Assembly: GCA_947476295.1 (NCBI GenBank)
Contig: CANJQC010000037.1
Location: 1 to 42,580 of the forward strand
Source of the DNA: Planctomycetaceae bacterium
Lineage (GTDB): Bacteria > Planctomycetota > Planctomycetia > Planctomycetales > Planctomycetaceae
DNA length: 42,580 nucleotides
Direction of reading: 5' to 3'
Positions 1 to 42,580 of this stretch are shown in pieces. The translations under genes and the position numbers were made by a program. Within the stretch, counting starts at the first letter, position 1, and each line of letters begins with the position of its first letter. Below the pieces are notes generated by a model that worked only from the letters and a program-made list of their open reading frames with translations, did not search any database and had not been told where the DNA came from.

Positions 1-1146
1 ATCGAACGTGCGGAAAGGATAAAATTTCAACAGAGCCGCACGCCATTCCCAGCCGTTCATGTCCCGAGCTTCGACGAAGTGCCATCCGATGACAACACCA
101 GCTGTCGCGATGGCAACGGATGCCAGAAAAAATCTTAGCAGCAGCGCTGTTTCAACTGCCTGCGCGGGCCATACGACCTGGCTGCCGTCAGATACCGGCG
201 TTCGCCAATTGAGTTGCCAATCACACCGCATGATCAGGTAAACGACAATCGAAATTACCAATAATCCACCAGCATAAAGCCATTGCGCAGTCACTAATTC
301 TGTCGGGTCCAGATGATGCTTTAGTCGCCAGAAGACCTGAATGAATGACGCCAGCTCGCGATCCTTTTTGCCTAGCGAATCATCCAGCACCATTCGCAAG
401 GCCGGAACCAGGCCGGGAAGTGCAACCACAATCGTAACGCTCGAAAACGCCGCAATCCCTATCATCGATTTCATGGAATTCCGCGATCCATCTGAACGTC
501 GCGTCGTGACCAGATCGATCAGCCATGCCATGCAGAGACAAACGGCAATCCAACCCGCAACGACAGGGTGCAGCATCGCGCCCCCGCCGCAGCAGAGCCC
601 TGCGACCGACATCCAGCCCGGACAGACCTTGACCATCCCGCGAATCCAGAATCCAATCGCCCCGAGACCAAGTCCCCATGCGGCGACTTTCGATTCGAAT
701 CCGCCGAGCAGCCATTCACCTGAAAAACTGCCGAGCTGACTCAGGAAGGCAAACACCCCTGCGGCCAGAAGCCGAGACGACGATGATAGTCCAATTGCAC
801 GCCCCAGCACCGTCCAGCCTGCCGCCAGTATCAAGGCAGAAATGCTTCGTCCGATCAACGCCACAGTTGAGAACGACAAAACCTGCGTCGAGGGCCCGAG
901 CAGCCAGTAGAAGCAGTAGTGGGCGTTGGCGGAGGCCAGAAAAAAATCACGATCACACCAGGCCGGGTCGGAAAATGATCGAGCCTTGCACAGATAATGC
1001 GGCTCATTGACCCCGGGGATCGGACTACTCAGCAGCGAAACGACAAGGAACATTCCCGCAATCGCCGGGACCGACAACAGGCAGAAGACCATAGACTTCC
1101 GCTGTTGCCTTCCGGATTCGGATGCCGTTATCGGGACACGGATCAC
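1..1146 (-). CDS. Polytopic membrane protein of unknown function, 3' end cut by the window edge
   Basis: This reading frame is open from the left window edge to about 1146 on the minus strand, so about 382 codons of the N-terminal part are visible. After a short basic N-terminus there is a first membrane segment (MVFCLLSVPAIAGMFLVVSL), then a soluble stretch with GVNEPHYL and DPAWCDRDFFLAS. At least five more hydrophobic segments follow, with a GEWLLGGFESK loop between them. The pattern NEPHYL...DPxW...D.F resembles planctomycete multi-pass proteins with a glycosyltransferase-like membrane layout, but I cannot assign an activity. The likely start is GTG at 1146, whose GTGA overlaps the stop of the upstream small gene and suggests translational coupling; ATG at 1092 is the alternative. 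The codons read sensibly throughout, so the frame is well supported even though the gene is incomplete. Confidence 0.7.
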   Translation of the reverse strand, partial: MIRVPITASESGRQQRKSMVFCLLSVPAIAGMFLVVSLLSSPIPGVNEPHYLCKARSFSDPAWCDRDFFLASANAHYCFYWLLGPSTQVLSFSTVALIGRSISALILAAGWTVLGRAIGLSSSSRLLAAGVFAFLSQLGSFSGEWLLGGFESKVAAWGLGLGAIGFWIRGMVKVCPGWMSVAGLCCGGGAMLHPVVAGWIAVCLCMAWLIDLVTTRRSDGSRNSMKSMIGIAAFSSVTIVVALPGLVPALRMVLDDSLGKKDRELASFIQVFWRLKHHLDPTELVTAQWLYAGGLLVISIVVYLIMRCDWQLNWRTPVSDGSQVVWPAQAVETALLLRFFLASVAIATAGVVIGWHFVEARDMNGWEWRAALLKFYPFRTFD

Positions 1147-1343
1147 TTCGTTTTCTTTGCCGCCTTTTTTGCCGCTTTCTTTGGCGCTTTCTTGACTGTC
1201 TTTGCGGGCGATGAGCCCTCAGTTGTCTTAGTTCCTACCGCAGCCGTTTTGCCGCCGGTCGCCTTTTTCTTATCCCCGAAAGCCCGATCCCAGTTTTTCC
1301 AGAACTCGGGTGTCGTTCCGGTCCGAACAATCGGTCCGCTCAT
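1143..1343 (-). CDS. Small lysine/alanine-rich basic protein
   Basis: This is a 66-residue protein with two parts: a conserved-looking head (MSGPIVRTGTTPEFWKNWD followed by RAFG), and a tail of Lys, Ala and Thr that ends in repeated KKAAKKA-type units. The tail resembles the basic C-terminal extensions of nucleic-acid-binding proteins; the topA gene of this window ends in a similar tail. The start is taken at ATG 1343 because an AAAGAGG ribosome-binding site lies just upstream. A TTG at 1364 would add seven residues. The stop overlaps the GTG of the next gene by four bases. I infer nucleic-acid association from charge alone; no catalytic motif is present. Confidence 0.6.
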   Translation of the reverse strand: MSGPIVRTGTTPEFWKNWDRAFGDKKKATGGKTAAVGTKTTEGSSPAKTVKKAPKKAAKKAAKKTK

Positions 1344-1537
1344 TGATTCAGCCTCTTTATCCAACAGAAATTCAAACCACTATCAGACGCACCAGCATCC
1401 GCGATCATTCGCGTGCCTCTGTCGCACAGCCGGGAATTCTGACCCTGCCGCGGCACTCCGTCAAGGAACTTCGGATTGCAGCAATATTAGTGAGACTGTG
1501 GATTCTGCAAATAGGGTTGGTGCATATGCATTAAGCG

Positions 1538-2620
1538 TCAGGAGACGAAAGGCAACGGGTTGAATGTCTCGGCGACGATCGTAAGTTCAACGAGTCGTGC
1601 AATGACTTCGTTCGAAACATTTGCAGTGTCGCAGGACTCCATCCGTCGCCGAAGCCACGTCACGGGACTCAGCAGGACCGTCGATGCATCGAGTACCTGC
1701 AACAAACGTAGTTCGCTGGCGTTCAGGATTCGCAGCGACTGATATTCTTCCATGGACTTTTGTATCTTCGCAACATCTGTGCCGTACCAACTGCGCACAA
1801 GTCTCGTCACATCCACCGTCACATGATCAGACGCAGCAGCGCTGAGATCGATAAGTCCAGTGACTTCGTTATCCGTAAACAGCACATGAGCCCGCCAGAC
1901 GTCCCGCAGCACCGGCTGAATTGGAAACGAAATAGTTGCCAGCGCAGTCAATTCGCAATGCAGCCATGGCAACCAAGTTCGCAGTGATTTACAAACGCGA
2001 ACAGCGAGACCACGAAAACGCTCGTCTGAATCTGTCGATAGCTGGCGGTGCAGCAGATCGAGTACCCCGTGAGTCAGTTCGTTGACGATACTCAAACGCT
2101 TCAGAACCGCCGGTGACGGTTTTGTCGCGTTGACAAACCAGTCATCCGATCCGACGACGCGCACTGCTTTGGTGGCCAATTGATGGAACTGATTCAGGGC
2201 GATCAATGCCGCGCTCACATCCAGCGTTGTCACTTCATCTCCCGACAACGATGTGCCGGGCATCCATGGTTCGATCTGCCAGATGATTTCGTCCACTTGC
2301 AGCCATGGCATGAATGACGGATCCACACCACCGGGAACTGGAGACGCGGCCCTCGCAGGCAGAAATGGCACGGGGATGAGTCTGAAGCCGGCCTGCGAAA
2401 TCTGGCGAAGCAGCCGATAGAGCCGCTTCATGCGTTCAGGGGGCAGGGCGACTGACCTCGGGGTCCTGCGAACGGCGAGTTCGCGTCCGTCAATTGTCGT
2501 CGCCCGAAACACAGTCGCACCGCTAAACCCACCGCTCACTGCTGTAGCCGTGCGAATTGAAACATCGTAAGCACGCTGAACTGATGGCGGAATGAAGGAA
2601 TTCTGAAACTGTATGGTCAC
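1538..2620 (-). CDS. APH-fold phosphotransferase-like protein with degenerate catalytic loop
   Basis: This 360-residue protein has the layout of the aminoglycoside/choline phosphotransferase (APH) family: an N-terminal lobe with a glycine-rich GGFSGATVFRA segment (about residues 31-41), and a C-terminal lobe with VLRDVWRAHVLF and GLIDLSAAASDHVTVD. Aligned to the usual HGDxHxxN loop, the Asp is kept. The first His is Leu, the Gly is Arg, the second His is Trp and the metal-binding Asn is His. The downstream IDL keeps the DFG-equivalent Asp. Enzymes of this family phosphorylate small molecules or sugars; here the substrate is unknown, and activity is uncertain because the loop is altered. The gene starts 38 bases after topA ends on the same strand and may be co-transcribed with it. 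Confidence 0.75.
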   Translation of the reverse strand: MTIQFQNSFIPPSVQRAYDVSIRTATAVSGGFSGATVFRATTIDGRELAVRRTPRSVALPPERMKRLYRLLRQISQAGFRLIPVPFLPARAASPVPGGVDPSFMPWLQVDEIIWQIEPWMPGTSLSGDEVTTLDVSAALIALNQFHQLATKAVRVVGSDDWFVNATKPSPAVLKRLSIVNELTHGVLDLLHRQLSTDSDERFRGLAVRVCKSLRTWLPWLHCELTALATISFPIQPVLRDVWRAHVLFTDNEVTGLIDLSAAASDHVTVDVTRLVRSWYGTDVAKIQKSMEEYQSLRILNASELRLLQVLDASTVLLSPVTWLRRRMESCDTANVSNEVIARLVELTIVAETFNPLPFVS

Positions 2621-2658
2621 GCGAAACGTGTTCTCAAAAATGCGGTGTGCAAATGAGA

Positions 2659-5340
2659 TTATTCAACCTTCTTGCCGGCTTTCTTTGATGACTTTCTGGC
2701 GACGCTCTTTGTGACGGCCTTCTTTGCAGCACCTTTTTTGGCTGCCGCTTTTCGGCCACCGGCTTTTTTACCGCCACCTTTGCTCACTTTTTCCGCCAAC
2801 CACAACACAGCCTGTTCCATTGTCACGGTAGTGATATCCGTGTCTTTAGGGACGGTCGCGTTGGTGGATCCGTGTTTCACGTACGGGCCGAACTTGCCTT
2901 CGAAAATCTGCACAGGAGCGGCATCGTCAGGATGATTGCCGAGTTCTTTCAATGGCGTCGGTGCAGCCCGCTTCTTTGTGTTCCGCAACAGTTCTACGGC
3001 CGCGTCCATCGTGATATTCAGGACGTTGTAAGTTTCACCGCCAAATTCATACGTATGCGTTTTCTTTTCAAAGCTGCCGAAGACTTTGTCGTGCGTTACA
3101 TATGGTCCGAAGCGACCGATGCCTGCATTCACGACTTTATCCGTCAGCGGATGCTTTCCAATTCTGCGCGGCAGTGAAAGAAGTTCAATGGCTGTCGGCA
3201 GATCGATATTCGAAACATCGAAGCAATTAGGGATGCTGCAGCGCTTGGGCTTCGTACCGTCGTCCGTCATCTCACCGAGTTGCAGATACGGCCCAAATGG
3301 CCCTCGCATTTGATAGATCGCCAGTCCTGCTTCCGGATGCATCCCGATCGACTGCGGTCCTCTCTGTTTTTCTTCGATCAAACGATCGGCGACTTCATTC
3401 GTGATCTCCCCCGGCGCAATGTTTTCGGGGATCGAAGCGGTCAGCTTTTCTTCACCGTTCATTTTTTCAAAGTAGGGGCCGTAGCGACCAACGCGAACCG
3501 ACGCATCCAGACCGTCGATCGACAGCGTACACGCTTCACGCGGATCGATATCTCCTTCTTTTTGTTTGACTTGTTCGTCGAGTCCTTCGCTGCCCGTATA
3601 GAACTGCCGAAGATAGGGTAATCGATCTGCGGTGCCTGTGGCGATGTCGTCGAGCGTCTGCTCCATGCCGGCTGTGAATCCGAGATTCACCAGGTTCGGA
3701 AAGTGATTCTCCAGCAGCTTCGTCACGGCCATCGCCGTAAATGTCGGCACAAGCTGATTGCCGTTCTTGCGGACATAGCCGCGATCCTGAATGGTACTTA
3801 GGATACTGGCGTATGTACTCGGACGACCGATGCCTTCTGCTTCCAGCGTTCGCACGAGCGTCGCTTCAGTAAACCGCGCAGGTGGCTTGGTTTCATGCGA
3901 GACCGCGTCCACATTCTGACATTTCAGCACGTCTTTTTCCGACAACGGTGGCAGTGACGAATCCTGATCCTCAATCGCCGCTTCCGGATCATCGGAGCCC
4001 TCGACGTATGCCCGGAAGAACCCTGCGAATTCGACCGTGCGTCCGGAAGCTCGGAATTCCGCATCGTCCACCTGAATTGTCACCGTATCAAATCGCAGAA
4101 TGGCTTCGGCCATTTGAGTGGCCATCGTGCGTTTCCAGATCATCTGGTACAGCTTGTATTCGGCTCCTGACAGACCCAACTGGTCGGCCGTTTTCATTTC
4201 CGTACCCGCCGGGCGAATCGCTTCGTGCGCCTCCTGCGCACCTTTGGACTTTGTCGTAAACTGACGCGGTGAAGGACTGAGATAATCTTTGCCGTACAGT
4301 TCGTCAACGCGCCCGCGCGCCGCTGTAATCGCTTCGCCGCTGAGACTCACACTGTCCGTTCGCATGTAAGTGATGTGACCATCTTCATACAGTCGCTGAG
4401 CGGTCTGCATGGTCTGTCGAGCGGTCATGCTCAGCTTGCGGTTGGACTCCTGCTGCAGCGTACTGGTCGTGAACGGCGGATAGGGTTTGCGTGTCTGCTG
4501 CTTCTGTTCGATGCTGGTGATTGTCCAAGGTTGAGTGCGAACTTTCTCCAGAAGTTCTTTCGCGCGTCTCTCCTCGAGCAGCAGCACGTCGGACCCGTCT
4601 TTCAGACGTCCGGTGTTTTCATCAAAGTCGCGACCAGCCGCGATGCGTCGGCCGCCGACCGTTTGCAGCACGGCTTCAAACGGTTCGCCGACTTTGCCCT
4701 GCAACGCGGCTTTCAAGTCCCAGAACGTGCCGCTGCGAAACTTCATCCGTTCGATTTCGCGAGCAACCAGCAGTCGTACGGCGACGCTTTGAACGCGCCC
4801 GGCAGAAAGTCCGCGGGCGATCTTTTTCCACAGCAGCGGGCTGAGCGTATAGCCGTAAAGGCGATCCACAACACGGCGGGTTTCCTGGGCCTGAACGAGG
4901 TTTTCGTCCAGCATTCGCGTATTGCGAATGGCTTCCAGAATGGCGGGCTTGGTGATTTCTGAAAACACCATGCGACTGACGGGAACGCTGGGTTTCAGGA
5001 CCTGCACAAGATGCCAGCCGATACTTTCCCCTTCGCGGTCTTCGTCCGTCGCGAGGATGAGTTCGTTGACCTTTTTGAGGCAATCCTTGAGTTCGGTAAC
5101 GAGTTTTTTCTTTTCTGCGGGAACAACATAGAGCGGATCGAAGTCATTTTCAACGTTCACGCCGAGCGTAGACCACGATTCTTTTTTGACCGCCGCCGGA
5201 ATTTCAGCAGCACTCGAAGGCAAGTCGCGGATGTGCCCCATGCTGGCGCGCACGATGTAATCGTCGCCTAGAAATCCGGCGATTTTTTTAGCTTTGGCTG
5301 GCGATTCGACAATCACCAGAGCTTTTTTCTGAGATGCCAT
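2659..5340 (-). CDS. topA: DNA topoisomerase I (type IA)
   Basis: This 893-residue enzyme relaxes negatively supercoiled DNA by cutting and passing single strands. The TOPRIM domain is at the N-terminus (ALVIVESPAKAKKI, residues 7-20) with the acidic metal site DEDREGE (about 99-105). The catalytic tyrosine is Tyr325 in HITYMRTDS. A GIGRPSTYAS motif lies in the central domain. The C-terminal part has four or more zinc-less topoisomerase repeats, recognisable as GxFGPYxxxG-type motifs (VGRYGPYF, GPFGPYLQ, GRFGPYVTH, GKFGPYVKHG), and ends in a Lys/Ala-rich tail. The reading frame extends 24 codons further upstream, but MASQKKALVIV is the normal family start, so ATG 5340 is chosen. The architecture with repeated C-terminal modules and a basic tail matches planctomycete and actinobacterial TopA. 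Confidence 0.97.
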   Translation of the reverse strand: MASQKKALVIVESPAKAKKIAGFLGDDYIVRASMGHIRDLPSSAAEIPAAVKKESWSTLGVNVENDFDPLYVVPAEKKKLVTELKDCLKKVNELILATDEDREGESIGWHLVQVLKPSVPVSRMVFSEITKPAILEAIRNTRMLDENLVQAQETRRVVDRLYGYTLSPLLWKKIARGLSAGRVQSVAVRLLVAREIERMKFRSGTFWDLKAALQGKVGEPFEAVLQTVGGRRIAAGRDFDENTGRLKDGSDVLLLEERRAKELLEKVRTQPWTITSIEQKQQTRKPYPPFTTSTLQQESNRKLSMTARQTMQTAQRLYEDGHITYMRTDSVSLSGEAITAARGRVDELYGKDYLSPSPRQFTTKSKGAQEAHEAIRPAGTEMKTADQLGLSGAEYKLYQMIWKRTMATQMAEAILRFDTVTIQVDDAEFRASGRTVEFAGFFRAYVEGSDDPEAAIEDQDSSLPPLSEKDVLKCQNVDAVSHETKPPARFTEATLVRTLEAEGIGRPSTYASILSTIQDRGYVRKNGNQLVPTFTAMAVTKLLENHFPNLVNLGFTAGMEQTLDDIATGTADRLPYLRQFYTGSEGLDEQVKQKEGDIDPREACTLSIDGLDASVRVGRYGPYFEKMNGEEKLTASIPENIAPGEITNEVADRLIEEKQRGPQSIGMHPEAGLAIYQMRGPFGPYLQLGEMTDDGTKPKRCSIPNCFDVSNIDLPTAIELLSLPRRIGKHPLTDKVVNAGIGRFGPYVTHDKVFGSFEKKTHTYEFGGETYNVLNITMDAAVELLRNTKKRAAPTPLKELGNHPDDAAPVQIFEGKFGPYVKHGSTNATVPKDTDITTVTMEQAVLWLAEKVSKGGGKKAGGRKAAAKKGAAKKAVTKSVARKSSKKAGKKVE

Positions 5341-5751
5341 GAAGATTTGACTCAGGATGCGTAAACAACTGAAAAATACAGGAATTCGGAGTGCAAACAG
5401 TCTCCTCCGCAAACGACATTTCCGCCTGGATCCGGCCCTGATCGCGGCGGAAGGGTACTAGCTGCGTGAAGAACACGAAAGGTGGATATTGACTGGAGCA
5501 TCCGACAGGAACTGAACACTGACATGTTGGAAACGGAGACGATGCCATGATCGCGACTGGCAGGCAAGAGACCTGAAATCCGACCCAAAGTCAAATCATA
5601 GTTGACCTTGTCTGACAAACGGTGACGGCTAGAATCCGTCCCTTCCAATGGTTTTGAGTGAATGACGAGTAAAACATTTCTTCCGACTTCTGTCACGTGA
5701 TCGACTTTTGAAGCGGGTTCAGAAACAACCAAACGGTAAGAGTTTTCTTCC
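5341..5751. other. Divergent intergenic region
   Basis: These 411 bases separate topA (leftward) from the PpiD-like gene (rightward) and must hold both promoters. Open frames on the minus strand here (for example one ending near 5352) have no recognisable protein character and overlap the topA start. I see no convincing promoter hexamers, hairpins or RNA gene. Confidence 0.5.
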
Positions 5752-8475
5752 ATGAGTTCCCCCTTTAGTTTCTTTCGCCGCAATCAACACGTCACGATGG
5801 TTGCGGTTGTGATTATGTCCATGCTGGCCTTTACGCTCGACACGTTGTTCAGCGATCGCGGCACGCATTTTGTCCTGCTGGGTATCCTTGTGGGAACAAT
5901 GACTTTCTCATTCTTCGGCATCAGGCATGGGCATTGGATTAAGCTTGGGATTGCCGGTGGCATTTTGGGCGCGGTGTGTGGTTTCGTATTTCCAAAGATT
6001 TTGAATCCCTCGACCGGATTTTTTCAGGATTCGGCTTTGGGGCACTTCGACGAAAAACGCATGATGGACCTGCAGTTGCAGCGAAACATCCCGAACATGT
6101 TCATGCGAAATGCTTTCGAAAAAGCCATCGCGCCTGGCACGGCAATGTACGCACCACAATTCGGTTTTGGGCACGAAATTGCCACGGATGACCTGACCTT
6201 CGCTGAAATGATGCGGGACGAAGCGGATAAGCTGGGGATCGTCGTTACCGACAAGATGGTTTCGGACTGGATCAACCGCCAGACGCAGGAGAAACTTTCT
6301 CGCGAGGCTTTTGCTGACATTCGTCAGAATCTGAATTTCGGAACGGGAGTCATCTCCGAGCCGCAACTTCTCGACTGCTTTCGCAAAGAAATTAAGGCGT
6401 TGATGGCGTATCAGATTTTGCGGCCACAACCATCCAGCATGCCCCAGGGCCCGGACGTTTACTACGCAACATTCAAGCGGACGAAAGTTCGTGAGCGACT
6501 TAATTCAGTGCGACTGGATGTCGATAAGTTCGTCGCACAGGTCGCCGACCCGTCGGAGCCCGAAATCGGTGCACTGTTTCAGGAAGGACGATTACTATTT
6601 CCAAATGAACGCACCCCAGGTTCACCAGGTTTCCGCCAGCCCAGCAAGGCAAAGCTGGCGTACCTGGAATTGGGCTACAAGAAGGTTGAAGCCAGCGTGA
6701 CACCTCCGTCCGACGCTGAGATTGACGCATTTTACAAAGATAACATGGACAAGTTGTATCGCAAGCCAGTAGCGCCACTCACTCCGGAGAAGCCCGAGAC
6801 ATCCGGTGCTACGACTCCCGTCGAAACACCTGTCGGTGATCCAGCCACAAAAGGTGAAGAGACTCCAGCGGGTGAACCAAAACCTGAAGAACCAAAACCT
6901 GAAGAACCAAAACCTGAGGAGCCAAAGCCTGAAGAACCAAAACCTGAGGAGCCAAAGCCTGAGGAGCCAAAGCCTGAGGAGCCAAAGCCTGAAGAGCCAA
7001 AGCCTGAGGAACCAAATCCTGAAGAACCAAAGCCTGAAGAGCCAAAACCTGAAGCCCCTGTAGAGCAAACGCCAGCAACGGAGTCTTCCGAGCAGAACTC
7101 TGGCGGTACTGGGGACGAGTGTTTCCCTGTTTCTGACGAGTCGCGAGAGGCTCAGCCAACCTCTGCTCTGGCAACAATTCAGGACGAGAAACCAGCCGAA
7201 GAACCGGCTGCGGCCGAGGCAACTGAGACACCAGCAACTGAGACACCAGCAACTGAGACACCGGCGGCTGAGGATAAAACTGCGGCATCTGCGCCGGACA
7301 CTCCTGAATTTGTCATCCCTAAGGTGGAGTACAAGCCGCTGGACGATGAACTCAGAGCGGAAATTCGCGAACAACTGATGGATGCAAAGGTCAGAACTAC
7401 GCTGGATGAACGTCTCGATGCGATCATGATTGGCGTGAGGAAACTGGAGGAGCAACGTCGAAGCTATCGCTTCTCGCTGTTTGCGCAGGACCGCGACATT
7501 CCTAAGGATGCACTTTATAAAAAAATGCGGGAATCGTCGTCCGATACACTGGAGTCATTGAAGGAGCTCGCCGCAGAACACAATTGTGAGTTTGTGAAAA
7601 CCCCGTTACTCAGTTATATGGAACTGGTCGAGGGAGAATCGTATCCGATCGGAGCCGCGACGCTTCCTGCTAGTAACAATACGGTCGCTCAGCAGGTGTT
7701 TTCAACTTTTCCGGAGGACGCGACAAGCGATACGACGCTGTTTATCGGAGAACGTGCGGTGAGAAATCCATCTGATCCGGATGGTGGTGAAGCGAAATAC
7801 GCATGGGTCATTACTGAATACTCGCCAAGCCATGTTGCAACACTGGAAGATCCGGGCATTCGCGAGCAGGTAGTGCTGGCTTTCAAACGAACCAAGGCGC
7901 GCGAACTGGCAAAAGCTCGTGCGGAAGAACTTAAGAAGGCCATTGAAACGGGCTTGGCAAAACCCGACGGCGAGAAGAAGACGATGTCGGAGACACTGGA
8001 AGGCCAGACGGTTCTTGGAACAGAAGCCTCAACTGTCCTGTCGATGCGTCAGACACTTCCGTTTTCGTGGATGGAACAGTCCATGACGCCGCAAATGAAT
8101 TTTGGGCAGCAGCCCACAGCTCGTCTATCGAGCATTAGATTTGCTGATGAGATTGCCGGCACAATTCGTTATGCCGGACCTAAGTTCATGCAGGTCGTAT
8201 TTCAAGAAATTGTCAATAACGCCGTTGGCGTGGTTCCAAACGAAGACTTCAGCAGCTACTACGTCGTACAGGTCCTTGACCGAACACCATCTGATCAGAA
8301 CGGTGAAGACATCCTGCGACAGCAATTCCTGACCGAAGGCAAGCAGTTCGGTTTCTCCAGAGGTGCCGTCGCCACTGTGATTCAGGAAGACATCGCCAGC
8401 CCGACAGCTCTCGAATGGGAAAAAGCCACTTGGCGTAAGTACGGCATCGACCCTGACGAACGCCGGGATGACTGA
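5752..8475 (+). CDS. Membrane-anchored PpiD/SurA-like periplasmic protein with KPEEP repeats
   Basis: This 907-residue protein starts with a cytoplasmic basic stretch (SPFSFFRRNQHV) followed by hydrophobic segments between about residues 15 and 85. It continues as a large soluble, presumably periplasmic part. The section at about 100-230 (AEMMRDEADKLGIVVTDKMVSDWI and onwards) resembles the SurA/PpiD N-terminal chaperone domain. A proline/glutamate tandem repeat (residues 377-436) and a shorter TPATE repeat (about 490-505) form a flexible linker to a C-terminal helical and mixed region. No clear catalytic parvulin core is visible, so a chaperone-like or scaffolding role in the cell envelope is an inference. 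The next cluster starts 372 bases downstream after a repeat cluster, so co-transcription is unproven. Confidence 0.7.
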   Translation: MSSPFSFFRRNQHVTMVAVVIMSMLAFTLDTLFSDRGTHFVLLGILVGTMTFSFFGIRHGHWIKLGIAGGILGAVCGFVFPKILNPSTGFFQDSALGHFDEKRMMDLQLQRNIPNMFMRNAFEKAIAPGTAMYAPQFGFGHEIATDDLTFAEMMRDEADKLGIVVTDKMVSDWINRQTQEKLSREAFADIRQNLNFGTGVISEPQLLDCFRKEIKALMAYQILRPQPSSMPQGPDVYYATFKRTKVRERLNSVRLDVDKFVAQVADPSEPEIGALFQEGRLLFPNERTPGSPGFRQPSKAKLAYLELGYKKVEASVTPPSDAEIDAFYKDNMDKLYRKPVAPLTPEKPETSGATTPVETPVGDPATKGEETPAGEPKPEEPKPEEPKPEEPKPEEPKPEEPKPEEPKPEEPKPEEPKPEEPNPEEPKPEEPKPEAPVEQTPATESSEQNSGGTGDECFPVSDESREAQPTSALATIQDEKPAEEPAAAEATETPATETPATETPAAEDKTAASAPDTPEFVIPKVEYKPLDDELRAEIREQLMDAKVRTTLDERLDAIMIGVRKLEEQRRSYRFSLFAQDRDIPKDALYKKMRESSSDTLESLKELAAEHNCEFVKTPLLSYMELVEGESYPIGAATLPASNNTVAQQVFSTFPEDATSDTTLFIGERAVRNPSDPDGGEAKYAWVITEYSPSHVATLEDPGIREQVVLAFKRTKARELAKARAEELKKAIETGLAKPDGEKKTMSETLEGQTVLGTEASTVLSMRQTLPFSWMEQSMTPQMNFGQQPTARLSSIRFADEIAGTIRYAGPKFMQVVFQEIVNNAVGVVPNEDFSSYYVVQVLDRTPSDQNGEDILRQQFLTEGKQFGFSRGAVATVIQEDIASPTALEWEKATWRKYGIDPDERRDD
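6880..7059 (+). repeat. In-frame 15-bp tandem repeat encoding KPEEP (12 units)
   Basis: Twelve consecutive 15-bp units encode KPEEP. Ten units are exact, one reads NPEEP and the last reads KPEAP. The units differ from each other mainly at synonymous positions (aaa/aag, gaa/gag). A second, shorter in-frame array of three 15-bp units encoding ATETP lies near 7218-7265. Arrays of this kind change length by slippage in multiples of 15 and so keep the frame. Confidence 0.95.
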
Positions 8476-8576
8476 AGTACAGGAACTCACTTCGTTCCGT
8501 CCGGCCTGCAGAAATCCGCCACTGCACCCGACGTCACATGTTTTCGTTCACGGCTGGCCAATTTGTGAATTCGTCG

Positions 8577-8688
8577 GGTGGGACCAGCGGAGCGCAGGCC
8601 CACCACATCGAATGAATGGTGGGACCAGCGGAGCGCAGGCCCACCACATCGAGCAAATGGTGGGCCGGCGCTGTCGCTTGTCCCACCC
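8577..8688. repeat. REP-like palindromic repeat cluster (two direct copies, one inverted)
   Basis: Two near-identical 35-bp units lie at 8577-8611 and 8618-8652. Each begins GGTGGGACCAGCGG and has CCCACC as its second arm, so it can fold. A third, diverged unit at 8659-8688 (GGTGGGCCGGCGC... ending CCCACC) is in inverse orientation. The cluster lies between two plus-strand genes. This fits dispersed REP-type elements, but copy number elsewhere in the genome cannot be seen here. Confidence 0.8.
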
Positions 8689-8847
8689 TACATACGGCGT
8701 AGGTTCACAAACTGGCCGACATCGCCTGTTTTCGTTTGCGCGGTAGCAAAGCGGCGGGTAAATCGGCACAATGAGAAAGTGGCGGCGCGGAAATCCAGCT
8801 CCAGTTTCCATAGTTCTGTCCCATCGCCCCGTATCGCCTTCGTCTGC

Positions 8848-10143
8848 ATGACCAGCCTTAAGACCAAACTCACGAAAGCTAAAGCACGCCTTTTCGGAAC
8901 GGCGATCAAGGATATTGTCGTTCCGTTCGAGCTGGCTTGTGATTGCGGTCATCGCGTCGGTGGAATTCGGCGAGCTTCTTACCAGGTGGCGACCTGTATC
9001 GCGTGTGATGCAAAGATTTATGTGCTGCCCGTTAACGTGTATCCGTCTACAAGGCGTGTGCATAGTGAAGTGCTGGATGGATCTGTCGCCAGTCGCCTGA
9101 GCGTGATTGTGCGGGATCTTGTCGTTGGTGAAAGCGAATCGATGCCGGATTCGCAATCACCGACGAAACCAGGGACCACTTTAGCCCGGCGTCGATCTGG
9201 AATGCGTGCCGTCTCTGCGGCCGATCCGCCGGAAAGCGATACAGGCAACGTCGCAGAAATTCCTGCAAAACGTTCCCGTAAATCGATCACGCCGTCGAAG
9301 AACATCTATGCGACGGCGCTGGTGGCCGAGCAGATTCTTGTCGAGGAACCCGTCGTCCGCGTTCCCCGTCCAGGCATTGCTGTTGTCATTCGAAGGATCT
9401 TTACACCCTTTCGACTGCTCATGCTGAGTGCCGCAGTGCTGGTTGCCCTGACCGGATGGTGGATCGTCATACAGCGTCGCATGGATGATGCTCGGAAGAC
9501 ATGGCGACGCGAAATGGATGTTGCAGAACAAGCGATTGATGACAACGATCTGGTGGAATTGCACGATTCACTTTCGAAGGCGGTAGTCGCTTCGAACACC
9601 CTGCAACGCGACGACACGGAATCGCGTCGAGCGATTTCGTTGTTGCGGCAAACTCAGGCTGTGCTGAATCTGAGTTCCGCCGACTTGATTTCAATGCTTT
9701 CCGGCTGCGTTTCTGATGATGGCGCATTCGACACGGCAAAAGCGGCCATGGCCGCAGAATCACTCAACGGCAAATGGTTTGTTTTTGAATGCTCATTGCT
9801 GCCTGCCGAAAGCGGACTGAAAGCCGACATGCCGCTGATTGTGGACTCGGTTCCGGTGACTATCAATATTTCATCCGATTCACTGCAACGTGTCGTGACG
9901 GCGCTGCCGCAGTCACCATTGATGTTCGTGGCGTCCATAGAAACGTGCGGCGTTGTCGAGAGTGGGCGGGAGTTTGAAATCCAGCTCAGCGGCAATTCAT
10001 CGACGCTCATCACGACCCAGTATCACGCCGCTCAAATGGGATTTACCGCCGCTAATACGCCAGGATTGAATGCCTTGCTTGAACGACAGGCTGAGTTTCT
10101 GAAGTCCGATGCCGTTTTCGCAGGAAAGGGCCGACAACAATGA
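8848..10143 (+). CDS. Zinc-ribbon, single-pass membrane protein of unknown function
   Basis: This 431-residue protein has an N-terminal zinc-ribbon-like knuckle with CDC (Cys31, Cys33) and CIAC (Cys50, Cys53). A polar Ser/Arg/Pro-rich linker follows, then one membrane segment at about 188-210 (LLMLSAAVLVALTGWWIVI). The remaining part of about 220 residues is mostly helical, then beta-rich, and is presumably outside the membrane. The frame is open 270 bases further upstream into the REP-like cluster, but that part has no protein character, so ATG 8848 is chosen. The stop overlaps the start of the next gene (ATGA), which indicates translational coupling. I do not recognise a family with known function. 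Confidence 0.7.
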   Translation: MTSLKTKLTKAKARLFGTAIKDIVVPFELACDCGHRVGGIRRASYQVATCIACDAKIYVLPVNVYPSTRRVHSEVLDGSVASRLSVIVRDLVVGESESMPDSQSPTKPGTTLARRRSGMRAVSAADPPESDTGNVAEIPAKRSRKSITPSKNIYATALVAEQILVEEPVVRVPRPGIAVVIRRIFTPFRLLMLSAAVLVALTGWWIVIQRRMDDARKTWRREMDVAEQAIDDNDLVELHDSLSKAVVASNTLQRDDTESRRAISLLRQTQAVLNLSSADLISMLSGCVSDDGAFDTAKAAMAAESLNGKWFVFECSLLPAESGLKADMPLIVDSVPVTINISSDSLQRVVTALPQSPLMFVASIETCGVVESGREFEIQLSGNSSTLITTQYHAAQMGFTAANTPGLNALLERQAEFLKSDAVFAGKGRQQ

Positions 10144-11753
10144 ATCCTGTTGAAATAAACGCTCAACATCTAAGGCCAGCGGTGCATTGCCGTTCGATTC
10201 TGAAGATGGCCCTAGCGGCATTGCTGTTGTTGCATTCCGCCGTAGCGATGGGACAGTCCGTCGCGATTCAGGACTTGCTGGCTCAAAAGGAGAAGTGGCC
10301 GACTTACGCAGCCGATGGCAAAAAACTTCAGTTTGAAGGCCGGTTTGAAGGTCGCACAGCAACTACGATCAGAATCATCAAGTTCGATATCATTTGTAAC
10401 CTGCCGTCGAATGCCACATTTCCTGACGGAATCAGGAACGGTCAGCGAATCGATGTCATCGGACGATTCGCGTCTGAGAACGGCAGGCTTTCCTTTGGGG
10501 TCTCTCGAATTCTAATCAAGGACACGGACATTGATCGGCTGCGTTTGCGTGCCAAAGATGTTCCCGCTGATCAGCCTGCGAAATTGCTGGATCTCGCAGC
10601 TGAGTATCAGGCCGACGCTGAATTCTACGACGATTCCGTGCTGAAGGCCGAGATCACCGCAGTGCGAACCGAGAGTCTTTCGCGGCTGCGCGGGATGGCT
10701 CGCGGCGATGTAACGCGACTGCGTGAAATCCTTAAGCAGAGTAAATCACTTGGCGTCAAACCGGAATTTGTTGAGTCATTGCAGTTTGAATCGATCTATG
10801 CGGCATCCATACAACCGAACGCCGACGTGGATGCTTTAGCCGCCGAAACGAAACTGTCCTGTGATGGCTGGGATCAGCTAGTACCGCCGATTCCCGAACG
10901 CCTCCGATCGCCGTTCGCAAAGAATGCTGTGGCCACCTTTCTTTCCGCTCAGGAAGCTGACCGACGTGCCTTGCATCGGTTGTTGTACCAGTCATTGCGC
11001 CTGCGGCAGATTCAGACAATGGTCAAGTCGGATGGAAGCAATGGCTTGGAAATCTCTAATCTGGTTCGCTCAGAGTTTGGTGATGACAATCCGCTGGCAG
11101 CAGATTTCGAAGAACGCTATTTCACATATCGACGGTCACAACTGGCAACAGATTCCCGATCAAATCTGAAGGGACTCACGGAACTACTTACCATGCGCAG
11201 TCGTGCTGAGCAGGTGCCGGACGTAATGCGAGACTGGCTGCTAGCGCAGGAACGAAAATTTGGGAATACGAGTCTGGCGGGACTACTCCGCATGGCGGAT
11301 GAGTATCTGTTCGCAGCTGATTTGATGCCGTCAGCTGAATATGAGCTACAGGGCGTGGAACTATTGAAGCGGGCATGGGGCATTGCAATTAAGGACTCGC
11401 CGACCGACGCGGATCAGATCGCCGATCGACTTAGACGCCTCGGCTGGGAACGCCTGAACGAAAAGTGGATGACAATCGCTCAAATGAAGTCGCTGCCAAA
11501 GGATGACGTACAGCTCGCGATTCGTGAGGGTCGAGTTGTGGGAGGAATGAGCGCGCAGCAGGTCGTGCTGACGCTGGGGCAGCCCACAAGAATTTCCAGA
11601 ATTGCATCTCGGAAGTCTGTTTGTGAATTGTGGAACTACGATGAGGAGGGTTCTGCCGGGATGGTAATTCGATTCCGTCGCAGCCTAGTCGATACGACTG
11701 CGTCGAGCATCGTCGAAGACGTTTCCCGTATTTCCGCAAGGCGAGTTCAATAG
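10140..11753 (+). CDS. Exported protein of unknown function with OB-like N-terminal part
   Basis: This 537-residue protein has a signal peptide (hydrophobic core MALAALLLLHSAVAMG, cleavage near residue 38). The first mature part (about 55-135: GKKLQFEGRFEGR, GQRIDVIGRF) has the pattern of a small OB-like beta barrel that binds ligands or nucleic acid. A long helical middle follows. The C-terminus (about 470-525, GMSAQQVVLTLGQPTRI...LWNYD) resembles the SmpA/OmlA-type fold found in outer-membrane proteins. The ATG overlaps the upstream stop (ATGA) and has an AAAGGG ribosome-binding site. ATG 10206 would give a more usual signal-peptide length. It sits 7 bases before dapF, and the three genes look like one transcript. 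Confidence 0.7.
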   Translation: MNPVEINAQHLRPAVHCRSILKMALAALLLLHSAVAMGQSVAIQDLLAQKEKWPTYAADGKKLQFEGRFEGRTATTIRIIKFDIICNLPSNATFPDGIRNGQRIDVIGRFASENGRLSFGVSRILIKDTDIDRLRLRAKDVPADQPAKLLDLAAEYQADAEFYDDSVLKAEITAVRTESLSRLRGMARGDVTRLREILKQSKSLGVKPEFVESLQFESIYAASIQPNADVDALAAETKLSCDGWDQLVPPIPERLRSPFAKNAVATFLSAQEADRRALHRLLYQSLRLRQIQTMVKSDGSNGLEISNLVRSEFGDDNPLAADFEERYFTYRRSQLATDSRSNLKGLTELLTMRSRAEQVPDVMRDWLLAQERKFGNTSLAGLLRMADEYLFAADLMPSAEYELQGVELLKRAWGIAIKDSPTDADQIADRLRRLGWERLNEKWMTIAQMKSLPKDDVQLAIREGRVVGGMSAQQVVLTLGQPTRISRIASRKSVCELWNYDEEGSAGMVIRFRRSLVDTTASSIVEDVSRISARRVQ

Positions 11754-11760
11754 CCTGCCC

Positions 11761-12642
11761 ATGAACCTTCTGCCCTTTATCAAGATGCACGGTTGCGGCA
11801 ACGACTATGTGTTCGTGGATGGGATGAACTGGACGACCGCTGAGTTCCAGTGTTTCAATTTTTCTGCGGTCTCCCGACAAGTCAGTGATCGGCATCGATC
11901 GGTTGGCGGTGATGGTCTCGTCGTGATGCTGGCATCGAATCGAAGCGATGCCGATGCCCGGATGAAGATGTTCAATGCGGACGGTTCTGAAGGAACTCTC
12001 TGCGGCAACGCTCTCCGCTGCATGGCAATGTGGCTGCATCAGTCGGGCCACTGTGGCATACGGTGCAGGATCGCCATGCATGATCGCGTCATCGATGCCG
12101 AAGTAGTGAGTTCTGATTCAGATCGAAGGCAGGCCGTGGTATGCGTCGTCATTGGAGCGCCGGTGGTTGTTTCCCCTGCTGCAATTGGTCTGCTGCAATA
12201 TGTGCGACAGGTCACGTTGCATGATATTCTGCTGTGGGGTCAGCCTTTGCAATTGATCGAAGTCTCAATGGGCAACCCGCACGCCATCGTGGTTGTGGAT
12301 GACGTAAAGTCAATTGCACTGGAGAAAATCGGCCCGCAGGTGGAACGACATCCTGAGTTTCCAAATCGTACAAATGTGGAATTCGTGCAGGTCACAGGAG
12401 CCAATATCGCTGCCATGCGCGTCTGGGAACGCGGTTCCGGTAAAACTCAAGCCTGCGGTTCCGGTGCCTGCGCGACAGCTGTCATGGGCTGGGCCACGGG
12501 GCTCTTTCAGCCATGCGTCCCCGTCCACATCCGCATGACAGGAGGCGATGTCATCGTGCGGTTATCCGCTGATACCGTCGTCTCACTCGAAGGGCCGGCT
12601 GAAGAATGTTTCCGTGGCGAAATGGAAATCCCGCACCAGTAA
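11761..12642 (+). CDS. dapF: Diaminopimelate epimerase
   Basis: This 293-residue enzyme interconverts LL- and meso-diaminopimelate, the last step before lysine and the source of the peptidoglycan cross-linking residue. The N-terminus MHGCGNDYVFVDG is the family signature. The two catalytic cysteines lie in LCGNALRC (about residues 80-87) and ACGSGACAT (about 230-238). The first motif is a little unusual, because the canonical CGNGxR reads CGNALR. The NADGSEGTLC lead-in and the GNPHAIVVVDD segment of the second half are also typical. A DapL aminotransferase at 31834 in this window makes its substrate. The gene follows two envelope-type genes with a 7-base gap. Confidence 0.95.
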   Translation: MNLLPFIKMHGCGNDYVFVDGMNWTTAEFQCFNFSAVSRQVSDRHRSVGGDGLVVMLASNRSDADARMKMFNADGSEGTLCGNALRCMAMWLHQSGHCGIRCRIAMHDRVIDAEVVSSDSDRRQAVVCVVIGAPVVVSPAAIGLLQYVRQVTLHDILLWGQPLQLIEVSMGNPHAIVVVDDVKSIALEKIGPQVERHPEFPNRTNVEFVQVTGANIAAMRVWERGSGKTQACGSGACATAVMGWATGLFQPCVPVHIRMTGGDVIVRLSADTVVSLEGPAEECFRGEMEIPHQ

Positions 12643-12695
12643 CTTACCAGATAAATCTTTCACTGTTTGAATCTTTCACAACCGGGGCGTTCACT

Positions 12696-14183
12696 ATGAA
12701 AACTCGTGTTCTACTCTTCGCCGTCCTTATCTCGTCCGGACCCTTTCTCGCCGCCGAAGAACTCCACGTCGGCGTGGCCACGACCGACATAACACCCGGC
12801 ACGAATTATCCTGTCAGCGGCTACTATAGCGAACGGCTTTCTACCGGAACCAAAGATCCCCTCGAAGCCAAAGCCATCGTCTTCCGACAGGGGGAGCTTT
12901 CCGCTGCCTTCGTCGTCTGCGATCTGATCACCGTCGCCTCGGATCTCACTGTCGAAGTCCGTAAACGCATCGAGCAACAGACCGGAATCCCGGGCAATCA
13001 CATCATCGTCGCGGCCACTCACACGCACACCGGCCCCGATTACACGCGTGAACTCTTCAGCGTCATCTCCGGGCGTCCCCTACCTGCCAACTGGAAAGAC
13101 CGTGAACCGTACGCGGCCAAATTGATCGAGGCTGTTGCCGCAGCTGTCGTCAATGCGTACGAAGCCGCTCAACCCGTCAAACTTCTCACAGGGACAGCCA
13201 TCCAGGAGACCCCCGTCGCCTTCCATCGCCGCTACCTGATGAAGAACGGCGAATACCGCACATGGATCGGTCTCAAGGACCCAAACGTTCTGCGGACCGC
13301 TGGCCCTATCGATCCCGAAATAGGCATCCTCCTCCTGCAAAACCCAGCCTCCAGTAAGCCGACCGCCCTCCTCAGCTCACACGCCCTCCACCTCGATACT
13401 GTCGGCGGAACTCTCTGGAGCGCGGACTTCCCTTTCTTCATCGAACGGACCCTCCGCGGAGCGCTCGACGGGAATATCATCTCCCTTTTCGGCAACGGCT
13501 GCTGCGGGAATATCAACCATGTCGATCCGAATTCCACGACGCGGAACAGCGCTGAACAGATCGGCACTTCGCTCGGACAAACCATTGCCACCGCTGTGCC
13601 TCAACTCACCGAAATCGCCGCCCCTCTTCTCCAAATCAGAAGCGAAACCGTCAAGCTCCCTCTCCAGTTTTCCACTCCCGAGCAACTCACCCAGGCGAAA
13701 AAGCTCCTCCGTGAGATCCAGGCGGGCAAGAACCCAGACTTCTACGAACACGTCGATGCCTACAAGCGAATCATCATCGAGCACCTCCGCTCGAATCCCG
13801 ATGTCGATGAAACGATGTCTCTGATCGGCTGGGGGCTCTCTTCCACGAAGGCTGGCTTGGGCGAGTTTCTCACCGTCGATCTTCAGGTCATCACCCTCGG
13901 TCGCGACTTTGCTCTCGTCGCGCTTCCCGGCGAAATGTTCGTCGAGTACGGCCTCCAGATCAAAAAGGCCTCTCCATTCAAGACCACGCTCGTGGTGGAA
14001 CTCTGCAACGTCGGAGAAACGATCTACGTCCCGACGCGCGAAGCCTATCTGGCAACTCGCGATTCATTCACCGGCGGCGGCTACGAAGTCGTCAATTCCA
14101 CCACGCTCCCTGGCACCGGCGACCTCTTCGTCGACTCCGCCGTCAAACTCCTCATCCAATGCGCCCACGACGCTGGTGAGTGA
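12696..14183 (+). CDS. Exported neutral/alkaline ceramidase-family hydrolase
   Basis: This 495-residue protein has a signal peptide (LLFAVLISSGPFLAAEE) and belongs to the neutral/alkaline non-lysosomal ceramidase family. Family motifs are GVATTDITPG near the mature N-terminus, the zinc-site sequence ATHTHTGPD, and GNGCCGNINHVDP, where the Asn/His lie in the active-site core. The immunoglobulin-like C-terminal domain of full-length ceramidases (about 650-700 residues) is absent, as in many planctomycete homologues. The real substrate may be another N-acyl compound. The start is ATG 12696, 53 bases after dapF. Codon use differs from the neighbours: Leu is mostly CTC and third positions are often C. 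This suggests a different origin or a different expression history. Confidence 0.85.
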   Translation: MKTRVLLFAVLISSGPFLAAEELHVGVATTDITPGTNYPVSGYYSERLSTGTKDPLEAKAIVFRQGELSAAFVVCDLITVASDLTVEVRKRIEQQTGIPGNHIIVAATHTHTGPDYTRELFSVISGRPLPANWKDREPYAAKLIEAVAAAVVNAYEAAQPVKLLTGTAIQETPVAFHRRYLMKNGEYRTWIGLKDPNVLRTAGPIDPEIGILLLQNPASSKPTALLSSHALHLDTVGGTLWSADFPFFIERTLRGALDGNIISLFGNGCCGNINHVDPNSTTRNSAEQIGTSLGQTIATAVPQLTEIAAPLLQIRSETVKLPLQFSTPEQLTQAKKLLREIQAGKNPDFYEHVDAYKRIIIEHLRSNPDVDETMSLIGWGLSSTKAGLGEFLTVDLQVITLGRDFALVALPGEMFVEYGLQIKKASPFKTTLVVELCNVGETIYVPTREAYLATRDSFTGGGYEVVNSTTLPGTGDLFVDSAVKLLIQCAHDAGE

Positions 14184-14826
14184 TTGTTTGGGATATCGCA
14201 AGTATCATTTTTCGGGCTTTATCAACAACCAGCCAGCCGTACGGCCGCTGCCCAACAAGCTACACAATGCAGCAGCTCTGGTTATGCTATAAGTGGGGCT
14301 CGGGCATAAATGCTATCCAGTGGGCAACTCGACGGGGCATCGATAGGCACGGTGAGTGATTGCTCTCGTGTCCTTTTGTCGGTGGAGCTTGTGAAACAGT
14401 GGTTGTTGACAGTGGTTGTTGGAAGATTGATGTGAAGGGCGTGCAGTCAACAACCTCAGCCGTGGGTGATGTACTTTTGAAAATCCCGGTTTGAATACGT
14501 TGCGGCGCCGAAATATCGGCCGGGGTGAGAAACTCAACGGGGCCGGCAATGTTTATACTTCACGTGCCAGAAATGAGTGCGGCGAGCTGAGCGGCGTGAG
14601 CCCTCCGGTGCCTCGTCGTTGTACCGGCAAGCTGACGCATGCCGCTCGCCAATTCGCTCAATCATGACCGCGTCGCGTGTAAAAGATTCGAGTTCAGTAG
14701 TCCGCGACTGTACCCGGTGGAGACGGGGGTTTGAATGACGCTTGGCGAATTGAATTCGAACTGCCATGATTCCGTCTACCCGTTCAAGAATCATCCACGA
14801 TCTCCCGCCTTTGAAGTATCCTACCC
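14184..14826. other. Long intergenic region with one hairpin-forming repeat
   Basis: These 643 bases hold no open frame with protein character. The only clear structure is the hairpin-forming repeat at 14581-14650. The rest may include regulatory sequence for the downstream plus-strand propeller gene, but no promoter can be picked with confidence. Confidence 0.5.
14581..14650. repeat. Imperfect 70-bp inverted repeat (REP-like)
   Basis: The outer arms GGCGAGC and GCTCGCC are perfect complements. Inside them, GCGGCGTGAGCCCTCCGGT is partly complementary to ACCGGCAAGCTGACGC. The fold is a long imperfect hairpin in a gene-free stretch, most likely a dispersed repeat and less likely a terminator, because no T-tract follows on either strand. 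Confidence 0.55.
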
Positions 14827-16035
14827 ATGCAAGTCGTACTCGTTGCCCTCTGCATATTTTTTTCCGGTGACTGGCCGCAGTTCCGCGGTCCGAATTCTGA
14901 CGGACACTCTGCTGAGCCGACGACTCCGATGGAATGGTCGGACACGAAAAACGTGGCCTGGAAGATTTCAGTCCCCGGCCTTGGATGGTCTTCGCCTGCG
15001 ATTGCGAACGGAAAGGTTTTCCTGACGACAGCTGTGCCGCAAGGCGAAGGATTGTCGCTGCGAGTTCTCGCCGTGGATGCAGCAGACGGCAAGACCATCT
15101 GGGATCGGGAATTCCGCTCCGTCGAGAAAACGCCTTCGATCCACACTAAGAACAGCCATGCCAGCCCGACCCCGATCATTCATGATGGATCTGTGTTTGT
15201 GCATTTCGGAGCGCTTGGCATTGCAAGATTGTCTGCCGACGATGGCGCTGTGCAGTGGATGAATTCGGAACTGGAGTACTCGCCTGTGCATGGCAGTGGA
15301 GGTTCCCCGGTGCTTCACGACGGCAGACTTTTCGTCGCTTGTGACGGGTCTTCGAATCCTTACGTTGCTGCAATTGACGCGAAGACCGGAAAAATCGCAT
15401 GGAAGACCCCGCGCTCGATCGAAGCCCGCATTAGTCACTCCTTCGTTACGGCAGCAGTCACCGTTGTGGACGGTAGGGCGCAGTTACTGGCACCGGGCCC
15501 AGACCATCTGGCAGTCTACGACCTCGAAACGGGTGCCGAAATCAGTAAAGTGCGAGCGCCCGGGTGGTCTGTGGTACCTCAGCCGGCAATTGGTCATGGC
15601 ATGGTCTTTTACAATCACGACTTCGACAATCCGGAACTTATGGCCGTAAAACTCGGCGGTGTCGGCGATGTGACAGATTCTCACGTTGTGTGGCGAATCA
15701 AGCGAGGAGCACCGAGTACTCCCTCGCCGCTGTTGGTTGGCGATGAGCTGTACTTCGTTTCTGACAACGGGATTGCATCCTGCGTTGATGCCAAAACCGG
15801 CGAACACCACTGGACGGAGCGACTTGGCGGCAACTTCTCGGCATCTCCGGTCCTTGCGAATGGTCGCGTGTTGTTCCTGAACGAAACTGGTGAGGCGACG
15901 TGGGTACAGCAGGGAAAAGAGTTCGCGATCCTCGGAAAAAACGAAGTCCCCGGCCGCACCTTTGCGACCCCCGCGTTCTCCGACGGCGCTATGTATCTCA
16001 GAACCGATGAGACGCTGTACAAGTTTGCGGAGTGA
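14827..16035 (+). CDS. PQQ-like beta-propeller (BamB-type) exported protein
   Basis: This 402-residue protein has a short hydrophobic N-terminus (VVLVALCIFFSG) followed directly by DWPQFRGPNSDG, the signature opening of planctomycete outer-membrane PQQ-like propeller proteins. Repeats with blade motifs follow (VFLTTAVPQ, AVDAADGKTIWDREF, AIDAKTGKIAWKTPR, VYDLETGAEISK, SCVDAKTGEHHWTE), giving about seven to eight blades. These proteins are usually secreted or lipoprotein scaffolds. True PQQ-dependent dehydrogenase residues are not apparent, so an enzyme activity is not claimed. The gene is monocistronic in this window and faces the gap gene; the stretch in between holds hairpins and a terminator. 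Confidence 0.88.
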   Translation: MQVVLVALCIFFSGDWPQFRGPNSDGHSAEPTTPMEWSDTKNVAWKISVPGLGWSSPAIANGKVFLTTAVPQGEGLSLRVLAVDAADGKTIWDREFRSVEKTPSIHTKNSHASPTPIIHDGSVFVHFGALGIARLSADDGAVQWMNSELEYSPVHGSGGSPVLHDGRLFVACDGSSNPYVAAIDAKTGKIAWKTPRSIEARISHSFVTAAVTVVDGRAQLLAPGPDHLAVYDLETGAEISKVRAPGWSVVPQPAIGHGMVFYNHDFDNPELMAVKLGGVGDVTDSHVVWRIKRGAPSTPSPLLVGDELYFVSDNGIASCVDAKTGEHHWTERLGGNFSASPVLANGRVLFLNETGEATWVQQGKEFAILGKNEVPGRTFATPAFSDGAMYLRTDETLYKFAE

Positions 16036-16075
16036 ATTGGCGGGGGGATGAACTCTGTAAGGTTGTTCCGTGCGA

Positions 16076-16153
16076 TTCATTCGGTTGTCCCTCATTCGTT
16101 TGTCTCCCTGCGTCGCATAAAATGCGACAACCGAATAGGGACAACCGAATGAA
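16076..16153. repeat. Long inverted repeat with perfect 17-bp arms
   Basis: TTCATTCGGTTGTCCCT (16076-16092) is the exact reverse complement of 16137-16153. Both arms contain two tandem variants of ATTCGGTTGTCCCT, and the centre adds GTCGCAT AAA ATGCGAC, so almost the whole 78 bp can fold. It lies between convergent genes. A nearby direct repeat (GTGTCATT..GCCCGCGCG, 16248-16267 and 16334-16353, two mismatches) adds to the repeat load of this gap. Confidence 0.8.
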
Positions 16154-16380
16154 CAAACTTGCCGGAAACACTGGGTCGGAATACACGGCAATGGCGTGAA
16201 CGGCGCGTGTCGATGCTTGAAGACATTGACGCAGATGGTGTCCAATTGTGTCATTCCAGCCCGCGCGCGGCAGATACCACACGCGGTCGAAAGTGACATG
16301 AACCCGAAGCGTCACAGTCCAGTACTCGCAAAAGTGTCATTTCGGCCCGCGCGGAGTATAAACGATTGGCCCCAACGCGA

Positions 16381-16412
16381 AACAGCCCTGTGGCTTTCAC
16401 CACAGGGCTGTT
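16381..16412 (-). terminator. Rho-independent-type hairpin after gap
   Basis: AACAGCCCTGTGG (16381-16393) and its perfect complement at 16400-16412 form a 13-bp stem with a six-base loop. It begins 34 bases past the gap stop on the minus strand and is followed in that direction by TTTCGCGTT, a weak T-tract. It may also stop transcription coming from the plus-strand propeller gene. Confidence 0.75.
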
Positions 16413-16445
16413 GCTTTCAGATCTGTTCAGACTCGGGGAACCGCG

Positions 16446-17495
<1,050 letters not shown>

Positions 17496-17635
17496 TCAAT
17501 CTAGCGACCCACGACGCAAGCGCCAATCGCTGATGCGGACGGCGCGGCCAGCGTCCCGGAAATGCTGCAAGTCAGATCAAAATTGGGTGAAATATTGGGA
17601 ATCTACGGCGACTGCCGCATGCGACAGGACGCGTC

Positions 17636-19414
17636 TTACTTATCTCCGGCCAGTTGTTTCATGGCGGCGCGATCTTCGGGCGATAACAAGTGGTGCGGCA
17701 ACTGCAGCGAATCGAGCTTCAGCACCAGTGTCTCGATCCCTACAGGCTCGGCCAGAAACCAGATTCCAAGATGGATCTCACCGAGGCTGGAAACTCGTGC
17801 GGCAAAGCGGTCAGGGCCGACCACCACAATCGGGACGCTGCGTGTTCGCACATCGGAGCGAAGATTGGCAAGTGTCGTCGCAAGTGGCCAGCCGGCTGAT
17901 TCTGCAGCGACCAGAATGAGTTCACAATTCATCTGGAGAACGGCAGCATCAAATCCATCCTGGCCTGTTTGACTCAAAGCGACAGCAAAACCAGCGTCCT
18001 CAAGGGCCTCATCCAGATTACGCAGTGAAGTGTCATTCGAATCCACAACCACAGCTTCCGGTTTCAGACTTCCTTCACGAACTGAAGTGAGCGTACGTTT
18101 TACCGCAGGAGAACTAATATCCGTATGAGCAACGTTCATCGCCACATCACAGGACAGCATCCGAATTCGAGGATCCGGAGAATTCATTGCGGTCTTCAAG
18201 GCACTCTCAACAGGTTCTCGTGATTCTGCAGCGATCGCTGAGTAATCGCCCATTTTCAATCCCCGCAACAGCTCAATCCCTGCGTGGGCTTCATCGATCT
18301 CCAGGGCTGCGACGAGGGCCGCTGCCAGATCAGGCAACGCCTGACCAACGGCTACTGACGCAGCCGCAGCCAGCGACGAATCCGTCGCGGCAGATTTCGC
18401 CACCAACAGCAGGCTGGATGCACGCCTGTTTGTAGCATCAAGGGCCAAAGCATTAGTAAGATAGCGCGTCGCATCGCTCAGGACCTCCGCCCGGCGATCG
18501 CGGCCTGTCTGTTCTAGGATCACTGCCGGGTTGTGAACGAGTGTCAACCGTCCGGCGGCTGATTTCAGCAGATCCGCACCGCGCTGCGTCAGCAAATCGC
18601 TGGCATCGGTTGCTGTTGCCGCCCTCAGACTTCCCTTCGACAATCGCTCAACCGCCTTGGCGGCAGCATCTCGAGTTGCGGCATCGCTTTCTTGGTCAAA
18701 CTGCCATCGCAACAGGCCGTGGGCAATATTTTTATCGGCAGTGCCTGCAAGCAATTGAACGATACGAAATCGACCATTCGGATTTGCGAGATTCAGTTCG
18801 GCCATCAACCCTTGTCTCATACTGCGCGCGTGAGTTTTCAGAAGCTGATCGGCGACTTTGCCAGCGGGCGTGTTCGCATCCGCAGCGAGCAGCGCGGCGG
18901 CAGAACTATTTCCGTTAGCCACAAGCGTCACGGCCGCTTGAGTTGCGGCTTCGCTTGGCGTCGCCAGAGCCTGAATCAATTCCTGCAACTGCGTGGATGA
19001 AAGCGGTTGCGGCTTTGAAGCTGCGTTGACGGCCAGTAACAACTCCCGCGCCTCGGGCTGCAGTTTTCTGTCGCCACTCAATGCCAGAAAAGGACCGGCC
19101 CCCATGCGCTGCCGCAACGCCCGCAGTTCGTCCTCGCCAAGTTGCTGATCAAGCAGTTTGCGGAGAAACTTTCGCGCGTCATCCTGACGATTGAGTTCCT
19201 GCGTGATGATTGCTGCTTCCAGAATGCTATCCGGCGTTTCAGGAGGAAACTGAAAGAGATCGCCGGCAATGGTTGTCTGTGCCGCAGGTTGGTCCTGCGC
19301 AATAGATTCTGACGCAAATCCGATCAGACCTGCCGCCGTCAAGGCCGTCAACGAGCGGCATACAGATCGGACAAGGCGACTCTGTCGCGGAAACGGCGGC
19401 ATCATGGAATCCAA
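17636..19414 (-). CDS. Exported alpha-helical repeat protein with C-terminal pseudo-receiver-like domain
   Basis: This 592-residue protein has a signal peptide (LTALTAAGLIGFASESIAQ, cleavage near residue 39). About 400 residues of Ala/Leu-rich helices resembling HEAT/TPR repeats follow (for example NRQDDARKFLRKLLDQQL, TRDAAAKAVERLSKGSLRAA). Residues 450-575 have the beta/alpha alternation of a response-regulator receiver (EAVVVDSNDTSLRNLDEALEDAG, then CELILVAAES, then VPIVVVGPD). The phosphoacceptor Asp position of the third strand reads Ala/Glu, and the fifth-strand Lys is not present. I infer a non-phosphorylated scaffold in the envelope. It lies upstream of gap on the same strand, with a 190-base gap that holds nothing I can recognise. 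Confidence 0.7.
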   Translation of the reverse strand: MDSMMPPFPRQSRLVRSVCRSLTALTAAGLIGFASESIAQDQPAAQTTIAGDLFQFPPETPDSILEAAIITQELNRQDDARKFLRKLLDQQLGEDELRALRQRMGAGPFLALSGDRKLQPEARELLLAVNAASKPQPLSSTQLQELIQALATPSEAATQAAVTLVANGNSSAAALLAADANTPAGKVADQLLKTHARSMRQGLMAELNLANPNGRFRIVQLLAGTADKNIAHGLLRWQFDQESDAATRDAAAKAVERLSKGSLRAATATDASDLLTQRGADLLKSAAGRLTLVHNPAVILEQTGRDRRAEVLSDATRYLTNALALDATNRRASSLLLVAKSAATDSSLAAAASVAVGQALPDLAAALVAALEIDEAHAGIELLRGLKMGDYSAIAAESREPVESALKTAMNSPDPRIRMLSCDVAMNVAHTDISSPAVKRTLTSVREGSLKPEAVVVDSNDTSLRNLDEALEDAGFAVALSQTGQDGFDAAVLQMNCELILVAAESAGWPLATTLANLRSDVRTRSVPIVVVGPDRFAARVSSLGEIHLGIWFLAEPVGIETLVLKLDSLQLPHHLLSPEDRAAMKQLAGDK

Positions 19415-19878
19415 TCCTGTGAAAACTTTAACGTAAGGCTGCCCACGTCGGGCGCCACGATCATTTTGTGACTGTCACCCAAGCTAGGGCCAACCAGCAT
19501 TTTATCCTGCAGCACTTCGGTGTACCAGCAGTTTTCTGTCTGGACGTGGCGTAAGCTTCTAGGTTGCGGCGTCCTGCCGCGAAAGTTTAGCGGATTTTAA
19601 CCAAATCCGGAGTGACGGGAAATTGAGACGGGCCGGGTTATTGCAGCTCGGTCCAAGGCTGCGATTTCTGTAGATTGGACATTCACGTCCGAGATATTGA
19701 CCAAACACGGTCGCATTATCGAGCGGTTGTCAAGGTACAATAACCTTCGCTTCAACCGTGTTTCATGGCCATGCGATGGAAGTTAATGTCCATTCTGTCT
19801 ACATTCGATCGTTCCGCCGTCGCACCCAAAACTTGACTCATCTGCAACATGTTTTGACTTGCGGGCGCTGCAATCTGC
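19415..19878. other. Intergenic region, start of a decayed stretch
   Basis: No coding frame with protein character is visible. A small hairpin GCGGC-GTCCT-GCCGC lies near 19567-19581, beside the sequence GTGGCGTAAGCTTC. The rest is unremarkable. The promoter of the exported helical-repeat gene is expected near 19415-19500 on the minus strand. Confidence 0.45.
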
Positions 19879-20180
19879 ATGTTCGTGCGTGCGGACGAGT
19901 GGCTGAATTGGGAAGTCCATTGTGCCCGATTGCTGTATCCCGATCGGCCTGCGGTCACGCTGGGTCCGGGGCACACGGTGAACATTCCCGAGGTCCGCAG
20001 CATCAGTCTGCGGCAACTGCTGCATTGCCACAAAAGGAACGTTGGCGCATTCGTCGCGGCAGCCCGCAGATTGCGGCGCGTTCACCAGATTCAGTGCAGC
20101 ATTTACAAATGCCGCCTGGTCTCACGGTGATCTGCATCTCGACGATATTCTGTATGTCTCAGCGAATACAATTCATTCGC
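19879..20180 (+). pseudogene. Remnant of an HGDLH-type kinase (APH/LPS-kinase fold)
   Basis: Two adjacent frames read as one broken protein. The first gives ADEWLNWEVHCARLLYPDR and, later, FVAAARRLRRVHQIQCSIY. The second continues with TNAAWSHGDLHLDDILYV, a clear kinase catalytic loop of the HGDxHxDN type. The shift falls near 20104-20110, where AAA replaces an expected AA. After SANTIH a further shift seems needed. The fragment has no intact start region and no complete C-lobe, so it is read as a decayed gene of an aminoglycoside-phosphotransferase-like or lipopolysaccharide-kinase-like protein. The family is inferred from the loop only. Confidence 0.45.
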
Positions 20181-20239
20181 CCCGAACACAAGGCGGTAGC
20201 CACGAATCCGATGGAAAAAATGACTGCCCGACTGTTGGA

Positions 20240-20445
20240 AACCGGGCTTAACAGCGTCCTTAATATTCGCGAAGAACCCCTTTCGATACGACCCGATGCC
20301 GGTCGTCTGATGTACATGAGCGAATTCGATGATGGCATCTTCGCCGACTTCGAAGAAGAATTTCTTTTGCAGACGTTTCAGCATCTCGTTGCCATCTTCG
20401 CGATGCAATGCGATGATACTGACATCGGCATAGGCACCCCATGAC
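20240..20445 (-). pseudogene. Possible remnant of a TrkA_C-like regulatory domain
   Basis: One minus frame reads SSWGAYADVSIIALHREDG and, next to it, NEMLKRLQKKFFFEVGEDA then IIEF. This has the pattern of a TrkA_C domain (x-I-I-A-h-x-R...-F-x-x-G-D-x-h-I), the ligand-binding unit of K+ channels and cation antiporters. The upstream part is absent: the frame joins in the middle of another truncated gene. Downstream it runs antisense to the kinase remnant. A competing plus-strand frame also looks protein-like here, so the call is weak. Confidence 0.28.
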
Positions 20446-20694
20446 GAGTGTGAGGTTGTTGCTCAGCGTCAATGCCGTATCGCCCAGTCCAATCGTCAGA
20501 TAGACTTGGATAATGTGAAACGAATGTTGTCCCTCGAAGAACAAAACGACGACATTGAACAATAAACTCGTCATCGCCCCGATACCGCCAAGGGCAAATC
20601 CTGCAATGGCGTAATAGAACCAGTAAAACCTCCGTGGCGGCCAGTTTGTTGACTGCGGGTTCGTCGAATTGATCTCTGCTTCCGGTACGCTCAC
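20446..20694 (-). pseudogene. Truncated small membrane protein
   Basis: The frame begins MSVPEAEINSTNPQS and has a hydrophobic segment AIAGFALGGIGAMTSLLFNV, then IIQVYLTIGLGDTALTL and NNLTLVMG. It resembles short planctomycete membrane proteins with two to four membrane helices, in which further hydrophobic segments normally follow. Here the frame changes to non-membrane, low-quality sequence after VMG (about 20446), where the putative TrkA_C-like frame takes over. I read it as a gene cut by deletion or rearrangement. The full 144-codon frame (to 20260) could still be translated. Confidence 0.45.
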
Positions 20695-20806
20695 CCTGGG
20701 CTGCGCAAACCATTGAGTTCACGGAGCCTGTATTCCTGATCCATGGCAATTACCTTCCCGATGTAAAAGCATCAAATTGACTTTGCATCACAAGCTGGAA
20801 TAAAAA

Positions 20807-20852
20807 AAGCCGACGTAACGGAACTCCTGAAGGCGTTCCACTACGTTGGCTT
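20807..20852 (-). terminator. Intrinsic terminator downstream of the cytochrome b561 gene
   Basis: An 18-bp stem with three mismatches (AAGCCGACGTAACGGAAC against its partner at 20835-20852) is followed on the minus strand by TTTTTTTA. This is a classic rho-independent arrangement for minus-strand transcripts coming from 21015. It shares the AAAAAAGCCGAYGT side of the stem with the terminator at 24470-24515. Confidence 0.8.
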
Positions 20853-21014
20853 ACTCATCAACGAGCCCACCAAACTGGCCGGCTTGCTCTTTGTTTTCGT
20901 CATCCGATTTGATTGGGAGACCAATATGATGTCATCCCTCAGCTAAGTTCATAGCTACTGTTAGCGGCTGGCTGTGCAATACCGCGACCAGCGATTCCCG
21001 CATTTGCTTTCCAA

Positions 21015-21557
21015 TTACCCGTTGGTTGAGTTCAGTGTTGACTCCTTGCGCCCCGTCAACATACTCAAAGTGATGTTCTCCCTGTGCCGAAGCGAATACC
21101 ATACGACACCCACGATGTGGACGGCGACAACAGCCATCAGCGAATACGAAACGATCTCGTGCAGCTCTTCGGCGGCTTCATTGCCAGCGGAGATCATCAT
21201 TCCGGTGCCCGCGGTTGCCAGAACCAGCCCGAGCATCGCAAAAATACCATAGCTTGAGCCAGCATTGTGCCCGATTGATCGTGGTTCCGAACCCTTCAAC
21301 GCACCGAAGACATACCTCATCAGAGATAGTGGACTAAACAAAAAGGAAGTGAACCGAGCATATCGCGTCCCGACGAACCCCCACACGATTCGCAACAAAA
21401 CCATCGCGCCGAGCACGACTCCGAGAATCATGTGTGCCGAGAAAAGCGGGCTGTCGTTATCAGCTGTGACAGAAATGGCTGCCGAGATGAGGAAGCCAAT
21501 TGTCAACAGCCAGTGAAAGATCCGCGTCGGAAGATCCCAAATCAGTACTCGTGGCAT
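21015..21557 (-). CDS. Cytochrome b561-type membrane protein
   Basis: This 180-residue protein has four membrane segments and the layout of a bacterial di-haem cytochrome b561. The N-terminus VLIWDLPTRIFHWLLT carries the first haem-ligand His. AHMILGVVLG follows in helix 2. LHEIVSYSLMAVVAVHIVGV carries the ligands of the last pair of helices, and HRENI is a typical end. The family moves electrons between quinol and periplasmic acceptors such as c-type cytochromes or hydrogenase. The start at ATG 21557 is favoured by AAAGGAG seven bases upstream; the frame itself runs to 21674. The gene lies downstream of the P-type ATPase on the same strand with a 294-base gap that shows no gene, and a terminator follows it. 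Confidence 0.88.
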   Translation of the reverse strand: MPRVLIWDLPTRIFHWLLTIGFLISAAISVTADNDSPLFSAHMILGVVLGAMVLLRIVWGFVGTRYARFTSFLFSPLSLMRYVFGALKGSEPRSIGHNAGSSYGIFAMLGLVLATAGTGMMISAGNEAAEELHEIVSYSLMAVVAVHIVGVVWYSLRHRENITLSMLTGRKESTLNSTNG

Positions 21558-21851
21558 TGTTGGCTCCTTTGGTCGCGGATGATAGAGTTGAGACATTCCA
21601 CTTTCGTATGCCCCTTTGGCCGCGTAGTTTATCAACACCGGCAAATATCGATCCGCAGAACAGATATCCCACAATCTGTGATGTGCAACGCACTTGTGCG
21701 GGCAACGCGGAGGTTGAGCAGCATCCGTGGCGGCATCTCATGATGGATACGGCCTCACATGTGACCCATTCCGCACAGTGTGTGCGAACGCATTTACGTT
21801 CCCTGCTGTGAGCCAGCATTCGATCATCAGGTGAACTGGAGTCTCACCGGT

Positions 21852-24404
21852 TCACTTCCGCGACTTCTGTCGAAGCATCTTCAGTCCTTCAAACCAGATG
21901 ACGCTCACAAATCCACCTGCCAGGCAAAGTGCAAGATCCTTCACGTGCAGCGTGGAGAAGTGGAAGAGTTTTTGCAGGAACGGCACATAGAGCGTCGCAC
22001 CAAGAAACAGAACTGTGCCGCCAACCACCCACCATAGTGCGGGATTTGGAATTTGCATCGTGGACATGATCGTGCGCGTCCATGAGCGGTTGGCAAAGAT
22101 CAATCCCAAATTGGCAAATACCAGCGTCGTAAAGCTTAATGCAATCGCGTCCTCAGCATTCATCCAGCCCCACAACGCTGACAGGTAGATCGCCAGTACA
22201 ATCAGGAAACCACTCAATCCCTGAAGTAAACCGAGGCCAAGCAACCGGCTGCCAAACAAATTCGCTCTAGGGTCTCGCGGTGGTCGATTCATCACGGCGG
22301 GATCTTCGGGCTCGGCTTCGAAAACGACCGAGCATGCAGGATCGATCACCAGTTCCAGAAACAGAATATGCACCGGCATCAAAGCAATCGGTCCGCCGAG
22401 CAGCACTGGGACAATCGACATCCCAGCGATGGGGACATGGACGGCCACAATATACGTCATGGCTTTCTGTAAGTGATCATAGATCCTTCGTCCCATGCGG
22501 ACGGAGTGAACAATCGATGCAAAATCATCATCGAGCAAAACGAGTGAAGCCGCCTCCCTCGCCACGTCAGTGCCTCGTCCGCCCATTGCAATGCCGATGT
22601 GAGCGGCCTTCAGTGCCGGAGCGTCGTTGACGCCATCCCCGGTCATGGCGACAATTTCACCATTGGACTTCAGTGCGTTGACCAGTCGCAACTTCTGCTC
22701 CGGCACCATACGAGCAAACACGTTGATCGCCCGCACTCTCTGCTGTAACTGTGAATCTTCCAGTTTTTCGAGTTCAGGGCCCGTCATGATTTCATTGACC
22801 GGCCGGATCCCCGCCTGCATCGCGATGCTTTTTGCTGTGGCTGGATGGTCACCGGTAATCATCACAACGCGAATCCCGGCGGTATAGCATTCTTCAACGG
22901 CGGCAGGCACGGTGGCTCGAATTGGATCAGCAAGTCCCACGAGGCCTAGGAATTCAAACGTGAAATCGTGCTGTTCCCCGGGCAATGTCAGTTGCGAAAA
23001 CCTGCCCCTAGCAACACCCAGCACTCGTAGCCCATCCATCGCCATTGCAGCCACGTCTTCGCCAATCTTCTTAGTACGGTCAGCGTTCAGATGACATAAG
23101 TCGGCAATGGCTTCTGGTGCACCTTTTGCTGCCAAAACGTAATCCTGCCCAGTCGGTGATTTCCAAACATGTGACATTGCCAGCAGGCCCGGTGACAATG
23201 GATAGCCTCGCTCCAGAGACCAGTCAGCATGAAGGTGCTCTGTCTTTGCGAGGCGAGAATTCCCCAGATCGTGAAAGGCTTTTTCCATCGGATCGAACGG
23301 GTCGCGCTGGCTGGCAAGAATGCCGAACTCGACAATTTCATGAACGTCTTCGGGCAATCCTTCCGAAGTCGATTGATCCACTTCGAAGACCGTTCCATTC
23401 ACGGCCAACTTGTGAATCGACATTCGATTTACAGTCAATGTGCCCGTCTTATCCACACAAAGAACCGTGGCGGAACCCAGCGTTTCGATGACGGGTACAT
23501 GGCGAGCCAGCACCTTAATCTTTGACAATCGCCACGCACCAAGTGCCAAGAAAATCGTGAGGACCACCGGGAATTCTTCCGGCAACATCGCCATGGCCAA
23601 AGTGATGCCGGCCAGAATTCCCTGAAGCCAGTTGCCCCGCGTAACTCCGTATAACACAACGACAAACACGCACAGGATCACTCCCAGCGTTGCGATGCGT
23701 CGAACAAGCAATCCCACTTCGTTTTGAAGTTTTGTGCCTGTCGCTTCGATTGTCTGCAGTGCCTTTCCGATCTTTCCCATTTCGGTATTCATGCCGGTGG
23801 AACGCACCTGAGCCATCCCCTGGCCCTGCACGATCAATGTTCCGGAATAGACAAACGGCAGATCTTCGCCGCCGGGCCGAGTCATCTCACGGACTCCGTC
23901 CCACGTTACTTTCCGGACTGGCACAGATTCGCCGGTCAGCAGGGATTCGTCGGTCGAAAGCCCGCTGCAGGAAACGATCACGGAATCTGCAGGGACTCGA
24001 TCTCCTTCGGCTAGGACGATCAGATCATCCGGCACAACTTCCCGGCCTGCGATTCGTTTTCGTTCGCCATCACGAATCACCAACGCCCGAGGACTCGAAA
24101 GATCCCTCAGAGCTTCCAGCGCGCGTTCGGTCTTTCGTTCCTGATAGAGTGTGATCCCCAGCACAACGAAGACAAAGCCCAGCAGCATCAGTGCTTCCTG
24201 CACGTCGCCGAGCACCAGGTAGATCGTGCCGCACGCCAGCAGCATGAGGAACATCGGCTCGCGGGCTACTTCCCAGGCCGTTGCGTGCAGACTTCGACTT
24301 TGCGTGGAGGGAAGTTCGTTGTACCCGTAACGCTGAAGCCGAAGTGTCGCTTCTGACTCAGTCAGGCCGGTCGCCGTATCGTTGTTGAACCCATTTTCCG
24401 TCAT
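21852..24404 (-). CDS. P-type cation-transporting ATPase (P2-like)
   Basis: This 850-residue ion pump is phosphorylated on the Asp of DKTGTLT (about residue 316). It has an N-terminal cation-ATPase domain (LTESEATLRLQRYGYNELP), the actuator TGES (about 156), the nucleotide-binding domain with KGAPEAI, and the hinge MTGDGVNDAPALK (about 588). About ten membrane helices are expected, ending in a C-terminal cation-ATPase domain. The ion-path motif of helix 4 reads MLPEEFPVVLT, not the PEGLP/PEGLT typical of Ca2+ pumps, so the transported ion is uncertain: Ca2+, Mn2+, Na+ and H+ are all possible. The gene has its own transcription unit: a terminator lies directly upstream, and a cytochrome b561 gene follows. 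Confidence 0.93.
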   Translation of the reverse strand: MTENGFNNDTATGLTESEATLRLQRYGYNELPSTQSRSLHATAWEVAREPMFLMLLACGTIYLVLGDVQEALMLLGFVFVVLGITLYQERKTERALEALRDLSSPRALVIRDGERKRIAGREVVPDDLIVLAEGDRVPADSVIVSCSGLSTDESLLTGESVPVRKVTWDGVREMTRPGGEDLPFVYSGTLIVQGQGMAQVRSTGMNTEMGKIGKALQTIEATGTKLQNEVGLLVRRIATLGVILCVFVVVLYGVTRGNWLQGILAGITLAMAMLPEEFPVVLTIFLALGAWRLSKIKVLARHVPVIETLGSATVLCVDKTGTLTVNRMSIHKLAVNGTVFEVDQSTSEGLPEDVHEIVEFGILASQRDPFDPMEKAFHDLGNSRLAKTEHLHADWSLERGYPLSPGLLAMSHVWKSPTGQDYVLAAKGAPEAIADLCHLNADRTKKIGEDVAAMAMDGLRVLGVARGRFSQLTLPGEQHDFTFEFLGLVGLADPIRATVPAAVEECYTAGIRVVMITGDHPATAKSIAMQAGIRPVNEIMTGPELEKLEDSQLQQRVRAINVFARMVPEQKLRLVNALKSNGEIVAMTGDGVNDAPALKAAHIGIAMGGRGTDVAREAASLVLLDDDFASIVHSVRMGRRIYDHLQKAMTYIVAVHVPIAGMSIVPVLLGGPIALMPVHILFLELVIDPACSVVFEAEPEDPAVMNRPPRDPRANLFGSRLLGLGLLQGLSGFLIVLAIYLSALWGWMNAEDAIALSFTTLVFANLGLIFANRSWTRTIMSTMQIPNPALWWVVGGTVLFLGATLYVPFLQKLFHFSTLHVKDLALCLAGGFVSVIWFEGLKMLRQKSRK

Positions 24405-24469
24405 TCCAGTTTTACTCTCTCAGTGATCATATTCATGCATTGCACATGCGGATCAACGGCACATTAAAA

Positions 24470-24515
24470 AAGCCGATGTGGCTGCATCGTGAACAGATCG
24501 CAACCACATCGGCTT
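24470..24515 (-). terminator. Intrinsic terminator downstream of the secreted propeller-like gene
   Basis: The 12-bp perfect stem AAGCCGATGTGG (24470-24481) / CCACATCGGCTT (24504-24515) is followed on the minus strand by TTTTTTAATG. It ends the transcript of the gene at 24588 before the ATPase start at 24404. Confidence 0.85.
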
Positions 24516-24587
24516 ATGCACCGACAAGCATCCCGGTACAACCGAGCGGCCCTTATTTCATCATCCGCTCAAATTACCATTGTTGCA

Positions 24588-25685
24588 TTATGGCAGCGGC
24601 ACGGTCTTCAGATTCTGAGGACTGTTGTCCGGATGAACCAGGATCAGTGCCGAATGATCATTCAGCTTGTCCATCTGGATGACTCCTGCCATCGAATCGA
24701 CGGACGTATAGTCTTGGCCAGCCTTGCCGCCACCGCGAACCGGTTCAGTCAGACCCTTGTTTTCCTTCAGCCCAGCCGTGGAAATCTTCATCACGCCGCG
24801 AGCACTGTTGCTGAGCAGCAGATACGACGCGCCGTCCTTTTCATAGGCGATCATATCGAGTGGCCTATTCATGTTGCCCAGTTCTGCGACCGTCGTGGCT
24901 TTCAGTTTTTTACCGGCGGCTTCAAGATCCTTGACAGGAATTCTGACCAGCGGAGTACACACATACGCACCCAGAAGATTGGGTTCGCCATCGATCATCA
25001 TCGGCACGAACGTTCGCATTGCGGAGGTGTCTTCCGATTTTCCATGCGCCGCATGATAGATCTCAATCCCCATTCCTTTATCTGATTCGGTGAACGGAAA
25101 ATTCAGTTCACGCACGGTCGATGGTGAAAGTGCATTGCTCAGGCCCGACACCAGAACTTTGTTTTCAAAAAACGCGATGTCGGTAATGGAGTCCATGCGA
25201 TTATTCTTAATGCGACGGCCTTCTCCCGTTACCTTGTCTTCCGGAGCGTCAGTCAGAGCTACTTTGGAATAGCTTACATTGATCAGAGACAGCGGCGTAA
25301 TCTTTCCGCCTCCGTCAATCTTCACCAGAGCCGCTTTGTCATCCGCAGAGACTGCCACAAACGCCGAACCAGTGTGAGGATTCACAGCCAGATCATTGAT
25401 TTCCACTTTGGCCGCATGCAACACTTCTTCGATGGCCTTCGGAAGGTTTTCGATATTGATGGACGCTTTCGACGCATCACCCTCCATGTCGCCGGTTGCA
25501 ATCGCAAACAAAGTGGCGGCTTTAGCGTCGCCCACAAACAGAATATCGTCCGGCCCGAATGCCAGCGTCGTCGCCGATTTCATTTCCGGCGTACCCTTAT
25601 CCAGCCCCCGGATATCCGCTGCCTGTGAAGATGACTTTGATGCGAACACGATCAGTGTCGCAAGCGACAATAGTTTAACAAACAT
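24588..25685 (-). CDS. Secreted propeller-like protein of unknown function
   Basis: This 365-residue protein has a signal peptide (LLSLATLIVFASKSSSQAADI). The mature part shows spaced strand motifs typical of an NHL/SMP-30-like or WD-type propeller: LAFGPDDILFVGDAKAATLFAI, INDLAVNPHTGSAFVAVS, ITDIAFFENKVLVSGL, LGAYVCTPLVRIPV, LDMIAYEKDGASYLLLS. No catalytic residues or metal-binding cysteines stand out, so a binding role in the periplasm is inferred. The gene is monocistronic, with a strong terminator downstream. The 162 bases between its start and the ISL3 remnant on the other strand should hold its promoter. Confidence 0.7.
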   Translation of the reverse strand: MFVKLLSLATLIVFASKSSSQAADIRGLDKGTPEMKSATTLAFGPDDILFVGDAKAATLFAIATGDMEGDASKASINIENLPKAIEEVLHAAKVEINDLAVNPHTGSAFVAVSADDKAALVKIDGGGKITPLSLINVSYSKVALTDAPEDKVTGEGRRIKNNRMDSITDIAFFENKVLVSGLSNALSPSTVRELNFPFTESDKGMGIEIYHAAHGKSEDTSAMRTFVPMMIDGEPNLLGAYVCTPLVRIPVKDLEAAGKKLKATTVAELGNMNRPLDMIAYEKDGASYLLLSNSARGVMKISTAGLKENKGLTEPVRGGGKAGQDYTSVDSMAGVIQMDKLNDHSALILVHPDNSPQNLKTVPLP

Positions 25686-25847
25686 CGTAAACTCCTTTGA
25701 GAACCGCCTGAGCAGGCTTGTGGTAAAATGGGTTCATCGACAAATGAAGTGCGCGTCGTAAGTTTCAGCGTGGAGTAGGGTTTACAGAGAGTGGCCAAGT
25801 CGGTCTGATGAGCAGGTGTCTAAATCTGACTTATCAGGAAATCCGAA

Positions 25848-26150
25848 ATGACCACGCGAGAATTGTACAGTTCGATAGGTGTCTCAGGCTACGAGCATGA
25901 GGGTTGTTGGCGAAAAGACGGGATATTTCATATCCAGATGGAAGCCCCGCCATCGTGTCACAAGTGTCCAAAGTGTGGCAATCGGGAAGTGATTCACCGG
26001 GGGACGTTCACTCGCGTTGTGCATGCCGCTCCGATCGGCAAAGACCGGACGGTCTTGTTCATCAAAGCCCCGCGACTGGAGTGTCGGCGTTGCGTGCAAG
26101 TGCTGAGTGCGGTGTTGCCGAACGTCGTGCCTCTGCGGAAATCCTCGACT
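25848..26150 (+). mobile_element. 5' remnant of an ISL3-family transposase gene
   Basis: The first 100 codons read as the N-terminal zinc-binding part of an ISL3-family transposase: CHKCPKCGN (two Cys-x-x-Cys pairs), then HRGTFTRVVHAAPIGKD, then LECRRCVQVLSAVLPNVVP. Full-length ISL3 transposases have about 400 residues, including a catalytic DDE core. Here similarity to the family ends near 26140 and the frame closes at 26276 in unrelated sequence. The helix-turn-helix and the DDE domain are absent, so the element cannot move by itself. It lies between the secreted propeller gene and the 3' end of the 1220-residue gene. Confidence 0.75.
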
Positions 26151-26287
26151 GATCACCAACAAATCCTGTTGGCAAGACTCCGTTTGAAACTGCCGTTGAA
26201 AATAATTCTGAAGAAAATGCAGTGGAACCTTATTACCCGGAAATCGCTGAGAATACAGTCTTTTTTATCGAACTGAGGGAAGTCGTC

Positions 26288-29200
26288 TTAGCGAATCGGC
26301 AGCAGCACAGGTTCTGCAGGTGTCTGCGCACAGGCGGGAGGCAGACTGCGGGGGCCGCCAGCGGATTCGCTGGGTGTCCACAGATACTGCCAATGAGTCC
26401 ATTCCGTCAGTGATTCATAGAAGAGTACGGCTTCGCGGTCGGTTGGAAAAATCCCGGCGGCCATTGCTTCAACGCTCGGTAATGGTCGCACTGCGCCTTT
26501 GCGGGACAAGTCGACCGTGAGTTCCTTATCGAAGTGGCCATTCGGCCAGATGGCCAGCCCAAGTGAGGTGATATCATACGGATGGACGTGGATAAAATTT
26601 GTTTCCAGTTGCTCGCGGACCATGTCGATCCCGGACTTTCGATAAAATCCCTGCAGCGCGTTCTGAAGAGACTTCAGTTGATCGGGTCCCGCAAACCTCA
26701 GCCAGCCTGATTCCGGCACTGATGCAGCCACCCAGCCGCTCTGTTCCTGAAAAAGCAACCGCACGGGCGGTGTCCCCAGGCGACTGCATTCCAGTTCCAC
26801 GCAGAAACTATTTGACGCCGCATGAATATGTCCACATCGTAAACCGGTATCCTTCCAGACCAGGCATGATTTGAGCAGACTGATGAGTTCTCGTTCGACA
26901 AAACTGCGAATGGCTTTTTCGATATGTTCCAATTGATCGCCAGCAGCCCGTCGAGCGCTGAACCGGCGGAATGATGCTTCCTGATGTTCCAGTCGCCGCA
27001 ATCGGCGAAACAGTTTTGGCAATGTGCCGGAGTGGAAACCTGGACGAAGCAATCGAGCGACCGTTTCTCCATGACTGCCGACAGGCGCAGGGGTGAGTTG
27101 CTGCTGGCGATTCGCCTGATAGAGCCGCCAGTTTTCCTTCAACTCCCACACAACGAACCCAAAAATGCCCGGCAGAAAGAAGATATTGAAACCAGTCACT
27201 ATGCCGGCCAGCCAGCTTCCCATATACGGCTCAAACAACTTGAACATCCATTCGCTCAGATCTTTGATAAAGGGGAAAAAGATCTTGTGTGCGACCGTCA
27301 CGACAGGAAAGTGCTTGACCGGATGCAGCGTTGGTTCGATCAGCAGATTGACATAAATCCGAATCAGGAACGAGACGAACGACCAGATCACTCCCAGAAA
27401 TGCCTTTGCCACAATCGACAACCAGCTCTCGTCACTGTGAAACCGCAGCCATTCATCGACGGCATACAGGAAGCGTTCGATAAAATTCAGCACCTGTCGG
27501 AACGTGTCGATGATCCAGTCAATTACCGCCATCACGACGCGCGCACGCAACTTGTACCATGTGTTCCCGACCCATTCTGCCGTCAGTTCCTGCGTGTCCT
27601 GTCCTAGGCGTGAATTGAGCGCCATGCTCAACAGCATCGTGATACTCCCTGTCCACCACCAGCTTAGTGATGCACCAATGAGCAACCATGGAACTGCTTG
27701 TGTGGCAACCAGCGACACGACGCTCGGCATCAATACAAGTCGCCGGATACGGACGAACGTCCGATTTCGCAGCAGCAACTGCATCAAAGGGAGTCGCAGA
27801 ATCTTCTGTGGCAAATCGATCAGAATCTTCCGCGTCAGTCGCCAGACCGATGAGACTGCTCGAAAGAACCAGCGTCGAAACTTTACGACATGAATGAGAA
27901 ACATGAGCAGAAAGCCGATGACCATAACCCATGACAGCATTTCCAGCTGTCGTCCGACAATCTGGTCCACAGCGTCGTCTGCGTCACGTGGCGTCACAGT
28001 GATGACTTCGCGTAGTTCTTCGACCGCCTCTTGTTCGTTCGAATTCACCCCCGCGACGGATTCATCCAGCGCGTCAATCTCGGAGACCAGTTCGATATTT
28101 TCTACTTTTTCAGGCACCGCGTTCCCAGTTACCAGCTCAGCGCTCAGACCAGTGGAATCCGTTTGATCAGCGACGCTTGCTGAAGTCAAAGGTTCAGCAC
28201 TCGCTTTCGCAATCCTTCGATTGAATAAATCAATGACGTGACTGACGCCTTCCACAATCACCACTGCCCCGCCGAACGGGATGATCAGAAACTGAGTTGC
28301 AAATCGGCCAACATGCGTACCGAAGAACATGGAACTCGTGATCTGCAGCCAGCGCAGGTAGAATTCGCCGCGACGATAGACGCCGTCCATTGCCACATCC
28401 AGGCGATCGTCGGCGCGCAACAGGTGGTCGCCTCGGTAGAGTTCCGTGAGTTCGCTCAGGTCCGGCAGCTTGAGATCATTCTTACTGATCGCATCACGCA
28501 GGTAACCCATCGTCAGGTAACCACGGCTGGCGATGCAGTCCAGAGAATCTTCAATGAGCTTGTCGAATGCGACCTGTTCCGGCACGCTGGCTGGCTTGAG
28601 TTTAACGTCCAGCAGCGTCTGACTCAGGGCAGGTCGCATCCGTGTTCGCATCTGCTCTTCAGCAAGCCGTGCGGCGGCGTGCAGCAATTGTGTCAGCCGT
28701 TCACGTTCAATTCCGCTCAATCGAACATAGACCAGTCGCGACGCCGCACTGGCGAGATGTTTAGCCATCATCACTTCGCGCAGACTTGTCAGCGGACGCC
28801 GCAGTGGACGCTTGCCGCGACTAACGATCCACTTGACCATGTCAACCGTGTAGGTGACTCGTTCATTATCCAGACAGACTTTCTGCAGATCGAAGAGCAG
28901 ACGTTTTTCTGAATTCCAAAATCCATGCACGGAGTTCGTTGCAAGCTCCCACAGCGACGAGTGCCAGCTTTCTGTATCTTCTTCACGAAACGCAATCGCG
29001 CGCCGCAGGCGCTCGGTCAGGAATTGAATATCGGAACGTGCTTTTTCGATGGCAGTCGTACGCTTGTCTGGTGAGGTCGCTCGCTGCGACGCCATAATCG
29101 CGTTGACGATCGCTGCAATCGTATTGCCGCGTTCGTTGTGGCGATCACGACGTCGCAACAGACGAATGTAGGCACGATCAGATTGAGTGATCCCGGCTCC

Positions 29201-29950
29201 ATGAGTCCAGTTGCTTCGAGTACTCACAAGCGACTCTTCGTCCCGAGCAACGTGTGGCGTCAAATCGGGATCGGTCGCTCCGTATAATTTTGTTCGAGCA
29301 AAGATTTCATCGGCATTGATATCACGAGACAACGCCTGCTCAAATTGCGCCCGACCCACCAGCGATGGAAACCAGACAGCCATGAGATCCGGCTCAAATC
29401 GCTGCAGTTCACAGTAGATCGCCACAAACTCACGCCACGCTTCGATGCGGGAAACGGGATCGATCAATCGATGTTCACTCCGCAGCACGAAATGAGCCTC
29501 ATCAAACTCGACCTGACCGATTTCTGCGATTCGTTCCTGCACATCGGATCGCTTGACTTTCAACTGGCACTCTAAAATTAACTCACGGTCGATCTGCGCG
29601 TGAAACAGACGTCGCCAGACCTGCTGCAGAAGCTCCTGCAACGGCCAGTGTTCCAGTTCACCGTCTTCCGGCTGACTGATGAGCAGGCACCTGTCCGGAA
29701 GATCAGTGAACGTCGTCAGTCCAAGTTCATCGGGATGCGTTAAGTGTCGGACATCAATGGCAGAAACGACCTGGCTCTCCGCATGCGGAATCGAAGCCGC
29801 CAGTTTGGCGAACCCGAACTGTTCGCGAATCACGCGCCGAATGACGCGGCCTTCGACAAGATAGGCCGACGCATCCGCACGCGACAATGCTCGTCGCAGC
29901 TCCTCAATTCGAGAAATTCCATCGCCCCGTGACACCGCATCTCCTTTCAA
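26288..29950 (-). CDS. Very large multi-domain membrane protein of unknown function
   Basis: This 1220-residue protein has a soluble first half of about 540 residues: charged, helical, Arg/Glu-rich, without recognisable catalytic motifs. Membrane segments lie at about 545-575, 668-690, 740-780, 842-873 and 909-934. An acidic linker (about 600-665, VENIELVSEIDALDESVAG) sits between the first two. The last 280 residues are soluble again (FHSGTLPKLFRRLRRLEHQE; RLLFQEQSGWVAA). The frame is uninterrupted and the start has no closer alternative. I do not recognise a known family, although the size and layout recall planctomycete-specific membrane proteins. The stop lies near the ISL3 remnant, and a 930-base gene-free stretch lies upstream. 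Confidence 0.75.
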   Translation of the reverse strand: MKGDAVSRGDGISRIEELRRALSRADASAYLVEGRVIRRVIREQFGFAKLAASIPHAESQVVSAIDVRHLTHPDELGLTTFTDLPDRCLLISQPEDGELEHWPLQELLQQVWRRLFHAQIDRELILECQLKVKRSDVQERIAEIGQVEFDEAHFVLRSEHRLIDPVSRIEAWREFVAIYCELQRFEPDLMAVWFPSLVGRAQFEQALSRDINADEIFARTKLYGATDPDLTPHVARDEESLVSTRSNWTHGAGITQSDRAYIRLLRRRDRHNERGNTIAAIVNAIMASQRATSPDKRTTAIEKARSDIQFLTERLRRAIAFREEDTESWHSSLWELATNSVHGFWNSEKRLLFDLQKVCLDNERVTYTVDMVKWIVSRGKRPLRRPLTSLREVMMAKHLASAASRLVYVRLSGIERERLTQLLHAAARLAEEQMRTRMRPALSQTLLDVKLKPASVPEQVAFDKLIEDSLDCIASRGYLTMGYLRDAISKNDLKLPDLSELTELYRGDHLLRADDRLDVAMDGVYRRGEFYLRWLQITSSMFFGTHVGRFATQFLIIPFGGAVVIVEGVSHVIDLFNRRIAKASAEPLTSASVADQTDSTGLSAELVTGNAVPEKVENIELVSEIDALDESVAGVNSNEQEAVEELREVITVTPRDADDAVDQIVGRQLEMLSWVMVIGFLLMFLIHVVKFRRWFFRAVSSVWRLTRKILIDLPQKILRLPLMQLLLRNRTFVRIRRLVLMPSVVSLVATQAVPWLLIGASLSWWWTGSITMLLSMALNSRLGQDTQELTAEWVGNTWYKLRARVVMAVIDWIIDTFRQVLNFIERFLYAVDEWLRFHSDESWLSIVAKAFLGVIWSFVSFLIRIYVNLLIEPTLHPVKHFPVVTVAHKIFFPFIKDLSEWMFKLFEPYMGSWLAGIVTGFNIFFLPGIFGFVVWELKENWRLYQANRQQQLTPAPVGSHGETVARLLRPGFHSGTLPKLFRRLRRLEHQEASFRRFSARRAAGDQLEHIEKAIRSFVERELISLLKSCLVWKDTGLRCGHIHAASNSFCVELECSRLGTPPVRLLFQEQSGWVAASVPESGWLRFAGPDQLKSLQNALQGFYRKSGIDMVREQLETNFIHVHPYDITSLGLAIWPNGHFDKELTVDLSRKGAVRPLPSVEAMAAGIFPTDREAVLFYESLTEWTHWQYLWTPSESAGGPRSLPPACAQTPAEPVLLPIR

Positions 29951-30005
29951 ACTCGGACATCCGCCCGATAAGACGCAGGTACTTTAGGCCAGGGCCCGCA
30001 AAAAA

Positions 30006-30252
30006 GTAACCGTTCACGCTACTGCGGAGCTTGCCTCCGTAGGGCGATAATCAAGACCAGAACAAGCAGAGCCCCCTGACGCCACGATGCAGCTTGCCTG
30101 CATCGAGCGATGATTATGGGGAGGTGTATTCCCAATGATCATCATCCTACCCGGGCAAGCCGGGCAGTGATGTGCTTCACTTTCGTTCGTTATTCTGGTG
30201 CTGATCAAGGCTCGACGGGGACAAGCCCGCGTCGTGGCCCGTGAACGGTTAC
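30006..30252. mobile_element. MITE-like element A with 13-bp terminal inverted repeats
   Basis: GTAACCGTTCACG (30006-30018) and its exact complement at 30240-30252 bound 247 bp without a gene. Inside are hairpins sharing a loop: CTGCGGAG-CTTGC-CTCCGTAG (30022-30042), CGATGCAG-CTTGC-CTGCATCG (about 30086-30106), and CCCGG-GCAAG-CCGGG (about 30150-30165, the loop in reverse complement). A fourth stem with ACAAG in the loop precedes the right end. Non-autonomous element or REP cluster is the best reading; no target duplication is evident. Confidence 0.65.
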
Positions 30253-30312
30253 CTGCGGTGAATCCCCAGACGAGGCAAATTCATCCCGTCCACAAACCAG
30301 TTGATGTTGCGC
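30253..30312. repeat. 60-bp direct repeat, copy 1
   Basis: This 60-bp segment (CTGCGGTGAATC ... GTTGATGTTGCGC) recurs at 30628-30687 with about six differences. It begins directly after element A and ends directly before the TTA that flanks element B. One minus-strand frame is open in both copies (NINWFVDGMNLPRLGIHR here), but the differences fall on first and second codon positions, which argues against protein-level selection. Confidence 0.8.
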
Positions 30313-30315
30313 TTA

Positions 30316-30599
30316 GAACTTGTCCAGGAACAAATTCGTCGTGATGGGATTTCAGCCCAACGCTTTCGCGACCATCAATGACGTGTTGGGGCGGAAATTT
30401 GGAACACTAATCTTCGCTGATTGACGCTAATGCAGAGGCTGTAGAGTCAGGATGAAGTTCACAAAACCATGCCTTTCTCGTCTGAGATTAGTGGTTTTCA
30501 GCGGAGATTCGTGTTCATAAAACTTCCAATCTTTCCTCTCGCTTCCCACGCCGTGTTTTCCCATCGCAACAAAACACGGTGTTGTTCCTGGACAAGTTC
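30316..30599. mobile_element. MITE-like element B with 18-bp terminal inverted repeats and TTA flanks
   Basis: GAACTTGTCCAGGAACAA (30316-30333) has its exact reverse complement at 30582-30599. Both ends are flanked by TTA (30313-30315 and 30600-30602), which looks like a 3-bp target duplication of the TNA type known in the IS5 family. The arms remain partly complementary further inside (GTGATGGGA against its partner near 30570). The 284-bp interior has no transposase gene but carries a second inverted pair (ACTAATCT / AGATTAGT). A non-autonomous element mobilised in trans is the natural reading. Confidence 0.75.
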
Positions 30600-30627
30600 T
30601 TACCACCGGCTAATTTCTGAAACCGCT

Positions 30628-30687
30628 CTGCGGTGAATCGCAACACGAGGCAAATTCATCCGGTCCACAAGCCAGTTGATGTTGCGC
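30628..30687. repeat. 60-bp direct repeat, copy 2
   Basis: This is the partner of the segment at 30253-30312, on the far side of element B and separated from its right end by 28 bases. It lies directly upstream of the operator-like palindromes of the toxin gene. Confidence 0.8.
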
Positions 30688-30728
30688 ACTGCATTTGTGG
30701 TTGAACCAGAATTGACATCTCCGCACTC

Positions 30729-30770
30729 GACCGCAAAACTGCGGTCAAGTTTCACCGCCGTTTTGCGGTC
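30729..30770 (+). promoter_or_regulatory. Two operator-like palindromes before a TATACT box
   Basis: GACCGCAAAACTGCGGTC (30729-30746) is a near-perfect palindrome, a 7-bp stem around AAAC. A second, inverted copy (ACCGCCGTTTTGCGGTC) lies at 30754-30770. Ten bases later comes TATACT (30781-30786), a good -10 element; no good -35 is visible. The arrangement suggests an autoregulatory operator/promoter for the PIN-toxin operon starting about 80 bases downstream. Confidence 0.5.
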
Positions 30771-30880
30771 GAATATCTGTTATACTCCGCGCGGCTTGGA
30801 ATGAGATTTCTTGATTGACCTTTCACTCGCTTAAGGCGTAGAATGAAAGTATGGCTGAATGAGTTTACATCGAGACCACG

Positions 30881-31330
30881 GTGGTAAGCTACCTGACGGC
30901 ACGACCTAACCGCGACGTCGTGATTGCCGGCCATCAGCAGATCACTCACGAATGGTGGGATACACGGCGGGAAAGCTATGAACTGTGCGTATCGCAGTTG
31001 GTTCGTAAAGAAGCCGGGGCGGGTGATTTTCAAGCTGCTCAGGAACGGCTTGAAGTGTTGAAAACCATGACACTGTTGGCGACCTCGGTCGAAGCGTTGG
31101 ATTTGGCGAAGGAATTGATCCAGGCTGGCGCGCTGCCCTCGAAGGCTGCGGACGATGCGTTACATATCGCCGTCGCTGCCATGAACGGGATTCCTTACTT
31201 GTTAACGTGGAATTGCCGACATCTGGCGAATGCCACGATGCGACCCGTGATCGAGAGCGTTTGTACGGGAAAGGGCGTCAAGGCCCCGATCATCTGCACG
31301 CCCGAGGAACTTTTGGAGGCAAAGTTATGA
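30881..31330 (+). CDS. PIN-domain ribonuclease (VapC-like toxin), start region possibly frameshifted
   Basis: From GTG 30881 this gives 149 residues with PIN-domain features: SYLTARPNRD near the start, SQLVRKEAGAGD with the second acidic residue, and DDALHIAVAAMNGIPYLLTWNCRHLANA with the third acidic site and the WNCRH motif of this subfamily. PIN toxins cut RNA and are neutralised by a partner protein. In-frame sequence before the GTG reads VYIETT, a normal family N-terminus holding the first acidic residue. A TGA closes that frame just upstream, while an ATG one base out of frame sits there (ATGAGTTTAC). A one-base insertion would explain it. As it stands, the protein may lack the first acidic residue. 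The stop overlaps the next ATG (ATGA). Confidence 0.7.
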   Translation: MVSYLTARPNRDVVIAGHQQITHEWWDTRRESYELCVSQLVRKEAGAGDFQAAQERLEVLKTMTLLATSVEALDLAKELIQAGALPSKAADDALHIAVAAMNGIPYLLTWNCRHLANATMRPVIESVCTGKGVKAPIICTPEELLEAKL

Positions 31331-31560
31331 ACGATCCTATTGTGGATGAGGTTCGGCGCGTTCGCGACGCCCACGCAGCGAAATTCAATTATGACCTCGA
31401 TGCGATATTTCAAGACATCAAAGAGCAAGAGAAAATCAGCGGTCTCAAGTTTGTCTCGTACCCCCCGCGTCGGGCAGAGCCGAACCAAACGCTGCAGCCG
31501 GCCGGGGCCGCCCTTTCGGTTCCTCCGGGTGCAAAGTCGCTTGAGGCGGCTGAGCCTTAG
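31327..31560 (+). CDS. Small partner protein (probable antitoxin) of the PIN toxin
   Basis: This 77-residue protein starts in an ATGA overlap with the toxin stop, so the pair is translationally coupled with the toxin first. The first 50 residues (MNDPIVDEVRRVRDAHAAKF, then NYDLDAIFQDIKEQE, then KFVSYPPRR) match the recurrent small protein found next to this type of PIN toxin. The last 26 residues, from AEPNQTLQPAG to the stop, are encoded by the inverted repeat at 31479-31568 and are probably not part of the original protein. Antitoxin function is inferred from position and size. No DNA-binding domain is obvious. Confidence 0.65.
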   Translation: MNDPIVDEVRRVRDAHAAKFNYDLDAIFQDIKEQEKISGLKFVSYPPRRAEPNQTLQPAGAALSVPPGAKSLEAAEP

Positions 31561-31568
31561 CGTTCGGC
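31479..31568. repeat. 90-bp imperfect inverted repeat with attC-like architecture
   Basis: The outer 7-mers GCCGAAC (31479-31485) and GTTCGGC (31562-31568) are exact complements. Inner blocks GCTGCAGCCG and CGGCTGAGC are partly complementary, with short unpaired spacers (CAAAC and CTTA), and the centre is GC-rich. This order of outer box, spacer, inner box, centre, inner box, spacer, outer box is that of integron attC sites. The 3' box GTTCGGC departs from the GTTRRRY consensus at one base. It lies over the 3' end of the antitoxin gene and supplies its stop codon. Confidence 0.5.
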
Positions 31569-31833
31569 CGCTAAAATGAAGCTGCTGACAACAACGGCTT
31601 CGAAGTATCTCCGGAAAACGAACACACTCACAATCCAGTTGACGATGCATGTGGTAATGCCGAGGCGCTCTTGCAGATGCTAGGCTGTATTTTTTATTCA
31701 GGACATCGGACGCAAATTCATCGAAAGACACTCGATTTTACATCGGGTTTCTATTGAAATGTGCGTTCAAAATCGGGCACTCGGCAATACCAGACCACCA
31801 ACGCAAACGATTTTCAGGCAGGTAAATGATCTC

Positions 31834-33066
31834 ATGGTTCAGGTGAACGAGAACTTTCTAAAACTAAAGGCTGGCTATTTGTTTCCCGAAATCGGTCGGC
31901 GAGTGGCCGCGTTTTCGCAGGCCAATCCTTCGGCAAATATCATTCGACTGGGAATCGGCGATGTCACGGAACCACTGCCGCCAGCCATTATCAAAGCCAT
32001 GCACGACGCTGTCGATGACATGTCGCACCGTGAATCATTCAAAGGCTACGGACCGGAACAGGGATACGCTTTTCTGCGTGAACCCATCGCACAGTATGAC
32101 TATGCCGCGCACGGCATCGATATTTCGGCGGACGAAGTTTTCATTTCGGACGGCTCAAAATGTGACTCCGGCAATATTCTGGACATCCTCGGAGCGGGGA
32201 ATCGAATTGCCATCTCTGACCCTGTGTATCCGGTTTACGTAGATACAAACGTGATGGCTGGACACACGGGGTCGGCGGATGCCAGTGGTCGATTCGAAGG
32301 GCTCGTCTATCTTCCGGGAAACGAAGCCAACAATTTTGTCCCGGACCTGCCGTCTGAACCCGTCGATCTGATCTACCTTTGCTACCCGAATAATCCTACG
32401 GGCACCGTTGCGTCAAAAGAAACTCTCAAACGCTGGGTGGATTACGCACGAGCCAACAATGCTTTGATTCTGTTTGACGCAGCCTACGAAGCATTCATCT
32501 CGGACCCTGCGGTTCCGCACAGTATCTTCGAAATCGAAGGCGCGAAAGACGTCGCCATTGAGTTTCGCAGTTTCAGCAAGAGCATTGGCTTCACTGGCGT
32601 GCGGTGTGGTCTGACTGTTGTGCCAAAGCAGTTGATGGGAACAACATTGTCCGGTGAAAAGGTTTCACTGCATCAACTTTGGAATCGCCGTCAATCGACG
32701 AAATTCAATGGTGCGTCGTACGTCGTTCAGAAAGGCGCGGCGGCGGCATATACACCAGACGGACAGGCTCAGATGCGAGGCTTGATCGACTTCTACATGA
32801 CGAATGCCCGGCTGCTGCGGGAAGGTCTGAGCAAAGTCGGGATCAAGGTCTTCGGCGGTGTGAACGCACCTTATGTCTGGCTGAAGACGCCGAAGAAATT
32901 GTCAAGCTGGGACTTCTTTGACCTGCTGCTGAGCAACGCGCACGTCGTCGGAACGCCCGGCAGCGGCTTTGGTGCGGCCGGCGAAGGCTATTTTCGTCTG
33001 AGTGCTTTCAACAGCCGGAGGAATGTAGAGGAAGCGCTGGAACGCATCTTCAAGGTGATTGTCTGA
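31834..33066 (+). CDS. dapL: LL-diaminopimelate aminotransferase
   Basis: This 410-residue PLP enzyme converts tetrahydrodipicolinate directly to LL-diaminopimelate with glutamate as amino donor, bypassing the succinyl or acetyl steps. The family signature begins at [40 protein letters not shown] and CYPNNPTG are characteristic. The PLP lysine lies in [14 protein letters not shown] (about residue 249). The start at ATG 31834 matches known family N-termini; the frame runs 75 bases further upstream without support. Together with dapF at 11761 this gives the DapL variant of the lysine/peptidoglycan branch, which is known in Planctomycetes, Chlamydiae and plants. No neighbour is clearly co-transcribed with it. 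Confidence 0.95.
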
Positions 33067-33175
33067 TCCCAACATGGTGATCATCGTGGAATCGGCTCGT
33101 GCGATCAAGCGATTTCTGCCCGACACTTCGCTCAACGACTTTGAGAGGCTGATGGTGACTCGAGGACATTTTTAA

Positions 33176-33217
33176 AAGGGGACATTGTACTTTAATCAAT
33201 AAGTAGAATGTCCCCTT
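33176..33217. repeat. REP-like hairpin with 17-bp arms
   Basis: AAGGGGACATTGTACTT (33176-33192) pairs with AAGTAGAATGTCCCCTT (33201-33217) with one mismatch around the loop TAATCAAT. Hairpins opening with GGGGACATT are a recurrent REP type in many bacteria, often linked to REP-associated tyrosine transposases. It lies 110 bases after dapL and could also act as a terminator, since a T-rich run follows weakly on the plus strand. Confidence 0.75.
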
Positions 33218-33318
33218 ATTTCCTTCTTCACCTCCTCTGTCGAAGGACGAGATCAGCGTGTAAACCACATTCATCTTGCAGTGTGGAACATGATGGTCGA
33301 TTCAGAAAGTCTCATTTC

Positions 33319-35094
33319 ATGCTGCGACCACTATCAATGAGTTTCTTCACCATGATCAGGTCACTTGTTTCTTCGTTTTGTTTAATTGCGGTTGCCGTCC
33401 AGTGGGCGGTTGCGGATGACGTGCCGCAGATCTTGCTCGAAACCGTCAGTGTGCCGATGCGCGACGGTCTGATGCTGGCGAGCGACATCTATCGCCAACC
33501 ATCGGTGGAACGTTCAGCCGTTTTATTGATGCGGACGCCGTACAACAAGGACGGCGCGAAATCTGTCGCTGAGCGATATGCGGCAGCGGGTTACATCGTG
33601 GTTGTCCAGGATTGTCGTGGCCGGTTCAAATCCGAAGGTGATTTCGTACCCTACAACAATGAAGGGCAGGATGGATACGACGCAATCGAGTGGCTGGGGA
33701 AGCAATCGTGGTGCAACGGGCGGATTGGGATGTGGGGCAGTTCGTATGTGGGTGCCACACAGTGGCAGGCCGCCGCAGAGAAACCGCCGGGGTTGGTGAC
33801 CATTGCTCCCACGGCGACATGGAGCAGCTTTTATCGAAACTTGTATCTTGGCGGCGCCGTCCGAATTTCGCTCATTGCTGGCTGGGCAGCAGGCAATTCG
33901 CGAAAACCCGCCGATGCAGTCGTGACAACGGACTGGCGGCGGACGCTGTTGCATTTGCCGCTGAGCGAAGTCGATCAAAATATCGGCTGGTCGATTCCCT
34001 GGCTCAACGGCATGCTCACCCATCCGCGATTCGATGGTTACTGGAAACGCATTGAATTGACCGAGGAGATCGCCGATCTTGAATTGCCCATGCAACACAT
34101 CGTTGGCTACTACGATTTCTTTTCGCGTGAATCGGTCAGCAATTTTGAGCGGATGCATCAACAGGCCCGCGACCCACAAACTCGTCGCCGTCAACAACTG
34201 ATTCTGGGCCCATGGGATCACGGCACAATCGGCCAGGCAAAAGTTGGTGAACTTGATTTCGGTGAAAATGCGGTGATTGATGCTGCAGGTGAGAATTTGC
34301 TGTGGTTCAATCGTTTCCTGAAGGAGGATGCAGCGGCCGAAGTTGTGGATGTCCCCGTGAGGTATTTCTCGATGGGCGACAATGTTTGGCACGATGCGGC
34401 CAGCTGGCCACCACAAGGGTTCGAATCAACAGCGTTCTATCTCCATTCGAACGGAAATGCGAACACCGGCAAGGGCGATGGGAAGCTTGATCAAACGCCA
34501 GCGAACGATAATGAAATCGCTGACCGCTTTCGAGCAGATCCTGATAATCCAGCGCCCGCATGTCCGGTCACTGAATCTCGCCCTCTGATGGCAGCGACAT
34601 GGGCCCCTGTCGATCAGCGGCCAATCGAACAGCGCGACGATGTGCTCGTCTACACATCTGCACCTTTTTCAAAACCGCTGACGTTTGCCGGCAATGCAAA
34701 AGCAAAACTCTTTGTCTCGGCGGACACGGCAGATGCAGATTGGGTGTTGAAGCTGATCGACGTCCACCCGGACGGCTTTGCACAAAATCTGACGGTCGGG
34801 ATTCTGCGAGGCAGTTTCCGCGATTCCGAATTGCATCCAACACCACTCGAACCCAACAAAATCTACGAAGTCACAATCGATCTCGGACCGATTGCAGCTC
34901 AGATTGGCGATGGCCACCGACTGCGGGTCGATATTTGCGGCGCATATTTTCCGTTGTTTGACCGCAATCCGAATACTGCGGAGGGACCATTCGGGAAACG
35001 TTCTGCGGTGGCAACGGAGCAGGTCTATCACGACCAAACTCGCCTGTCACGAATCCTATTGCCGTGCAGAGAAAATCGCGGTGGTGCAAAATGA
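33319..35094 (+). CDS. Exported CocE/NonD-family alpha/beta hydrolase
   Basis: This protein of about 591 residues belongs to the CocE / X-Pro dipeptidyl-peptidase-like family, which cleaves acyl or peptide-like esters and amides. The N-terminus carries a signal peptide (SLVSSFCLIAVAVQWAVADD). The start of the hydrolase domain reads VSVPMRDGLMLASDIYRQ. The nucleophile elbow is GSSYVG, with Ser142 when counted from ATG 33319. The acid is in HIVGYYDFFSR and the catalytic His in LGPWDHGT. A C-terminal jelly-roll domain follows, with VYTSAPFSKPLTFAG and VLKLIDVHPDGFAQNL. ATG 33319 is chosen for a weak AGAAAG upstream; 33337 and 33352 are equally possible and would shorten the signal peptide. The substrate is unknown. 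Confidence 0.88.
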   Translation: MLRPLSMSFFTMIRSLVSSFCLIAVAVQWAVADDVPQILLETVSVPMRDGLMLASDIYRQPSVERSAVLLMRTPYNKDGAKSVAERYAAAGYIVVVQDCRGRFKSEGDFVPYNNEGQDGYDAIEWLGKQSWCNGRIGMWGSSYVGATQWQAAAEKPPGLVTIAPTATWSSFYRNLYLGGAVRISLIAGWAAGNSRKPADAVVTTDWRRTLLHLPLSEVDQNIGWSIPWLNGMLTHPRFDGYWKRIELTEEIADLELPMQHIVGYYDFFSRESVSNFERMHQQARDPQTRRRQQLILGPWDHGTIGQAKVGELDFGENAVIDAAGENLLWFNRFLKEDAAAEVVDVPVRYFSMGDNVWHDAASWPPQGFESTAFYLHSNGNANTGKGDGKLDQTPANDNEIADRFRADPDNPAPACPVTESRPLMAATWAPVDQRPIEQRDDVLVYTSAPFSKPLTFAGNAKAKLFVSADTADADWVLKLIDVHPDGFAQNLTVGILRGSFRDSELHPTPLEPNKIYEVTIDLGPIAAQIGDGHRLRVDICGAYFPLFDRNPNTAEGPFGKRSAVATEQVYHDQTRLSRILLPCRENRGGAK

Positions 35095-35168
35095 AAGCAT
35101 ATTCTTCATTCTAAATGGAACATCAGCACCCAGCGTGCAATGCATCATCCGGATTTACGACGGCTCGT

Positions 35169-36071
35169 TCACGGACCAGGGAGTTGAGTGTCAAGCCATT
35201 CCGCCAGTTTTACGATTTCTTCGCGTACGGTGGGCCATGAGTGATCGCCGCCCTGTTTAATGATCAATTCGGCCGAACCCTTGTGGTCCCGTACGGCATT
35301 CATGAATTTGACGGATTGCTGAATGGGAACAAGCGAATCGGCGTCACCGTGGATTAGCAGAAACGGTGGCAGACCGGCATGGACCTGATAGACAGGTGAT
35401 ATGGCTATTGCCGCGATTTCAATGTTCTCGTCTGACTTGTTTGTAAATCCATCACGAAAAATCAGCTGCCCCTGCATCAAATCAAGGCCGTACTTTGTTC
35501 CGTTCCAGTCGAGGAAATCTGTTGGGGGACAGAACACTCCTACCGCTTGAACCTGTGTGCTGAATCGCATCAAGGGGTTTTCCGCATTCGGATCGTCTGG
35601 TTCTGGGCAAGTTGCGGCCAGCAATGCCAGGTGACCTCCGGCGGAAGCGCCAACCATTCCAAGGCGATCCGGATCAATTGAGTATTCGGCTGCCTGTGCT
35701 TTTACGTAGCGGATTCCCGTTTTTAGGTTGCGCAGCATTTGATCGGCCGTGAACAGGGAAATCGAGCCAGGCCGAATCGCAAAAACGACGTAACCTTGGC
35801 TGCAGAGGACATCAAAAAAACCAAACTTTTGATGCGCCTCCATCATGCCGCGGTCGGACTTCCATGCACCACTGGTCACACAAATGATCCCTAGGCCCTT
35901 CTTCGCTTTCTTGGACTGCAAGGGCGTGAAGACATCCATAAGAAGGCCGACACCCTCGGTCTCGCCGTACACGACATTCAACGTGTGCTCGAAGCAGATC
36001 TCTTCTTCGCTGCCGTAGACCGTGGCTCCCGGAAACAAGAGTATCAACAGCAATGTGTTCGTTGTTTTCAT
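35169..36071 (-). CDS. Exported alpha/beta hydrolase (esterase/lipase-like)
   Basis: This 300-residue protein has a signal peptide (TNTLLLILLFPGATVYGSEE). The alpha/beta hydrolase fold carries the nucleophile in GASAGGH, the acid in LLIHGDADSLVP and the His in GGDHSW, the pattern of the BD-FAE/carboxylesterase group. The conserved early segment LLMDVFTPLQSKKAKKGLG is typical of planctomycete secreted esterases. ATG 36071 is preceded by a GGGAG ribosome-binding site, which decides it against the longer frame to 36335. The gene converges with the CocE-like gene and diverges from the PSD1 gene across about 145 bases. Confidence 0.85.
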   Translation of the reverse strand: MKTTNTLLLILLFPGATVYGSEEEICFEHTLNVVYGETEGVGLLMDVFTPLQSKKAKKGLGIICVTSGAWKSDRGMMEAHQKFGFFDVLCSQGYVVFAIRPGSISLFTADQMLRNLKTGIRYVKAQAAEYSIDPDRLGMVGASAGGHLALLAATCPEPDDPNAENPLMRFSTQVQAVGVFCPPTDFLDWNGTKYGLDLMQGQLIFRDGFTNKSDENIEIAAIAISPVYQVHAGLPPFLLIHGDADSLVPIQQSVKFMNAVRDHKGSAELIIKQGGDHSWPTVREEIVKLAEWLDTQLPGP

Positions 36072-36216
36072 GATAACTCCCGCTTGATTTTGAGAGACCG
36101 CCGGTTCATATAAATACGAAGGACCATACTTCCTCATCCAGTCTAACTGCCGGATCGATAATCGCAATTTAACTTGTACACTCGATCGAGGCGCGTTAGG
36201 CTGGAAATTGTTCACC

Positions 36217-39204
<2,988 letters not shown>

Positions 39205-39212
39205 TCGACTTC

Positions 39213-40694
39213 ATGCACAACCATTCGCTGTATTGTTCCGGCATGTTACGCCGCCCATTCCTGTCTTCTGCGGGAGTGGGTTTGGCGGGAGTGGCGATTC
39301 AGGCGTTGCTCAATCGCGACGAAGTCGCGCGGGGAACTGAGGGCGACGGGACCGTTTGGGTTCCTCCTGATGGCAGACCGCACCGTGTCCCGCGCGCAAA
39401 GCAGGTCATCTGGTTGATGATGCGTGGTGGCTTCAGCCATCTGGAAAGCTTTGATCCCAAGCCGGAGCTGACCTTGCATGCCGGAAAGACGCTTGGTGAG
39501 TCACCGCACAGAGGCGTGCTGGAATCGCCGTTGCTCAGGAATGTCCGCGAGCAGGTGGCGAACAATATCATCGACAAAACCAAGGCCCGCATCTTCCCCA
39601 CGCAGATCGGATTTCAAAGGGGAGGGCAATCCGGGATCGAGGTCAGCGACTGGTTTCCTCATGTGCGGGGCTGCGTCGATGATCTGGCGGTCATCCGCTC
39701 GATGTGGACGACCGACAATAACCACGGGGCACAGTGGGAGTTTCTGTCCGGCCGGCACCTGCTGGATGGGTGCTTCCCCACGTTAGGCGCCTGGATCCAA
39801 TATGGCCTGGCGGCCCAGAGCCACAATCTGCCGCAATTCATCTCGATGGGTCCGCAGCTTGACTCGCAGTGTTTTGGTGGAACGGACTCTGATTACCTGG
39901 GGCCCGAGCACGCCGGGGTTGTTTTGACGATTGACCCGGAGAATCCGCTGCCATTTGCTAAACCGGCGCGACCAATCACTGACGTTCAGGCTCGGACGAA
40001 ATCCGAGCTGCTCGGCCGACTCAATCGACTGGCGGCGGCGGAATACCCGGTCGATAAATCGCTGCGGGCGCGTATCCAGTCTTACGAATTGGCGTTCCGG
40101 ATGCAAACGTTCGTTCCCGAGCTGCTCAAGTTCGATTCCGAGCGCCCTGAGATTCGGCAGTTGTATGGTCTCGATCAGGATGTGACGCGACCGTTCGGAC
40201 AGCAACTTCTGGCCGCGCGAAGAATGGTGGAAAGCGGTGTGCGCTTCGTGCAGGTCTTTCATGGAGATGGCGCCGCAGGTGCCTGGGATGCCCATTCGGC
40301 GCTTCGACAGAACCACACCAGCATGTGTGCGCAAGTTGACCTGCCGGTGGCCGGTCTGCTCCGGGATCTCAAACAGCGCGGGCTGCTTGACGAGACGATT
40401 GTCGTTTTCGCCACCGAATTCGGTCGAACCCCTTGCGTCCAGGGTGCCGACGGCCGCGATCATCACAACTATGGATTTTCTGTCTGGATGGCGGGAGGGG
40501 GTATCCAGGGCGGGATCGTCCACGGCGCCACCGACGAACTGGGCTTCCACGCGGTCGAGCACCGACATTATGTCACCGACGTCCACGCCACGATCCTGCA
40601 CCTGCTGGGCCTCGATTCGCACCGACTGGAAGTCCCCGGTCGCAAGCGACTGGAGATCGAGCATGGCCAGGTGATTCGCGAGATTCTGGCGTGA
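39213..40694 (+). CDS. DUF1501 protein (sulfatase/phosphatase-superfamily-like), Tat-exported
   Basis: This 493-residue protein is the usual partner of PSD1-type proteins. Its N-terminus holds a Tat-like signal (LRRPFLSSAGVGLAGVA). DUF1501 proteins have an alkaline-phosphatase/sulfatase-like core. Here AKQVIWLMMRGGFSHLESFD is the first core strand, TTDNNHGAQWEFLSG carries conserved His and Asn, and TIVVFATEFGRTP with GRDHHNYGFSVWMAGGG forms the metal-site end. Substrates are unknown. ATG 39243 is an alternative start that would place the twin arginines closer to the N-terminus. The 8-bp gap to the PSD1 gene indicates a two-gene operon. Confidence 0.92.
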   Translation: MHNHSLYCSGMLRRPFLSSAGVGLAGVAIQALLNRDEVARGTEGDGTVWVPPDGRPHRVPRAKQVIWLMMRGGFSHLESFDPKPELTLHAGKTLGESPHRGVLESPLLRNVREQVANNIIDKTKARIFPTQIGFQRGGQSGIEVSDWFPHVRGCVDDLAVIRSMWTTDNNHGAQWEFLSGRHLLDGCFPTLGAWIQYGLAAQSHNLPQFISMGPQLDSQCFGGTDSDYLGPEHAGVVLTIDPENPLPFAKPARPITDVQARTKSELLGRLNRLAAAEYPVDKSLRARIQSYELAFRMQTFVPELLKFDSERPEIRQLYGLDQDVTRPFGQQLLAARRMVESGVRFVQVFHGDGAAGAWDAHSALRQNHTSMCAQVDLPVAGLLRDLKQRGLLDETIVVFATEFGRTPCVQGADGRDHHNYGFSVWMAGGGIQGGIVHGATDELGFHAVEHRHYVTDVHATILHLLGLDSHRLEVPGRKRLEIEHGQVIREILA

Positions 40695-41093
40695 GTTGCT
40701 GAAGAGGGGCGGGTTCATCGACAATTAAAGTGAGCGGGGATGAAACATCGATGTGGTCACCACGAGATACACGAGCCACACGAAAGTGCAGGCAATCCCG
40801 TCGCTCCGATACAGGATTTTAGAAGAGATGGTCAATCTGCCAAGGTAAACGAGCACCAACGGAATCATCCACAACGTGTCATTGGGCGCTTTTCAAAACC
40901 AGCCACTGATGGAAGAACCAATCAAGAGATCTGAAAAAATTACGTCAGATCAATCCCGCCGAACTCCACACCTTTGGCAAATATTCACAAATTACCAAAT
41001 GTAAATCCCGCAAAATGCGATGTAATTGAATGCTGGACAAGAGCGGAACTTGCTTCCATGTTTAAGAATTCGTTGTAAACTTCGGGCCATTAG
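40695..41093. other. Intergenic region before tRNA-Arg
   Basis: These 399 bases show no gene with protein character and no inverted repeat. A promoter for the tRNA is expected near its 3' end: TTGCTT (41050-41055) and TTGTAA (41073-41078) are 17 bases apart, which is a plausible but weak pair. Confidence 0.4.
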
Positions 41094-41167
41094 GTCTCGG
41101 TAGCTCAATTGGATAGAGCGTCGGCCTCCGAAGCCGAAGGTTGCAGGTTCGACCCCCGCCCGGGACA
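41094..41167 (+). tRNA. tRNA-Arg (anticodon CCG)
   Basis: The cloverleaf can be drawn by hand. The acceptor stem is GTCTCGG / CCGGGAC with one G-U pair. The D-arm is GCTC-AATTGGATA-GAGC. The anticodon stem is TCGGC / GCCGA around the loop CTCCGAA, which gives anticodon CCG. The T-arm is GCAGG-TTCGACC-CCCGC with one A-C mismatch, and the discriminator is A. The CCA end is not encoded. It reads the CGG arginine codon. The gene lies next to an integrase and is a likely integration target. Confidence 0.93.
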
Positions 41168-41173
41168 TCGAAA

Positions 41174-41216
41174 AAGAAGCCTGTTTTTGACACTTTCTGT
41201 CGAAAACAGGCTTCTT
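41174..41216 (-). terminator. Strong hairpin terminator between tRNA-Arg and the integrase
   Basis: AAGAAGCCTGTTTT (41174-41187) pairs perfectly with 41203-41216. An inner GACA/TGTC extends the stem to about 19 bp around a CTTTC loop. On the minus strand it is followed by TTTTTCG, good for ending the integrase transcript. On the plus strand GTGTTTC follows, so it may also end the tRNA transcript. Confidence 0.85.
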
Positions 41217-41260
41217 GTGTTTCATGTCTGACACCAACGTTTGACACCAACCAGCTTTGG

Positions 41261-42436
41261 CTACTTCGTTTTCTTCCGTGTTTTCTGCATCATCGCCGCC
41301 ATCTTCTCAACAGCTTCGTTTTCAGCATTTTGCAGCAAATGGCTGTACGTGTTCGCCGTTGTAGCGAAGTCCCTGTGACCGAGCCGTTTCTGTATCACCT
41401 TCAGATCCACGCCCGCCGCTAGCATCAGACTGGCCTGCGTATGTCGCAGGTCATGGAAGACGAATGTTTCAGCGATGCCGACTTTTTCACGGATCGGATA
41501 CCAGACGTTGCGGTCAAAATTTGATCCACGGAGATAGCCACCACGGGTATTTGCGAACACATTCGGCACCTCAGCAGGATCGAATCCTTCATCCTGGGCT
41601 TTTTTTAGGCGACTCCGCAGGGCTTCAACGGCCACCGGATCGAGCGAAACGACTGTTTTCCCTGCCGTCGTCTTCGGTTCCTTCAGCTTTAATCCACGGA
41701 GTTCCTGCAATGTTTTGCGAACCACCAAGACACCTTCGTCCAGATTGACAGCATTCCAGTGGAGTGCGAACAACTCGCCTTTCCGCAGTCCAGTCATCGC
41801 TCCCAATATCATCACGTCCCCGAGTCGATGCTCTTGACAGGCTTCAAAAAGCGCATGACAGACTCCTGGTTCCAGTGGGATGACTTCCTTACGTGCCAGT
41901 TTTGGTTTCACCAGGACATTGCACGGATTGAACGGAATGAGCCGCAGTTTGACGGCTCGATTAAGTGCGACGTTTAATACCTTGATTGAGCGGTGTCGCA
42001 TGTTCGCCGTGAATTTCTTCCGTTTCAGAGTCGCCTGCCACGCGAGCAGTTGTTCGCCGCCCAGCTTTGTCAGCTTTATGTGCCCGATGAACGGCGTGAC
42101 GTACCTTCGGACCGCACCTTCGGACCGCACCTTCGTATTCCTGGTACGTCTTATCCTCGCTGTTGACTTCGACATCATTGTCGAGCCATCGTTGTAGATA
42201 CGCTGTGACCGTATCCGTTCCTACGATCGACTGGGCCCCGTGCTTCCGTTGCTGCTTCAAGTTGTCCAGCTTTTCGTTAACTTCCTTTTGTGTCTTTCCG
42301 TAGACAACTTTTCGAATTCGTTTGCCGTTAACATCAAATCCGAGGCTTACTGAACCCACCCAGCGTCTGGCCTGGTCAAAACGGTGTATATTTCGGGTGT
42401 TTTTGCAGTTTCAGTATTGTTTAGGAGTAAAAGCAT
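41261..42436 (-). pseudogene. Tyrosine recombinase (phage-type integrase), frameshifted
   Basis: Three minus-strand frames read in sequence as one integrase of about 388 residues. The N-terminus (AKTPEIYTVLTRPD) is in the first. The second begins at WVGSVSLGFDVNGKRIRKVV and runs through the arm-type domain to TYQEYEGAVRR. The third gives the SAM-like core domain and a complete catalytic domain. The catalytic residues are all present: Arg in TGLRKGEL, His and Arg in HDLRHTQAS, His in LGHRDFATT, Tyr in NTYSHL. The second shift is caused exactly by a 13-bp tandem duplication at 42103-42128. The first, near 42362, needs one missing base in a GC-rich run. The gene points toward tRNA-Arg, the usual orientation for island integrases. 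Confidence 0.8.
42103..42135. repeat. 13-bp tandem duplication inside the integrase gene
   Basis: ACCTTCGGACCGC occurs at 42103-42115 and 42116-42128, followed by a third partial copy (ACCTTCG, 42129-42135). Removing one 13-bp unit joins YEGAVRR to YVTPFIGHI in frame, as expected for the family. This is therefore a recent slippage event and not an assembly of unrelated parts. Confidence 0.9.
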
Positions 42437-42580
42437 CGGCGATGCCTGCACCGGGTCAAGCTTTACGACATGAGCATGTGCATCAGCGAAGATCGTATGC
42501 AGGACAAACTTGCCTGGGTGACTGAGTACACCGAGGACATCGCGTTGTGGCAAGAATGCCAAAATGTCGTTTCAAAGTGC

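Follow-up and report, generated by a model that had tools for sequence, protein, structure and literature searches.

The window, by which we mean the whole 42,580-nt stretch of planctomycete DNA analysed here, contains a short mobile-element-like stretch of 284 bp at 30316-30599 (target duplication excluded), which we read as a MITE that was probably moved by a transposase of the IS5/IS1031 type. We put the probability of this reading at about 0.74. The preliminary description had left the type of the element unnamed; judged from its ends and target site, it can be called IS5/IS1031-like with fair confidence. In mechanistic terms, the element would contribute end sequences only, and a DDE transposase acting in trans, which we infer to be of the IS5 family and most likely of its IS1031 group, would cut at the terminal inverted repeats (TIRs). 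The excised element would then be joined into a TTA or TAA (TWA) target with a 3-bp stagger, and repair of that stagger would leave the TTA duplicated. Just inside its TIR, the right arm retains sequence of the wider family, CACCGTGTTTTG. The parts of the element are as follows.

30313..30315, no strand: target duplication, left copy, TTA; the same triplet lies at the right flank, as identical 3-bp direct flanks do in 12 of 22 family pairs
30316..30333, plus strand: left TIR, 18 bp, exact complement of the right end
30334..30548, no strand: core, by sequence comparison a repeat module that also occurs TIR-less elsewhere in the same genome (contig C71)
30548..30582, no strand: hairpin inside the right arm; its TIR-adjoining CACCGTGTTTTG is common to G216 elements (L107, L081/L023)
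30582..30599, minus strand: right TIR, 18 bp, exact complement of the left end
30600..30602, no strand: target duplication, right copy, TTA, which the minus strand reads as the TAA that ends a 59-codon open frame

Structure and insertion site of the window element

The preliminary description had claimed perfect 18-bp TIRs, TTA on both flanks and 284 bp without a transposase, and each of these claims is borne out. Specifically, GAACTTGTCCAGGAACAA occurs at 30316-30333 (+) and 30582-30599 (-) with 0 mismatches, the TTA copies lie at 30313-30315 and 30600-30602, and no open reading frame of at least 80 aa overlaps the element. An apparent length of 19 bp for the inverted repeat arises solely from the outer A/T, which is supplied by the two TTA copies. 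Among 100 dinucleotide-preserving shuffles of the window, matches to the TIR at up to 3 mismatches averaged 0.01, and two matches were found in none. As no DDE transposase is encoded, the element is not itself an IS5 element but at most a derivative of one. Within the core, GGAACACTAATCTTCGCTGATTGACGCTAAT lies at 30401-30431, and 30484-30516 holds a similar stretch that runs the opposite way.

With respect to the insertion site, TAA directly precedes 18 of 69 TIR-like matches, and eight of these 18 close frames of at least 150 codons (two of which run past the locus), as compared with 57 of the 780 TAA triplets that these loci contain. This excess at stop codons may reflect selection rather than targeting, since the background count includes TAA inside genes, where insertion is harmful. 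The joined flanks, representing the empty site, gave no whole-site match in 21 genomes. The right flank is a repeat in G001, G004, G005 and G012, and two copies in G001 (L140 and L148) carry an uninterrupted GC-TTA-CCACCGG; as the left side matches over a few bases only, they lend weak support to an unfilled site. The element is also bracketed by a 71-bp direct repeat, 86% identical, at 30253-30323 and 30628-30698; on the minus strand, each copy is readable as RNINWxVDxMNLPRxxIHRR.

Several other features of the window were recorded alongside the element. A possible second short element lies at 30006-30252, with perfect 13-bp inverted ends (GTAACCGTTCACG) that are 221 bp apart and small hairpins between them. 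This 13-mer was found in no examined locus outside the window's own contig, and two matches to it at up to 2 mismatches arose in 25 of 100 shuffles. A near-perfect 22-bp hairpin (91%, 2-nt loop) at 30727-30772 lies just upstream of a PIN-domain-like ORF at 30881-31330 that scores below the Pfam cut-off, and the 1220-aa ORF at 26288-29950 (-) has no Pfam match at E<=0.001. Toward the end of the window, a tRNA-Arg (CCG) gene at 41094-41167 adjoins a phage-type integrase gene at 41261-42178 (-), a pair that possibly marks the boundary of an integrated element.

Related elements and their target duplications

A search of the element's own genome (G000; 5.99 Mb in 252 contigs) with the 18-mer at up to 2 mismatches yielded no second copy and no second pair of ends, the only matches being the two ends of the window element itself; further matches at 3 mismatches are single and spread over seven other contigs. 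The preliminary description had named such a situation, a sole copy with no transposase gene bearing such ends, as grounds for abandoning a mobile element. Over the ground covered, this is literally what was found, and the mobile reading is still supported, because the existence of duplication-flanked copies in other genomes outweighs both the single copy and the missing partner. Membership in a MITE population thus rests on the wider family, as G000 holds one copy and the genomes G216 and G271 hold many.

Relatives of the interior are found closer to home. The best in G000, at C71:9895-10114, is 84% identical over query positions 16-236 of 290, and reading of the surrounding sequence revealed no recognisable TIRs; shorter pieces lie on contigs C89, C14 and C15. 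A search with the whole element found matches in 4 of 40 genomes (G000 itself, G012, G013 and G020). The best match outside G000, L010 in G012 (same genus), is 88% identical across query positions 3-126, which comprise one TIR and the initial part of the core, so TIR and core co-occur in a second species.

At up to 2 mismatches, the 18-mer is present in 182 of the 397 genomes of the class. A reversed control pattern also matches many genomes, and single end matches therefore mean little. Certain genomes nevertheless stand out against this control: 6+12 end matches versus 1+0 in G216, 4+5 versus 0 in G271, and 7+13 versus 1+0 in G297, a member of another family in which a variant end makes up part of the count. 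The exact 18-mer was present in 12 stretches of the genome contig collection, two of which (L023 and L029, from one assembly) are short palindromic elements; the other 10 are single matches, each read over about 180 bases, as is one match on a viral contig. No transposase was recognised near single TIR matches when ORFs around 24 loci were judged by eye from their printed starts, without a family search. Five stretches of G297 (L101-L105) contain repeats that resemble one another over lengths from several hundred bp up to about 1.1 kb, with a TIR-like start, GGACTCGTCCAGGAACAACACC, and internal repeats; they were considered as full-length elements and set aside, a second TIR and a transposase not being recognised.

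Evidence of mobility comes from identical copies at two sites and from the flanks. In G297, an identical 158-bp element occupies two sites (L097 and L100) with a TTA duplication at each, and the surroundings differ at 140 of 200 flanking bases on the side compared. In G216, the element at L107 is reduced to 43 bp of bare ends, and CACCGTGTTTTG, just inside the TIR in the right arm of the window element, matches it at 28 of 30 positions. Kinship between the two therefore extends beyond the 18 bp. Pairing of ends 36-320 bp apart across all loci, with identical elements counted once, gave 22 distinct pairs; the L023/L081 element is missing from this count owing to a one-base gap in one end. Identical 3-bp direct flanks were observed in 12 of the 22, the triplet being TTA or TAA in 10, CAA in one and AAA in one. 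When right flanks were shuffled, a mean of 5.2 pairs matched, and 12 or more was reached in 24 of 100,000 trials; flank matches of other lengths were infrequent (2 bases, n=3; 4 bases, n=1; 5 bases, n=0). In the remaining 10 pairs, which include L070, probably paired by chance, the direct flanks are unmatched: eight simply differ, and two (the first pair of L107, and L131) have an inverted arrangement, with TTA to the left of the element and TAA to its right. These direct flanks and the identical two-site element accordingly support the earlier proposal that the element is non-autonomous, has TIRs and is flanked by a TTA duplication. No name for the MITE family was found in the literature searched (open-licence PMC).

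Likeness to IS5-type elements and competing explanations

In terms of the enzyme involved, the TWA duplication and the ends, beginning GAACTTGTCCA, are consistent with the IS5 family and, within it, the IS1031 group. Elements of this group insert at TNA and generate a 3-bp repeat, and the ends of one member, ISLrh, are GAACCTGTCTAGTATCT (PMC12016507). The window element resembles this group, as exemplified by ISLrh, in a TNA-type 3-bp duplication (TTA/TTA in the window; TTA or TAA in the 10 pairs above), in ends starting GAAC(C/T)TGTC and, presumably, in DDE chemistry; it differs in having no transposase gene and in an inner TIR unlike that of ISLrh or of the IS5-type ends found here. Comparable elements exist in the same family and class. 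Four elements of about 0.9 kb with PF13340 (DUF4096 plus DDE) transposases and ends starting GAA or GAG are flanked by TAA/TAA (L117, L206) or TTA/TTA (L209, L220), and the proteins of L209 (231 bits) and L117 (243 bits) exceed the curated cut-off of NF033580 transpos_IS5_3. Other IS5-type elements, such as L236, have unmatched flanks on the two sides.

The similarity extends into the ends themselves. The L209 end, GAACCTATCCGAAAACC, has 12 of 17 bases in common with the family TIR, a score that 6 of 20,000 TIR shuffles reach, and the L239 end, GAGCCTATCCCAGAACC, also agrees at 12 of 17 (1 of 20,000 shuffles). When thirteen ends of the L209-like group, mostly GA(A/G)CCTATCC(G/C)A(A/G)AACC, are compared with the TIR GAACTTGTCCAAGAACA, 9-12 of 17 positions are identical; the value of 12 is attained by at least one end of L209, L220 (scored in the shuffle comparison by the better of its two ends), L226, L236 and L239, and L167 reaches 10. 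Ends of other IS5-type groups, with a free offset, score 6-9 (7-8 for L208, 8 for L166, 6 for L215), so the likeness of the ends is a modest one. With the first four bases removed, L209 agrees at 8 of 13 positions, which 221 of 20,000 shuffles reach.

The preliminary description had also suggested looking for a full-length insertion sequence with the same ends, and here the search came back empty. Transposases of three kinds were examined (PF13340, PF13359 and relatives of the L209 protein), comprising the PF13340 and PF13359 loci of the same 8 genomes, 30 loci and 20 further places among the matches listed for 170 genomes of the family (106 matching), and 30 loci among the matches listed for 397 genomes (54 matching). 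Over all 255 loci of the analysis, these included, no transposase gene had ends beginning GAACTTGTCC on each side, and the nearest ends are those alike at up to 12 of 17 positions. Single 10-base matches to the family end are present at some of the loci, and many of the IS5-type loci showed no recognisable pair of ends whatsoever. Pairs of ends 600-2500 bp apart (up to 4 mismatches each) gave three entries, two of which are one site, and their flanks never match.

This missing partner would fit a MITE moved by a DDE transposase of some non-IS5 family that also makes a 3-bp TWA duplication, an explanation we consider unlikely: the MITE family has its TWA duplication in common with the IS5_3-type elements of the same class, as well as GAAC/GAGC ends that include TATCC/TGTCC, and both traits link it to ISLrh too (PMC12016507). 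It is more doubtful still that the element travelled as single-stranded DNA, mobilised by a REP-associated tyrosine transposase (RAYT, or a long-TIR 'TIRYT'). REPs have been reported in Planctomycetes, and some RAYT-like genes are flanked by REP-unrelated TIRs (PMC3733652). Moreover, when the end matches bearing any of ten flank triplets are tabulated, a GTAG with G, C or A as its next base is found no more than 57 bases from the end in every row of G254 (2/2), G359 (3/3), G396 (1/1) and G140 (2/2) and, for G271, in 4 of 9 rows, although these are counts of a short motif without a chance control. The same motif is missing from 15 of 15 G216 rows and 5 of 5 G297 rows that have the same ends, and the direct 3-bp repeats that flank 12 of the 22 pairs point away from such an enzyme; IS200/IS605-type transposases are not known to produce target duplications. 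With GTAG-REP/REPIN systems and their RAYTs the family does share the GTAG-tagged palindromes of many cores in the genera g41 and g34, but neither the window ends (GAAC...) nor a 3-bp duplication is a feature of REPs, and the window core has a single GTAG in its middle and no GTAG-tagged hairpin at its borders.

An immobile element, retained as a strong hairpin that acts as a terminator or stabilises RNA at the ends of genes, is the least probable of the explanations, and we regard it as very unlikely. It would account for the folding of the 284 nt as RNA into one long hairpin (-113.7 kcal/mol, a value without a shuffle control) and for the frequency with which TAA-flanked TIR matches end long frames. 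Stop-codon positions are also expected, however, if in-gene insertions are lost by selection, and both the 3-bp direct flanks and the occurrence of an identical element at separate sites argue against immobility. An IS5/IS1031-type MITE also has precedents of form among the bacterial MITEs RUP, NEMIS, ERIC and Nezha, which are named as background in PMC3733652 and are similar in size (70-300 bp), TIRs, lack of coding capacity and frequent gene adjacency. They differ in that the hosts named for them in the part of that source drawn on here are non-planctomycete, and in that the cores of the present family vary by genome within constant ends.

Variable cores within shared ends

The palindromic cores of the family vary between genomes, while the ends stay alike. 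Beyond the GTAG tags, GCGTGAGCG is found in 8 of the 15 G216 rows, and the five rows of G297 have neither GCGTGAGCG nor GTAG (again without a chance control). The core of the window element appears to be an unrelated repeat carried as cargo: the part corresponding to GGAACACTAATCTTCGCTGATTGACGCTAAT has four matches on contig C15, flanking a nuclease-like GxxExxY gene on both sides. A regular expression for the GxxExxY motif gave no match; the gene was recognised by eye and confirmed by HMM, with 122.8 bits for GxxExxY (TIGR04256) and 130.9 bits for PDDEXK_3 (PF13366). It lies at L006:1631-2026 (-), between repeat copies of about 33 bp that are close to GGAACACTAATCTTCGCTGATTGACGCTAAT, and gene and repeats may belong together.

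One tentative interpretation, which we hold to be possible though rather less than probable, is that an IS5-like TIR pair serves as a reusable shell that repeatedly acquires unrelated palindromic cores and moves them, often exactly at TAA stops. The cores in question would be GTAG palindromes (g41, g34), the GCGTGAGCG palindrome (G216), other palindromes (G271, G297) and, in the window, the repeat of the GxxExxY locus. Core exchange by nested insertion of REP-like units would be our guess as to how this comes about.

The family of MITEs described here occurs in two planctomycete families (f1, f3), and a likely type of enzyme can now be proposed for it. As a MITE, the window element is of an ordinary kind; it is the interchangeable cores that merit following. 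If the reusable-shell interpretation is true, a DDE-type system spreads palindromes that are otherwise credited to tyrosine transposases, and if the pattern of shell and core holds, REP-like palindromes would have a second route between genome sites and to the ends of genes.
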